From: Flavobacteriaceae bacterium | GTDB taxonomy: Bacteria; Bacteroidota; Bacteroidia; Flavobacteriales; Flavobacteriaceae | Assembly: GCA_947446635.1 (NCBI GenBank) | Contig: CANFHF010000001.1 | Span: 141,926 to 205,925, forward strand | DNA length: 64,000 nucleotides | Direction: 5' to 3' | Part shown: in pieces, positions 1 to 64,000 of the stretch | Layout of the letters: every line of letters starts with the position of its first letter | Numbering within the stretch: the first letter of the stretch is position 1 | Made by a program: the position numbers and the translations under genes | Notes under the pieces: model-generated | The model's input: only the letters and a program-made list of their open reading frames with translations | Told to the model about the DNA's origin: nothing | Database searches by the model: none

Positions 1-79
1 AATAACGCTGCTCAATGTGTATAGCGCCTTAGAGATGACTGACAAGAAAAAAGCATTGAAAGAAAATATGAAGAAATAA
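1..79 (+). CDS. C-terminal fragment of an upstream CDS (product unknown)
   Basis: Frame 2 is open from the window start to TAA at 77-79: ...ITLLNVYSALEMTDKKKALKENMKK*. Too short to assign. Confidence 0.5.
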   Translation, partial: ITLLNVYSALEMTDKKKALKENMKK

Positions 80-186
80 CACTCTTTTTTCATATGAGCT
101 ATTGCCGCACCCTTAAAATTTGATATTTTTTTTAATCCTATATTAGACCTTAGTCTTTTGTAATAGTACTAAATAAAATTATTTTA

Positions 187-1257
187 ATGAGAAAGATCAA
201 ATACAAGAACGGCAGACAGCTTTTGCCTTATAATCTTGAATATACGGGAATTCATAAAAAGACAGATTCGGAGATGCAGTTGTTCATTTATGATGACGCT
301 ACTTTATTAGAATATGATGATTTTAAAGTTTCGGATCTGCAAAAAAGGATTAATAGTCAAAAAAACAACTGGCTAAACATACACGGCTTAAATAATATTG
401 AATTGTTGAAAGAGCTTGGCGAGCATTTCAAAATTGACAACTTCATGCTTGCCGATATATTAAATACTACCCGAAGAACTAAAACAGAAGAGCAGCAAAA
501 TATTTTATTTTTTAACATAAAATCATTATTGCCTACCGAAGGCTCCGATAATATTAGCGCCGAACAAATCAGTTTTTTGATAAAAGACGGTATTTTGATT
601 TCTTTCCAAGAGAAAAAAAGTGATTTTTTTATGCATATTCGGGAGCGAATCCGATCTCATTCGGGAATCGTCAGAACCAAAAAAGCCGATTATTTGATGT
701 ATGTTCTCCTCGACGCTGTTATGGAAAATTTTTACATCACTATAGAAAATGAAGAAGATAAAATTGAAGATCTGATCAATTTTACCAAAAAAAGTGCCGA
801 CCCAATCATTTTAGAAAAAATAGAAAAACATCGGGATAATTTTAATTTTCTGAAACGTTCTATTATTCCACTTCGGGATTCGTTGTATGAAATAAAAAGC
901 ATCAAGGACGACAATGTGTTTAACGTAATAGAAACGGAAAACTTTACTTTTTTTGCCAGACTGCATCAAAAAAGTCTAGAACTTTTAGAACAAATCGAAT
1001 CCGACATGGGTTCCTTAGAGAGTGCTTCTAATTTTTTTTTCTCAGCACAAACCCATAAGATGAACGAGATTATGAAAACCCTGACCATCGTTTCGGCTAT
1101 TTTTATTCCGCTTACTTTTATCGTTGGGGTTTACGGAATGAATTTTAAATATATGCCAGAATTAGAATACGAACATGGCTACTATACTATTATTGGCATT
1201 ATGATTTTTATAGGGTTGCTGATGATTTATTATTTTAAAAAACGGCGGTGGTTTTAA
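187..1257 (+). CDS. corA: CorA-family magnesium/cobalt transporter
   Basis: 356 aa; C-terminal YGMNF motif between two TM helices (FIVGVYGMNFKYMPELEYEHGYYTIIGIMIFIGLLMIYYFKKRRWF). Confidence 0.95.
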   Translation: MRKIKYKNGRQLLPYNLEYTGIHKKTDSEMQLFIYDDATLLEYDDFKVSDLQKRINSQKNNWLNIHGLNNIELLKELGEHFKIDNFMLADILNTTRRTKTEEQQNILFFNIKSLLPTEGSDNISAEQISFLIKDGILISFQEKKSDFFMHIRERIRSHSGIVRTKKADYLMYVLLDAVMENFYITIENEEDKIEDLINFTKKSADPIILEKIEKHRDNFNFLKRSIIPLRDSLYEIKSIKDDNVFNVIETENFTFFARLHQKSLELLEQIESDMGSLESASNFFFSAQTHKMNEIMKTLTIVSAIFIPLTFIVGVYGMNFKYMPELEYEHGYYTIIGIMIFIGLLMIYYFKKRRWF

Positions 1258-1316
1258 TGAATAAATCAAAATGTGTAATGAATATTAATTGTCTTGCCTT
1301 GAAATAGGTTTACGCT

Positions 1317-1352
1317 AAAGCTCTTAGCCTTTAAAAGGCTAAGAGCTTTTTA
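1317..1352 (+). terminator. Rho-independent terminator after corA
   Basis: AAAGCTCTTAGCC-TTTAAAA-GGCTAAGAGCTTT followed by T-rich sequence; 13-bp perfect stem. Confidence 0.85.
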
Positions 1353-1473
1353 AAATACCTCAGTCCTTTATTTATGTAAGCTTATTTTACTCAATAGAAA
1401 GGTCTATTTTATACTTGTCAATAAAATCAAAATTATCTCATTTTCAAATTAGTTTTTTATCAATTTATAATTG

Positions 1474-1481
1474 TATTTTTG
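1474..1481 (+). promoter_or_regulatory. Candidate Bacteroidota -7 element (TAnnTTTG) upstream of pyrG
   Basis: TATTTTTG about 60 bp upstream of the pyrG ATG; no clear -33 TTG. Confidence 0.45.
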
Positions 1482-1541
1482 CCTCGTTTTGCAAGCTTAT
1501 TGGCTTGCAGTGATGCCAATCAACAACTACAACAATACTAA

Positions 1542-3155
<1,614 letters not shown>

Positions 3156-3195
3156 CATTTAGGTTCTTTTAACCTTAAACTTTTATAATTAAATA

Positions 3196-5097
3196 ATGGA
3201 AGAAAAAAAATTAGACCTCAATTCGATTATTGGTTTCCTATTAATTTTTGTAATCTTAATTTGGATCATATATCAAAACCAACCTACAGAGGCAAGCATT
3301 GCGGCCGAAAAAGCGAAGAAAGAACAAGTTGTAAAAGAAGAAAAAGCCAATCAGCTTGTTGCGCCTCCAGCTGCGGCTGAACCTGTAATTGTTGCCGTGG
3401 GCGACACTTTGCAATTGGCTCAAGCCAAAAAAACCTTAGGTAGTTTTGCTTATTCTGCAACACTTCCATCGGCAAAAGAGGGTTTTACAACCATCGAAAA
3501 CGAATTGGTAAAACTGAAAATTGCTAATAAAGGCGGTTATATCGTCGAGGCTACTTTGAAAAGCTTTGAAAAATTTAAGAAAGGTTCTGGTCAGTTGGTA
3601 GAACTAATCAAAAATAATAATGCTGATTTAAACATTCAGTTGCAAACTAGCGATAACCGCACCTTAAATACCAAAGACCTTTATTTCGAACCGAGTTTAA
3701 CAAAAGTTGGTGAAGATCAAATACTCTCAATGAAATTAAAAGCGGGTGCCAATGAATTTTTAGAATACAAATACATTTTGAAGCCAAAGGAATATATGGT
3801 AGGTTTCGACCTTCGTTCCCAAGGCTTGAACAAAGTTTTGAATACCGCTAAACCATTGGATTTAGAATGGAATTTGAAATCTTTCAGAAACGAGAAAAGT
3901 GTTTCGTATGAAAATCGTTATGCAGAGGTTCATTATGAATATGAAGATGGAAAAACGAATTATGTAGGCCAAGGAAAAGATAAAGAAGAAACGCCGGTAA
4001 AAGTGAGTTATATTGCCTTCAAACAGCATTTTTTTACTTCGATATTATTGACCGACAAACCCTTTGAAACTTCAAAACTACAATCAAATAATCTTGTTGT
4101 AGATGAAACTGTCGATACCACTTTCACCAAACAATTTAAAGCAAGTGTTCCTTTGGCTTTTACAAATGGTGAAATTGATTATAATTTGAATTGGTATTTT
4201 GGCCCGTCGGATTATAAAACATTAAAAGCGTACGATAAAAATCTAGAAAAAGTGATTCCGTTGGGATGGGGGATTTTCGGATGGATTAATAAATTTATTT
4301 TCATTCCATTGTTTGGATTTTTAAGTTCTTACATTGCGTATGGTGTTGCCATTATTGTTTTTACTATTTTGATTAAAATTGCGATGTCACCTATTACTTA
4401 TAAGTCCTTTTTGTCGCAAGCCAAGATGAAAGTATTGCGCCCGGAAATTACAGAGTTGGGCGAAAAATTCAAAAAGGATGCAATGAAAAAGCAACAGGAA
4501 ACCATGAAGTTGTACAACAAAGCGGGAGTAAATCCGATGGCGGGTTGTATTCCGGCTTTGATTCAAATACCATTTATGTACGCTTCGTTTCAGTTTTTTC
4601 CATCGGCTTTTGAGTTGAGACAAAAAGGTTTTCTTTGGGCAGATGATTTATCTTCCTTTGACCAAGTAATTAAATTGCCTTTTCATATTCCTTTGTACGG
4701 GGATCATATTAGTTTGTTTCCAATATTGGCAGCGGTAGCTATTTTCTTCTACATGAAAATGACTTCTGGCGACCAACAAATGGCAGCCCCGTCACAAGAA
4801 GGTATGCCAGATATGGCTAAAATGATGAAATACATGATTTACATCTCTCCAATCATGATGTTAATTTTCTTTAATAGTTATGGCGCGGGATTGAGTTTGT
4901 ACAACTTTATTTCTAACTTGATTACTATTGGAATTATGTTTGTGATTAAAAACTACATTGTAGATAGCGAAAAGATTCACGCCCAAATCCAGGAAAATAA
5001 ATTGAAAGAGCCTAAAAAACAAGGCAAGTTTCGACAAAAACTACAAGAAGTCATGGAGCAGGCTGAAGCTCAAAAGGCAAAGGACAAAAAGAAATAG
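3196..5097 (+). CDS. yidC: Membrane protein insertase YidC
   Basis: 633 aa; N-terminal TM, large periplasmic domain, conserved ...MAGCIPALIQIPFMYASFQFFPSAFELRQKGFLWADDLS... Confidence 0.97.
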   Translation: MEEKKLDLNSIIGFLLIFVILIWIIYQNQPTEASIAAEKAKKEQVVKEEKANQLVAPPAAAEPVIVAVGDTLQLAQAKKTLGSFAYSATLPSAKEGFTTIENELVKLKIANKGGYIVEATLKSFEKFKKGSGQLVELIKNNNADLNIQLQTSDNRTLNTKDLYFEPSLTKVGEDQILSMKLKAGANEFLEYKYILKPKEYMVGFDLRSQGLNKVLNTAKPLDLEWNLKSFRNEKSVSYENRYAEVHYEYEDGKTNYVGQGKDKEETPVKVSYIAFKQHFFTSILLTDKPFETSKLQSNNLVVDETVDTTFTKQFKASVPLAFTNGEIDYNLNWYFGPSDYKTLKAYDKNLEKVIPLGWGIFGWINKFIFIPLFGFLSSYIAYGVAIIVFTILIKIAMSPITYKSFLSQAKMKVLRPEITELGEKFKKDAMKKQQETMKLYNKAGVNPMAGCIPALIQIPFMYASFQFFPSAFELRQKGFLWADDLSSFDQVIKLPFHIPLYGDHISLFPILAAVAIFFYMKMTSGDQQMAAPSQEGMPDMAKMMKYMIYISPIMMLIFFNSYGAGLSLYNFISNLITIGIMFVIKNYIVDSEKIHAQIQENKLKEPKKQGKFRQKLQEVMEQAEAQKAKDKKK

Positions 5098-5103
5098 TTT
5101 ATT

Positions 5104-5133
5104 AAATCCCGATATTTTCGGGATTTTTTTTAT
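5104..5133 (+). terminator. Rho-independent terminator after yidC
   Basis: AAATCCCGA-TATTT-TCGGGATTT plus T-tract. Confidence 0.85.
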
Positions 5134-5182
5134 TGAAATAATTTTTCCGGATTTAATCCGTTTAGTGTAAAAAGACAGTTTT

Positions 5183-5896
5183 ATGATAACATTTTATAAA
5201 AGAGGTATATCCATTTTTATTTTTTTAAATGTGTTTTGTATTCAAGCACAAAACAATTTGAATAAACTGGATGAAAAAGGAAATAAACACGGACTCTGGC
5301 AAGGTATTTATGAAGATACCAAAAACCCAAAATACGAAGGAACTTTCGAACACGGAAAAGAGATAGGAGTTTTCACTTTCTTTGATAATACACGAACTAA
5401 AACCATCGTTGCTACAAGGGAATTTAGCCCAAAAACAAACGAAGCATACACGATTTTTTACGACCAAGGTAAAAATAAAGTCAGCGAAGGAAAAGTGGTC
5501 AATAAATTATTTGAAGGTTGTTGGAACTACTACCATAAAGCTTCAAAAGCCATAATGACTATCGAAAATTATACCAATGGTAAGTTGGAAGGGTTGCGAA
5601 GTGTTTTTTATCTGAACGGGAAAATCGCTGAAGAAATCAATTATAAAAACAACTTAAAAGACGGTATTTGTAAAAGATATACTGAAACTGGAATTGTAAT
5701 TGAAGAGTCCGCATACAAGAATAACGAATATAATGGTGTTGCCACTTTCAAAGATTCTGAAGGAAATCGTGTTTCTAATGGGAACTTTGTAAACGGCAAA
5801 AAAGCAGGCGTCTGGCAGTTTTTTGAAAAAGGAAAATTAATCCAAGAGGAGGATATGAGTGCGCCGCAAAGGACATCAGAAATCAAAAACAATTAA
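5183..5896 (+). CDS. Secreted MORN-repeat (YwqK-like) protein
   Basis: 237 aa; signal peptide (FLNVFCIQAQ) and repeated G-x-W/L-x-G / Y-x-N-G-K-x-x-G motifs. Confidence 0.75.
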   Translation: MITFYKRGISIFIFLNVFCIQAQNNLNKLDEKGNKHGLWQGIYEDTKNPKYEGTFEHGKEIGVFTFFDNTRTKTIVATREFSPKTNEAYTIFYDQGKNKVSEGKVVNKLFEGCWNYYHKASKAIMTIENYTNGKLEGLRSVFYLNGKIAEEINYKNNLKDGICKRYTETGIVIEESAYKNNEYNGVATFKDSEGNRVSNGNFVNGKKAGVWQFFEKGKLIQEEDMSAPQRTSEIKNN

Positions 5897-5968
5897 GTTT
5901 TTCCATATTCAAATCCTGTAATAAATCTTTGTAACTTTGGTCTCTTATAAAATTGTAATTATTTTAAA

Positions 5969-7156
5969 ATGAAACGTGTAGTTGTTGGGCTTTCTGGCGG
6001 GGTTGATTCGAGTGTTGCGGCTTATTTGTTGCAGCAGCAGGGTTATGAAGTCATTGGTCTTTTTATGAAAAACTGGCACGATGATTCGGTTACAATTTCT
6101 AATGAATGTCCGTGGCTTGAAGATAACAATGATGCCCTATTAGTTGCCGAAAAACTGGGTATTCCTTTTCAAACTGTTGATTTAAGCGAAGCGTACAAAG
6201 AAAAAATCGTGGACTATATGTTCAACGAATATGAAAAAGGGCGAACTCCAAACCCCGATGTACTTTGCAATCGAGAAATAAAATTCGATGTTTTCATGAA
6301 AATTGCTTTAAGCCTTGGTGCCGATTATGTGGCAACGGGTCATTATTGCCGAAAAGGAGAAATAGAAGTTAACGGCAAGAAAGTCTATCAACTTTTGGCT
6401 GGAGCCGATACCAACAAAGACCAATCCTATTTTCTTTGTCAATTATCACAAGAACAATTAGCTAAATCTTTGTTTCCAATAGGGGAATTGACCAAGCCAG
6501 AAGTACGAGAAATTGCCACTCAAATGGATTTAGTTACTGCCGAAAAGAAAGATTCACAAGGATTATGTTTTATTGGAAAAGTAAGATTGCCAGAATTTTT
6601 ACAGCAAAAATTGCAACCTAAAGAAGGATTAATTATCCAAATTGACAAAAACGATTCGATTTATATTTCGGAAGTCCAACAAGGCCTTTCTATAGAAGAG
6701 GAACTTCTGTCTGACGCTAAAAAAATAGATTATACTCCTGAGATGGGAAAAGTTGTTGGTAAACACCAGGGCGCCCATTATTTTACCACTGGCCAACGAA
6801 AAGGCTTGAATGTGGGAGGAACAACAGATCCTTTATTTATAATTGCGACAAACGTAATCACAAATACCATATATACTGGATTAGGGAGTCAACATCCAGG
6901 ATTATTTAAAAAAGCTTTGTTTATTGTGCAATCTGAGGTGCATTGGATTCGAGCTGATTTGGCTCTAGCCAATAGCGAAACTATGGAAGTAATGGCGAGA
7001 ATTCGATACCGCCAACCATTACAAAAAGCAATTTTACACCAATTTGAAAGCGGAATGTACGTAGCTTTCGAAGAACCACAATCGGCAATCACCGAAGGGC
7101 AATTCGTGGCTTGGTATTTGGATGATGAATTAGTTGGTTCGGGAGTTATTGCCTAA
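5969..7156 (+). CDS. mnmA: tRNA-specific 2-thiouridylase MnmA
   Basis: 395 aa; [20 protein letters not shown]-loop, [19 protein letters not shown]. Confidence 0.98.
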
Positions 7157-7182
7157 ATTAGTTCTTAATTCCAAAGATAAAC

Positions 7183-8799
7183 ATGAAAAAAATAGTCGTT
7201 TTTTTATTTTTAGTTTCCTGTTTTATTGGCTTTTCGCAAGAAGATGCATGGGTATATTTTAAAAACAAACCAAATTCGGAAACTTATTTAAGTAATCCTT
7301 TGACCATGCTCACTCAAAGAGCTTTAGATAGGAGAACAACCCAAAATATTCCTTTGGATATTTCAGACGTTCCAATTTTCCAATCGTATATTAACCAAAT
7401 AACCGCTTCTACTGGAATTACGGTCAAAGCCAAATCAAAATGGTTGAATTGTCTTCATATTCGAGGCACACAAGCCAATATTAATGCGCTGAAATTAGTG
7501 TCTTTTGTTGATCATGTTGATTTTGCAAACCACTTACTTAATGTGGCTAAAACTACTTCAGCAAAACAGGTTCAATTTATCCCTATAAACAAGATTTTGG
7601 AAACAGCCATAAACTTCAATTATGGATCGGCTTCCAATCAAATTCAATTGCTAAATGGGCATTTATTACATCAATTAAATTACACGGGTTCTGGAAAAAT
7701 AATTGCCGTACTAGATGCTGGTTTCCCAGGAGTTAATACAGCACAACCTTTTCAAAGGTTATTTACCAATAACTCCATCCTTGATGGATATGATTATGTT
7801 AATAAAAGTGCTAATTTTTACACAGGAGGTTCTCACGGAACATTGGTTTTATCAACCATGGGAGGTTTTACGGACGGTCAGTTAGTAGGAACGGCACCAG
7901 ATGCAAAGTATTATTTATTCATCACAGAAGATGACAACTCCGAAAACCCGGTAGAGGAATCCAATTGGGTTGAGGCCGCCGAAGAGGCCGACCGATTAGG
8001 AGTTGATATTATAACAAGCTCTTTGGGGTATTTTGGTTATGATAATCCAAATTATAGTCACATTTATTCCGATATGACAGGGAATTCTGCATTTGCTTCA
8101 AAGGGAGCTAATATTGCCTTTAGTAAGGGGATATTAGTCGTTGCCAGTGCTGGAAATGAAGCATTAACTTTTGAACCCCACGTTGGAGTTCCCGCCGAAG
8201 CAACAAATGTTTTGGCTATTGGGGCGGTAAAAGCGGATAAAACGTATGCTGCATTTAGCTCTATTGGACCGAGTTTTGATAATCGGGTAAAACCTGATGT
8301 AATGGCTCAGGGACAAGCATCGGTTTTATCCGATGTTTCCGGAACTATTACAATTGCAGATGGAACTTCATTCTCTGGACCCATATTGGCTGGAATGGCA
8401 GCATGTTTATGGCAAGCTTTTCCCGAAAAAACCAATAAAGAAATCAAACAATTAATCACCCAATCGGCAGATAGATACGCTGCGCCAACAAATCAATATG
8501 GCTATGGGATTCCGGATTTTAATTTGGCTTTAAGTCAAGGATTGTCTATTACTTCTTTTTCAAAAAATGATTTTGTAGTTTATCCCAATCCAACAAGCGA
8601 TTCTGTATCAATTAGTTTTCCAGAAGGTTTTGATGCAGGAACTATTAATCTTTATACAGATGTAGGACAAAACGTTTTGAAAATAAAAATCTCTAGTCAA
8701 TCGCCCACTTTTTCATTAAAGTCTTTAGATAAAGGAATTTATTTTTACAAAATAGAGTCAAATGGCCAATTCCAAAGCGGTAAAATTATAAAACAGTAG
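7183..8799 (+). CDS. Secreted subtilisin-like S8 serine peptidase with T9SS type A C-terminal sorting domain
   Basis: 538 aa; signal peptide; catalytic Asp (IIAVLDAGFPG), His (GGSHGTLVLSTMGG), Ser (DGTSFSGPILAGMAA); C-terminal VVYPNPTSDSVSI...LKSLDKGIYFYKIESNGQFQSGKIIKQ. Confidence 0.93.
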   Translation: MKKIVVFLFLVSCFIGFSQEDAWVYFKNKPNSETYLSNPLTMLTQRALDRRTTQNIPLDISDVPIFQSYINQITASTGITVKAKSKWLNCLHIRGTQANINALKLVSFVDHVDFANHLLNVAKTTSAKQVQFIPINKILETAINFNYGSASNQIQLLNGHLLHQLNYTGSGKIIAVLDAGFPGVNTAQPFQRLFTNNSILDGYDYVNKSANFYTGGSHGTLVLSTMGGFTDGQLVGTAPDAKYYLFITEDDNSENPVEESNWVEAAEEADRLGVDIITSSLGYFGYDNPNYSHIYSDMTGNSAFASKGANIAFSKGILVVASAGNEALTFEPHVGVPAEATNVLAIGAVKADKTYAAFSSIGPSFDNRVKPDVMAQGQASVLSDVSGTITIADGTSFSGPILAGMAACLWQAFPEKTNKEIKQLITQSADRYAAPTNQYGYGIPDFNLALSQGLSITSFSKNDFVVYPNPTSDSVSISFPEGFDAGTINLYTDVGQNVLKIKISSQSPTFSLKSLDKGIYFYKIESNGQFQSGKIIKQ

Positions 8800-8876
8800 C
8801 TTTGTAATTCTATAAATGAATAGTATTGTCCCATTTTTAGAATGATATTTCTAATTTCACTCCATAAAATTATAGT

Positions 8877-10487
8877 ATGAAAAATTATTTTTTGTTTTTG
8901 GTATATATTGCAATTACCTCCGCTGAAGCACAACAACGTCCTAAATTAGTAGTGGGTATTGTTGTTGATCAGATGAAAATGGAGTATTTATATCGTTTTT
9001 CAGATGATTTTTCTCCTAATGGTTTCAGGAGATTAATAAATAATGGTTATACGTTTCCAAACATGCATTATAACTATATGCCCACATATACTGGTCCTGG
9101 ACACGCTTCTATTTATACAGGAACAACGCCTTCAACTCATGGAATTATAGGAAACGAATGGTTTAGCCGAACTTTAGGCAAAGAAATATATTGTACGGAC
9201 GATGTTTTGGTTAAAACTATTGGCGATGGAACTTCAAAAGAAGGGGAGATGTCTCCCAAAAATCTCCAAAGCACGACCATCACAGATGAATTGCGATTGG
9301 CTACCAATTTTAAAGGAAAAGTAATAGGAATGAGTTTAAAAGATAGGGGGGCTATTTTACCTGCAGGACATTTTGCCAATTGGGCTTTTTGGTATAGCAA
9401 AACCGGAGCATTTATTTCCAGTACTTTTTACGGTAATAAATTACCGGATTGGGTAACTGAATTCAATCAGGAAAAAAGATATATGCCCTACATCAATACA
9501 GGTTGGGATTTGTTAAAACCAGTAGCGAACTATAATGAAAGTCTTGCGGATAATAATCCCTATGAAGGAAAAGTGAATGGTGAAAAACCTGTATTTCCGT
9601 ATGATTTAAAAGCAATGTTTGATAACAATGACGCTAGTATTTTGCGGGCAACTCCTTTTGGAAATGATTTATTAGCGGAATTTGCTAAAAAAGCAATTGA
9701 AAAAGAGGAATTAGGAAAAGACAACATTACGGATTTTCTGACTATTAGTTTTTCTTCGACAGATTATGTGGGGCATATTCTAGGACCTCGTTCGATGGAA
9801 TTGCAAGACACTTATTTGCGACTGGACCAAACAATTGCCGATTTTTTGGTTTACTTGGACAAGGCCGTTGGCAAAGCTAATTATTTACTTTTCTTGACTG
9901 CAGATCACGGAGGTGCAGAAAACACCAATTACTTGAAAGATAATAAGTACGCCGTTACTAATATTGAACCAAAGGAAATTAGAAAGGCTTTAAAACAATA
10001 TTCTATTGATACTTTTGGAGAAGATTTGGTCTTGAATTATTCTAACTTTAACGTATTTTTCAATAAAGCGATTATAAAAGCCAAAGAATTAGAATTGGTA
10101 AAAGTAAAGCAATCCTTCAAGGACTTTTTGATGACACAAGAACAAGTTAAAAGAGTCTATTCTGAAGAAGAAATTCTAGGTTCAAGCGGAAATGATTACT
10201 ATTTAAATTTTATTGCTAAGGGCTATGATTCCAAACAAAATGGAGATTTAATTGTATTGGATAAGCCAGGATATATAGAATACGGAGCCACCGGAACCTC
10301 TCATGGAACAGCGTATAGCTATGACACGCATGTGCCGTTATTATTTTATGGATGGCATATTAAAAAAGGGGAGTCGTTTGACAAAAAAGCAATAACACAA
10401 ATTTCGCCAACGCTCTCACAAATGCTAAAAATACCTTTTACGAACGGAACAGAAGCTAAAGTTCTTGAAGAAATTTTAGGGAAATAA
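8877..10487 (+). CDS. pafA: PafA-like alkaline phosphatase family protein
   Basis: 536 aa; signal peptide, nucleophile region GPGHASIYTGTTPSTHGIIGNEW, metal-binding FLTADHGGAENTNYL and GTSHGTAYSYDTHVPLLFYG. Confidence 0.88.
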   Translation: MKNYFLFLVYIAITSAEAQQRPKLVVGIVVDQMKMEYLYRFSDDFSPNGFRRLINNGYTFPNMHYNYMPTYTGPGHASIYTGTTPSTHGIIGNEWFSRTLGKEIYCTDDVLVKTIGDGTSKEGEMSPKNLQSTTITDELRLATNFKGKVIGMSLKDRGAILPAGHFANWAFWYSKTGAFISSTFYGNKLPDWVTEFNQEKRYMPYINTGWDLLKPVANYNESLADNNPYEGKVNGEKPVFPYDLKAMFDNNDASILRATPFGNDLLAEFAKKAIEKEELGKDNITDFLTISFSSTDYVGHILGPRSMELQDTYLRLDQTIADFLVYLDKAVGKANYLLFLTADHGGAENTNYLKDNKYAVTNIEPKEIRKALKQYSIDTFGEDLVLNYSNFNVFFNKAIIKAKELELVKVKQSFKDFLMTQEQVKRVYSEEEILGSSGNDYYLNFIAKGYDSKQNGDLIVLDKPGYIEYGATGTSHGTAYSYDTHVPLLFYGWHIKKGESFDKKAITQISPTLSQMLKIPFTNGTEAKVLEEILGK

Positions 10488-10530
10488 ACAATCGGGTATT
10501 TTAGAATAGTTACTTTAAAAGAATAAAAAA

Positions 10531-10562
10531 AATCCCATTTCATTTTTTGCTGAAATGGGATT
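10531..10562. terminator. Bidirectional terminator between convergent pafA-like gene and lysA
   Basis: AATCCCATTTCA-TTTTTTGC-TGAAATGGGATT with A-tract on the left. Confidence 0.8.
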
Positions 10563-10571
10563 CGGTATTTA

Positions 10572-11789
10572 TTAGACTGCCGCTACTATTGGCAACGGAA
10601 TTTGATTTCTGAGTAAATCTTCAAAGGTTTCATGTGACCTAATTAAATGCCCTTCACCATTTAACCACAATACTTCGGCGGGTTTGTAACGAGAATTATA
10701 GTTAGATGCCATCGAGAAGCAATAGGCTCCCGCATTTCTGAAACTTAAAAGATCCCCTTCGTTGATTTCAGCAATTTTTCGGTTGTTGGCAAAAGTATCC
10801 GTTTCGCAAATGTAGCCCACTACAGAGTAGAAACGCTCTTTTGCTTTTGGATGTGAAATGTTTTCGATATGGTGTTGTGAACCATAAAACATTGGTCGAA
10901 TCAAGTGATTGAAACCGCTGTCAATTCCAGCAAAAACAGTAGAAGTAGTTTGCTTTACCACATTTACTTTGGCTAAGAAATAACCAGCTTCGCTTACTAA
11001 AAATTTTCCAGGTTCGAAAATCAAGGTCAAATCTTTACCATATTCTTTACAGAAAGCATTAAATCTTTTGGATAATTTTCTGCCTAATTCTTCAATATCA
11101 GTTTCAATATCGTCTTTTTTGTAAGGCACTTTAAATCCGCTACCAAAATCTAAAAACTCTAAATTCTTGAAGTTTCTGGCTGCATCAAAAAGAATTTCCG
11201 CAGCATATAGGAATACTTCAATATCCAAAATATCAGAACCCGTGTGCATGTGGATTCCAACGATGTTCATTTTGGTATTTTCAACAATACGAACCAAATG
11301 CGGTAATTGATGAACAGAAATTCCAAATTTACTGTCGATATGTCCTACCGAAATGTTGGCATTTCCGCCTGCCATAACGTGAGGGTTGATTCGAATGCAA
11401 ACAGGAACGCTTGGATGTTTTGTTCCAAATTGTTCTAATATAGATAAATTGTCAATATTGATTTGAACTCCCATTGAGGATACCTCTTCAATCTCTTCGA
11501 GAGAAACTCCATTTGGCGTAAAAAAGATTTGATCGGGTGAATAACCTGCATGAAGACCTAGTTGCACTTCTTGGATGGAAACCGCGTCTAAACAAGAACC
11601 GCATTCTCTCAACAATTGGAGAATAGCAATGTTAGACAAGGCCTTCATGGCGTAATTGATACGCAATTTTTCTACTTTAGAAAAAGCACTTGTTAATCTT
11701 TTATATTGAGATTGGATTTTTGCCGCATCATATACGTATAATGGACTACCGAATTGTTCTGCTAATTGTACTAAGTCTTTCGCTTGCAT
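10572..11789 (-). CDS. lysA: Diaminopimelate decarboxylase
   Basis: 405 aa; PLYVYDAAKI, NYAMKALSN (PLP Lys), GIHMHTGSDI, FEPGKFLVSEAG. Confidence 0.95.
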   Translation of the reverse strand: MQAKDLVQLAEQFGSPLYVYDAAKIQSQYKRLTSAFSKVEKLRINYAMKALSNIAILQLLRECGSCLDAVSIQEVQLGLHAGYSPDQIFFTPNGVSLEEIEEVSSMGVQINIDNLSILEQFGTKHPSVPVCIRINPHVMAGGNANISVGHIDSKFGISVHQLPHLVRIVENTKMNIVGIHMHTGSDILDIEVFLYAAEILFDAARNFKNLEFLDFGSGFKVPYKKDDIETDIEELGRKLSKRFNAFCKEYGKDLTLIFEPGKFLVSEAGYFLAKVNVVKQTTSTVFAGIDSGFNHLIRPMFYGSQHHIENISHPKAKERFYSVVGYICETDTFANNRKIAEINEGDLLSFRNAGAYCFSMASNYNSRYKPAEVLWLNGEGHLIRSHETFEDLLRNQIPLPIVAAV

Positions 11790-11969
11790 TGTACTTTTTT
11801 TGACAAATTTATTACTCTTTATCGATACTCACAAGGGGAATACTGAAAACTAACAAATTATAACAAAATGTTTCAAAATAAACATACATCGTTATAATAG
11901 CAAATTTTTTAAACAAAAAAAATACCTTGAAATTTCTTTCAAGGGATTTTATAAATATTTTAGGTTGTA

Positions 11970-13424
11970 TTATACGCCAGGCAAATCCCCACCTTCTTTG
12001 GTTGGTAAATTTGTCGATCCCATTAAGTATAAATCTACTTCTCTTGCAGCTTCTCGGCCTTCTGAGATGGCCCAAACAATTAAGGATTGTCCTCTTCTCA
12101 TATCGCCTGCGGTAAAGATGTTAGGAACATTAGTTTGGTAATTTGTTGCTTTGTAGTTGCTTCTAAAATCAGTTTCCAATCCCAATTGGCTGCTCAATGT
12201 TTTTTCAGGGCCAGTAAAACCTAGGGCTAACAAAGCTAAATCGCATGGCCAAGTTTTTTCAGAACCAGGTACTTCTATTAATTCAGGACGTTGTCCAGGA
12301 ACTATTTTCCATTCTACATTGACTGTTTTTAGAGCGATTAATTTACCATTGGCATCCTTGATGAATTCTTTGGTATTAATCAACCAGTTTCTTTCAGCAC
12401 CTTCTTTATGAGAAGAAGATATTTTCAGTTGTAGTGGCCAATATGGCCAAGGTGTAGTTTCACTTCTTCCTACTGGAGGTTTAGGCATAATCTCAAAGTT
12501 AGTAACTGATTTTGCACCATGACGGTTTGATGTGCCCACACAGTCAGAACCTGTATCTCCACCACCAATCACGATTACATCTTTGCTAGTAGCCATTACT
12601 TGATTTTCTACTTTTTGTCCAAAAACTACTTTGGTTTGTTGGGTTAAGAAATCCATTGCTTGAACCACTCCGTCTGCATCTGCTCCGGGAGTTGGTAAAC
12701 CTCTTCTTTCCGTAGCTCCACCGCATAGCACGATTGAATCAAAAGCTTTTAAGTCTTTAATGTCATAGTTTACGCCAACATTAGTGTTTACTTTGAAAAT
12801 AATGCCTTCAGCTTCTAAAATTGCTATACGACGGTCGATAATTCCTTTCTCCATTTTGAAGTTCGGAATTCCATAACGTAACAATCCACCAACAGTATCA
12901 TCTCTTTCGAATACGGTAACTAAGTGTCCCGCTCTGTTTAATTGTTGTGCAGCGGCTAAACCTGCAGGACCGGAACCTACAATAGCAACTGTTTTTCCAG
13001 TTCTAGTTTTAGGAGGTTGTGGCTTAATCCATCCTTCTTTAAAGGCACGTTCCACAATATTTTTTTCTATATTTTCAATAGAAACGGGCTCTGCAATAAT
13101 CCCCAACACACATGCTTTTTCGCATGGGGCAGGGCATAGACGTCCTGTGAATTCCGGAAAATTATTTGTTGAATGGAGTATCCAAGAGGCTTTCTGCCAC
13201 TCGCCTTGATGCACCATGTGATTGAAATCTGGAATCAAATTTCCTAGAGGACATCCACTATGACAAAAAGGTATACCGCAATCCATACAACGGGATCCTT
13301 GTTTTGTAATTTCAGCTTCACTCAAAGGAACCGTAAATTCATTATAATGTCCTACACGTTCTATTACGGCCGTATATGATTCATCTTCTCTTTCAAATTC
13401 TTTAAATCCTGTAACTTTTCCCAT
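11970..13424 (-). CDS. gltD: Glutamate synthase small subunit
   Basis: 484 aa; CMDCGIPFCHSGCPLGNLIPDF, two Rossmann motifs (VAIVGSGPAGLAAAQQL, VIVIGGGDTGSDC). Confidence 0.97.
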   Translation of the reverse strand: MGKVTGFKEFEREDESYTAVIERVGHYNEFTVPLSEAEITKQGSRCMDCGIPFCHSGCPLGNLIPDFNHMVHQGEWQKASWILHSTNNFPEFTGRLCPAPCEKACVLGIIAEPVSIENIEKNIVERAFKEGWIKPQPPKTRTGKTVAIVGSGPAGLAAAQQLNRAGHLVTVFERDDTVGGLLRYGIPNFKMEKGIIDRRIAILEAEGIIFKVNTNVGVNYDIKDLKAFDSIVLCGGATERRGLPTPGADADGVVQAMDFLTQQTKVVFGQKVENQVMATSKDVIVIGGGDTGSDCVGTSNRHGAKSVTNFEIMPKPPVGRSETTPWPYWPLQLKISSSHKEGAERNWLINTKEFIKDANGKLIALKTVNVEWKIVPGQRPELIEVPGSEKTWPCDLALLALGFTGPEKTLSSQLGLETDFRSNYKATNYQTNVPNIFTAGDMRRGQSLIVWAISEGREAAREVDLYLMGSTNLPTKEGGDLPGV

Positions 13425-13429
13425 TGTAA

Positions 13430-16400
13430 TTATGCTGTTAATTCTTGTAACAATTTTTCTTTTTCCAAACGTTGTAATGCTTTTTTGTAATCGGTAGGCA
13501 TTACTTTTACAAATTTACCTAAGCTGTTTGTCCAATCATTTAATATCTCAGCCCCTCTATTACTATTGGTATAAAGCACGTGTTTAGAGATCAATGATTT
13601 TAAATCTTCGGCGTCAACTCCTTCTACCGTTTCAAAATCTATTGATTCTGTATTACACAAACCGTTTACAAATTGTTTTTCAGGATCATAAATGTAGGCA
13701 ATGCCGCCACTCATTCCAGCAGCAAAATTTCTTCCTGTTTTACCTAAAACTACTACTTTACCACCCGTCATGTATTCACAGCCGTGATCTCCAACTCCTT
13801 CTACAACTGCAGTTGCACCAGAGTTACGAACGGCAAATCGTTCACCTGCAATACCATTTATATAAGCTTCTCCTTCGATTGCTCCGAATAAACATACGTT
13901 TCCGACAATAACATTGTCTTCTGCAACGAATGTTGCTTTTGCTGGTTTCTTAATGATTAGCTTAGCTCCAGAAAGTCCTTTTCCTAAGTAGTCATTGGTG
14001 TTTCCTTCAACAGTAAATGTTAATCCGTGGGCACTAAAGGCACCTAAACTTTGACCGGCAGAACCAGTGAAATTCACGTTTAAAGTGTCTTCAGGTAAAC
14101 CAAGGTATCCATATATTTTAGAAATTTCATTACTTATGATTGCACCAACAGAACGATTAGTATTGTTAATAGGATAATTCAATATCATTTTCTCTTTACC
14201 ATGAATCGCACGGTGAGAGTCTTTCAATATTTGAAAGTCAATTACGTTTCCTAAGTTATGATCTTGTTTTTCAGTATTTCTAAGAATTTTTTCTCCATAT
14301 CCAACAGGCGTATGTAATATAGACGATAAATCAAGACCTTTTGCTTTATACTGCGTTATTGCTTGATTAGAATTAATTTTGTGAGTTTGCCCCACCATTT
14401 CATCTAATGTTCTAAAACCTAATTGCGCCATAATGCATCTTAATTCCTCCGCAACATAGTAGAAGAAGTTAATAACGTGTTCCGGCGTTCCCTTAAAGTT
14501 TTTACGCAACTCTTTATCTTGGGTTGCAATACCAACTGGACAAGTGTTTAAGTGGCATTTACGCATCATAATACAACCCGAAGCTACAAGTGGTGCTGTT
14601 GCGAAACCAAATTCTTCGGCTCCCAATAAAGCGGCAATAGCCACATCACGACCCGTTTTTAATTGTCCGTCACATTCTACAATAATTCTACTTCTTAGGT
14701 TATTTAAAACCAAAGTTTGCTGTGCTTCGGCTAATCCAAGTTCCCAGGGTAATCCTGCGTGCTTTAGCGAAGTAAGCGGCGAAGCCCCAGTTCCTCCGTC
14801 ATAACCAGCAATTAAAACTACATCTGCTTTTGCTTTTGATACACCAGCAGCGATAGTTCCAACACCTACTTCTGAAACTAGTTTCACGTTGATACGAGCT
14901 TCTCTGTTGGCATTTTTTAGATCAAAAATTAATTGCGCTAAATCTTCTATTGAGTAAATATCATGGTGAGGCGGTGGTGAAATCAATCCAACATAAGGTG
15001 TTGAATTACGTGTGGCAGCAATGTAAGGATCTACTTTTTCGCCAGGCAATTGTCCGCCTTCGCCAGGTTTTGCACCTTGAGCCATTTTTATCTGAATTTC
15101 TCTTGCATTAGACAAATAATGAGAAGTTACACCAAATCGTCCAGAGGCAACCTGCTTAATTGCCGAGTTACGGCTGTCACCATTGATATCCGGTTGAAAA
15201 CGGTTTCTATCCTCACCGCCTTCTCCAGAATTCGATTTTCCACCAATACGATTCATGGCAATAGCCAAGTTTTCGTGTGCTTCTTTGGAAATCGAACCAA
15301 GAGACATAGCACCAGTTTTGAATCGTTTTACGATTTCGGTCCACGGTTCTACCTCAGTCAACGGAATGGGATCAAGATTTGTAAATTCGAATAAACCACG
15401 AATTGTCATTAAACTTTTTGCTTGATCATTTACAGCTTTTGCATATTCATCATAGCTAGTTTGATCACTCAATCGAACCGCTTGTTGTAATTTAGCAATT
15501 GTTGTAGGATTAAACATGTGTCTTTCTCCATTACGTCTCCATCTATATTCACCACCAATGTTTAATCCCAATCTGTTTTGGATTAAAGTATCTGGGTAGG
15601 CATATTTGTATCTTTCATTAATTTCTTTTTCAATTTCATACAGTCCAATACCCTCAATTCTTGAAGTAGTGTATGGAAAATATTTTTGAACGAACTTAGA
15701 ATTGAAACCTACAATTTCAAAAATTTGCGAACCCCTATAGGAATGTAAAGTAGAGATTCCTATTTTATTCATAATTTTTAAAATCCCATAACCAATGGCT
15801 TTATTGAAATTGTGAACCGCCTTTTCTTCATCGATACCAGTAATAAATCCTTCTCTTACTTGAACACGGATGATTTCATTTACCATATAAGGATTGATGG
15901 CACTTGCTCCATATCCAAAAAGAGTAGCGAAGTGATGTGGCTCTCGTGGCTCGGCAGATTCAATGATAATATCAAAATAAGATCGCTTACGTAAACGATT
16001 CATCTGATGATTTATGTAAGAACATGCAAGTAAACAAGGTATAGGAGCCAAATCTTTGGCAACACCTCTGTCGGATAAAATAATGATATTAGTGCCTCTT
16101 TCTATTGCTTTTGTAATTTGAACAATAATAGCTTCCAAGGCATCTTCCAATCCATTTAACCCTTTGGCTTTTGGATATAATATTTCAATAGTTTCTGCTT
16201 TGAAGTTATCTACCGAAATATTTCTTATTTTTTCTAAATCTTTATTTGAAATTACAGGATTCTGAATTCTTAATTTTCTGCATTGCTCACTTGAAATGTC
16301 AAAAATATTTCTGTCTTGGCCTAACGCCAAACTAATATCAGTAACGATTTCCTCACGAATCCCATCTAATGGAGGATTGGTAACTTGCGCAAATAATTGT

Positions 16401-17941
16401 TTGAAATAATTATAGATTAATTGTGGTCTGTCTGATAAAACGGCTAATGGTGTATCTGTTCCCATTGAGCCTAATGTTTCTTTACCACTTTGAGCCATTG
16501 GAGTAATAATGTCCTGAATATCCTCTAATGTATAATTAAACAAACGTTCTCTCGTAGCTAAATCTGTAGTTTCAATAGAACAAACTTCTGATGTACTTGG
16601 TACGTCTTTTAAATTTAATCTATATTGATTTAACCATTCCTGATAAGGTCTTTCAGAAACAATTTTGCTTTTGATTTCTTCGTCATTAATGATGCGTCCT
16701 TCGTTCATATCAACCAAGAACATTTTCCCCGGTTCTAATCTACCATGGCTTTCTACGTCTTCAGGAGCTATTTCCACAACACCAATTTCGGATGCCATGA
16801 TCAATTTTCCACTCTTGGTTACCGTATATCGTGAAGGCCTCAAACCATTACGATCCAATAAGGCACCCACATAATCACCATCTGAAAACGGAACAGAGGC
16901 AGGACCATCCCAAGGCTCCATAATACAGGCATTATATTCATAGAATGCTTTTCGTTCTGATGACATAGTTTGGTGTTTTTCCCATGCTTCTGGAATCATC
17001 ATCATCATCACTTCTGGCAATGATCTGCCGGTGTGCATCAACAATTCTACCACCATATCCATAGAGGCCGAATCCGACTTTCCAGGAATAATGATTGGGA
17101 ATAATTTTTCAATTTGCGGACCAAAAACATCGCTCTTCATGATTTCTTCCCGAACTCGCATTCTACTTACATTTCCGCGCAAAGTATTGATTTCCCCATT
17201 TTGGCATATATATCTAAAGGGTTGGGCTAACTCCCAAGAAGGCATTGTATTGGTAGAAAAACGTTGGTGTACTAATGCTAATCGCGTTACTAAATCAGTT
17301 TGCTGTAAATCAATGTAATACGGACCAATGTCTTCGGGCATAATAATTCCCTTATAAATAAGCGTAGTAGTTGAAAAACTAGGAATATAAAAATAAGAGC
17401 TCTCAGATATTTTAGAATTGATAATAGTATGCTCCGTAATTTTACGGGCTGCATACAATTTTGCTTTAAATGTGGCGTCGTCAATTGGTTCGCTTTTTCC
17501 AACAAAAATTTGATCAATTCTTGGTTCAGAAGCGGCGGCTATTTGTCCTAATTGTGAAGAATCTACAGGAACTTCTCTCCATCCTAAAATGGTTAATCCC
17601 TGACCTTTGATTTCTTTTTCGAATGTTTTTTTACAAAAAACATATTGATTTTCATTTTTTGGTAAAAACACCATTCCAACGGCATATTCACGAGCTTCCG
17701 GAAGCTTGAAATCACAAACCCTATGGAAATATTCGTGAGGGATATCAATTAATAATCCGGCTCCATCACCAGTTTTTCCATCCGAACTAACACCTCCACG
17801 ATGTTCCAGTTTTACAAGGATTTCTAATGCGTCGTGTATGATTTGATTTGTTTTTTCGCCTTTAAGGTTACAGATAAACCCTGCCCCGCAGTTTTCATGT
17901 TCAAATTCAGGCAAATAAAGACCTTGTTCTTTAATTTTCAT
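13430..17941 (-). CDS. gltB: Glutamate synthase large subunit
   Basis: 1503 aa; N-terminal [13 protein letters not shown] (Ntn Cys), [10 protein letters not shown], Fe-[14 protein letters not shown]. Confidence 0.98.
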
Positions 17942-18320
17942 GCTTAATAATTTTTATGCAAAAATAAAGATTTCATTAGCTATAATGTATTGAAAACGGT
18001 TTAATAGAGATACTTTTACAATAATAGTAGAAAAAACTATGATTATTTGATGATAATGTATTCTTATGGTTTCAAATTGATAAATCGATAATTTGTTTTG
18101 GCTTCAAAAACATAAATTGGGTTTAAAGTATAAAATTTCTTACTTTTATTTTTATTTATAAATCGATATAGTAGTTTGAAACTTACTATTTTTATCATAA
18201 ATTGTCTTTTATTATTTCAGTATTGAAGGAATAATAAATTAAAACACACAAAATAACACCAACTATTTTATTCTCGGTTTTATTATCAAAAAAACATTTT
18301 AGTTTTAAATGGAATTGTGT

Positions 18321-18328
18321 TATTTTTG
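18321..18328 (+). promoter_or_regulatory. Candidate -7 element (TAnnTTTG) of sucC
   Basis: TATTTTTG 50 bp upstream of the conserved MDIHEYQGKE start; located inside the ORF-track N-terminal extension. Confidence 0.45.
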
Positions 18329-18377
18329 CCGCACTTTATTTCTGGAATACATTCAGAATCTTGTCAAAAATTTTAAT

Positions 18378-19571
18378 ATGGATATACACGAATATCAAGG
18401 AAAAGAAATATTAGCCAGCTATGGCGTAAAAGTGCAACGTGGCTATGTTGCCAACAATCCACAAGAAGCGGTTGCTGCTGCAAAACAATTAACAGCTGAA
18501 ACTGGAACCGGATGGCATGTTATTAAAGCCCAAGTTCATGCTGGTGGACGTGGAAAAGGGGGTGGGGTGAAACTTGCTAAAAACCTTCAACAAGTTGAAG
18601 ATATTTCTGGTCAAATCATCGGAATGCAATTGATTACACCTCAAACATCTGCTGAAGGTAAAAAAGTACATAAAGTTTTGGTTGCCGAAGATGTTTATTA
18701 TCCTGGTGAAACCGAAACTTCTGAGTTTTACATGTCGGTTTTATTGAATAGAAGTAAAGGTCGCAATATGATTATGTATTCTACCGAAGGTGGAATGGAT
18801 ATTGAAGAAGTGGCAGAACATACTCCACATTTAATTTTTACCGAAGAGATTGATCCAACTGTTGGATTGCAAGGTTTTCAAGCCAGAAGAATTGCCTTTA
18901 ATTTAGGACTTTCTGGAAATGCTTTCAAAGAAATGGTGCAGTTTGTTGATGCTTTATATAAAGCATATATAGGTTCTGACGCTTCGATGTTTGAAATCAA
19001 TCCCGTTTTGAAGACTTCAGATAATAAAATTATTGCCGTTGACGCTAAAGTAAATTTGGATGATAATGCTTTATACCGTCATCCGAAATTAGCTGAGATG
19101 CGTGACGTTCGCGAGGAAAACCCAATCGAGGTTGAAGCAAAAGAAGCTGGTCTTAATTATGTGGATCTTGACGGTACCGTAGGTTGTATGGTAAATGGAG
19201 CTGGTTTGGCTATGGCTACAATGGATTTAATAAAATATGCAGGTTTTGAACCGGCAAATTTCTTGGACGTTGGTGGTACTGCCGATGCAAAACGTGTGGA
19301 ATTAGCTTTTCGTATCATTTTGAAAGATCCAAATGTAAAAGCAATTTTGATTAACATTTTTGGTGGAATCGTTCGTTGTGACCGTGTGGCGCAAGGAGTT
19401 GTTGATGCCTACAAAAACATGGGAGATGCTATTAAAGTGCCAATTATTGTTCGTTTGCAAGGAACCAATGCGGTTATTGCAAAAGAATTAATTGACAATT
19501 CTGGAATGCCAATTTTATCTGCAGTTGAATTTCAAGAAGCTGCGGACCAAGTAAAAGCGGCACTTTCGTAA
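18378..19571 (+). CDS. sucC: Succinate-CoA ligase, beta subunit (ADP-forming)
   Basis: Starts MDIHEYQGKEILASYGV; ATP-grasp; GGIVRCDRVAQGV. The ORF-track start at 18309 adds a non-conserved 23-aa extension. Confidence 0.96.
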   Translation: MDIHEYQGKEILASYGVKVQRGYVANNPQEAVAAAKQLTAETGTGWHVIKAQVHAGGRGKGGGVKLAKNLQQVEDISGQIIGMQLITPQTSAEGKKVHKVLVAEDVYYPGETETSEFYMSVLLNRSKGRNMIMYSTEGGMDIEEVAEHTPHLIFTEEIDPTVGLQGFQARRIAFNLGLSGNAFKEMVQFVDALYKAYIGSDASMFEINPVLKTSDNKIIAVDAKVNLDDNALYRHPKLAEMRDVREENPIEVEAKEAGLNYVDLDGTVGCMVNGAGLAMATMDLIKYAGFEPANFLDVGGTADAKRVELAFRIILKDPNVKAILINIFGGIVRCDRVAQGVVDAYKNMGDAIKVPIIVRLQGTNAVIAKELIDNSGMPILSAVEFQEAADQVKAALS

Positions 19572-19593
19572 TCAAAGAAATATTTATATGATG

Positions 19594-19626
19594 AAAAATC
19601 CTGGGTCAAAGCTCAGGATTTTTTGT
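19594..19626. terminator. Terminator between convergent sucC and NAD(P)H-binding gene
   Basis: AAAATCCTG-GGTCAAAG-CTCAGGATTTT; overlaps the 3' end of the minus-strand gene. Confidence 0.7.
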
Positions 19627-20281
19627 TTGCCATTTCTTGTATGCTATCAGATTCTATAGTATGAAATTCTTTGTTATCCTTTTGGGCAATGATAAACATA
19701 GCTATAGCAACAGCTTCACTTTGTATGGGTTTGTATTTTCTTAAATTGCCGATGAGTAAAAATGAAAAAAGTTTCATAAAAAAGCTGCCAATTTTTTCTC
19801 CCAATCTAAATTCGGCTCGATTTCCTAAAAGGAGGGAAGGTTGAAATACGGAAACACTTTCAAAGGGACATTTTTTGAGAAAATCTTGAATTTCCCCTTT
19901 TGTTTTCAAGTAAAAATTTGAGGAGTTGGCGTCAGCGCCAAGAGAGGAAACAATCAAGAATTGTTTGACTTTGTTTTCAAGGGCGATTTTAGTAAATTGC
20001 TGGGGGTATTCAAAATCTACTTTTCTGAAAGCCTCCTGGCTTCCTGCATTTTTTATGGTCGTGCCAATGGTACAAAAGAAATCATCACCAACGACTAATT
20101 CCCTATACGTTTCCGGTTTTTCAAAATCAATGATATATTGCTTTAATTTCGGGTGCTGAATACCTGAATCTCTTTTGACAAAGGCAATCACTGTTGAATA
20201 TTCCGTACTTTCTAAAAGAAGTTCTAAAAGTTGGGAACCGATCAATCCGGTGCTGCCAATAATCAAAGCCGTTTTTACCAT
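19613..20281 (-). CDS. NAD(P)H-binding Rossmann protein (HTATIP2-like atypical SDR)
   Basis: 222 aa; ALIIGSTGLIGSQLLELLL nucleotide-binding motif; FLIVSSLGADANSSNFYLKTKGE. Confidence 0.85.
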   Translation of the reverse strand: MVKTALIIGSTGLIGSQLLELLLESTEYSTVIAFVKRDSGIQHPKLKQYIIDFEKPETYRELVVGDDFFCTIGTTIKNAGSQEAFRKVDFEYPQQFTKIALENKVKQFLIVSSLGADANSSNFYLKTKGEIQDFLKKCPFESVSVFQPSLLLGNRAEFRLGEKIGSFFMKLFSFLLIGNLRKYKPIQSEAVAIAMFIIAQKDNKEFHTIESDSIQEMANKKS

Positions 20282-20748
20282 TACGATTTTTTGTTCTTCC
20301 CGAAATTAAATTTCACTTTTTCTACCACTTGTATTTTGTTATTCCCCTTTGGGAATTCTTTTTTGGAAGTTCTTTTTGCGGCAGGTTTCGATTTAGAGGG
20401 GGCTTGATCTCCTCTTGCTTTGTCTTCGTCTTTTGGTTTTGCCTTAAATTCTGGTCTGTCTTTCTGACCTTCTTTTGCGGGAATTTGAGCTTTATGTTTG
20501 GCTAAAACGGCCGTTGGGTTCTTAGGATTTTCCTTTGTACCACGGAGGTGAATAACCAAGCCATTTAGGAAATTACGAAGCACTTGGTCGCCACATTCCA
20601 CATAATTAGGGTGGTCTTCGGCACGGAAAAAAGCACCTAATTCTGATTTTGAAATTCTAAAATCTACTAATTCCAGTATTTCAACTATTTGGTCGTCTCT
20701 TAACATCAAGGCAACACGTAGTTTTTTTAGGATATCGTTATTTGTCAT
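20281..20748 (-). CDS. DUF1456 (YehS-like) protein with basic C-terminal tail
   Basis: 155 aa; NNDILKKLRVALMLRDDQIVEILELVDFRISKSELGAFFR; Lys-rich tail. Stop/start overlap with the downstream gene. Confidence 0.8.
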   Translation of the reverse strand: MTNNDILKKLRVALMLRDDQIVEILELVDFRISKSELGAFFRAEDHPNYVECGDQVLRNFLNGLVIHLRGTKENPKNPTAVLAKHKAQIPAKEGQKDRPEFKAKPKDEDKARGDQAPSKSKPAAKRTSKKEFPKGNNKIQVVEKVKFNFGKNKKS

Positions 20749-20795
20749 TTTTATATATTTTGTTTGTAAAGATAGATTTTTTGAGACTTGAGTGA

Positions 20796-22784
20796 TTATA
20801 TTTTTTCCTGCAACGCTTTAATATCATCCCGCAATTTTGCGGCTTGCATAAAATCCAAGTCTTTTGCGGCTTTCTCCATTGCTTTTCGTTTTTCGCGAAT
20901 TCGTTTTTCGATTTCCGGTTTCGAAAGGTATTCCGCGATGGGTTCCGCGGCTATGGAAGTGGTGTAGCCCAATTCATAATCCACCAAAGGGTTTTTGGTA
21001 AAGGCACTCTCGATTTTCTTGTTTAAAGCTTCTGGGACCTGATTGTTTGTTATGTTGAAATTAATCTGTTTCGTTCTGCGGTAATTGGTCTCGTCAATCG
21101 TTTTTTGCATACTCGCCGTAATTTTGTCGGCATACATAATTGCTTTTCCGTTGAGGTTTCTCGCAGCTCGGCCAATGGTTTGGGTCAATGAACGATGGCT
21201 TCGTAAAAATCCTTCCTTGTCGGCATCGAGAATGGCCACTAGGGAAACTTCGGGTAAATCTAATCCTTCACGCAGTAAATTCACGCCAATCAGAACATCG
21301 AACAGTCCTTTTCGCAAATCCTGCATAATTTCAATACGTTCCAAAGTATCCACATCGGAATGGATGTACCGACACCGGATGGAAACTTTGGCTAAATATT
21401 TGGCCAATTCTTCGGCCATTCTTTTGGTTAAAGTAGTAACCAAGACGCGTTCGTCAATCTCGGCTCGTACCTGAATTTCCTCAATCAAATCATCAATTTG
21501 ATTCAAACTAGGACGGATTTCAATAATGGGATCCAATAAACCCGTTGGCCGAATAACTTGTTCGATGTAAACCCCATCTGACTTTTGCAATTCGTAATCT
21601 GCTGGCGTTGCCGAAACATAAATGACCTGATTTTGCATCGCTTCGAATTCCTCAAATTTCAACGGACGATTATCCATCGCGGCGGGAAGTCGAAATCCGT
21701 ATTCCACCAAGTTTTCTTTACGGCTTCTGTCGCCACCATACATTGCGTGGACTTGCGAAAGCGTGACGTGACTTTCATCGACCACCATCAAGAAATCTTT
21801 GGGAAAATAATCCAACAAACAAAAAGGTCTTGTGCCGGCTTCTCTTCCGTCAAGATAACGGGAATAGTTTTCGATTCCGGAGCAATAACCGAGTTCGCGA
21901 ATCATTTCCAAATCGAAGTTGGTTCGTTCTTCCAGTCTTTTGGCTTCGAGATGTTTGCCAATTTCCTTGAAATAATCGACTTGCTTGACCAAATCCTGTT
22001 GGATTTCCCAAATCGCAGCTTGTAATACATCGGGCGAAGTCACGAACATATTGGCGGGATAAATCGTGAGTTGTTCAAATCGTTCCAAGACTTTGGACGT
22101 TTTCAAATCAAAGCTTTCGATTTCCTCGATTTCATCTCCAAAAAAATGAATTCGAAACGCCTCGTCGGCATAACTGGGATAGACTTCGAGCGTGTCGCCT
22201 TTTATCCTGAAATTTCCAGGATTGAAATCGGCTTCGGTTCTGGAATATAAACTTTGGACCAAACTGTGCAACAATTTGGTACGTGAAATAATTTGGTTTT
22301 TCTCGATGGCGATGACATTTTTCTGAAATTCAACAGGATTTCCTATACCGTAAATACAAGAAACTGATGCCACAACAATAATGTCTCTTCGTCCAGAAAG
22401 AAGGGAAGAAGTGGTGCTCAAACGCATTTTTTCTAGTTCTTCATTGATGGATAAATCCTTTTCGATGAAAACGCCGGTAACCGGCATAAAAGCTTCAGGC
22501 TGGTAATAATCGTAATATGAAACGAAATATTCCACGGCATTATTCGGGAAAAATTGCTTGAACTCTGAATACAATTGTGCCGCCAAGGTTTTGTTGTGTG
22601 CCAAAATCAAGGTAGGTTTTTGCACTTCTTGAATGACATTGGCCACGGTAAATGTTTTTCCGGAACCGGTGACTCCCAGCAAAGTTTGATAGCGTTCTCC
22701 AGCCTCAATGCCTTGACTTAATTTTTCAATGGCTTGTGGTTGATCGCCTTTGGGCTGGTAATCGGAGATAACTTGGAATTTCAT
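20796..22784 (-). CDS. uvrB: Excinuclease ABC subunit UvrB
   Basis: 662 aa; TLLGVTGSGKTFTVANVI Walker A, YYDYYQPEAF, C-terminal UVR motif. Confidence 0.98.
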   Translation of the reverse strand: MKFQVISDYQPKGDQPQAIEKLSQGIEAGERYQTLLGVTGSGKTFTVANVIQEVQKPTLILAHNKTLAAQLYSEFKQFFPNNAVEYFVSYYDYYQPEAFMPVTGVFIEKDLSINEELEKMRLSTTSSLLSGRRDIIVVASVSCIYGIGNPVEFQKNVIAIEKNQIISRTKLLHSLVQSLYSRTEADFNPGNFRIKGDTLEVYPSYADEAFRIHFFGDEIEEIESFDLKTSKVLERFEQLTIYPANMFVTSPDVLQAAIWEIQQDLVKQVDYFKEIGKHLEAKRLEERTNFDLEMIRELGYCSGIENYSRYLDGREAGTRPFCLLDYFPKDFLMVVDESHVTLSQVHAMYGGDRSRKENLVEYGFRLPAAMDNRPLKFEEFEAMQNQVIYVSATPADYELQKSDGVYIEQVIRPTGLLDPIIEIRPSLNQIDDLIEEIQVRAEIDERVLVTTLTKRMAEELAKYLAKVSIRCRYIHSDVDTLERIEIMQDLRKGLFDVLIGVNLLREGLDLPEVSLVAILDADKEGFLRSHRSLTQTIGRAARNLNGKAIMYADKITASMQKTIDETNYRRTKQINFNITNNQVPEALNKKIESAFTKNPLVDYELGYTTSIAAEPIAEYLSKPEIEKRIREKRKAMEKAAKDLDFMQAAKLRDDIKALQEKI

Positions 22785-22845
22785 TTAATCTTTTTCAGAA
22801 TCGCAAAGTTACAAAGGAAATCAAGAAAAAAGACTTTAGAAAAAC

Positions 22846-23790
22846 TTAAAACTTCCAAGCTTTTTGTTGCGCTTCCGTTTGGAAAGTCCAGGCCAGTATT
22901 CGGTTGGTTTTTTGCCCTTGAGCCATATTGATTGTTTTTACATCGGCTACATTTACTTTGTTTAACGTTTTGTAAAAACTCGACAGATTCTCTTTTTTGG
23001 AAACTAAAGTCGTAAACCAAAGGCATTGCATTGGGTATTTGGCACTTTCGAAAATCATTTGTGTCACGAAGCCAGATTCGCCACCTTCACACCATAATTC
23101 GGCGTTCTGTCCGCCAAAATTCAGAACAGGGGTATTGGTTCTAGTATTTTCGAGATTGTTGATTTTACGAATGGAGGCTTTTGTAGCTTCTTCTTGGGAG
23201 TTGTGAAAAGGGGGATTGCAAATCGTGAACGAAAATCGATCTTCGGGCGTGATGATGTTTTTGAAAATAAAACGCGATTCAGTTTGCAATTGCAAACTGA
23301 TGAAGTCCATTAATTTTGTATTGGCTTCAATGATTTTTTTGCAGTTTTGAATTGCTTTTTCATCTATTTCAGTACCAACAAATGACCAACCATAAACCGA
23401 GTTTCCTAATATGGGATAAATACAATTGGCACCGATGCCAATATCCAACACTTGAACATTTTCACCTTCTGGAATTATTCCGTTATTGTTGGAAGCCAAT
23501 AAATCGGCGATATAATGAATGTAATCAACTCTTCCCGGAATAGGTGGACACAAATAATCTTGGGGAATATCCCAATTTTGGATGTCATAATGGGCAATTA
23601 ATAAGGCTTTATTGAGTGCTTTTACAGCTTTTGGATTAGCAAAATCAATGGTTTTAATTTGGTGTTCGTTGATCCCCACAAATTGTTGAAGTTCAGGGCA
23701 AGTTGCAATTAATTGTTCAAAATTATATCCCAATCGGTGTTGATTTCTGGGATGTAAATTCGTTTTTTCGGTAATCTGTTTCAGTTTCAT
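22846..23790 (-). CDS. rlmF: 23S rRNA (adenine(1618)-N(6))-methyltransferase RlmF
   Basis: 314 aa; LHPRNQHRLGYNF, DIGIGANCIYPILG, NPPFHNS catalytic motif. Confidence 0.93.
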   Translation of the reverse strand: MKLKQITEKTNLHPRNQHRLGYNFEQLIATCPELQQFVGINEHQIKTIDFANPKAVKALNKALLIAHYDIQNWDIPQDYLCPPIPGRVDYIHYIADLLASNNNGIIPEGENVQVLDIGIGANCIYPILGNSVYGWSFVGTEIDEKAIQNCKKIIEANTKLMDFISLQLQTESRFIFKNIITPEDRFSFTICNPPFHNSQEEATKASIRKINNLENTRTNTPVLNFGGQNAELWCEGGESGFVTQMIFESAKYPMQCLWFTTLVSKKENLSSFYKTLNKVNVADVKTINMAQGQKTNRILAWTFQTEAQQKAWKF

Positions 23791-23865
23791 TTTTTGTAAT
23801 CAGACGGCAAAGATAGTTGTAAAAAACGGAATATGGATATAAGAGATTTTTGAATGTAGATAAAC

Positions 23866-23959
23866 GATTTTTGATTTCAGATTGGTGTTGATAAGTAAAT
23901 CATGTACTTGATTATAATATGTTTAAACTGCTGCAATCTAAAATCTTTAATCAAAAATC
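23866..23959. repeat. Imperfect inverted repeat of a GATTTTTGATT(T/A)..AGATT element
   Basis: GATTTTTGATTTCAGATT (23866-23883) and reverse-oriented AATCTAAAATCTTTAATCAAAAATC (about 23935-23959). Confidence 0.5.
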
Positions 23960-23967
23960 TGCAATAA

Positions 23968-24630
23968 TTAATCCCAACATTCCATCAACAACAAATCGCC
24001 TTGATCATGTGCTATGGTGACCATTCCATCCATTATTACGTGATTGCTGCTTCCGGTTCTGTAACCAATGGTTAGGGTGTCGTTTGTCAATGGGTAAAAT
24101 AAATTTTCGGAATGTACCCCGGTTACGTTTCCAATGGGAATTAGAGAAATTGGGGTATCGGCAGAATACCATTTTTCGAATTTTTTAGGTAATAAAAAGA
24201 CTTTGGAATGATCGTCGAGGACTACTATTTTTAATAAATCTCTATATTGAGTAATATTAGTTAGGTTGGTTATAGTATGATCGGCTCGTTTTCCAGTGGC
24301 CCAAACTACATTTGCTGCTGGAATTTTCCTTTCGACAAGATAATCGAATGCTTTCTCTAAGTCCGTTTTGTTTTGGTCCGGCCTATGAACAATTTCTAGA
24401 GGAAACTGTTTTTCTTTATAATAATTGGTATCAAAACCCCGATCGAAATCCCCTAGTAATACATCTACTTTTATGCCCAATTCCACGACGCGCTCCATGG
24501 CAGAGTCCAACACAATAACCAAAGGAGACCATTCGAGTAATTGTCCCAATAATTCGATATTGCAGGAAGCACCGTTGGCAATGATTAAAGCGGGTTCTTG
24601 GTCATCGCGAACAATATGGTGTGAAGACAT
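23968..24630 (-). CDS. Thiamine diphosphokinase
   Basis: 220 aa; VLLGDFDRG, DQNKTDLEKAFDYL, ATGKRADHTITNL. Confidence 0.9.
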   Translation of the reverse strand: MSSHHIVRDDQEPALIIANGASCNIELLGQLLEWSPLVIVLDSAMERVVELGIKVDVLLGDFDRGFDTNYYKEKQFPLEIVHRPDQNKTDLEKAFDYLVERKIPAANVVWATGKRADHTITNLTNITQYRDLLKIVVLDDHSKVFLLPKKFEKWYSADTPISLIPIGNVTGVHSENLFYPLTNDTLTIGYRTGSSNHVIMDGMVTIAHDQGDLLLMECWD

Positions 24631-24717
24631 TTGATTTCAGATTTTTGATTTCAGAATATAGAATTCAGATTTTTTGTAAATGTATGAAAAATCCAAAAAT
24701 CAGAAAGAATTAGCTAT

Positions 24718-25545
24718 TTATTGAATGACATAATTTGTAACATCAACTTCACTCAAAGAAAAATAACCTAAAGCATAATTTGCAGTATCAGTTGAGTTGA
24801 CAATATTTCCTCTAACGGTTGCAGGAGGAGTTTGAAAAGGACTTCCACCTGCAGAACTACTGGCTATGGATATGATTTTGTTCATATAGTTGTAATAGGC
24901 TTCTGAAATTCCGTAATGAGTGATAACAATATTGGTTCCTAGTTTTAAATCCTCGTCACTAAATCTCCAAGATTTTTGATTTCCGTTTGTGAACATATCA
25001 CCGATAACTTGAAAACTTGGTGATTTATTAATTTCAGGCATAAACTTCACCATATAAAAATTTTCAGCGATTGGATCTTTAAAATAAACTTCGATTTCAT
25101 AATCCTTGCCCGAAAAACCAGCATCGTTCTTTTGTCTGATATCATCAGGATTGATTGCAATTACAGATTGCATTGTTTCGGTAGCAGTAAAGGTTTCGCC
25201 GTTGTAGACAATGGTCAAAGTGTAGGTTTCTCCAATTATAGGTGTGAAATCATCGCAAAGGTATTCTCCTGCATTTTGCCCTTCTGAGAATGTCCAACTG
25301 GCATTTTCGCTGTTTTTTATTGAAACAATAGCGTCGGATACCTTTGGAACCAAATTGCCATAAAAATCAGTTGTGGTGGATAGAATTATTTTTTGAAAAG
25401 AACCATCGGTTCCTTTTTGCCAATTTATGGAAGCATCAATTACTAAACGGGGTTTGGAAGTCTCCAAATCTACATTGACTACTTCTTCACAACTCAAGAA
25501 GAATAGTGTGAAAACGATTAGCGAAATATATTTTGAGATTTTCAT
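24718..25545 (-). CDS. DUF4249-family outer-membrane lipoprotein
   Basis: 275 aa; lipobox-like FFLSCEEVVNVDLETSKPRLVIDASINW, typical of DUF4249. Confidence 0.82.
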   Translation of the reverse strand: MKISKYISLIVFTLFFLSCEEVVNVDLETSKPRLVIDASINWQKGTDGSFQKIILSTTTDFYGNLVPKVSDAIVSIKNSENASWTFSEGQNAGEYLCDDFTPIIGETYTLTIVYNGETFTATETMQSVIAINPDDIRQKNDAGFSGKDYEIEVYFKDPIAENFYMVKFMPEINKSPSFQVIGDMFTNGNQKSWRFSDEDLKLGTNIVITHYGISEAYYNYMNKIISIASSSAGGSPFQTPPATVRGNIVNSTDTANYALGYFSLSEVDVTNYVIQ

Positions 25546-25549
25546 AATT

Positions 25550-27952
25550 TTAGAATTTGAAATTATAACTTACTGATGGAACTGCTCCAAAAATGGACAA
25601 CTTAACGGCTTCGTTTGTACCAGAGGTTTGGTTTTCCCTGAAACTAATGGAGGCCGCGTTTTTCCGATTGTAGATATTGTAAATGCTAAATACCCATTCA
25701 CCTAGCCATCCTTTTCTTTTATTGGGTTTAGGAATGTAAGTTGCTGAGATGTCTAAATGGTGGTATAAAGGTAGGTTGTTTTTGTTTCTTGGGCCATAGC
25801 TTGGAACAGCGATTCCTTGATATTCATATTGGCCGTCCGGAAAAGTGACCGGTTGGCCTGACTGAAGAATGAAGTTTCCTCCAAAGGACCATTTTGGATT
25901 TAAACTATAATTGGCCGTTACAGCCAAATTATGTAATTTGTGATAGCCCGATTTATACCAATTTCCGTTGTTGATTCCGGATTCAGTTGGAGTTCTGCCT
26001 GGAGTTTGTTGTTCGGAATTGGATAACGTATAAGCAATCCAACCGTTGAGTCTCCCGGTATTTTTGCGAAGCATTAATTCTAAACCGTAGGTTCTCAATT
26101 GACCATTGAGCACGACTTGTTCGATGGCGTTGTTCGCAATTAAATCTGCGCCATCAATGTAGTCAATTCTGTTTTTTACTTTTTTGTAAAAACTTTCAAT
26201 TTCTAAAGAATACATGTCTTCGTTGAAATTTCTAAAATAGCCAACGGCAACTTGATCTGCGATTTGAGGTTTTATGTATTGGTCGCTCGGGGTCCAAATA
26301 TCTAATGGAGTAGGTGAGGCCGTGTTTGAAACTAACTGCAGGTATTGCACCATTCGATTGTAACTCATCTTTATCGAAGATTTTTCGTCTAAAACATAAG
26401 AGCTCGAAAAACGGGGTTCGAAGTTCGAAAACGAAGTAATTACCTCATTATAACCATAAGTTTTAGTGCCAATTGGAACTCCTTTTTCGTAAATTTTGAG
26501 TTGGTCATTATAAGTGACGGCTTGATTGTCTTGGTATAAATTGATAGTGGAAGCGCCTAATCTGTAAAACATGCTGTAACGCAAACCATACATAAAAGAT
26601 AATTTTTGGGAGGCTTGGTGTTCAGCTTCTGCATAAATTGAATGTTCATAAGCATTTTTTTTATCTAGTTGACTGAAATTGATGCTTGAAGCTTCATCTA
26701 TTGGTGCAATTGTTCCAGGATTGAATTTATAATAAATAGAATTTAAACCAAAATTCAATTTGATTTTGTCATTCATATAATATTTTAAATCGTATTTCAA
26801 ATTAAAGTTTTTAATGCTCGATTGCCAATCAAAACCGACAGAGGTAATGGTTAATCCATAATAATAATCACTAAAAATAGCGGAAACATTAGAAAATAAT
26901 CGCTCTGAAAATATATGATTCCATCTTAAATTGAAGGTGCTATTTCCGTATGTGTTTTGGAACTGTTCGCTTATGTTGAATAAATCCCTTCCAAAATAAC
27001 TTGAAATATAAAGGCTATTGTTGTCGTTTAATTTATAATTTAATTTGGCATTCAAATCATAAAAGGAAGCCGAATTCTTATTGTCTGCTAGTTTAAGAAA
27101 CAAGTGAGCATAAGATGTTCTTGCTCCTATAAGGAATGAACCTTTATCTTTTACAATTGGACCTTCGGCTAATAGGCGGCTGGAGATTAAGCCAACTCCT
27201 CCATTTATATGAAAGGAGTTGTTATTCCCTTCTTTTTGGTAAATATCCAAAACTGATGAAGCTCTACCTCCAAAACGAGCTGGAATACCGCCCTTATATA
27301 ACTTTAAATCTTTGATGGCGTCCGGATTGAATACGGAGAAAAAACCAAAAACGTGAGAAGAATTGAAAATGGTTGCTTCATCCAATAATATTAAATTTTG
27401 GTCTGCGCCTCCGCCACGAACGTTAAATCCGGATTGTCCTTCACCGGCACTTGTAACTCCTGGAAGCAATAAAATAGATTTCAAAATATCAGCTTCGCCC
27501 AAAACTACAGGCATTTTTTTGATGGTCGATATGGATAGTTTGTTTACACTCATTTCGGGTTTTCGAATCGCCACCTTGTTGCTCTTGTCAATAATGACAA
27601 CTTCCTGCAAAACACTTTCGCTGCCAATAAGTTTGAAATTATTTTTAATGTTTTGGGTTAGACTTACTGTTTCTTCAATAGTTTGATAGCCTAAATAAGT
27701 AATTTGGATTTTATAAGTTCCTTTTGGTAACGTAAGGGAATAAAACCCGTATTCATTGGTCGTTACACCGGTTTTTAATTCGGGTATTGAAATATTTACT
27801 CCAATCAAGGTTTCATTACTGCCAGCATCGGTAATGGTTCCGCTTAGCGTAAATTTTTGCTTTACCATTTCGCTATTGCTAATAGCTTGGGAAAAGGAAT
27901 GTAAATAAGAGAATATAAAAATAAATAGTAGGCTAAATTTCTTTGGAATCAT
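25550..27952 (-). CDS. TonB-dependent outer-membrane receptor with N-terminal carboxypeptidase-regulatory-like domain
   Basis: Likely start MIPKKFSLLFIFIFSYLHSFSQ (ATG at 27950-27952); FTLSGTITDAGSNETLIGVNISI domain, plug FNVRGGGADQNLILLDEATIFNSSHVFGFFSVFNPDAI, barrel. Confidence 0.92.
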   Translation of the reverse strand: MIPKKFSLLFIFIFSYLHSFSQAISNSEMVKQKFTLSGTITDAGSNETLIGVNISIPELKTGVTTNEYGFYSLTLPKGTYKIQITYLGYQTIEETVSLTQNIKNNFKLIGSESVLQEVVIIDKSNKVAIRKPEMSVNKLSISTIKKMPVVLGEADILKSILLLPGVTSAGEGQSGFNVRGGGADQNLILLDEATIFNSSHVFGFFSVFNPDAIKDLKLYKGGIPARFGGRASSVLDIYQKEGNNNSFHINGGVGLISSRLLAEGPIVKDKGSFLIGARTSYAHLFLKLADNKNSASFYDLNAKLNYKLNDNNSLYISSYFGRDLFNISEQFQNTYGNSTFNLRWNHIFSERLFSNVSAIFSDYYYGLTITSVGFDWQSSIKNFNLKYDLKYYMNDKIKLNFGLNSIYYKFNPGTIAPIDEASSINFSQLDKKNAYEHSIYAEAEHQASQKLSFMYGLRYSMFYRLGASTINLYQDNQAVTYNDQLKIYEKGVPIGTKTYGYNEVITSFSNFEPRFSSSYVLDEKSSIKMSYNRMVQYLQLVSNTASPTPLDIWTPSDQYIKPQIADQVAVGYFRNFNEDMYSLEIESFYKKVKNRIDYIDGADLIANNAIEQVVLNGQLRTYGLELMLRKNTGRLNGWIAYTLSNSEQQTPGRTPTESGINNGNWYKSGYHKLHNLAVTANYSLNPKWSFGGNFILQSGQPVTFPDGQYEYQGIAVPSYGPRNKNNLPLYHHLDISATYIPKPNKRKGWLGEWVFSIYNIYNRKNAASISFRENQTSGTNEAVKLSIFGAVPSVSYNFKF

Positions 27953-28033
27953 TTCTAAAATTTTGAACGGCAAATTTCGTTAATTATAATTCTAATAGGG
28001 GTTAACAAATGTTAAAATCATCCAAAAATAAAA

Positions 28034-28062
28034 AAAAGACAATCGTTTCCAATTGTCTTTTC
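28034..28062 (-). terminator. Terminator after icd
   Basis: AAAAGACAAT-CGTTTCCA-ATTGTCTTTT. Confidence 0.65.
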
Positions 28063-28083
28063 AATAATTATATTTTGAATTAA

Positions 28084-30450
<2,367 letters not shown>

Positions 30451-30532
30451 TTATTTTTTTATCGAAACACAAAGTATTCGACCAAAAACAGGTATGAATT
30501 TTTTTATAACAAAAGTCCGATTTTTATCTAAA

Positions 30533-30562
30533 AAAAACTCCCAAACAGGTTGGGAGTTTTAT
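30533..30562 (-). terminator. Terminator after rplS
   Basis: AAAACTCCCAA-ACAGG-TTGGGAGTTTT. Confidence 0.8.
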
Positions 30563-30579
30563 TAAGAAGCGATAGTAAA

Positions 30580-30930
30580 CTATCTTCTTTTATCTTTAAT
30601 TTTTGCTTTTTTACCAGTAAGTTCTCTGAAGTAGAAAATTCTAGCTCTACGAACAGCACCTTTTTTGTTAATCTCTACTTTTTGTAAAGCTGGTAGGTTA
30701 ACTGGGAAGATACGCTCTACACCAATAGCACCTGACATTTTACGAATGGTAAAAGTTTCCGTATTTCCAGAACCTCTTCTTTGAATAACAACTCCTTTAA
30801 AAAACTGAGTTCTTGTTTTTTCACCCTCTTTAATTTCGTAGAAAACAGTAATAGTGTCTCCAGCTCCGAAAACCGGGAAATCTTTTCTTGCAACAAATTC
30901 GTCTTGTACGAATTTCATTAAATCTGCCAT
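30580..30930 (-). CDS. rplS: 50S ribosomal protein L19
   Basis: 116 aa; FKGVVIQRRGSGNTETFTIRKMSGAIGVERIFPVNLP. Confidence 0.98.
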   Translation of the reverse strand: MADLMKFVQDEFVARKDFPVFGAGDTITVFYEIKEGEKTRTQFFKGVVIQRRGSGNTETFTIRKMSGAIGVERIFPVNLPALQKVEINKKGAVRRARIFYFRELTGKKAKIKDKRR

Positions 30931-31102
30931 GATATTATTAATTATGGTTTTATAAAAAGAGCAACATTCACGGATCTCGCCAGAGGTTAGTCTAATGTGG
31001 GCGCAAATATAAAATTTAATTGATAATTAACAATGGATAATTGATATTTTTTTAGAAAGTAAAAACATTCATTATCATTAAATCATTACAAATCTTAATT
31101 AT

Positions 31103-31783
31103 TCATTCATTGTCAAGTAGGTCGGGCCTTCTGTTTTTCGTATGTTCATACGCCATGTCTTCGCGCCATTTGTCGATTTTAGCAAAATTTCCACTAGTCA
31201 AGACTTCCGGCACTTTCCATCCTTTGTAATCGGCAGGTCTTGTGTAAATAGGACCTGACAACAATCCGTCCTGAAAACTATCAGTCAATGCAGAAGTCTC
31301 ATCACTTAAAACGCCAGGAATTAATCGTATTAAAGCATCGCATAAAACCAATGCGCCTAATTCACCACCAGACAACACATAATCGCCAATTGAGATTTCT
31401 TTAGTGATAAAATGATCCCGAACACGTTGGTCTACTCCTTTATAATGACCACAAAGAATAATGATGTTCTTGTACATCGACATGGTATTTGCCATTTTTT
31501 GATTTAATGTTTCGCCGTCTGGCGACATATAAATGATTTCATCGTAATTTCTTTCTGATTTTAAATGCGAAATGCAATCATCAATAGGTTGGATATTCAT
31601 AACCATTCCGGCTCCGCCACCAAAAGGGTAGTCATCTACACTTTTCTGTTTATTAGTGGTATAGTCTCTTAAATTATGAAAATGCACCTCCACAATTTCT
31701 TTGTCGATGGCACGTTTCATCATTGAAGCCTCAAACGGACTTCTCAGTAATTCAGGTAAAACGGTAATTATATCTATGCGCAT
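31103..31783 (-). CDS. trmD: tRNA (guanine-N1)-methyltransferase
   Basis: Conserved start [44 protein letters not shown] track adds a 7-aa extension to 31804. Confidence 0.96.
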
Positions 31784-31928
31784 AATTTCTTTTCTAGGTT
31801 GCAAAGGTACAAAGTTTTCGAGATGCAGTGATTTTATGATTTCAAGATTGTAAATTTACAAATCATCTAATTTTCAAATTCTCTATTTAATTCGTAATTT
31901 TGCGCTTCAATAAAATAAAAACAATAAA

Positions 31929-32861
31929 ATGGAAAACGGAATATACGCTAAATTTAACACTACAAAAGGTCCGATTTTAGTAAAACTAACACACGAATTA
32001 ACACCAGGTACGGTAGGGAATTTTGTTGCTCTTGCTGAAGGAAATATGGAAAATAAAGTAAAACCTCAAGGAGTCAAATTCTATGACGGATTGAAATTTC
32101 ACCGAGTAATTCCAGACTTTATGATTCAAGGAGGTTGTCCTCAAGGAACTGGAACTGGAGATCCTGGATACAAATTTGATGATGAGTTTCATCAAGATTT
32201 ACGTCATGATGCTCCAGGGGTTTTGTCCATGGCAAATTCAGGACCAGGAAGCAATGGTTCTCAGTTTTTTATTACCCACATCGCAACGCCATGGCTTGAT
32301 GATAAACACACTGTTTTTGGAAATGTAATTGAAGGTCAAGATGTAGTTGATGCCATTGCTCAGGGAGATACTTTAGAGTCGGTTGAAATCATAAGAGTGG
32401 GTGAGGAAACAAAAAACTGGAATGCTATTGAAGCTTTTGTAGGTTTAAAAGGAGCTCGTCTAAAACGAGATGCAACACTAAAAGCGGAATCAGAAGCAAA
32501 AATGGAAAAATTGGCTGCAGGTTTCGAAAAAACAGAAAGCGGGTTACGTTACCAATTCATTCAAAGAGGAGAAGGTAAAAAAGCGGAAAGCGGAAAGACA
32601 GTAGCGGTGCATTATGAAGGATCATTAGAAAACGGGAAAGTTTTTGATTCATCTTATCCAAGAAAAAAACCAATCGAATTTAGATTAGGCCAAGGTCAAG
32701 TTATCGAAGGCTGGGATGAAGGAATTGCTTTGTTGAGAGTAGGAGACAAAGCCCGTTTCGTTATTCCATCCGATTTAGGATACGGTTCATCAGGAGCAGG
32801 AGGCGCAATTCCCCCAAACGCTACATTGATTTTTGATGTAGAATTAATGGACGTCAAATAG
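31929..32861 (+). CDS. Peptidyl-prolyl isomerase: fused cyclophilin + FKBP domains
   Basis: 310 aa; cyclophilin FHRVIPDFMIQGGCPQGTGTGDPGYKFDDEF...GSNGSQFFIT, then FKBP VAVHYEGSLENGKVFDSSYPRKKPIEFRLGQGQVIEGWDEGIALL...IPPNATLIFDVELMDVK. Confidence 0.95.
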   Translation: MENGIYAKFNTTKGPILVKLTHELTPGTVGNFVALAEGNMENKVKPQGVKFYDGLKFHRVIPDFMIQGGCPQGTGTGDPGYKFDDEFHQDLRHDAPGVLSMANSGPGSNGSQFFITHIATPWLDDKHTVFGNVIEGQDVVDAIAQGDTLESVEIIRVGEETKNWNAIEAFVGLKGARLKRDATLKAESEAKMEKLAAGFEKTESGLRYQFIQRGEGKKAESGKTVAVHYEGSLENGKVFDSSYPRKKPIEFRLGQGQVIEGWDEGIALLRVGDKARFVIPSDLGYGSSGAGGAIPPNATLIFDVELMDVK

Positions 32862-32896
32862 TCAGTGTAAGAAACAAAGTAATCCCATTATTATAT

Positions 32897-32928
32897 AATC
32901 CCAAAGCGAAAGTTTTGGGATTTTTTTA
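32897..32928 (+). terminator. Terminator after PPIase
   Basis: AATCCCAAA-GCGAAAG-TTTTGGGATT plus T-tract. Confidence 0.8.
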
Positions 32929-33053
32929 TATCAAATAAGGTGTAATTAAATTTTTATACTACAACTAATACATGGTTTTTCAGTTGAAATTTAGAACTCA
33001 ATTGTAAATCAAGTCGTCAATGCGTACTGAATTAATTTTTGAATTTAATTTAA

Positions 33054-33087
33054 AAAAGTCCAAAAATCATTCGACTTTTGGACTTTT
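33054..33087. terminator. Hairpin terminator (likely for the minus-strand PUR-like gene)
   Basis: AAAAGTCCAAAA-ATCATTCGAC-TTTTGGACTTTT. Confidence 0.7.
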
Positions 33088-33124
33088 AAGTCTTGGTTAG
33101 TTATTCTTGGTTTTTGTATTACAA

Positions 33125-33514
33125 TTAAATATCGTCAAATTCAATATCAGTAAAACTTGATGTTGAAGGCATTTTTACCCCCTCAACTTCTTCTGACTTT
33201 TCAGAAGCATATTCTTTTTTGAATTCTTTTTGGTGTCTTTCAGAGATTACTTCTTCGCCCTTGTGGTTCAAAACATAAGAAGTCATTTCTTCTAAAATTT
33301 CAGTGAAAGCCAAAAAATCTTCTTTATACAAATAAATTTTATGTTTTTTAAAGTGAAATGAACCATCTGCTTCAGTGAATTTTTTACTTTCGGTAATCGT
33401 GATATAATAATCATCCGCTTTCGTAGCTCTTACATCAAAGAAATACGTTCTTCTTCCAGCTCGTAATACTTTCGAAAATATCTCTTCTTTTTCTAACATA
33501 TCATTTTCTCTCAT
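33125..33514 (-). CDS. DUF3276 / PUR-family nucleic-acid-binding protein
   Basis: 129 aa; EEIFSKVLRAGRRTYFFDVRATKADDYYITITESKK...FHFKKHKIYLYKEDF. Confidence 0.88.
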   Translation of the reverse strand: MRENDMLEKEEIFSKVLRAGRRTYFFDVRATKADDYYITITESKKFTEADGSFHFKKHKIYLYKEDFLAFTEILEEMTSYVLNHKGEEVISERHQKEFKKEYASEKSEEVEGVKMPSTSSFTDIEFDDI

Positions 33515-33587
33515 AATTCATCTGTCAATTTAGTGTTGTTAAGTAGCAACCAAAAATCTAAAAAATAGTTGTATTACACAACAATTA

Positions 33588-35345
33588 TTACAATTCTTTT
33601 TCAGAAAGTTGTTTCAAATACAAGGCAGCATAGTAGCCTTCTTGATTTATCAATTGATTATGAGAACCTTGTTCTACAATTTTTCCTTCGTCAAGAATGA
33701 TAATTCTGTCCGCATTTTTTGCAGAAGAAACCCTATGGCTCACAATAATTGTGGTTTTATCCTTGCAAATTTTCTGCAAATTATTCAAAATTGCTTCTTC
33801 GGTTTCAGTATCTACAGCTGACAAACAATCGTCAAAAAGCAATATTTTCGGGTTTTTGATAATCGCTCTTGCTATGGAAATGCGCTGTTTTTGTCCACCA
33901 GAAAGCGTAATCCCTCTCTCGCCAACTATAGTCTCATATTGTTTATTGAATCCTATAATATTTTCATGAACCACGGCGCTTTTTGCAGCAGTTTCTACTT
34001 CCTCGTCGGTAGCATTTTCATTACCAAACTTGATGTTATTTTTTATGGTGTCCGAAAACAAAAATGCATCTTGCGGCACAATCCCGATGCTGTTTCGTAA
34101 ATCATATAAGTTTAAGCTGCTAATTTCTTTTCCATCAATGGTGATGTGACCTTCTGTTGTGTCATACAAACGAGAAATCAAGGAAATAATAGTTGATTTT
34201 CCGGAACCTGTTTTTCCCAGAATGGCCAAGGTTTCTCCCTTGTGTACTGTAAAAGATACATTTTCAAGTGCTTTTATTTGCGTGTCAGAATAGGTGTAAC
34301 TGACATTCTCGAAAGAAATAGCACCTCCAATAATTGATTTTTCCTGATTTTTGTTTTGTATTTCGGGTTTGATTTTCAGAAACTCATTGATGCGTTTTTG
34401 GGAGGCTTCGGCTTCCTGAACCATAGATGAAACCCAACCCAAAGAAGCAACGGGCCAAGTAAGCATATTTACATACAGGATAAATTCTGCGATGGTGCCA
34501 ATGTTTTTTATACTTCCGTGAATATACATTAATCCGCCAAAATAAATAACCACCAAGTTGCTTATTCCAATTAATGCAACCATCAAGGGTCCAAATAAAG
34601 CTTGAATTTTTGCTAAATTCATACTCTTGTTTTTACTTTCATTGGCCAATTCCACCATATTTTTTTGATGTTGCTCTTCCAAAGAATAGGCTTTTACAAC
34701 TCTAATTCCTGAAAATATTTCTTGAGTAAAACTCGAAACTTTGGATAAATATTGTTGAAAAATAGTGCTCCTTTTATTGATTTCGGAGCTTAATTTAAAT
34801 ATGGCGTATGATAGAATTGGCAAGGGAAGTAGGGTGTATAAAGTCAATTTTGGCGATACATTAAACATATATACGATCACAATAGTAAAACGAATAAAAG
34901 TATTGATGGTATACATTACAGCTGGCCCTACATACATCCTCACCTTTGAAACATCTTCGCTGATGCGATTCATTAAATCACCTGTTCGATTTTGTTTGTA
35001 GAAATTCTGGGAAAGATTTTCATATTGCTGAAAAACTTCATTTTTTAAATCGAATTCAATGTGACGGGACATCACTATTAGAGTTTGCCTCATTAAAAAA
35101 GAAAGAAAGCCCGCTAGGATTGTCGTGATTATTATGAAGATAATATTTGTAATTAATTCTTGCTGAACAGTTGCTATTGATGCCGTATTGTCTTTTGAAA
35201 AGCCTTCAATTACTCTAAATGATTTACTAATTAATTTTGGTGTAAAAAGCGAAAATATTTGTGCAATTATTGTAATAATGATTCCTAACAAAAAGCTGTA
35301 TTTATATTTAATAAAATACTTATTTAAATAGCTTAATTCTTTCAT
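33588..35345 (-). CDS. ABC transporter, fused permease and ATPase (half-transporter)
   Basis: 585 aa; 6-TM domain, Walker A GKTGSGKST, signature LSGGQKQR. Confidence 0.95.
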   Translation of the reverse strand: MKELSYLNKYFIKYKYSFLLGIIITIIAQIFSLFTPKLISKSFRVIEGFSKDNTASIATVQQELITNIIFIIITTILAGFLSFLMRQTLIVMSRHIEFDLKNEVFQQYENLSQNFYKQNRTGDLMNRISEDVSKVRMYVGPAVMYTINTFIRFTIVIVYMFNVSPKLTLYTLLPLPILSYAIFKLSSEINKRSTIFQQYLSKVSSFTQEIFSGIRVVKAYSLEEQHQKNMVELANESKNKSMNLAKIQALFGPLMVALIGISNLVVIYFGGLMYIHGSIKNIGTIAEFILYVNMLTWPVASLGWVSSMVQEAEASQKRINEFLKIKPEIQNKNQEKSIIGGAISFENVSYTYSDTQIKALENVSFTVHKGETLAILGKTGSGKSTIISLISRLYDTTEGHITIDGKEISSLNLYDLRNSIGIVPQDAFLFSDTIKNNIKFGNENATDEEVETAAKSAVVHENIIGFNKQYETIVGERGITLSGGQKQRISIARAIIKNPKILLFDDCLSAVDTETEEAILNNLQKICKDKTTIIVSHRVSSAKNADRIIILDEGKIVEQGSHNQLINQEGYYAALYLKQLSEKEL

Positions 35346-35503
35346 TTTTTTTAGTGTTGAATCCTAAATTTGGGGAATTGTTTTAGTGTTCAAAGATACG
35401 TGTTTAATGCCAAAAAAAGGAAATCCTATTTTTTTGTATTTTAGTATATTTTAAAAAATGAAAATCTTACTTTTGCAAACTAATTAATAAAAGTTCTTAC
35501 AAG

Positions 35504-36448
35504 GTGGTAAACAGAAGACATATTCGTGTTAAGGTTATGCAATCCATTTATGCGATGCATCAAAATGGGTCAGAGGATATAGAAAAAGAAGAAAAATTCT
35601 TATTTTATAGTATAGACGCTATTCAAGATTTATACCTTACAATGTTGTCGTCCTTGATAGAAATCTGTAAAAAAGAAACTATATTTTTACATAAATCAAG
35701 TCAAAAACATCTCGCCACGGCCCAAGACCGAAAACCCAACGAGAAGTTTATTAATAACCGTATTTTTAAAATCCTCACAGAAAACATTTCTTTAAGTGCT
35801 GCTTTGGAAAATCGTAAAATAAACAATTGGATCTTAAACGATGATTATATTTTACTACTTCTTAATGCTATTAAACAAAGCAAATTGTATGATAAATACA
35901 TGAGTAATGTTATTAACACATTTGAAGAAGATAAGGAATTTATTGTTGATATGTTTATGGAAGTTATTGTTCCAAATGAAAAATTATACGATTATCTGGA
36001 AGACAACAAGTTAACTTGGGTTGATGATATTCCATTGGTAAATACACATATAATCAAACAATTGAAAGCCATAAAGCCTATTGAAGAAGGTAATTTTAGG
36101 GTGCCAAAGCTATTCAAAGACAATGAAGATAGAGATTTCGTTCAAGATTTGTTTAGAAAAACAATATTAAACGAAAAGGAATTGGCCAAAGAATATGACA
36201 ATAAAACCCCCAATTGGGATAGCGATAGAATTGCAGAAATTGACACCATTATTCTTAAAATGGCGATTTGCGAATTTTTGAAATTTCCTTCGATTCCTAT
36301 AAAAGTTACCCTCAATGAATATTTAGAAGTTGCCAAAGAATATTCTACTCCAAAAAGTAGTATTTTTATCAACGGAATTTTAGACCATTTAGTAAAAGAA
36401 CTACAGACCAGCAATAGAATTGTAAAAGCAGGTCGTGGATTAATGTAA
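35504..36448 (+). CDS. nusB: Transcription antitermination protein NusB (extended Bacteroidota form)
   Basis: GTG start; VNRRHIRVKVMQSIYAMHQ; C-terminal PIKVTLNEYLEVAKEYSTPKSSIFINGILDHL. Confidence 0.92.
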   Translation: MVNRRHIRVKVMQSIYAMHQNGSEDIEKEEKFLFYSIDAIQDLYLTMLSSLIEICKKETIFLHKSSQKHLATAQDRKPNEKFINNRIFKILTENISLSAALENRKINNWILNDDYILLLLNAIKQSKLYDKYMSNVINTFEEDKEFIVDMFMEVIVPNEKLYDYLEDNKLTWVDDIPLVNTHIIKQLKAIKPIEEGNFRVPKLFKDNEDRDFVQDLFRKTILNEKELAKEYDNKTPNWDSDRIAEIDTIILKMAICEFLKFPSIPIKVTLNEYLEVAKEYSTPKSSIFINGILDHLVKELQTSNRIVKAGRGLM

Positions 36449-36481
36449 TGCAATTTATAAACAAAAAAAGAATTTAAAATT

Positions 36482-36754
36482 ATGGGACAATTAGGACAAT
36501 TTGCGCCGTTTTTATTAATGTTTGTAGTGATCTATTTTTTTATGATCAGACCGCAACAAAAAAAGGCAAAATCTGAAAAAGAATTTGAAAGTGCTTTGAA
36601 AGTAGGTGACAAAATTATTACCAAAAGTGGTCTTCACGGTAAAGTTGCTGAACTTGGAGATACAACAGTTGTTGTCGAGACGATGGCTGGAAAATTAAAA
36701 ATGGAGCGTTCTGCCATTTCTATGGAAATGAGCGCATCATTGAATAAAAAATAA
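36482..36754 (+). CDS. yajC: Preprotein translocase subunit YajC
   Basis: 90 aa; FLLMFVVIYFFMIRPQQKKAK...VGDKIITKSGLHGKV. Confidence 0.95.
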   Translation: MGQLGQFAPFLLMFVVIYFFMIRPQQKKAKSEKEFESALKVGDKIITKSGLHGKVAELGDTTVVVETMAGKLKMERSAISMEMSASLNKK

Positions 36755-36770
36755 TTCTATGTTTAGGTTA

Positions 36771-36806
36771 AAAAAAATCCTTCCGAAGCTTCGGAAGGAT
36801 TTTTTT
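36771..36806. terminator. Perfect-palindrome bidirectional terminator between yajC and pepT
   Basis: AAAAATCCTTCCGAAGCTTCGGAAGGATTTTT. Confidence 0.9.
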
Positions 36807-36831
36807 ATCAACTGAAATCAGAGATGTTTAT

Positions 36832-38100
36832 TTACTTTGTTTTGGCTTTTTCCTCCTTGATCATATCTAAAGCGGTCAATTCGGCGATTTTTACAATTAC
36901 TTCAACTGCTTTTTGCATACTTTCCACAGGAACATATTCATATTTTCCATGAAAATTGTGTCCCCCAGCAAAAATATTTGGACAAGGCAAACCTTTATAA
37001 GATAATTGGCAACCATCAGTTCCACCACGAATGGGTCTTATAATAGGTTTTATTCCCAATTCTTTCATGGCTTTTTCGGCAATATCTACAATATGTTTTA
37101 CAGGCAAAACTTTTTCCTTCATATTGTAATATTGGTCTTTTATTTCTACAAATACGATATCCCCGCCAAATTGTTTGATAAATTTCTTATTGATTTTTTT
37201 GGTAATTTTTTCGATTAATTCTTTACGTTTTCCGAATTTTTTTTTGCTGTGATCTCGAATAATGAGTTCCAAAACGGTTTCTTCGATGCTTCCAGTGAGA
37301 TGATGAACGTGGAAAAATCCCTCGTAACCCTTTGTTTCCTGAGGGGTTTCACCTTTGGGTAATTCGTTGATGAAATCATTGGCGATAAGCATCGAATTGA
37401 TCATTTTTCCTTTGGCATAACCCGGATGAACGCTTTTTCCTTTGAAAGTGATTTTGGCTCCAGCCGCATTGAAATTTTCATATTCGAGTTCGCCTACCTG
37501 ACTTCCATCCATGGTATAAGCCCAATCACAACCAAATTTTTTAACATCAAAATAATGGGCGCCCCGACCTATTTCTTCGTCAGGAGTAAAGCCAACTCTT
37601 ATTTTTCCGTGTTTGATTTCGGGATTGTTTATTAGAAATTCCATGGCTGTGACAATTTCGGTAATTCCAGCTTTGTCATCTGCACCAAGTAAAGTAGTTC
37701 CATCTGTGGTAATTAGAGTTTGCCCTTTGTATTGCACTAAATCCTTGAAATACTTTGGAGATAAGATGATGTTTTGCTTGGCATTTAATACAATATCTTT
37801 GCCATCATAATTCGGAATAATTTGTGGTTTTACATTGGCGCCAGTAAAATCTGGAGTGGTATCAAAATGTGAAATAAATCCTATTGTTGGGACTTTATGG
37901 TCAATATTAGAGGGTAAAGTAGCCATAATATATGCCTTGTCATCAATAGTTATATCGACCATGCCAATTGCTTTTAATTCTTCAACCAATTTATTGGCTA
38001 AATCCCATTGTTTTTTGGTGCTTGGCGTTGTATCTGAATTTGGATCTGATTCGGTGTCAATAATTACATAACTAATAAAACGGTCTATGATATGTTGCAT
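36832..38100 (-). CDS. pepT: Peptidase T (tripeptidase, M20)
   Basis: 422 aa; [55 protein letters not shown]. Confidence 0.96.
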
Positions 38101-38261
38101 TATTTTATTGTTTTTATCAAAGATAAACTTTTGCTTCCTTATTTTTTTACCTTTTTATCTCAATCTCGGATTATGACATATAAAAAATCCGCGTTGCTTT
38201 CACAACACGAATTTCTATATTTGGATCGCTTGGTTTTGAAAAAGAACCTTGTGATGATTAT

Positions 38262-39650
38262 TTACAAATGAATCACTTCCCCATAAGCATCAGCTACAGC
38301 TTCCATAACAGCTTCACTCATAGTAGGGTGTGGATGGATCGATTTTAATATTTCGTGCCCAGTAGTTTCTAGTTTTCGTGCTACAACTGCTTCAGCTATC
38401 ATATCAGTTACTCCAGCCCCAATCATGTGACAACCTAACCATTCGCCATATTTGGCATCAAAAATTACTTTTACAAAACCGTCAGGAGTTCCAGCTGCTT
38501 TTGCTTTTCCTGATGCTGAGAATGGAAATTTTCCAATTTTTAATTCGTACCCTTTTTCTTTAGCTTGTTTTTCGGTTAAACCAACAGAAGCAATTTCGGG
38601 GGTAGCATAAGTACAACCTGGCACGTTTCCGTAATCGATAGGTTCAACATGAAGACCCGCGATTTTTTCTACACAATTAATTCCTTCCGCAGAAGCAACG
38701 TGAGCTAATGCTTGACCTGGTGTTACGTCTCCAATAGCGTAATACCCTGGTATATTAGTTTGGTTGTAAGCGTTCACCAAAATTTTATCTTTATCAACAG
38801 CAATTCCAACTTCTTCCAACCCAATATTTTCTATGTTGGTTTTAATTCCCACTGCCGAAAGTAAAATATCTGCTTCCAAAACTTCTTCCCCTTTGGCTGT
38901 TTTAACGAAAGCTTTAACTCCTTTTCCAGAAGTATCAATTCTTTCTACAGAAGAACTTGTCATAATTTTAATCCCTGCTTTTTTCAAAGAGCGTTCCATT
39001 TGTTTTGAAATATCTTCGTCTTCAACAGGAACTACATTTGGCATAAATTCCACAATGGTCACATCGGTTCCCATTGAGTTATAGAAATGGGCAAATTCAA
39101 CCCCAATTGCTCCAGAGCCTACAATAATCATTGATTTTGGCTGCGTTGGCAATGTCATTGCTTGTCGGTATCCAATTACTTTTACGCCATCTTGTGGCAA
39201 GTTTGGTAATTCACGAGAACGAGCTCCAGTAGCGATGATAATATGATCTGCAGAATATTCAGTTACTTTTTTGTTTGTGTCAGTAACGTCAATTTTTTTG
39301 CCTGGTTTCAGTTTTCCAAAACCATCAATGACATCGATTTTATTTTTTTTCATCAGGAATTGAACCCCTTTGCTCATCCCATCAGCAACACTTCTACTAC
39401 GTTGAACAACTGCAGGGAAGTCTTTGTCAAACGCTGAAACAGTCAATCCATAATCCGAAGCGTGTTTAAGGTAATCAAAAACTTGTGCTGATTTAAGTAA
39501 TGCTTTTGTAGGGATACACCCCCAGTTCAGGCAAACACCTCCTAAGTTTTCTTTTTCGACAACGGCAACTTTAAAGCCTAATTGTGAAGCCCTGATTGCT
39601 GTAACATATCCACCTGGTCCGCTTCCTAAAACTATAATATCGTATTTCAT
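38262..39650 (-). CDS. lpdA: Dihydrolipoyl dehydrogenase
   Basis: 462 aa; GGVCLNWGCIPTKALL redox motif, two FAD/NAD motifs, HPHPTMSEAVMEA. Confidence 0.97.
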   Translation of the reverse strand: MKYDIIVLGSGPGGYVTAIRASQLGFKVAVVEKENLGGVCLNWGCIPTKALLKSAQVFDYLKHASDYGLTVSAFDKDFPAVVQRSRSVADGMSKGVQFLMKKNKIDVIDGFGKLKPGKKIDVTDTNKKVTEYSADHIIIATGARSRELPNLPQDGVKVIGYRQAMTLPTQPKSMIIVGSGAIGVEFAHFYNSMGTDVTIVEFMPNVVPVEDEDISKQMERSLKKAGIKIMTSSSVERIDTSGKGVKAFVKTAKGEEVLEADILLSAVGIKTNIENIGLEEVGIAVDKDKILVNAYNQTNIPGYYAIGDVTPGQALAHVASAEGINCVEKIAGLHVEPIDYGNVPGCTYATPEIASVGLTEKQAKEKGYELKIGKFPFSASGKAKAAGTPDGFVKVIFDAKYGEWLGCHMIGAGVTDMIAEAVVARKLETTGHEILKSIHPHPTMSEAVMEAVADAYGEVIHL

Positions 39651-39750
39651 TTTTGTATGTTTTCTATGTTAGAATTCCGTTGCGAAATTAGCAATTATTT
39701 TTTAATTGAATAATAGGAAAAGTACAATTAGTTGTTGACAATTGTATAAT

Positions 39751-41511
39751 TCAAAAATTAATATTTACTATAAATTGGGAATCATATAAATTTTTATAAT
39801 GTCCTCCAATTTTTTCTACTAATTCCTGATGTGTTCCTTGTTCTACAATCAATCCTTTATCCATAACTACAATTTTGTCGGCATTCATTATGGTAGCGAG
39901 TCGATGGGCAATCACAATGGAAGTTCTTCCCTTTGTGATGGTCTCGGTGGCGCGCTGAATCAATTCTTCGGAATAGGTGTCTATTGAAGAGGTTGCTTCG
40001 TCCAGTATAAGAATACTGGGGTTGCTTACATAGGCACGAAGAAAAGCAATTAGTTGACGTTGACCTGAGGATAGCATTACACCTCGTTCTTTCACATCAA
40101 AATCGTAATTATCCGGTAAGCTCATGATGAACTTATGCACGCCAATTTTTTTGGCGGCTGCCAAAACCTGATCGCGAGATATATCGGGATTATTTAGCGT
40201 AATATTATTGAAAATAGTATCTGCAAAAAGAAAAACATCCTGCAATACCACCGCTATTTGTTTTCGTAGCGAACTCAAAGTATAGTTTTCTATATTTTGG
40301 TCGTCGATGTAAATCGTCCCACTATTGATTTCGTAAAATCGATTCAGTAAATTGATAATGGTCGATTTTCCTGCTCCTGTCGAACCAACAATGGCAATAG
40401 TTTTGCCAGCAGTCACCGATAAGTCAATTCCTTTAATCACTTCTTCTCTGTGGGAATAGCCAAAACGAACACTTTCAAAGAGAATGTCCCCTTTAAAAAC
40501 AGGGGCTTCGAAAGTTCCGGTATCTTGGATTTGGTCTTGGGTATCTAGAATATCAAAAACACGATTTGCAGCAATCATTCCCAGTTGCATCTCATTGAAT
40601 TTATCAGCAATTTGTCGCAATGGGTTGAATAACATTCCAATGAACATGGTGTAAGCAGTCATTTCTCCTAATGTGGTAAATGGATTTCCATTTATAATTT
40701 GAAATCCTCCGTATAAAACGATAAATCCTAAAGTTAATGAAGAGATAATATCAGCAATAGGGAAGAAGATAGAGTTGTATAATATTGTTTTTATCCAAGC
40801 TTTTTTGTGCTTGTCATTAATTGATTTAAATTTTTCATACTCGACATCTTCACGATTAAACAATTGGACAATTTTCATTCCCGTAACTCGCTCTTGAACG
40901 AAGGAATTCATATTGGCAATTTGCGTCCTAACTTCCTCAAAAGCTACTTGCATTTTACGTTGGAATATTCGTGTGATAAAAACCAATATTGGCATAGCTA
41001 CAAAAACAATTAACGAAAGTTGCCAATTCATCCAAAACATTATGATTAAACAAACCCCCATTTTCATCAAATCACTCGCTATCATAAACAAACCTTGACT
41101 AAAAATTCGTGCAATTTGCTCAATATCAGAAACGGAACGGGTTACCAATTGTCCTACTGGCGCAGTATCATAATATTTCATTCGGAAACTCAACATGTGT
41201 CGGAAAAGTTTAGTTCGAATGTCTTTGACAATATCTTGTCCTAGCCAGTTAGCCCAATACACAAAGAAAAATTGGAAAACTACTTCTAATAATAAAGTAA
41301 TTCCCATAAGTGTCACGTAGAGTAACAAGCCGTAATTGTCTTTGGGTTTTATATAAGCATCAACAGTTCCTTGTAAAATTAAAGGACGAATCGCTGCAAA
41401 AATGGACAGGAAAACAGCAAAAATAATTACGCTGTTAAATCTCCATTTATAAGGTTTTGTGTACTTTAAAATTCGTTTAAATACTTTTGTATCGAATGCT
41501 TTTGCTTTCAT
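39751..41511 (-). CDS. ABC transporter, fused permease and ATPase (half-transporter)
   Basis: 586 aa; TM domain, GSTGAGKST, LSSGQRQLIAFLRA signature. Confidence 0.95.
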   Translation of the reverse strand: MKAKAFDTKVFKRILKYTKPYKWRFNSVIIFAVFLSIFAAIRPLILQGTVDAYIKPKDNYGLLLYVTLMGITLLLEVVFQFFFVYWANWLGQDIVKDIRTKLFRHMLSFRMKYYDTAPVGQLVTRSVSDIEQIARIFSQGLFMIASDLMKMGVCLIIMFWMNWQLSLIVFVAMPILVFITRIFQRKMQVAFEEVRTQIANMNSFVQERVTGMKIVQLFNREDVEYEKFKSINDKHKKAWIKTILYNSIFFPIADIISSLTLGFIVLYGGFQIINGNPFTTLGEMTAYTMFIGMLFNPLRQIADKFNEMQLGMIAANRVFDILDTQDQIQDTGTFEAPVFKGDILFESVRFGYSHREEVIKGIDLSVTAGKTIAIVGSTGAGKSTIINLLNRFYEINSGTIYIDDQNIENYTLSSLRKQIAVVLQDVFLFADTIFNNITLNNPDISRDQVLAAAKKIGVHKFIMSLPDNYDFDVKERGVMLSSGQRQLIAFLRAYVSNPSILILDEATSSIDTYSEELIQRATETITKGRTSIVIAHRLATIMNADKIVVMDKGLIVEQGTHQELVEKIGGHYKNLYDSQFIVNINF

Positions 41512-41547
41512 TATTTTGTCATTGCGAGTTTGCTAAGCAGTCTGTTG

Positions 41548-42309
41548 CTATATGTAATCATAATCAATTTTTGTCAAATACAAGCCGTGTGCCGGAACCG
41601 AAAAACCAGCTTTATCTCGGTTTTTACTTTTAATAATTTCATTAAAATCCTCCAAAGTGATTTTACATAACCCAACATTTACAAGTGTTCCAACGATAGC
41701 GCGAACCATATTTCGCAAAAAACGATTAGCTGAAATGGTAAAAATAAGTTTATCATTTTCTTGTTTCCAATGTGCTTCAAAAATGGTACAATCGAAAGTG
41801 CTTACATCTGTATTTACTTTCGAAAAACATTGAAAATCAGTATGGTTAAAGAGTAGTTTCGATGCTTCATTCATCAAATGTAAATCTAACTCATGATGAA
41901 AATACCAACTTCCATCTTGCGAAAAAACATCCTTGAAGGTGTTTACATGATATTCGTATGTTCTTTTCTTAGCATCAAAGCGGGCATGTGCCTCATCTGA
42001 AACAGGTATTATGTTATAAATAACAATATCTTTAGGAAGATAGGAGTTGAGTTTGTGTACTAAACTGAAAACAGAAATTGGGGTTTCAAAATCAAAATGA
42101 GCATACATTTCCTTGGCATGAACTCCAGTATCGGTGCGTCCCGATCCCATGCAATTAATTTGCTTCGCCTGTTCGCTATCGCTCGAGCTAGAATTCAAAA
42201 CTACTGACAATGCTTTGTTTAGGGTTTCCTGAACAGACGAAGCGTTGGGCTGGTATTGCCATCCATGATAATTCGTTCCGTTATAGGCTAGTTTTATAAA
42301 GTACCTCAA
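41548..42309 (-). CDS. truA: tRNA pseudouridine synthase A
   Basis: 253 aa; MRYFIKLAYNGTNYHGWQYQPNASSVQ; GRTDTGVHA. Confidence 0.96.
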   Translation of the reverse strand: MRYFIKLAYNGTNYHGWQYQPNASSVQETLNKALSVVLNSSSSDSEQAKQINCMGSGRTDTGVHAKEMYAHFDFETPISVFSLVHKLNSYLPKDIVIYNIIPVSDEAHARFDAKKRTYEYHVNTFKDVFSQDGSWYFHHELDLHLMNEASKLLFNHTDFQCFSKVNTDVSTFDCTIFEAHWKQENDKLIFTISANRFLRNMVRAIVGTLVNVGLCKITLEDFNEIIKSKNRDKAGFSVPAHGLYLTKIDYDYI

Positions 42310-42463
42310 GTGATTTCTTTTGAATCAACAAAGATACTTATTAATTTTTTTGCCACGAAGACGCAAAGGAGCAAAGTTTTTTAAATTTCCATTTGATTTT
42401 TTATTTGGAATTTGAATGTTTATTTTTACTCCAAAATTATAGCCTAGCAATGACATTATAAAT

Positions 42464-42958
42464 ATGAAAAAAATCCTATTGCTTTCCGATACGCACAGTC
42501 ATATAGACGACACAATTTTAAAATATGTATCGCAGGCTGATGAAGTCTGGCATGCTGGTGATATAGGAAATTTAGTGGTGACGGATGCCGTGAAAAAAAT
42601 CAAGCCATTACGTTGTGTGTATGGTAATATTGATGATGATAAAGCGCGTATGGAATTTCCATTACACAATAGATTTATGTGCGAAGGCGTAGATGTTTGG
42701 ATTACCCATATTGGCGGTTATCCGGGAAGATACAACCCTTCTATAAAAGCCAAATTAGCTACTAATCCACCAAAACTATTTATTTGTGGTCATTCACATA
42801 TTCTAAAAGTAATTTTCGACAAGAAAAACAACCTTTTACACCTGAATCCAGGTGCAGCCGGAAAAAGTGGTTTTCATCAGGTTAGAACTATGTTGCGTTT
42901 TGTGATTGATGGGGATAAAATAAAAGATTTGGAAATTATCGAAATTGGAAAGAAATAA
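42464..42958 (+). CDS. YfcE/MJ0936-like metallophosphoesterase
   Basis: 164 aa; LLLSDTHSHID, HAGDIG, GNIDD, ICGHSHILKV, HLNPGAAG. Confidence 0.92.
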   Translation: MKKILLLSDTHSHIDDTILKYVSQADEVWHAGDIGNLVVTDAVKKIKPLRCVYGNIDDDKARMEFPLHNRFMCEGVDVWITHIGGYPGRYNPSIKAKLATNPPKLFICGHSHILKVIFDKKNNLLHLNPGAAGKSGFHQVRTMLRFVIDGDKIKDLEIIEIGKK

Positions 42959-43016
42959 AAAAACCCAAATTTTTACATTCGGGTTTCCTTCGCACTAATA
43001 AACTAAGATTATAGGA

Positions 43017-43430
43017 TTATCTCAATCGATCCACAGATTTTACAAGATCTTCGTCCTTTTTGATGGCCTTATTAGCTAAGACTAATAATACGATAGCAAC
43101 AATAGGTAGAAACATCCCAATACCTTTCTCCGAAACAGCAGCTGTTCCTCCAGATAAATTTAGCGAACAATATACAAACAAGCCTAATAAAATTAAATTT
43201 AAAATTATATTCAATCTGTCAATAACAAATTGATTTTGTCTTTTTTTATACGAAACAATACTCAACAACGAAAGTGTTGTGCTTAATCCTAATACTACAA
43301 CATAAATCTGATTTTGCATAAAAAAGTAAACTTTTCCATCTGTCATTGTCCATAACGGAATAAAGAATGGTAAAATACCATTCACCACAAAGGCAAGAAG
43401 TAAATATAGAGTTTGAATTCTTTGGATCAT
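43017..43430 (-). CDS. DUF4293-family integral membrane protein
   Basis: 137 aa; MIQRIQTLYLLLAFVVNGILPFF, four TM segments. Confidence 0.82.
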   Translation of the reverse strand: MIQRIQTLYLLLAFVVNGILPFFIPLWTMTDGKVYFFMQNQIYVVVLGLSTTLSLLSIVSYKKRQNQFVIDRLNIILNLILLGLFVYCSLNLSGGTAAVSEKGIGMFLPIVAIVLLVLANKAIKKDEDLVKSVDRLR

Positions 43431-43613
43431 TTTTAAAATTTGTTTTACAAAAATATATTTTCTTTTTAATAAATACTATTGTATCATTAAAATTTATTCG
43501 TATTATTGCATAACAAATCCGTAAGTACTTCATTCTTCGGTCAATTCAAAATCAAAAAAATACCCTACACAATTTTACTGAATTCCCATTTTAATTAAAC
43601 TCATAGAACATTT

Positions 43614-45374
43614 ATGTTTGAAATTTCTGTATTAAAAGAAATGAAGCTTTCTGAGCTTCAAGAAATTGCTAAATCAGCTAAAACCATAAAATTTAACGGT
43701 GTGAAAAAAGAGGATCTAATCGGTCAAATCTTAGAACACCAATCAGTAAGTGCGTCTTCAATATTAAATAGTAAAACCATTGAAGACGATAAGCCTAAAA
43801 GGGCTCGAATTGTTGCTGATAAAAAAACTATTATTAAAAAAACTTCAAATACTTCCCTTTTCGAAAACGAAGAAACCCTAGCAGAAATAAATCCTCCTAT
43901 TATGGAAAATGAGATGACCGAGGTGGCAATTCCTGAAAATAGTACTGATAAAAAAGTCGGAAAGATTATTAAATTCAACAAATCAGCCTACGAAAAGAAA
44001 GTGGCTTTGCAAAAAGAAAAAGAGGAAGCAAAAGGATTAGCTGAAGAAAATGAACCTGCAAAAGAGAATGAAATAGTTTCAGAAGGTACAAAAGCAGAAA
44101 ACGGAGAAGTTATCGCTCCTATTAAGAAGGTAAATCCACACGAGCGAAAGCGAACTGACGAAGTAAATCAACTCAATAAACAAAATACAAATCAAAATGG
44201 AAATTTAAATCCTAATTTTAAAGCTAAAAAAAGCAATTTTAGGGATTCCGATTTTGAATTTGACGGGATAATAGAAAGTGAAGGCGTTCTGGAAATGATG
44301 CCTGATGGCTATGGTTTTCTTCGTTCCTCAGATTATAATTATTTGGCTTCGCCAGATGATATTTATTTATCAACTTCTCAAATTAGATTGTTTGGACTTA
44401 AAACTGGAGATACTGTAAAAGGGGTGGTTCGTCCTCCAAAAGAAGGCGAGAAATTCTTTCCTTTAGTTCGTGTTTTAAAAATAAATGGCCATGATCCGCA
44501 AGTGGTTCGAGATCGCGTTTCTTTCGAACACTTAACACCAGTTTTTCCATCCGAAAAATTTAAATTAGCCGAAAGACAAAGTACTATTTCTACCCGAATT
44601 ATTGATTTGTTTTCTCCAATAGGAAAAGGCCAGCGCGGTATGATTGTGGCACAACCCAAAACAGGTAAGACCATGTTGTTGAAAGACATTGCAAATGCTA
44701 TTGCCGCTAACCATCCCGAGGTTTATTTGATTGTTTTATTGATAGATGAGCGACCAGAAGAAGTTACTGATATGCAACGAAGCGTTCGAGGTGAAGTGAT
44801 TGCTTCAACTTTTGACAGAGAGCCACAAGAACACGTTAAAATTGCTAATATCGTTCTCGAAAAAGCAAAACGTTTGGTGGAATGTGGTCACGATGTAGTA
44901 ATTCTATTGGATTCCATTACCCGTTTGGCAAGAGCTTATAACACGGTACAACCTGCATCTGGTAAGGTATTGAGTGGTGGTGTTGATGCCAATGCGCTGC
45001 AAAAACCAAAACGCTTTTTTGGAGCGGCCAGAAATGTTGAGAATGGAGGTTCATTGAGTATAATTGCAACTGCCTTGACAGAAACGGGTTCAAAAATGGA
45101 CGAAGTTATTTTTGAGGAATTCAAAGGAACAGGAAATATGGAATTACAACTGGATCGTAAAATTGCTAACAAACGAATTTTCCCAGCAATTGATTTAACC
45201 TCTTCAAGTACTAGACGTGATGATCTGTTGCTTGATCCAAAAACATTGCAAAGAATGTGGATTATGAGAAAATATCTTTCGGATATGAATCCGGTCGAAG
45301 CAATGGATTTCATTAATGATCGTTTCAAGAAAACCAAAAATAATGAGGAGTTTTTAATTTCTATGAATGATTAA
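43614..45374 (+). CDS. rho: Transcription termination factor Rho with long low-complexity insertion
   Basis: 586 aa; Rho_[32 protein letters not shown] about aa 55-215, RNA-binding [48 protein letters not shown]. Confidence 0.97.
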
Positions 45375-45392
45375 ATTTTAAGATTTTAAACA

Positions 45393-45422
45393 AAAAAAGT
45401 CCCGTAATTGGGACTTTTTTTG
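45393..45422 (+). terminator. Terminator after rho
   Basis: AAAAAAGTCCC-GTAATT-GGGACTTTTTTT. Confidence 0.85.
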
Positions 45423-45435
45423 TTATATATAAATT

Positions 45436-46662
45436 TTATTTTACAACTTCTTCTTTACGTTCTAATAACGCCATATAAAATCCATCAAAACCAGACTCGT
45501 GAGCCAATATTTTCTGATCTTTTATAAAATCAAATTGTTTACCAATTTCGGTAGTTAAGAATTTTTTGACTTGTTCTTGATTTTCCGAAGGCAAAATAGA
45601 GCAAGTAGCATAAACTAACTTTCCACCTGGTTTTACAATTTTAGAATAATTTTCTAAAACTTCAGCTTGTACTTTACGAATATTATCGATAAATTCAGGT
45701 TGTAACTTCCATTTGGCATCGGGATTTCGTTTTAAAACCCCCAAGCCACTACAAGGAGCGTCAATCAGAACTCTGTCGGCTTTTTCATGTAGTTTTTTGA
45801 TGATTTTGGTAGAATCGATAATGCGATATTCAATATTAAACGCACCATCCCTTTTAGCTCTTATTTTTAATTGTTTTAGTTTACTTTCATATAAATCCAT
45901 TGCTATTAATTGCCCTTTATTTTCCATCAAAGCCGCAATATGCAAAGTCTTGCCTCCTGCTCCAGCACAAGCATCAACTACTCTCATTCCAGGTTTCACA
46001 TCAAGAAAATGTGCAACGAGTTGTGAATTGGCATCTTGAACTTCGAAAAATCCTTGTTTAAAAGCGTCTGTCAAGAACACGTTGGCTCTTTCTTTTAGAA
46101 CTAAAGCGTCAGGTTGCTCTTTTAAAAATTCGGTTTCAATGTTCAAGTCCATCAAGATAGCTCTAAGATTCTCTTTGGTCGATTTTAAGGTATTTACTCT
46201 AAGGATTACTTTTGCTGGTTGGTTTTGGGATGCAATTTCTTTAGCCCAAATTTTTTCACCTAATTCTTTTACTCCTAATTCGTCCATCCAATCTGGAATA
46301 GATTCTTTTAAAGCTCTGATTTTTGAAAGTTCGTCAAAACGCCCTTTTATTTTTCTTTCTGGAGTCCCTTCTAGCTGACGCCAATCGGGAATAGGGTATC
46401 CTCTTAAGACCGCCCAGACCGAGAACATTCTCCAAAGATTATCCCTGTCAAAGGGTTCTTTTACTTCCGCAATTTCGGCATATAGTCTTTTCCAACGCAC
46501 CACTTCATAGATGGTTTCGGCAACAAATTTTCTATCTGAGCTTCCCCAACGTTTGTCTTTTTTTAGGGATCGTGCCACTACTTTATCGGCATACTCGCCT
46601 TCGTTAAAGATGGCATTTAAGGCGTCAATGGTGGTATATACTAAATTTCTGTGTAATCTCAT
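45436..46662 (-). CDS. RsmB/NOP2/Sun-family RNA (cytosine-5) methyltransferase
   Basis: 408 aa; VVDACAGAGGKTLHIAAL, DAPCSGLGVLKRNPDAKW, VYATCSILPSEN. Confidence 0.92.
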   Translation of the reverse strand: MRLHRNLVYTTIDALNAIFNEGEYADKVVARSLKKDKRWGSSDRKFVAETIYEVVRWKRLYAEIAEVKEPFDRDNLWRMFSVWAVLRGYPIPDWRQLEGTPERKIKGRFDELSKIRALKESIPDWMDELGVKELGEKIWAKEIASQNQPAKVILRVNTLKSTKENLRAILMDLNIETEFLKEQPDALVLKERANVFLTDAFKQGFFEVQDANSQLVAHFLDVKPGMRVVDACAGAGGKTLHIAALMENKGQLIAMDLYESKLKQLKIRAKRDGAFNIEYRIIDSTKIIKKLHEKADRVLIDAPCSGLGVLKRNPDAKWKLQPEFIDNIRKVQAEVLENYSKIVKPGGKLVYATCSILPSENQEQVKKFLTTEIGKQFDFIKDQKILAHESGFDGFYMALLERKEEVVK

Positions 46663-46748
46663 TTTTAATTATTGAGGTGCAAAGGTACTACTAAAAGATT
46701 TAAATTTAATTTTTAAAATATTGGATGTTATTGTTCAATAATCCACAA

Positions 46749-46786
46749 AAAAAATACACTGCAATTGAAAAACAGTGTATTTTTGG
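46749..46786 (-). terminator. Terminator after kup
   Basis: AAAATACACTG-CAATTGAAAAA-CAGTGTATTTTT. Confidence 0.75.
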
Positions 46787-46803
46787 TTTGATAAATAGTT
46801 GGG

Positions 46804-48765
46804 TTACTTAATTCTCGTTAGTCCTATATTTTCTGGAGCATGCAGCACCATTGGAAACTTTTCTACTTTTACAGAGCTGCTATCTAAACCAAAAGCACTT
46901 TCCTCCGACAAACTTAATTTTTTAATAAAAAAGTATGAATTCATTATTATTTTTTCATGCCATAACAAATCGCTGTCATGAGAGAGGTATTTTTCAGATA
47001 ATACAAATTTAAAATCACCAATAATATTGTTTTTATTCAATGATTCATACCTACTTGTGATATCGACCTCTCCTTTTTGTACCATATCTTTAATGACTTC
47101 CTTAAACATCAAATTTATTTTTGTAGGCTCCCTAAAACCCAAATTAAAATCGACACGATACAAATCGTCTTTGGTAATTTCAGTTACTTTATATTCAGTT
47201 TTGTAGGGTTCATTTAAAATATTCACATGGACAAACCAATAAATATCAGCTCTTTTGGGTCTTTTTTGTAAAATGGAGTACATCACTTTTTCCTCAATTT
47301 CATCAATCTTACCTGCATTTGTCATGTAAACTAAATGAGTTGCATATTTTGGTATTGATAAATCAGCACTTAGTTCCACTAATACTTTTTTATAATCTTC
47401 AATTTTTACAAATTTAGTATAACTCTTATTTATTTTTTTTGCTAAATACCAAATGGTCATAATTGAAATGAGAACCAAAGCAATAATTAAGGTAACATAA
47501 CCACCATCAGCAAATTTTTTAACATTGGCAATAAGAAAACCAAATTCTATCGTTAAATAAATAGTTATTAAAGGAACCATGAAATACAACTTTACTCTTT
47601 TAAGTATCATGTAAAAATTGAGCAATATGGTAGTCATTATCATACATAATATAATTGCTAAGCCATAGGCATGTTCCATATTACTTGATTTTTCAAAGTG
47701 CAAAACCACCCCAACACATCCAAAAAACAATAACCAATTTATCGAAGGAATATACAATTGTCCTTTTAATTCTGACGGATATTTTATTTTTACTTTTGGC
47801 CAAAAATTCAATCGCATGGCTTCATTTATCAATGTGAATGAACCACTTATGAGAGCTTGCGAGGCAATTACCGCTGCAAGTGTTGCAATTACAATTCCAA
47901 TGGGTTGAAACCAGTCGGCCATAATTAAATAGAATGGATTTCCATTTTCTCCACCTAAATTTTTTAATGTTTTTCCTTCGTGGTGGATCAAATAAGCCGC
48001 TTGTCCAAAGTAGTTTAACAGTAGTGTAATCTTTACAAAAATCCAGCTAATTCTAATGTTTTTTCTCCCACAATGTCCCATGTCTGAATACAAAGCTTCA
48101 GCTCCAGTGGTACATAAAAAAACAAACCCTAAAACATAAAAACCTTCGGGATGAATAGATAATAATTGATAGGCATAATAAGGATTAAGTGCTTTTAGCA
48201 CTTCAGGATGTTGAGTGATTTGTAACAGCCCTAATACCCCAAGCATACCAAACCATATAAGCATCATTGGTGCGAAAAACCGACCTACCAGTTTAGAACC
48301 AAATTGCTGAATGGTAAACAAAATGAATAAGATTCCAATTACTATTGGTACTGTATTTATTTGAGGATAAAAAGTTTGAATTCCTTCAACGGCAGATGAT
48401 ACTGAAATGGGGGGAGTTATAATCCCATCGGCAAGTAGGGCACTTCCTCCAATGATAGCAGGTACGATTAACCATTGAATTTTTGTTTTCTTTACTAAAG
48501 CATATAGAGCAAAAATACCACCCTCACCATGATTGTCGGCACTAAGAGTAATCAAAACATATTTTATTGTCGTCTGTAAGGTAAGTGTCCAGAAAACACA
48601 TGATATTCCTCCTAAAACAATATCAGTATTTATTACATAGTTGCCAATTATGGCTTTCATTACATATAATGGCGAAGTTCCAATATCACCATAAATTATT
48701 CCTAACGAAACTAATAAACCCCCTAATGTCAACTTACTATGTAAGTCCTTGTGCGAACTGCTCAT
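46804..48765 (-). CDS. kup: KUP-family potassium uptake transporter
   Basis: 653 aa; LGIIYGDIGTSPLYVMKAI; multi-TM followed by cytoplasmic domain. Confidence 0.96.
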   Translation of the reverse strand: MSSSHKDLHSKLTLGGLLVSLGIIYGDIGTSPLYVMKAIIGNYVINTDIVLGGISCVFWTLTLQTTIKYVLITLSADNHGEGGIFALYALVKKTKIQWLIVPAIIGGSALLADGIITPPISVSSAVEGIQTFYPQINTVPIVIGILFILFTIQQFGSKLVGRFFAPMMLIWFGMLGVLGLLQITQHPEVLKALNPYYAYQLLSIHPEGFYVLGFVFLCTTGAEALYSDMGHCGRKNIRISWIFVKITLLLNYFGQAAYLIHHEGKTLKNLGGENGNPFYLIMADWFQPIGIVIATLAAVIASQALISGSFTLINEAMRLNFWPKVKIKYPSELKGQLYIPSINWLLFFGCVGVVLHFEKSSNMEHAYGLAIILCMIMTTILLNFYMILKRVKLYFMVPLITIYLTIEFGFLIANVKKFADGGYVTLIIALVLISIMTIWYLAKKINKSYTKFVKIEDYKKVLVELSADLSIPKYATHLVYMTNAGKIDEIEEKVMYSILQKRPKRADIYWFVHVNILNEPYKTEYKVTEITKDDLYRVDFNLGFREPTKINLMFKEVIKDMVQKGEVDITSRYESLNKNNIIGDFKFVLSEKYLSHDSDLLWHEKIIMNSYFFIKKLSLSEESAFGLDSSSVKVEKFPMVLHAPENIGLTRIK

Positions 48766-48956
48766 GTGTATTTATATAAAAAAACCGAACAAATTTACTC
48801 TTTTTAAATATAGGATTGATTGTAAAATAAAATAAATTATAAAATCAGGCTTAATTTAATCTCTGTTTTTATAGACATAGCTAATTCGCTATTTTTAGTG
48901 CCAAGCAAATTATCACTCCACTTCTAATAAATAAAACTAGCTAATCCAATTTTAAA

Positions 48957-48999
48957 TAAAAAACCAAGAATTAGTAGCTACTATTTCTTGGTTTTTTAT
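48957..48999 (-). terminator. Terminator after the 49020 gene
   Basis: AAAAAACCAAGAA-TTAGTAGCTACTA-TTTCTTGGTTTTTT. Confidence 0.75.
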
Positions 49000-49019
49000 A
49001 ATTAAAAAAAAACAATTAT

Positions 49020-49475
49020 TTATTTTTTAAGAACTTTGTCTCGATATTGTTTCAATAATTTTTTGTTAAAGTTGTCTTCAGCTTTTTTTAATTTTATAAT
49101 TTTTATTGGAGAAATCACCCCTTTTAGACTAGAAATAAATTTCCGGCGGTTTTTAAACAGTTCCTCTTCGTAACTTTCTGATTGAGCAAGTAATGCAATA
49201 GCTTCTTTTTCACTCATTTTAGCAAATGCTTGATCATCCATTTTATCTATTAAAGATTTAGTTTTCTTTGACCTGATCTCATTTTGTTTACTGTCGTAGG
49301 CATTGTAAAGTGGCCAGAAGACAGCTGCTTCATCTGAAGTTAGAGACAATTCAGTTGTTAAAAAGCCAACTTTTAAAGTTCTTATCTGCTCTCTTTTTTC
49401 TTTATCTTGAGGCTGTGAAAATAAATGAATGGAAAATAAAAATAGTATAATTGGTAGTATTTTTTTCGTTTTCAT
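49020..49475 (-). CDS. Periplasmic Spy/CpxP-like sensor protein linked to ECF sigma factor
   Basis: 151 aa; signal peptide; FLTTELSLTSDEAAVFWPLYNAYDSKQNEIR; Lys/Glu-rich helical. Encoded downstream of an ECF sigma gene. Confidence 0.7.
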   Translation of the reverse strand: MKTKKILPIILFLFSIHLFSQPQDKEKREQIRTLKVGFLTTELSLTSDEAAVFWPLYNAYDSKQNEIRSKKTKSLIDKMDDQAFAKMSEKEAIALLAQSESYEEELFKNRRKFISSLKGVISPIKIIKLKKAEDNFNKKLLKQYRDKVLKK

Positions 49476-49481
49476 AGTGTC

Positions 49482-49913
49482 CTAATTTGTGATGTATTGT
49501 TCTAAATTCGGGTTAGTTAAAAGTTCGTTCTCTATCGATTTTTCTTCAAGACCCATGTCAACATTCATTTTTTGAATATCTTCTTCGTCAAGAAGACTCG
49601 CTATATCTGTATCGGAAATATCCGATTTATTAGCAATGTAGTTTTCGAGTATTACTTCGTCATTTTCTGTAAAATTACTATTGAAATCATTATAAATAGG
49701 AATAATTAACCCCAATACTATAACTGCCGCAGCCGCATAGATCCAACTAATTCTAGTTGAGAAAAGCGAAATTACTTTCGTATCTTCTTTGGTTATTTTT
49801 TGCATGATGTTTTCCGTTAAATGATCAAAATAATTTTCCGGGATTATAAACCCAGACTTTATTTTTGGTTCATTCTCTATTTTAAATGTTTTCATAATTT
49901 TTATTAGACTCAA
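49482..49913 (-). CDS. Single-TM protein, putative anti-sigma factor or sigma-operon membrane protein
   Basis: 143 aa; cytoplasmic N-terminus, one TM (ISWIYAAAAVIVLGLIIPIYN), acidic C-terminus; between ECF sigma and Spy-like gene. Confidence 0.6.
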   Translation of the reverse strand: MSLIKIMKTFKIENEPKIKSGFIIPENYFDHLTENIMQKITKEDTKVISLFSTRISWIYAAAAVIVLGLIIPIYNDFNSNFTENDEVILENYIANKSDISDTDIASLLDEEDIQKMNVDMGLEEKSIENELLTNPNLEQYITN

Positions 49914-49928
49914 TTATAAGTAAAGGGT

Positions 49929-50471
49929 TTAATTTATTGTCACAAAGGCTTCTATTTTTTTTACAGCATGATAATAGGAGGCTTTCAGACCACCCACGGA
50001 TGTTCCTAATATTTCCGATATTTCTTCATACTTTAACTCTTCAAAATACTTCATTTTAAAGACTAGCTGTTGTTTTTTAGGCAACGATGCAATTGCTCTT
50101 TGTAATTTAAATTGAATTTCATCACCATCAAAATAAATATCTGCTTTTAGATTATCAATAGTCTTTTTTTGTAATGTTTCTGAGGAAATTCCATTGATTT
50201 TACCTTTTATATTTAAAAATGTTAAAGCTTCATTGGTAGCTATTCGATACATCCATGAAAAAAGTTTGCTTTCTCCTTTAAATTTATTTAAATATTTAAA
50301 CACTTTTACAAAAGTATTTTGCAATACATCGTCTGTGTCATCGTGATTCAAGACAATAGTGCGGATGTGGTTGTAAAGGGGTTTTTGGTATTCCTTCAAG
50401 AGTTTCTTAAACGCTTGGTTTTGCGTCTTGGGGTTTAATAATTCCTTGATGAATTCCTTTTCTTGTAGCAA
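49929..50471 (-). CDS. RNA polymerase ECF-type sigma factor
   Basis: 180 aa; region 2 DDVLQNTFVKVFKYLNKFKGESKLFSWMYRIATNEAL, region 4 LPKKQQLVFKMKYFEELKYEEISEILGTSVGGLKASYYHAVKKI. Confidence 0.93.
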   Translation of the reverse strand: MLQEKEFIKELLNPKTQNQAFKKLLKEYQKPLYNHIRTIVLNHDDTDDVLQNTFVKVFKYLNKFKGESKLFSWMYRIATNEALTFLNIKGKINGISSETLQKKTIDNLKADIYFDGDEIQFKLQRAIASLPKKQQLVFKMKYFEELKYEEISEILGTSVGGLKASYYHAVKKIEAFVTIN

Positions 50472-50559
50472 AACCTTATTTATTTGTGAACTTGGAATGA
50501 AAATCAGTAAAAAAGTTTAATCTCGAACAAAACAGTTTAATTCATCGCAACTTTTTTTA

Positions 50560-51645
50560 TTATTTTTCAGACGGCAGTGAACTTACTTCACTTTTTTCAG
50601 AAAGTGGTACTGAAGGTTTTTCAACTCCTCTAGGCTTTACTGGAATATAGATTTCAGTAATCCATTTAGAAGGACTTTTCTCTTCTTTTTTACCAATGAC
50701 AAATACTTCTATGTGCGAAAACGCAAAATCTTTTGTGAGATTGTTTGCTTTTATGAATTCCTTTGTTTTATCCAATGCCGCTTTACTATGAACATAATCC
50801 CCCGTCATTGTTGTTTTTACTGCTTGAAATGCTTTCAATTTTTTCGACATGATGTCACTTCCTTCCACGATAAAAATTTCCTCCTTGATAGGGATGCAAA
50901 TTGATATTCTTGCCAATTCATTAGCGGTATCATAAGTATTGTAAATCACAAAGGGCTTTCCATTTATCGTAATGTTATTCTGTTTGCAAAAATTAGTGAT
51001 TTTTGAAATCACTAATTCTGTGTTTTTAGGAATCTTCGAAATTTCACTGGTAAAGGTTTGTTCTAAATAGAAATTTTCAAGTTTATTTGATAACCCATTT
51101 ACTTTTATTGAATAGGTGTTTATTTCATAATCCAATTTTCGGTCTAAAATAGTCAAACTTTTTTCAAACATCAATCCAATTACTTTCTCTGCACCGCCGT
51201 TAAACGTGTTCATGATTTTAAACATGAAACTCATTTTCCCTGTAGCTTTCCAAGTTATTTTAGTGCCTTTTAGAGTATCCTTAAAACTAATAAAAACTTC
51301 AGACGAGTTGCCGTTGAAATTCATTTTTTGAAAAACACTATCGTTCTCCTTTATATACAATGTTTTTAAATCTCCACTACCTTCTTTTCCTTCCCAGGTG
51401 CATAAACTGCCTTTGCCTATAGTGTTTTTAGAATGGGTTACCTCTATTAGAGAATCTTCCACTGCCCAAGAATTCCAATCTTCCCAATTCTTAGTCTCAT
51501 TCACGTAATTAAACACGGCCGATTTTGGCGAGTTGATAACCCTACTTCTTTCCACAGTAAATTCCCCTTTTTGTGTTGCAACAAAAATAGATAATGCCAC
51601 CAGGCTAAGTAATAGTAAAAGAAATATATATTTTAAAATTCTCAT
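50560..51645 (-). CDS. Membrane-anchored SRPBCC (polyketide cyclase-like) + GyrI-like effector-binding domain protein
   Basis: 361 aa; N-terminal TM, SRPBCC FTVERSRVINSPKSAVFNYVNETKNWEDWNSWAVED, GyrI-like C-terminal half. Confidence 0.72.
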   Translation of the reverse strand: MRILKYIFLLLLLSLVALSIFVATQKGEFTVERSRVINSPKSAVFNYVNETKNWEDWNSWAVEDSLIEVTHSKNTIGKGSLCTWEGKEGSGDLKTLYIKENDSVFQKMNFNGNSSEVFISFKDTLKGTKITWKATGKMSFMFKIMNTFNGGAEKVIGLMFEKSLTILDRKLDYEINTYSIKVNGLSNKLENFYLEQTFTSEISKIPKNTELVISKITNFCKQNNITINGKPFVIYNTYDTANELARISICIPIKEEIFIVEGSDIMSKKLKAFQAVKTTMTGDYVHSKAALDKTKEFIKANNLTKDFAFSHIEVFVIGKKEEKSPSKWITEIYIPVKPRGVEKPSVPLSEKSEVSSLPSEK

Positions 51646-51835
51646 GGCATCCCTTTATTATTTTATCATGTAAAGTTAAAAATTTTATTAATACGGTAAC
51701 CGCTACAAAGTTAAAATTAGTATTCTAGATCAATATTAATTTTTTTGGATTTCAATTTGATTTAAGAGTAATAAATCTTTGTTACAATCAATCTAAATAA
51801 ATGTATATTTGTTAAACAACTAAATAATATTACTA

Positions 51836-53872
51836 ATGAAAGTACTAAAAACCGTAGGGATTTTTATTTCGATTGGAATTTCCCTTGTTTGTAATGCACA
51901 AATAACCAAAACCAATCCTGTAAAAATAACCGAAAAAGCCCCTTTCGAATATGTTGCAGAACAGTTTGCCGACATAAAAGTATTACGCTATCAAATTCCA
52001 GGGTGGGAAAACTTAACCTTAAAAGAACAGAAGTTAGTCTATTATCTTACCCAAGCCGGATATTCAGGTCGAGATATAGCTTGGGATCAGCATTATATGT
52101 ACAACTTGAAAATTAGAAAAGCACTCGAGAATATACATCAAAATTATAGGGGAGACAAAACTACCGAAGATTGGAAAAATTTTGAAATTTACCTAAAAAG
52201 AGTTTGGTTTGCCAGTGGGATTCATCATCATTATTCGAATGACAAAATAAAACCCGATTTTTCAAAAGACTATTTTACTACATTAATGAAAGCTACCAAA
52301 ACAAGCTTGTCTCCAACCATAACGGATGTTATCTTTAATGATGCTGATGCCAAAAAAGTAAATCTTGATGAATCTAAAGGATTATTACAAGGTTCTGCAA
52401 TTAATTTTTATGACAAAGGAATTACAGCTAAAGAGGTAGAAGATTTTTATGCCAAGAAAACCAGTCCAGATTCAAGTAAACCTTATTCTTTTGGATTAAA
52501 TTCTAAATTGGTTCGTAATTCCAAAGGACAATTGGAAGAAAAAATTTGGAAAAGTGGCGGTATGTATGGAGCGGCTATCGACAAAATTGTGTATTGGTTA
52601 GAGAAAGCCAAAAGTGTAGCCGAAAACAAAAAACAAGGGGATGCTTTAGGATTACTCGTTAATTACTACAAAACAGGAAGTTTAAAAACTTGGGACGATT
52701 ATAATATCGCTTGGGTCCAGGCCACCGATGGTAATATTGACTATATCAACAGTTTTATCGAAGTATACAACGATCCCTTGGGATATAGAGGTTCCTATGA
52801 AAGTATCGTTCAGATAAAAGATTTTGACATGTCTGCAAAAATGGAAGTTATTTCTAAAAACGCGCAATGGTTTGAAGATAATTCCCCTTTATTTCCAGAA
52901 CACAAGAAAAAAAATGTAGTAGGAGTGTCGTACAAAACGGTTGTGGTTGCAGGTGAATCCGGTGATTCTTCCCCAGCCACACCAATAGGTGTAAATCTAC
53001 CAAATGCCGATTGGATTCGTGCAGCACATGGTTCGAAATCAGTTTCTTTAGGGAATATTTTAGAATCCTATGCAAAGGCAGGAGGAAAGGGCAGGTTGCA
53101 AGAATTTGCAAATGATACGGATGAAATCGCCTTAGCTGTTAAATATGCAGAGTTAGGAGATAAAATGCACACAGCTTTACACGAAGTGATAGGGCATGCT
53201 TCGGGCCAAATAAACCCAGGTGTAGGTACTCCGAAAGAAACCCTTAAAAGTTATGCTTCAACCCTTGAAGAAGGTAGAGCCGATTTGGTTGGACTATATT
53301 ATGTTTATAATCCAAAATTGCAAGAATTCGGTTTGGTCGATGATTGGAAAAAACTAGGGATGGAGTCTTATGATAGTTATATTCGAAACGGATTGATGAC
53401 CCAGTTAATTCGGTTGCAATTAGGTGCCAATGTTGAAGAGGCACACATGAGAAACCGTCAGTGGGTGAGTGCTTGGGTTTTCGAAAAAGGGAAAGCCGAC
53501 AACGTAATCGAGAAAATTTCCCGAGATGGAAAAACCTATTTTAACATCACAGATTATGATAAACTACATGATTTATTCGGACAATTGTTGCGGGAAGTAC
53601 AACGTATAAAATCAGAAGGGGATTATGCCTCAGGAAAGGCTTTGGTCGAAAATTATGGCGTAAAAGTGGATCAAAAATTACATGCTGAGGTATTAGAAAG
53701 AAACAAACAATTTGTTTCGGCGCCTTATAGCGGATTTATAAATCCAGTATTGGTGCCGAAATTAGATGCAAAGGGAAAAATTATTTCGATTGAAGTACAA
53801 CAACCCAAATCCTTTGCAGAACAGATGTTGCAGTATTCTAAAAACTACGGCTATTTGCCCTTGGTAAACTAG
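51836..53872 (+). CDS. Dipeptidyl-peptidase III-like (M49) metallopeptidase, secreted
   Basis: 678 aa; signal peptide; zinc motif HTALHEVIGHASGQ (HExxxGH) and downstream ...STLEEGRADLVGLYY. Confidence 0.9.
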   Translation: MKVLKTVGIFISIGISLVCNAQITKTNPVKITEKAPFEYVAEQFADIKVLRYQIPGWENLTLKEQKLVYYLTQAGYSGRDIAWDQHYMYNLKIRKALENIHQNYRGDKTTEDWKNFEIYLKRVWFASGIHHHYSNDKIKPDFSKDYFTTLMKATKTSLSPTITDVIFNDADAKKVNLDESKGLLQGSAINFYDKGITAKEVEDFYAKKTSPDSSKPYSFGLNSKLVRNSKGQLEEKIWKSGGMYGAAIDKIVYWLEKAKSVAENKKQGDALGLLVNYYKTGSLKTWDDYNIAWVQATDGNIDYINSFIEVYNDPLGYRGSYESIVQIKDFDMSAKMEVISKNAQWFEDNSPLFPEHKKKNVVGVSYKTVVVAGESGDSSPATPIGVNLPNADWIRAAHGSKSVSLGNILESYAKAGGKGRLQEFANDTDEIALAVKYAELGDKMHTALHEVIGHASGQINPGVGTPKETLKSYASTLEEGRADLVGLYYVYNPKLQEFGLVDDWKKLGMESYDSYIRNGLMTQLIRLQLGANVEEAHMRNRQWVSAWVFEKGKADNVIEKISRDGKTYFNITDYDKLHDLFGQLLREVQRIKSEGDYASGKALVENYGVKVDQKLHAEVLERNKQFVSAPYSGFINPVLVPKLDAKGKIISIEVQQPKSFAEQMLQYSKNYGYLPLVN

Positions 53873-53891
53873 AGAAAAAAAATTATAGAAA

Positions 53892-53920
53892 GGGATGTCT
53901 TGATGGCATCCTTTTTTATT
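53892..53920 (+). terminator. Terminator after M49 peptidase gene
   Basis: GGGATG-TCTTGAT-GGCATCC plus T-tract. Confidence 0.65.
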
Positions 53921-53928
53921 GAAGAAAA

Positions 53929-54117
53929 CTACCTTTTGAAAAATATCTTTATCATAAAAAGCAGTCCAATAAATATCAGAAAGGCAATTAATATTTTATA
54001 ATTTCCTTTGTAAAATAGGGTATGCAATTTGGCATCTTTTCTATAGGCGTAAATCATTGCAATAACGAAAGCAACAAAAAAACAGCCGGCAAACAATAAT
54101 TGTCCTGAACTAAACAT
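53929..54117 (-). CDS. Small two-TM membrane protein
   Basis: Likely start MFSSGQLLFAGCFFVAFVIAMIYAYRKDAKLHTLF (ATG at 54115-54117); second TM ILIAFLIFIGLLFMIKIFF. Confidence 0.6.
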   Translation of the reverse strand: MFSSGQLLFAGCFFVAFVIAMIYAYRKDAKLHTLFYKGNYKILIAFLIFIGLLFMIKIFFKR

Positions 54118-54197
54118 AGTTTTTTTTTGCGCAAATTTAGGTGTTTTTTGTTTAGTTAATATCACTAACTTGCTCCATCATTTATTCAAATAAAATT

Positions 54198-54587
54198 ATG
54201 CAAAAACAAATTAATGCAGTCAAGGAATTTCATACGGCGTTTGTTATTGGTCACAGCGAAATTCCAAGAGCCGATTTAGGCGAAAGTAAAAACACACTTC
54301 GTTACAACTTGATGAAAGAAGAAAACGAGGAATACCTGGAAGCGGTGCAGAATAATGATCTAGTTGAAATTGCAGATGCATTGGGCGATATGATGTATAT
54401 TCTTTGTGGTACTATTATAGAACACGGTTTGCAGCATAAGATAGAAGCAGTTTTTGACGAAATCCAGCGCAGTAATATGAGTAAATTGGGCGAAAACGGA
54501 AAACCCATCTATCGCGAAGATGGAAAAGTGATGAAAGGCCCCAATTATTTTAAACCAGATTTTTCTAAAATATTGGGAGGAAAATAA
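54198..54587 (+). CDS. MazG-like / PRA-PH-type nucleotide pyrophosphohydrolase
   Basis: 129 aa; EEnEEYLEAVQNNDLVEIADALGDMMYIL (EExxE...ExxD). Confidence 0.85.
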   Translation: MQKQINAVKEFHTAFVIGHSEIPRADLGESKNTLRYNLMKEENEEYLEAVQNNDLVEIADALGDMMYILCGTIIEHGLQHKIEAVFDEIQRSNMSKLGENGKPIYREDGKVMKGPNYFKPDFSKILGGK

Positions 54588-54603
54588 CTGATTTCGTTTG
54601 CAA

Positions 54604-54652
54604 TAAAAAAAGCAGTTTAAAATGATTAGTATCATTTTAAACTGCTTTTTTA
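54604..54652. terminator. Bidirectional terminator between MazG-like gene and ilvE
   Basis: AAAAAAGCAGTTTAAAATGAT-TAGT-ATCATTTTAAACTGCTTTTTT; 21-bp perfect stem. Confidence 0.9.
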
Positions 54653-54674
54653 TACTGCTACTTCAACCTGAAAA

Positions 54675-55742
54675 CTAAACCTTAACGGTCCAACCAAAGG
54701 TGTCTTTGGCTAGTTTTTGTTGGATGTTTGTTAATTTGTCTTTAAGAAGCAAGGCAAATGAATTTTCTATTTTTGGTAATTCATAATAAATGTCTTGGTA
54801 GGAGAATCCGGCAATCGGACTGATAACAGCAGCCGTTCCCGCTCCAAAAATTTCTTTCAAAGAGCCGTTTTTTGCCGCTTCAACAAGTTCCGAAACTACA
54901 ACAGGTCGAACGACCATATCAATATTTTCTTTTTCAGCCATAGCAATAAGACTTTTTCTGGTCACACCATCAAGAATTCTCTCGCTTGTGGGAGCGGTGT
55001 ATAAAGTGTCCTTTATTCTGAAAAATACATTCATAGTACCCGCTTCTTCCAATTTGGTGTGGGTGGCATCATCGGTCCAAATAATTTGTTGAAAACCGTC
55101 TTTGTTAGCCAAATTAGTTGGGTAAAATTGCGCAGCATAATTCCCGGCGGCTTTTGCTGCTCCAATACCTCCATTTGCAGCTCTACTGTAATGTTCGGCG
55201 ATGATTACTTTTACTTCGCCTGAATAATAGGATTTCGCAGGAGATAAAATAATCATAAATTTATAATCGTCTGAAGGATTTGCAATTACCCCGGTTCCGG
55301 TAGCAATCATAAAAGGTCTGATGTATAGTGAATTTCCCTTCCCTTTTTTTACCCATTCCTTGTCTAATTGTAACAACTGTTTCAACCCTTCCATAAAAAT
55401 AGGTTCTGGAACTTCAGGCATTGCCATTCTTATGGCAGAATTATTGAAACGTTTAAAGTTTTCATCGGGTCTAAAAAGCCAAATAGCCTCTTGATCATCT
55501 TTATAGGCCTTCATTCCTTCAAATATGGCTTGCCCATAATGAAAAACTTTAGCTGAAGGATCCAATAAAAATGGAGCGTATGGTTTGATAATTGGTTTTT
55601 GCCACTCCCCATTCGTATAATCACACTCCAATAAATGATCTGTAAAAACAGCGCCAAAACTTAAATTATCAAAATCAACTTCATTTATTTTTGAAGTAGC
55701 AGTTTTAATTATTTCAATTTTGTTGGTTTGTGTTGCACTCAT
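54675..55742 (-). CDS. ilvE: Branched-chain amino acid aminotransferase
   Basis: 355 aa; FHYGQAIFEGMKAYK, AAKAAGNYAAQF (PLP Lys), EEAGTMNVFF. Confidence 0.96.
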   Translation of the reverse strand: MSATQTNKIEIIKTATSKINEVDFDNLSFGAVFTDHLLECDYTNGEWQKPIIKPYAPFLLDPSAKVFHYGQAIFEGMKAYKDDQEAIWLFRPDENFKRFNNSAIRMAMPEVPEPIFMEGLKQLLQLDKEWVKKGKGNSLYIRPFMIATGTGVIANPSDDYKFMIILSPAKSYYSGEVKVIIAEHYSRAANGGIGAAKAAGNYAAQFYPTNLANKDGFQQIIWTDDATHTKLEEAGTMNVFFRIKDTLYTAPTSERILDGVTRKSLIAMAEKENIDMVVRPVVVSELVEAAKNGSLKEIFGAGTAAVISPIAGFSYQDIYYELPKIENSFALLLKDKLTNIQQKLAKDTFGWTVKV

Positions 55743-56045
55743 AATTAATGATTATGTATTTAATATATTTTTATATTGTACGATTAGAATTAAAAACATC
55801 GCAATTGTTTTCGCGATAGGTATACTGCAAAATTAAATTAAAAATTGTTAAAATACTTGCTAAAACAACATTAATTATAGCATTTGAATACATTTTGTTG
55901 ATTCAAAAAAATATTAATAAAAAACCAGCACTAATTTTTTGGAATATATAATAAATAACGATTTTTGATGGTCAAATAGATTTGTTTTTAATTAAATTTG
56001 AACAATCGATACTATAAAAAATCTAGAAAAACCCCGAAATAAATT

Positions 56046-56708
56046 TTGAAAAGAGAAATTATACAAACTAATGACGGTTCTACCACTATCCATATTGAAG
56101 AATGGGATGAATGTTATCACTCGAAATTTGGTGCCATTCAAGAAGCCCAACATGTTTTTATAAAAAATGGGCTTTCTTTATTTGAAAACAAAACCATTTC
56201 TATTTTAGAAATTGGATTTGGAACAGGATTGAATGCTTTTATCACTTTTTTGGAATCACAAAAACTAAACCAGTCAATTGATTATGTTGGGGTGGAAGCC
56301 TATCCTGTTTCGCCAGAAGAAGTGCTATTGATGAATTATGTACCGGAATTGAAAGCTGAAAATGAAAGAGGTGTTTTCGATAAAATGCATGAATGCAACT
56401 GGGAAGAAGTAGTTTTTTTAAGAAATGATTTTGTATTCACCAAAAGGAATCAATTTTTTCAAGATATTGATGATTTAGAAAAATTTGATTTGATTTATTT
56501 TGATGCCTTTGGCTACAGGGTCCAACCCGAATTGTGGAGTACGGCTATATTTCAAAAAATGTATAAGGCACTTAAGCCAAATGGAATATTGGTCACTTAT
56601 GCGGCTCGCGGAGTGATAAAACGAAGCATGGTAGAAGTAGGGTTTACGGTCGAAAAATTAGCGGGGCCTCCAGGAAAACGAGAAATGTTTCGGGCTAGCA
56701 AGTTTTGA
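56046..56708 (+). CDS. mnmD: tRNA U34 5-methylaminomethyl-2-thiouridine methyltransferase (MnmD-like)
   Basis: 220 aa, TTG start; ECYHSKFGAIQEAQHVFI, ILEIGFGTGLNAF, PGKREMFRA. Confidence 0.85.
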   Translation: MKREIIQTNDGSTTIHIEEWDECYHSKFGAIQEAQHVFIKNGLSLFENKTISILEIGFGTGLNAFITFLESQKLNQSIDYVGVEAYPVSPEEVLLMNYVPELKAENERGVFDKMHECNWEEVVFLRNDFVFTKRNQFFQDIDDLEKFDLIYFDAFGYRVQPELWSTAIFQKMYKALKPNGILVTYAARGVIKRSMVEVGFTVEKLAGPPGKREMFRASKF

Positions 56709-56820
56709 TTTTCCGTGCAATAAAAAATAAATTACATAAGTTATTAAATAGGTTGAATTTTATAAAATAAAACTTTAAATTTACTTTAATAATCAAGTTC
56801 TAACCTTAATATTAATTAGT

Positions 56821-57021
56821 ATGTCGAAAATCATGTTTGATTACACCAAAACAGTTCTCGAAAGAGTAAGTTTTGATGCTGTACTTTTTTGTAAAGAATT
56901 GGAAAAAGCAATAAAAGCATTATTGCCTTATGAAATGGAACTATTACGAGAATGGTTAGTGCAATTTATAGTTGAAAAACCAGAATTAAAACAATGTCTA
57001 TTAATTGTAAAAGAGGCATAA
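56821..57021 (+). CDS. Small protein of unknown function (66 aa)
   Basis: ATG ORF in its own intergenic island, with a strong terminator immediately downstream. Confidence 0.65.
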   Translation: MSKIMFDYTKTVLERVSFDAVLFCKELEKAIKALLPYEMELLREWLVQFIVEKPELKQCLLIVKEA

Positions 57022-57053
57022 AAAAAGAGGAGTAAAATACTCCTCTTTTTTAT
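57021..57053 (+). terminator. Terminator after the 66-aa ORF
   Basis: AAAAAAGAGGAGTA-AAA-TACTCCTCTTTTTT. Confidence 0.85.
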
Positions 57054-57085
57054 GCAAATAAATGTATGTATGATGAAAGTTTAAA

Positions 57086-58132
57086 TTATTCTGAAACCTT
57101 GATTTCAAACATTTTGTCCCAGTTTTTTCCTGTTACAAAAATGCTTTTAGTTTTAGGGTTGTAAGCGATTCCATTTAAGACTTCAGCTTTTGGAAATTGA
57201 ATAAATTTTCGCAAACCAGATAGGTCAAGTATTCCTTCTACGGCTCCATTAGCAGGATTTACAATTGCTATGGCGTCTTTTTGCCAAACATTGCAATAGA
57301 TTTTTCCGTTAATCCATTCCAACTCATTTATGCTTGGAATTTTAGAATCTCCAGAATATACATTGACATAATCCACCATTTTCTGGGTTTCAGGATTCAT
57401 TTTCCAAATTTTTTCAGTTTTGTCGGTTTGGTAAATGTATTTTCCATCATTGGTCATTCCCCAGCCTTCAATGTTCTTATCATACATAAAGGTTTTTTCT
57501 AATTTCCAAGTCGTGGCATTGTAGATGAAACCCGTTTTTTCCTGCCAAGTCAGTTGGTAAATTTTGTCATTTATGAATGTTATTCCTTCTCCAAAATAGC
57601 GGTCATCCAATTTCAAACTCTTGTATGTCCTTCCAGTTTTGTAATCTGTTTTCAAAAGTTTAGAACTTTTGTACAATCCGATGCTTTCGTATAAAGTGTC
57701 TTTGTAAAACTCTAATCCTTCGGTAAAAGAGGCAATGTCATGAGGGTAGGTGTTAAGAACCGTGTACTTAAGTAACTTGGGCTGTATATTAGAGCCTAAT
57801 TCAATTCGGGCAGTGGTTTGGGCACTTTCTCCTTCAAAAAAGACCAATGCTTTCAGGTTTTGGTATCCCAATTTTTGGTTTTTTAATGGGAAAGATAATT
57901 TTTCAAGCCCTTTTTTTGAACCAATTTTTTTATCGTTTAGATAATAAATGACACTGTCAATCTCTTTGGTATTTGGGTTCAAGATTCCCAATTCTAAAGT
58001 CTCTTGTGACTGATAGTGTGCTGCAAATTTAGATTCGTCAAAACTAAATAGGGAAGCGTTGTTGTTTTTATCCCCGCAACTCGCAAAGGTTATTCCTAAT
58101 AAAATGAAAGATAGGAAGTTATAATTTTTCAT
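57086..58132 (-). CDS. Glutaminyl-peptide cyclotransferase (glutamine cyclotransferase family) lipoprotein
   Basis: 348 aa; lipobox LGITFASCGDK; YPHDIASFTEGLEFYKDTLYES, NELEWINGKIYCNVW, VLNGIAYNPKTKSIFVTGKNW. Confidence 0.9.
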   Translation of the reverse strand: MKNYNFLSFILLGITFASCGDKNNNASLFSFDESKFAAHYQSQETLELGILNPNTKEIDSVIYYLNDKKIGSKKGLEKLSFPLKNQKLGYQNLKALVFFEGESAQTTARIELGSNIQPKLLKYTVLNTYPHDIASFTEGLEFYKDTLYESIGLYKSSKLLKTDYKTGRTYKSLKLDDRYFGEGITFINDKIYQLTWQEKTGFIYNATTWKLEKTFMYDKNIEGWGMTNDGKYIYQTDKTEKIWKMNPETQKMVDYVNVYSGDSKIPSINELEWINGKIYCNVWQKDAIAIVNPANGAVEGILDLSGLRKFIQFPKAEVLNGIAYNPKTKSIFVTGKNWDKMFEIKVSE

Positions 58133-58186
58133 ACATTAAAATTTTAATATTGCAATATACAACCTTATTTTATAGACGCAAAGCCC

Positions 58187-58217
58187 TTGCAAAAATATAA
58201 AATACATTGTATATTTG
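58187..58217 (+). promoter_or_regulatory. Bacteroidota sigma-ABfr-type promoter of the SRP RNA gene
   Basis: TTG at 58187-58189, 20-nt spacer, TATATTTG (TAnnTTTG) at 58210-58217, just upstream of the RNA 5' end. Confidence 0.75.
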
Positions 58218-58221
58218 CACC

Positions 58222-58314
58222 GGCAAGTCCTACACGACCAGCTCCTGCAAAATCCCCCAGGATGGGAACATAGCAAGGGTAAGTGGTTGAGCGGTGCGAT
58301 GTAGGTCGCTTGCC
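58222..58314 (+). ncRNA. ffs: Signal recognition particle RNA, bacterial small type (4.5S)
   Basis: GGCAAGTCCTACACGACC...CCCCCAGGATGGGAACATAGCAAGGGTAAG...GATGTAGGTCGCTTGCC; pairing termini GGCAAG/CTTGCC and CCTACA/TGTAGG; apical GGAACATAGCAAGGGTA resembles GGAAGCAGCCAAGGCAG of E. coli 4.5S. Confidence 0.88.
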
Positions 58315-58360
58315 ATTTTTTAGTAATTGTAGGTTCCAAACAAATTTTTTCTATTTTATT

Positions 58361-58388
58361 ATCTTCCTTCAGGAAGATTTTTTTATTT
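58361..58388 (+). terminator. Hairpin terminator downstream of SRP RNA
   Basis: ATCTTCCT-TC-AGGAAGAT plus T-tract. Confidence 0.75.
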
Positions 58389-58499
58389 TTGAACCTTTCG
58401 GAGTTAGAAGTTAATGGTTAGGTTGGAATTAATAAATACGCTATCAGTATCCTAATCAATTAGGCAATAACACACATCAGTAACGTATATTCTATAACA

Positions 58500-59303
58500 A
58501 TGGAAAAAGTAGTTTTGATCACAGGAGCTTCTTCGGGAATAGGAAAGTCGATTGGTGAATTTTTGCACCATAAAGGATTCATCGTATATGGTACTAGCAG
58601 AAATCCCGAACGAATACTCAATTCCGTTTTTCCCCTAGTGGCTTTAGAAGTTCGAAACCCAGATTCGATTCATGCCGCGGTGTCCAAAATAATAGCCACT
58701 TCGGGCAGGCTGGATATTGTTATTAATAATGCCGGTGTGGGAATCAGTGGACCTTTGGAAGAGATTCCAATGGAGGAAATCAAGAATAATTTCGAAACTA
58801 ATTTCTTTGGTCCAATAGAAGTCATGAAAGCTGCTTTACCACAAATGCGCTTGCAAAAATCAGGACTTATTATCAATATCACCTCTATAGCGGGCTATAT
58901 GGGTTTGCCGTATCGCAGCGTGTATTCCGCATCGAAAGGGGCATTGGAATTGGTTACCGAGGCTTTACGAATGGAAGTGAAATCTTTCGGAATTCAGATT
59001 ACTAATGTGGCTCCAGGAGATTTCGCTACCAATATTGCCTCTAGGCGTTTCCATGCGCCAGTAATCAAGGATTCGGCATATGAAATTCCCTATGGGAACA
59101 CTCTTAAAATGATGGACGAGCAGGTTGACAGTGGCAGTAATCCCGATGAAATGGCCAAAGCCGTTTATGAAATAATTCAAAACCCAAACCCTAAAATTCA
59201 TTATAAAGTAGGGGTTTTTATACAGCAATTCTCGATTGTTCTCAAGCGAATTTTGCCCGATAAAGTCTATGAAAAAATGCTGATGAATCATTTTAAGTTG
59301 TAA
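58500..59303 (+). CDS. SDR-family oxidoreductase
   Basis: 267 aa; VVLITGASSGIGKSIGEFL, NNAGVGISGPLEE, YSASKGALE. Confidence 0.93.
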   Translation: MEKVVLITGASSGIGKSIGEFLHHKGFIVYGTSRNPERILNSVFPLVALEVRNPDSIHAAVSKIIATSGRLDIVINNAGVGISGPLEEIPMEEIKNNFETNFFGPIEVMKAALPQMRLQKSGLIINITSIAGYMGLPYRSVYSASKGALELVTEALRMEVKSFGIQITNVAPGDFATNIASRRFHAPVIKDSAYEIPYGNTLKMMDEQVDSGSNPDEMAKAVYEIIQNPNPKIHYKVGVFIQQFSIVLKRILPDKVYEKMLMNHFKL

Positions 59304-59424
59304 ATTATAGTATAACCATCAATATCTTGCTATATTTACAAAAAAAACCACCTTTTTTTTGATTAACAATCGATATAAACTTTAGAGATCTTTTTATATT
59401 AATAATAGTGAAATCATACCCAAA

Positions 59425-60099
59425 TTGAGTCCCTTAAAACTACCTCTATTTTACTTTTTTTCTTCAACAGTAGCCCAACTTCAATATCAATACGCTGAAT
59501 TATTATTGATTGGTTCTATTGTTGTTAGTTCTATACTAATTGGTTTTATTGTATTTTTCTTTAGATTTAATAAAATCAAATCAAAAGAATTACATGTTTT
59601 ATTAAAAGAAATTGAATTATTTAAATCAGAAATTATAGAAAACAAGAAGGTGATCTCAAGCTTTAAACAAACGGAAATAATAAAGGAACGAGAGTTTATA
59701 GCTATTAATTTAGAATTAGCTAATATTCAGAGCTCTATTGGTGTTATTATTGATGAAGCTACGATGCATTCTCAACAAATCAAAGAACCTAAATTTATAA
59801 ATCTTATTAAGGACATTCGTTTCGTGCTTTCTCGAAAAGATTACTGGAATGAGTTTAGGTTGAAATTCACTCAGACACACCCTAATTTTAATACTGCTTT
59901 AAAAGCAAGATTTCCGAATCTTTCTCCAAAAGATATTAGTTTTTGTAGTTTAATTAAATTGAATTTATTAAACAAGGAAATTGCCTCCATGCTACAAGTG
60001 TCCCATGAAAGTGTTATTACTAAAAAATATCTTTTAAAGAAAAAGCTTAAACTTACGGCCGATCAAGACCTTATTAAGATTATTAATGATTTCGATTAA
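59425..60099 (+). CDS. Membrane-anchored coiled-coil protein with C-terminal LuxR-like HTH (putative transcriptional regulator)
   Basis: 224 aa, TTG start; TM LLIGSIVVSSILIGFIVFFF, coiled coil, C-terminal FPNLSPKDISFCSLIKLNLLNKEIASMLQVSHESVITKKYLLKKKLKL. Confidence 0.75.
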   Translation: MSPLKLPLFYFFSSTVAQLQYQYAELLLIGSIVVSSILIGFIVFFFRFNKIKSKELHVLLKEIELFKSEIIENKKVISSFKQTEIIKEREFIAINLELANIQSSIGVIIDEATMHSQQIKEPKFINLIKDIRFVLSRKDYWNEFRLKFTQTHPNFNTALKARFPNLSPKDISFCSLIKLNLLNKEIASMLQVSHESVITKKYLLKKKLKLTADQDLIKIINDFD

Positions 60100-60721
60100 T
60101 AGTATAGTCACTTTCTTTTTGATTAACCCTATTTCAGGCTTTATTATTTCATAATTTTTTCAAAACCCTTCTTTTCGGCACTAATAAAATTCAGTTTATT
60201 ACTTGTAACTTGAAATTTTTTAATATAAATTCTACCTAAAATTCCTATATTCAACTCAATTTTTATAACGCACTTTAATTTACATTTCTTTTAATAAATA
60301 TTTTTTTTATTTTATTATAAGAAATATCTTAAATTATATTTGTCTAATTATTACCAAGTATTATTTTGTATTACTTACCCTATTATTTCATTTAGCCATT
60401 ACTGTCTAATCAATATTTATTTCTTCTCGGATCTTTACATTTCCGTTTTTAATTTGTTTCTATATCTGCTTTTATTTTTGATTATTTTATTGGCAACTAT
60501 TATTAACTAAAATGATATTTTATTTAATACTTTAAAAAACAAGTCTTTAATCGGTAAAATTTATTATTTTATCTATGTTTTTGCTATACTAATTTTTATA
60601 ACACTTAAAATTTTATAGTATAAATTTGTCCTTTAATATTTAATGCTTCCTCGTGATGCCTTAGATCGTATTAATTATGATTAAACTTTTTAGACCATTA
60701 GATCTATTAATTAAATAAATA

Positions 60722-61207
60722 ATGAAAATGAAGTATATTTTAATTCTATTGTTTGCATTTAATTTAAATGCTCAAAAACTTCACCATCAAATGTTATCCG
60801 CACAGGCTAGTAGTGCAAAAACAACTAATGGTAGAATGGTAAAACAAACTATTGGGCAGTTAAGTGTAGTTGGTAATTCTCAAAATAAGAAAATTGCTTT
60901 TAGTCAAGGTTTCCAACAGAGTAATACTAGAAAAGTTGCCCCTTCAAGCGTCAAAAGTTTAATTGTGACAACTTTATACCCTAATCCAGTAAGCGATTTT
61001 ATTAATTTTAAATTTTCGACTTCAATTAAAGGGCCTGTAAAAATTGCCTTTTTTGATCTATTAGGTAGAAAAGTATTTTCTACGGAAAAAGAAGCCCTTC
61101 AAAATAATATCTCCCTTAAGGATATTAATTTATCACCGGGTGAATATATAGTAAAACTTAATGCTCTTAATTATGAATACACAACCAAAATACTTAAAAT
61201 AAAATAA
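60722..61207 (+). CDS. Small secreted protein with T9SS type A C-terminal sorting domain
   Basis: 161 aa; signal peptide ILILLFAFNLNAQ; VKQTIGQLSVVGN...FSQGFQQ motif; CTD TLYPNPVSDFINFKF...FFDLLGRKVFS...INLSPGEYIVKLNALNYEYTTKILKIK. Confidence 0.85.
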   Translation: MKMKYILILLFAFNLNAQKLHHQMLSAQASSAKTTNGRMVKQTIGQLSVVGNSQNKKIAFSQGFQQSNTRKVAPSSVKSLIVTTLYPNPVSDFINFKFSTSIKGPVKIAFFDLLGRKVFSTEKEALQNNISLKDINLSPGEYIVKLNALNYEYTTKILKIK

Positions 61208-61208
61208 A

Positions 61209-61832
61209 ATGAAAAAAGTAACACTATTAATTGTAGTTTTTATTTCGTTCGCTAAAAGCTACTCGCAAGAAATTTATTTACAAACCGGGAGAAATTTTAC
61301 TTCGTATTCTTATAGAGGCGATAAGGAATATGATTTCAAAGCATCAGTTGGTAATTCCTTTGAAATTGGGCATTCTAAACATTTTAAAAACGTATATTGT
61401 TATACACTTGGATTGACGCTTAATGAGTATAATGCTGTTACTAATGAAGGACCAACTATTCTTTCAAGTTATAATACTCAATATTTAGGGATACAAAATT
61501 CAATTCAATTAAGAGTCTTTAAAATTAAATTTGTAGAGGTTGATGCGAAAGCCGGGATTAATATGGCTACTATTTTATATGGTAAAAACACCCAATTAGG
61601 GTTAGGTTCTGCAAATGTATTGGTTAATGATTTGACCAAAGCAGAAGCATTTAAAGGACTTGTTTTTCAACCTGTATTAGGAGTTGAGGCTAAATTAAAA
61701 CTAACGCCTCAGGGTTATTTGTCTGTTGGGTATAACAGAACAAATAGTTATAATTTATCAAATACTAAACGAATTGAGGATTACAAATTTAAAACAGACC
61801 AAATTTCATTTGGTGTTCATTTTCAAAAATAA
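61209..61832 (+). CDS. Putative outer-membrane beta-barrel protein
   Basis: 207 aa; signal peptide; alternating beta pattern (YSYRGDKEYDFKASVGNSFEIGHSKHF...YLSVGYNRTNSYNLSNTKRIEDYKFKTDQISFGVHFQK, terminal aromatic). Confidence 0.65.
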   Translation: MKKVTLLIVVFISFAKSYSQEIYLQTGRNFTSYSYRGDKEYDFKASVGNSFEIGHSKHFKNVYCYTLGLTLNEYNAVTNEGPTILSSYNTQYLGIQNSIQLRVFKIKFVEVDAKAGINMATILYGKNTQLGLGSANVLVNDLTKAEAFKGLVFQPVLGVEAKLKLTPQGYLSVGYNRTNSYNLSNTKRIEDYKFKTDQISFGVHFQK

Positions 61833-61847
61833 TTTAAAATAACAATC

Positions 61848-64000
61848 ATGAAAAAAATTCTACTATTTTTATTCTTTTTAGGAACTTCGGCCTTTTATGC
61901 ACAAACACGAGGAATTACCTATCAAGCAGTTATATACAATTCCACCCAACAAAGTTCGGCGGGTATAACTAATGTAAGCTCTCCTTTGTCTAATAAGCCA
62001 GTTTGCTTACGATTTACTATTACAGATTCTAATTCTAATACAGAATACCAAGAGACGATTACCACTAAGACCGATGAATACGGTATGGTAAATTTAATCA
62101 TTGGTACTGGAGATCAAACAAGAGGTTATGCTTCATCGTTTGATGGAATCGTTTGGGATGAAAATCAAAAAAACTTACAAGTTGCCGTAGATACAAATGG
62201 GTTGTGTTCTTCATTTGAAGAAATTAGCAACCAGGCACTTACTGCTGTGCCTTTTGCATTTAATGCTAATACAGCAATTACGGCCTACAGTGCTGAAAAT
62301 GTTACTGGAATTGTACCTATTCTTAATGGAGGTACTGGAGCTACAACCGTTAATGGTGCCAAAACTAATTTTGGTTTAGATAATGTAGATAACACAACGG
62401 ATTTAAACAAGCCTATTAGTACTGCTACAAAAACAGCTTTGGATGTTTTAACTACTGGAGCTGCAACAGAGAAATCAGATCGAATTGCTGCCGATGTCAT
62501 TTTAACTACAGGAGCTGCAAAAGAAGTTACAGATCGTACTTTTGCTGATACTGTTTTAACTACAAGTGTAACTACTGAAAGAGACGCGCGTACTGTTGCT
62601 GACAACACTTTAACTACAAGTATAAATACCGAAATTGCTAATCGTACCGCTGCTGATTTACTTTTTACTAAGGCAGTAAATGATGAAGCAGTTGCTCGTG
62701 CAACTGAAGACACGGCTATAAATAGTAAATTAACTGGTGAAATAGCAAGAGCTGGAAATGCGGAAGGCGTTTTAACTGCTGGTGCTGCAACAGAGAAAAC
62801 AGATCGAATTGCTGCCGATGTCACTTTAACTACAGGTGCTGCAACAGAGAAATCAGATCGAATTGCCGCTGACGTAATTTTAACTACAGGAGCTGCAACA
62901 GAGAAATCAGATCGAATTGCTGCTGACTTAATTTTAACTACAGGAGCTGCGACAGAAAAATCAGATCGTTTAGCTGCTGAACAAATTTTAACCACAGGAG
63001 CTTTAACAGAAAAATCAGAGCGTACATTTGCTGATATAATTTTGACTACAAGTGTAAATACTGAAAAAGATGCTCGTATAGCAGGGGATACTACTTTGTC
63101 TGCAAGTGTAACTGCTGAAAAAGATGCTCGTACCGCTGCTGATGCCCTTTTTACTTCAAGTGTAAACAATGAAGCATTAGCTCGCGCTACCGAAGATACA
63201 AATATTAAAAGTAACTTGGTTGCAGAAACAACTAGAGCAACTATTGCTGAAGGTGTTTTAACTACGGCTAATGCAGCTAGAATAGCTGACATTGCTACCT
63301 TAACGTCAAATATAAATACTGAAAAAGATGCACGTATTAATGGCGATGCTACTTTTGCTGCAAGTGTAATTACTGAAAGAGACGCACGTATAGCAGGGGA
63401 TGTAACCTTAACTACAAGTATAAATACCGAAATAGCTAATCGTACCGCTGCTGATGTACTTTTTACTACGAGAGTAAATGATGAAGCATTAGCTCGTGCT
63501 ACTGAAGATACAGTTATTAATGGTAAATTAGTTACAGAGACAGCTAGAGCAACTGAAGCGGAAAGAGTTTTAGGGGTAGGAGCTGCAAAAGAAGTAACAG
63601 ATCGTTTAGCCGATGTGAATGCTGAAGAATTAGCACGTACAAATGCAGATATTGTCTTAACGACTGGGGCCGCTAAAGAAATAGTAGATCGAATTGCCGC
63701 TGCCACTCTTGAAAATACAGCTCGCTTAGCTGCAGAAGGAGTTTTAGATGGAAAAATCACTACAGAAAAGAATGCTCGTATTGATGGTGATGCTACAGAG
63801 AAATCAGATCGTTTAGCTGCTGCTACTCTAGAAAAAACGGATCGTGTAAATGCAGAAGGAGTTTTAGATAACAAAATCACTACAGAGAAAGATGCTCGTA
63901 TCAGTGCAGTTAGTGCAGAAGCTTTAGCTCGTACTACAGCTGCCACTCTCGAAAATACAGCTCGCTTAGCTGCAGAAGGAGTTTTAGATGGAAAAATCAC
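61848..64000 (+). CDS. Large secreted phage-tail-fibre-like repetitive stalk protein (partial; runs off the window)
   Basis: Open from ATG 61848 to the window end, at least 717 codons, no stop. Signal peptide MKKILLFLFFLGTSAFYAQ; domain GITYQAVIYN...VCLRFTITDS...EYQETITTKTDEYGMVNLIIGTG...LTAVPFAFNANTA; tail-fibre-like linker ILNGGTGATTVNGAKTNFGLDNVDNTTDLNKPISTATKTALD; then 18-aa coiled-coil repeats. Absent from the supplied ORF track. Confidence 0.9.
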   Translation, partial: MKKILLFLFFLGTSAFYAQTRGITYQAVIYNSTQQSSAGITNVSSPLSNKPVCLRFTITDSNSNTEYQETITTKTDEYGMVNLIIGTGDQTRGYASSFDGIVWDENQKNLQVAVDTNGLCSSFEEISNQALTAVPFAFNANTAITAYSAENVTGIVPILNGGTGATTVNGAKTNFGLDNVDNTTDLNKPISTATKTALDVLTTGAATEKSDRIAADVILTTGAAKEVTDRTFADTVLTTSVTTERDARTVADNTLTTSINTEIANRTAADLLFTKAVNDEAVARATEDTAINSKLTGEIARAGNAEGVLTAGAATEKTDRIAADVTLTTGAATEKSDRIAADVILTTGAATEKSDRIAADLILTTGAATEKSDRLAAEQILTTGALTEKSERTFADIILTTSVNTEKDARIAGDTTLSASVTAEKDARTAADALFTSSVNNEALARATEDTNIKSNLVAETTRATIAEGVLTTANAARIADIATLTSNINTEKDARINGDATFAASVITERDARIAGDVTLTTSINTEIANRTAADVLFTTRVNDEALARATEDTVINGKLVTETARATEAERVLGVGAAKEVTDRLADVNAEELARTNADIVLTTGAAKEIVDRIAAATLENTARLAAEGVLDGKITTEKNARIDGDATEKSDRLAAATLEKTDRVNAEGVLDNKITTEKDARISAVSAEALARTTAATLENTARLAAEGVLDGKI
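62448..64000 (+). repeat. 54-nt (18-aa) tandem repeat array with 11-residue-step length variants
   Basis: About 25 units read by eye, consensus LTTGAATEKSDRIAADVI; lengths 18, 14, 29 and 40 aa. Still running at the window end. Confidence 0.93.

Follow-up and report, generated by a model that had tools for sequence, protein, structure and literature searches.

A putative MAT-type surface fibre of Bacteroidota at a contig end, with exchanged tips and conserved partner genes

A fibre gene cut by the assembly

At the right-hand edge of the stretch of Flavobacteriaceae DNA analysed here (the window, 64,000 nucleotides; G000:C1:141926-205925), a gene joins a signal peptide to segments resembling phage tail fibres. 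The question arises, what is such a protein in a bacterium and how would it reach the cell surface? We propose, with a probability of roughly 0.72, that the gene encodes a truncated long surface fibre of the mosaic adhesive trimer (MAT) type, found in bacteria with type IX secretion (T9SS), and that a small protein carrying a C-terminal sorting domain (CTD), together with an outer-membrane barrel, exports and/or anchors it.

The forward frame is open from the ATG at 61848 to position 64000, and 61848-63998 encodes 717 amino acids without a stop. The fibre protein (61848..64000, forward strand), recognised by its open frame and its homologues, is at least 717 residues long and lacks its 3' end. 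As the sequence-only reading pointed out, it had been missing from the ORF track; it is listed only once ORFs running off the end are permitted, and the antisense ORF found here (62285-64000) is a mirror of the fibre gene's repeats. Given that contig C1 itself stops at 205925, the gene is cut by the assembly and not merely by the window. The contig breaks off within a stalk of 18-residue repeats, and the tip of the window fibre is absent from the assembly. The final 41 bases of the contig are an exact repeat of bases 240 bp upstream, which points to an ordinary repeat break. Homologues of the fibre were found in 28 of 60 related genomes and at 79 loci from named records, the latter mostly Flavobacterium but including Crocinitomicaceae, Pedobacter, Pricia, Nonlabens and Winogradskyella. 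Many fibre genes are broken in assemblies, the sequence stopping within the fibre at 29 of the 79 named loci, so that annotation probably underestimates the family. In a 1.9-Mb single-contig genome from another family of the same order (G048), the base domain query gives 21 matches.

The protein begins with a Sec signal peptide (MKKILLFLFFLGTSAFYAQ; 61848..61904, forward strand), as had been claimed; it is evident by direct reading and appears as a helix at residues 2-16 in the structural model. Behind a base domain, discussed below, follows a linker of the phage tail-fibre type (AENVTGIVPILNGGTGATT...NVDNTTDLNKPISTATKTALD; 62280..62440, forward strand). The likeness to phage segments noted earlier is borne out: the LNGGTGATT...NVDNTTDLNKPISTATKTALD linker has matches in 226 phage records, Flavobacterium phages accounting for 38, and the matches listed fall mostly in genes for minor tail proteins or tail fibres. 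The remainder (62441..64000, forward strand) is the stalk, whose autocorrelation peaks at 18 residues, with a self-identity of 34% at lag 18 and 31% at lag 36; its DNA has a period of 54 bp, with tandem arrays of 54 bp and 120 bp. The long repeat stalk described from the sequence is thus present with a strong 18-residue period, and its helical nature is suggested by that period, since 18 residues make five turns of 3.6. Such a period is compatible with a straight coiled coil, probably a trimeric one. Pfam matches to Ubiquitin_2 and Phage_Hfq inside the repeats were set aside as chance repeat matches.

Base domain and tips

Between signal peptide and linker lies the N-terminal base domain (about residues 20-140; 61905..62265, forward strand). 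Fifteen relatives align across approximately 140 residues of it with 13 invariant columns. The earlier reading had recognised this type of domain from many uncharacterised Bacteroidota surface proteins, and close homologues indeed occur in many genomes. An AlphaFold model predicts a beta-rich domain of seven strands, with residues 51-130 mostly at pLDDT >90. A fold search of PDB and BFVD with this model gave no match at E<=1e-3, and sequence searches with fibre and base found no solved structure. NF053851, the NCBIfam profile of the Bdellovibrio MAT N-domain, matches the window base at E=1.8e-6 with the signal peptide and 4.7e-5 without it, and distant Bacteroidota proteins at E down to 8e-13 without signal peptide (L138). 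The scores (27.8 bits for the window, 48.5 for the best distant Bacteroidota protein) stay below the curated cut-off of 60 bits and the matches extend over about the first half of the profile; we therefore claim homology to the MAT superfamily and not membership in the Bdellovibrio subfamily. This comparison was made through NF053851 only and not with Bdellovibrio MAT sequences directly. The full-length window protein shows no match to NF053851, probably owing to repeat-composition correction. Our own family profile, A1, finds distant Bacteroidota proteins at E about 1e-18 to 1e-29. By these sequence comparisons the window base domain is homologous to the MAT superfamily N-domain, and the NF053851 search across the phylum detects a MAT-related base in 57 of 200 sampled Bacteroidota genomes, about a quarter.

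In Bdellovibrio, a MAT is built from a signal peptide, a beta-rich domain of approximately 130 residues and a trimeric fibre resembling those of phages, with tips that are swapped (Caulton et al. 2024, PMC10769870). The Bacteroidota fibres are alike in having a signal peptide, a homologous base of approximately 130-140 residues at the same position (beta-rich and directly after the signal peptide), a long phage-tail-fibre-like stalk, exchanged tips that include S74, and several paralogues per genome. They differ in scoring below the curated cut-off, in their T9SS-encoding hosts and in the rarity of S74 tips, as well as in being linked genetically to a small type A cargo of T9SS, frequently joined by a barrel and an AraC-type regulator. 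Judged by profile homology and architecture, the window fibre family is widespread in Bacteroidota and is related to the prey-recognition fibres of Bdellovibrio.

The tip of the window fibre lies beyond the contig end; at the level of the family, tips are exchanged on a conserved base. Clustering 55 complete fibres on their final 110 residues gives 21 tip clusters. Among N-domain pairs at least 90% identical, the tips differ in 9 of 11, several of these pairs being the four tandem copies at one locus (L135) and not all independent events. At that locus (3230-11942) four tandem fibres have bases 92-100% identical and four different tips, with one adaptor and one barrel. Likewise, L047 and L049 have 91% DNA identity from the upstream genes to the end of the base, then tips that are unrelated, and return to 96% identity downstream. 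These alignments show tip exchange, presumably by recombination, with base and partners kept. Secreted proteins of approximately 250 residues, without Pfam match, adjoin the first two L135 fibres. A similar small secreted protein follows the L049 fibre (7608-8045), whose tip type is that of the first L135 fibre.

The sequence-only reading had left the C-terminus of the window protein to an S74-type chaperone, a T9SS CTD or a receptor-binding tip. Checked in 45 complete relatives, the S74 option stands for a single protein, the T9SS sorting domain (Por_Secre_tail family) is matched in none, and the tips mostly carry other domains; Peptidase_S74 was not found in the window's genome. Stalks and tips of these 45 relatives hold collagen (12), YadA_head (4), FISUMP (2), OmpA (2) and S74 (1), and further DUF5907, DUF7151, Gly_rich_2 and Lcl_C. 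In bearing collagen stalks, an Lcl_C domain or FISUMP tips, some relatives resemble the collagen-like adhesins Lcl and SclA/B and FISUMP proteins, whereas here these are modules on a shared MAT-type base and not the whole protein. Two fibres (L088:6001-8850 and L103:6001-8994) have an OmpA-type peptidoglycan-binding domain at their end, which is unexpected in a tip that faces outward.

In the window's genome, contigs C1 and C85 end in tip-less fibre heads, and contigs C39 and C48 begin with orphan tips: a type 2 cap at G000:C39:1-513 (L190) and a FISUMP domain at G000:C48:1-371 (L192). These orphan tips may be the ends that the window gene and the C85 gene lack; no sequence overlap linking C39 or C48 to C1 or C85 was found. 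C56 and C7 overlap exactly over 149 bp, and each contains one part of a further fibre gene in this genome; that fibre has YadA-like repeats and ends in the common NGIRIS-type tip.

Partner genes and the link to T9SS

Upstream of the fibre gene, on the same strand, lies a gene for a 161-residue protein (60722..61207) with a signal peptide, a conserved QTIGQ...QGFQQ region and a short type A CTD (Por_Secre_tail E=4.9e-12; TIGR04183 E=1.1e-11). This protein is T9SS cargo by its sorting domain and a candidate adaptor. A small CTD gene lies upstream, on the same strand, of 77 of 81 close-relative fibres at the 79 named loci. In the distant phylum-wide sample, found independently with NF053851 (57 of 200 genomes positive), a CTD gene is upstream of 18 of 22 testable fibres, within 100 bp in 15 of the 22; the distant fibres with no adaptor seen upstream include L052, L143, L161 and L163. 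The window's genome encodes 39 type A CTDs, about 1.8% of an assumed 2,200 genes, and the chance of finding the CTD gene upstream in the distant set is p around 1e-21, treating loci as independent. Modelled separately, the QTIGQ part is detected in 77 of 77 close cases and 8 of 18 distant ones, indicating that the small protein's resemblance thins with distance.

Between this gene and the fibre gene lies a second gene (61209..61832, forward strand), for a 207-residue protein predicted to form an 8-stranded outer-membrane beta-barrel of the OmpA/Ail/NspA kind (AlphaFold pLDDT 85; Foldseek to OmpA E=2e-8). It has no match in Pfam or NCBIfam, and neither family match nor size places it with PorP/SprF. 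The barrel gene is upstream of 64 of the 81 close-relative fibres and was not detected in the distant phylum-wide sample; absent from most distant families, the barrel cannot be essential everywhere. In another family (L051:4742-9075), a fibre follows a small CTD protein and a barrel protein of 379 residues whose C-terminal end is OmpA-like; the triad occurs there in a variant form. Of 76 related loci, 45 have a divergent AraC-type regulator. On the corresponding side, the window has, upstream of the triad and co-directional, a LuxR-type HTH protein (59425..60099, forward strand; weak GerE match) with an N-terminal TM-like segment, possibly a regulator. The conserved fibre neighbourhood of CTD protein, often with barrel and AraC-type regulator, is apparently a new element: a search of the accessible literature found nothing linking MAT proteins to Bacteroidota or describing this neighbourhood.

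SprA is encoded in 57 of 57 MAT-positive Bacteroidota genomes and in 99 of 143 others (Fisher p=7e-8). Phylogeny confounds this association, since the SprA-negative genomes listed come mostly from one family (f31), and the co-occurrence is accordingly consistent with T9SS dependence and no proof of it. No sorting domain was found on the 45 complete fibres scanned, and the C-terminus of the window fibre is beyond the contig end. The Flavobacterium SprB/SprF pairs likewise set a surface adhesin beside a dedicated outer-membrane protein, the adhesin having a type B CTD and a PorP/SprF shuttle (PMC12618676). In contrast, neither a type A nor a type B CTD was found on complete fibres of the window family, the type A CTD sits on a separate small protein, and the barrel is OmpA-like, of about 205 residues.

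Export, anchoring and competing readings

How would the parts work together? The signal peptide indicates that the fibre chain is exported by Sec. By analogy with the MATs, and given a conserved base set against diverse tips, the base would remain in place at the outer membrane, and the phage-like stalk would carry the variable tip outward. From the tip families, the tip may adhere to a glycan, another cell or a surface as its ligand, and tips would be swapped by recombination on a base and partners that are kept. Gene order suggests that the base contacts the small CTD protein and/or the barrel. Since no sorting domain was found in complete fibres, these two partners may export and/or anchor the fibre base. 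Passage of the fibre through T9SS, or docking there, in trans is speculative. PorV carries type A cargo and SprF-like shuttles carry type B (PMC12618676), and neither route covers cargo whose signal sits on a neighbour. We put forward, tentatively, that the small type A cargo binds the MAT fibre base and carries the fibre through, or docks it at, the T9SS exit, the barrel serving as its membrane seat.

Somewhat doubtful, and nonetheless to be weighed, is an arrangement in which barrel and small protein anchor a fibre that crosses the outer membrane elsewhere, the CTD protein being a surface-attached base plate bound after export. The small protein does have a conserved region apart from its CTD, no base fused to a CTD, barrel or adaptor in a single ORF was found among the loci examined, and type A cargo can be surface-attached after export (PMC12618676). 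Against this arrangement, no other export route is apparent, and the domains matched in the fibres include no autotransporter barrel. Moreover, an 8-strand barrel is too narrow to be a channel.

The tips raise a further alternative, that the fibre is a matrix or cell-cell scaffold whose tips cap and trimerise it, tip diversity being an escape from phages or grazers. The commonest tips seem to resemble phage fibre end caps and two are OmpA-type peptidoglycan-binding domains, as such a scaffold might have. We consider it unlikely, given that several modules belong to lectin-like or adhesive families (FISUMP, Lcl_C, collagen) and that the swapping of tips on a conserved base is reminiscent of receptor-binding proteins.

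Is the gene, then, of phage origin? Complete relatives match many PHROG tail fibre families, some of these matches being inflated by repeat or collagen composition, and linker and stalk thus consist of modules common to phages. The base is not seen there: a search for it gave no match in IMG/VR or in 50,697 phage records. Unlike phage tail fibres, with which it shares linker and stalk repeat families, the window family is Sec-secreted and lies in bacterial operons. The ten flanking proteins are all housekeeping (Rho, RsmB/F, a K+ transporter, a GyrI-like protein, peptidase M49, a PRA-PH family protein, a class IV aminotransferase, a methyltransferase, a glutamine cyclotransferase and a short-chain dehydrogenase), and no capsid, terminase or tail gene is among them. 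A prophage or phage-remnant tail fibre gene, suggested by the tail fibre matches, is hence highly improbable in view of the signal peptide, the base not found in those collections, the housekeeping flanks and a non-phage operon conserved in dozens of species. Contractile injection particles also carry tail-fibre-like stalks; their fibres are cytoplasmic, whereas this one has a signal peptide, and no sheath, tube or baseplate gene occurs in the ten flanking proteins scanned or in the neighbour ORFs of relatives, which leaves a component of an injection system or similar appendage hardly credible. Thus, of the sequence-only reading's suggestions, the non-phage context and the cell-surface fibre or adhesin are supported, by family architecture, MAT N-domain homology, tip diversity and the flanks; the contractile or injection-like appendage finds no support, the conserved partners being T9SS cargo, a barrel of the outer membrane and a regulator. 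The MAT relationship of the N-domain, and the conservation of the two genes immediately upstream as partners, go beyond what that reading had noted.

What is added to the MAT fibre principle, known from Bdellovibrio, is a set of MAT-type fibres that occur in T9SS bacteria together with conserved partner genes. The description of MAT fibres came from a predator, and it left the surface partner of their base domain unidentified (PMC10769870). The conserved partner genes are direct candidates for that partner and for the exit route of the fibre. Should a neighbour indeed supply the sorting signal in trans, this would identify the surface partner still missing for MAT-type bases in Bacteroidota. 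Bacterial fibres with stalk modules shared with phages, and with tips swapped on a fixed base, are in addition a ready system for studying how recognition diversifies at the cell surface.

Follow-up and report, generated by a model that had tools for sequence, protein, structure and literature searches.

Repeat lengths of the 7a+11b kind in the predicted helical stalk of a phage-tail-fibre-like protein of Flavobacterium

Results

A mosaic fibre gene at the end of a contig

We analyzed a stretch of 64,000 nucleotides (the window), which shares its end point with the assembled contig (205925 bases), so that the open reading frame (ORF) of the fibre gene remains open at its 3' end. The locus comprises a cassette of three genes on the forward strand, the third of which encodes a mosaic fibre with a long repetitive stalk:

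60722..61207, +, 161-aa protein with a T9SS type A C-terminal sorting domain (PF18962, E 4.9e-12; TIGR04183), first cassette gene
61209..61832, +, small secreted outer-membrane-type protein of 207 aa (only a weak DUF6268 match), second cassette gene
61848..63998, +, fibre gene, ORF of 717 aa, 3' end cut by the contig end
61848..61904, +, Sec-type signal peptide MKKILLFLFFLGTSAFYAQ, read directly from the sequence
61905..62282, +, beta-rich N-terminal domain of about 125 aa (AlphaFold strands and alignment)
62295..62444, +, linker of phage-tail-fibre type NGGTGATTVNGAKTNFGLDNVDNTTDLNKPIS (PHROG matches)
62448..63257, +, stalk units 1-15, 18 aa each (translation split, autocorrelation, ExxxR anchors)
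63258..63299, +, stalk unit 16, 14 aa, LTTANAARIADIAT (translation split)
63300..63569, +, stalk units 17-21, 18 aa each (translation split, ExxxR anchors)
63570..63743, +, stalk units 22-23, 29 aa each (18+11; translation split, ExxxR anchors)
63744..63983, +, stalk units 24-25, 40 aa each (18+11+11; split, anchors, Tandem Repeats Finder), followed by LDGKI to the contig end

The start of the fibre (MKK...AQ) is kept across 31 aligned relatives. Single-chain AlphaFold places strands at residues 23-131, mostly with high confidence, and in the alignment of relatives the N-terminal domain is strongly conserved, with C53 and C120 invariant. This domain had no match among curated Pfam, NCBIfam and PDB sequences, and a Foldseek search of its fold against the PDB returned nothing at E<=0.001. 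The same was true of a Foldseek search against viral structures (nothing at E<=0.001), and sequence searches of Pfam, NCBIfam and PDB with the fibre as query assigned no family. Residues 149-199 match PHROG tail fibre and minor tail families (best E 6.6e-9).

Of 40 genus loci, 37 have a homologue of the T9SS-tail protein upstream of the fibre, and 30 have a homologue of the protein encoded at 61209-61832 directly upstream of it; the gene order is the same. The three-gene cassette (60722-63998: T9SS type A tail, outer-membrane-type protein, mosaic fibre) is conserved in most of these loci (L075-L114), and the papers searched did not describe it. Contig C85 of the same genome holds a second cassette, likewise cut inside the fibre, and contigs C56 and C7 carry a third fibre, which is divergent. 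The genome contains at least two further fibre genes (L194, L201, L202), all of them interrupted where a contig ends; repeat arrays are the probable cause of these assembly breaks. The C-termini of relatives, used as queries for the missing 3' half in this genome, recovered only the divergent fibre on C56 and C7.

The tips and modules of relatives are interchangeable (Lcl_C, OmpA, fn3, YadA-head-like, collagen-like). The Lcl C-terminal domain (PF07603) lies at the tip of L081 with a score above the cut-off and of L119 and L160 below it. An OmpA peptidoglycan-binding domain ends the fibres L090 (scanned) and L096 (seen in the sequence), which would put their C-terminal end in the periplasm unless these fibres are anchored in a different geometry. 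S74 was absent from the genome under study. A T9SS sorting domain on the fibre was reported in none of the relatives scanned; the C-terminus of the present fibre is missing, and the T9SS tail is on the neighboring gene.

The stalk combines steps of 18 and 11 residues

The array starts at 62448, exactly residue 201 of the fibre. A first-pass annotation of this DNA had listed unit lengths of 18 (fifteen units), 14, 18 (five units), 29 (two units) and 40 (two units), and translation reproduced all of them, including the units it quoted. Its remark that the lengths add up exactly to the window end was incorrect, as they sum to 512 of 517 aa and leave LDGKI over. In units 1-15, autocorrelation gave an identity of 0.48 at lag 18, compared with a background of about 0.08, and Tandem Repeats Finder detected DNA tandem periods of 54 bp and 120 bp. 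Over the last 143 aa, there were 24 matches at lag 11 (shuffle mean 13.4, p=0.0025), 31 at lag 29 (shuffle mean 11.4) and 52 at lag 40 (shuffle mean 10.5), the latter two values never being reached in 4000 shuffles. Lags 7, 14, 22 and 33 showed no excess over shuffles in the same segment.

Strict ExxxR anchors follow each other at steps of 18 (or 36) residues up to unit 21, with a step of 50 across the 14-aa unit; after unit 21 the steps are 11, 18, 11, 18, 11, 11, 18, 11 and 11. Because anchor steps of 18 and 11 alternate in units 22-25, 29 resolves into 18+11 and 40 into 18+11+11. The 29- and 40-aa units are therefore an octadecad plus one or two hendecads, which equals a 7+11n scheme.

The length rule in relatives and in phage tail fibres

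Of 400 genomes searched within the genus, 129 contain relatives of the fibre, and a named genome collection yielded 319 candidates, mostly from Flavobacterium among the matches listed. The productive query was the N-terminal domain. The stalk alone gave no match in the named genomes, and searching 400 genomes of the family with a 54-aa stalk profile hit no further genome.

In 39 genus fibres, E-R spacings <=45 are 11, 18, 25, 29, 32 and 36, overlap artefacts aside. Extending the tally to 87 distinct fibres from Flavobacterium and other Bacteroidota gave 725 spacings, most of them 18 (641), followed by 36 (30), 11 (26), 25 (13), 32 (8) and 29 (1); the remainder consists of five double-E ambiguities and a single 7. 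The ambiguous cases, which appear in the motif tally as 19, 20 and 37, stem from segments such as AEEVAR, AEAEVTR and SEEIDR and resolve to 18 and 36. The spacing of 7 (L123) falls in the segment NEIQRAKSEENRKEE, outside any regular array. Units of 14 aa were found within the 32 = 18+14 spacings of relatives L094 and L102. The fibre of L082 (3534-10850; 2439 aa), whose N-terminus is remotely similar, contains long alternating runs of 18- and 11-residue steps and is the clearest other case of a 29-residue unit.

The arithmetic of one heptad plus n hendecads, proposed on first pass, is supported by the anchors in the window and by the E-R spacings of related fibres, all of which are of the form 7a+11b. 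The accompanying proposal, that orthologues should differ in unit length by multiples of 7 or 11, survived this comparison for the E-R unit type only. A motif-free lag scan agrees with the rule for E-R arrays. Collagen, beta-roll and beta-helix modules in the same proteins have other lags (6, 8, 12, 16, 17, 24, 26), as does a Pedobacter relative with a different repeat type (17, 20, 37). We conclude that the length rule holds for the E-R unit type only.

Tail fibres of phages pv27 and SRILMA also contain an 18-residue unit of E-R type, 18 throughout, and the units of the Vibrio phage pv27 are of the E..R..AE type found in the stalk described here. Spacings are 18 and then 32 in the fibre of Psychrobacter phage Psymv2. 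The J-like tail protein of Escherichia phage Cyrano, which like the others has ExxR repeats, mixes spacings of 33 and, less often, 32, so that a difference of one residue is tolerated; phage C48C1 has 18, 32 and 28, plus one 45 outside 7a+11b. In phages the rule is thus a strong tendency, not absolute. Unlike the present fibre, the pv27, Psymv2 and Cyrano proteins are virion proteins.

A predicted helix lacking the classical hydrophobic period

The stalk was modeled with AlphaFold as a single chain, with no alignment depth in the stalk. Units 19-25 (63408-63998), modeled without alignment, are predicted to form a nearly unbroken helix (mean pLDDT 82; helices at residues 2-55 and 57-196 of this fragment). 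The full-length model places helix at residues 192-307 and 393-574, and overall over most of 393-716. Residues 305-392, around units 7-10 with their glycine and VILTTG, are of low confidence and partly non-helical. A continuous alpha-helix is thereby predicted for the stalk, less firmly in units 7-10, and the models favor a helical fibre over a beta-solenoid, as the first-pass annotation had anticipated.

Units around residues 305-392 (about 62760-63023) are near-identical and contain glycine (LTTGAATEKSDRIAADVI); their low model confidence sets them apart from the remaining stalk. VILTTGA-like segments with glycine and beta-prone residues are found in units 1-2 and 7-10.

A Fourier transform of hydrophobicity, suggested earlier as a check of the coiled coil, peaked at 4.5 residues instead of 3.6, and power at 3.6 stayed below the shuffle 99% level. 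A hydrophobic period near 3.5-3.67 residues is accordingly absent in the window, and 3.6-residue power is weak in 438 family units. The family profile shows Leu/Ile at position 5 (about 97%), Ala at position 15 (92%), Glu/Asp at position 16 and Arg at 11 or 12; Glu8 reaches 100% by the choice of anchor, but all 20 units in the window share it as well. If a straight helix with 100 degrees per residue is assumed, E8, R12 and D16 would fall close to the face that carries L1 and L5, which makes a classical hydrophobic core doubtful. A coiled-coil stalk is probable, but its hydrophobic signature is missing. It is conceivable, although we would not expect it, that the stalk is a helical bundle with an alanine-rich core and stacked Glu-Arg pairs (conserved E8, R11/R12, D/E16) in place of a hydrophobic core, whose length would evolve by 7- and 11-residue steps that keep the ladder aligned. 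This would represent a polar-core coiled-coil variant of Flavobacterium and phage fibres.

Discussion

What the unit lengths imply

The periodicities themselves are established coiled-coil theory. A straight helix has 3.63 residues per turn, periods of 11/3 and 18/5 derive from heptads by stutters, as described by Hartmann and colleagues, and a near-straight alpha-helix forces lengths of the 7a+11b kind (PMC4786415). At 100 degrees per residue, lengths of 11, 14, 18, 25, 29, 32, 36 and 40 return the helix to within 40 degrees of its starting phase. Since any near-straight alpha-helix forces such lengths, they are no sign of a special pitch design. A near-straight to slightly right-handed coil had been proposed; the implied handedness is at best near zero, with 29/8 neutral. 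Only 40/11 is marginally right-handed, and 18/5 is marginally left-handed. Overall, the first interpretation of this array is partly supported, and its observation of the unit lengths is confirmed.

Compared with the heptad, hendecad and 18/5 coiled coils reviewed in PMC4786415, the stalk shares stutter-derived periods, its lengths being 11, 18 and their sums. It differs from them by the lack of a 3.6-residue hydrophobic repeat, by Glu, Arg and Asp residues conserved close to where the core would lie, and by the mixing of several unit lengths in one shaft. The length rule is a prediction of selection for an unbroken helix and speaks against beta-layers (offsets of 2 or 6).

A secreted surface fibre and its alternatives

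The array likely forms the shaft of a Flavobacterium surface fibre (adhesin) that is secreted, mosaic and phage-tail-fibre-like. This explanation is supported by the lengths, the rule across relatives, the helix prediction, the gene neighborhood and the modular tips in relatives. The signal peptide and the beta-rich N-terminal domain would anchor the fibre near the cell surface, where it would be displayed. The shaft would consist of alpha-helices bundled, probably as a trimer, over a long and almost uninterrupted stretch; it may have grown as 18-residue units and 11-residue sub-units were duplicated in frame. Selection on phase would keep only those indels that do not shift the phase of the helix (units of 11, 14, 18, 25, 29, 32 and 40 residues), preserving the register of the bundle while its length changes. 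The missing C-terminal tip may bind a target and thereby mediate adhesion, and the two upstream cassette genes presumably play a part in the fibre system.

Beta-layers arise from 2- or 6-residue insertions (nonads, hexads) and are described for trimeric fibres of phages and for TAAs (PMC4786415). The 18-residue unit could accordingly be a mixed alpha/beta coiled coil, in which an 11-residue helix is followed by a short extended V-I-L-T-T-G beta-layer in a trimer. The glycine- and beta-prone segments of units 1-2 and 7-10, the low model confidence at glycine-containing VILTTGA-like units and the hydrophobicity peak at 4.5 rather than 3.6 are consistent with such a structure, but the spacings of 9, 13 or 16 that it leads one to expect account for 0 of 725, the unit halves lack 9-residue similarity (lag 9 at 0.11) and AlphaFold makes units 19-25 one near-continuous helix. 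We regard it as improbable. A division of each unit into two nonads (9+9) was rejected, since similarity at 9 residues and spacings of 9 were both absent. Somewhat less probable again is that the lengths carry no structural meaning, DNA-repeat recombination copying whole units and relatives having lengths in common by descent only. Unequal crossing-over of whole units would give the observed dominance of 18-aa units (641/725), and DNA tandem repeats of 54 bp and 120 bp are present. Yet non-18 lengths occur in about nine lineages (the window, L082, L085, L094/L102, L118, L160, L171 and two phage groups), nearly all in 7a+11b; with 12 of 31 lengths allowed, twelve independent events would yield a chance of about 1e-5, a figure for which independence is approximate and the phage exceptions are left out.

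The likeness of linker and stalk to phage tail-fibre families raises the question of whether the gene belongs to a phage or prophage and encodes its tail fibre, not a protein of the cell surface. This is very unlikely, given the Sec signal peptide, the position of the gene behind those for T9SS-tailed and outer-membrane-type proteins, and neighboring genes that, as read here, look chromosomal, not viral.

The surface fibre that we favor resembles the mosaic adhesive trimer (MAT) fibres of Bdellovibrio (PMC10769870), a likeness of kind and not proven homology. In the MAT superfamily, as here (nothing at E<=0.001), the N-terminal domain is without a PDB fold homologue. However, the MAT shaft is an intertwined beta-prism/beta-helix, whereas the present shaft is predicted to be alpha-helical; MAT tips are S74 or non-S74, and those seen in relatives of our fibre are not S74; and the T9SS-tail/outer-membrane cassette sets the gene apart from MAT. 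With trimeric autotransporter adhesins of the YadA type the fibre has a long stalk in common, and YadA-head-like AIG repeats were detected in relative L119 (a weak match below the cut-off). No YadA membrane anchor was reported in eight relatives scanned with Pfam, the C-terminus of the fibre itself being missing.

If this explanation is true, stalk repeat lengths would be readable as a helix-phase code, and sequence alone would distinguish a continuously helical shaft from one built of beta-layers or a beta-helix. Dozens of Flavobacterium species would then provide natural length variants, and the genes found here behind those for a T9SS-tail and a small outer-membrane protein would belong to a common, uncharacterized family of phage-like surface fibres.
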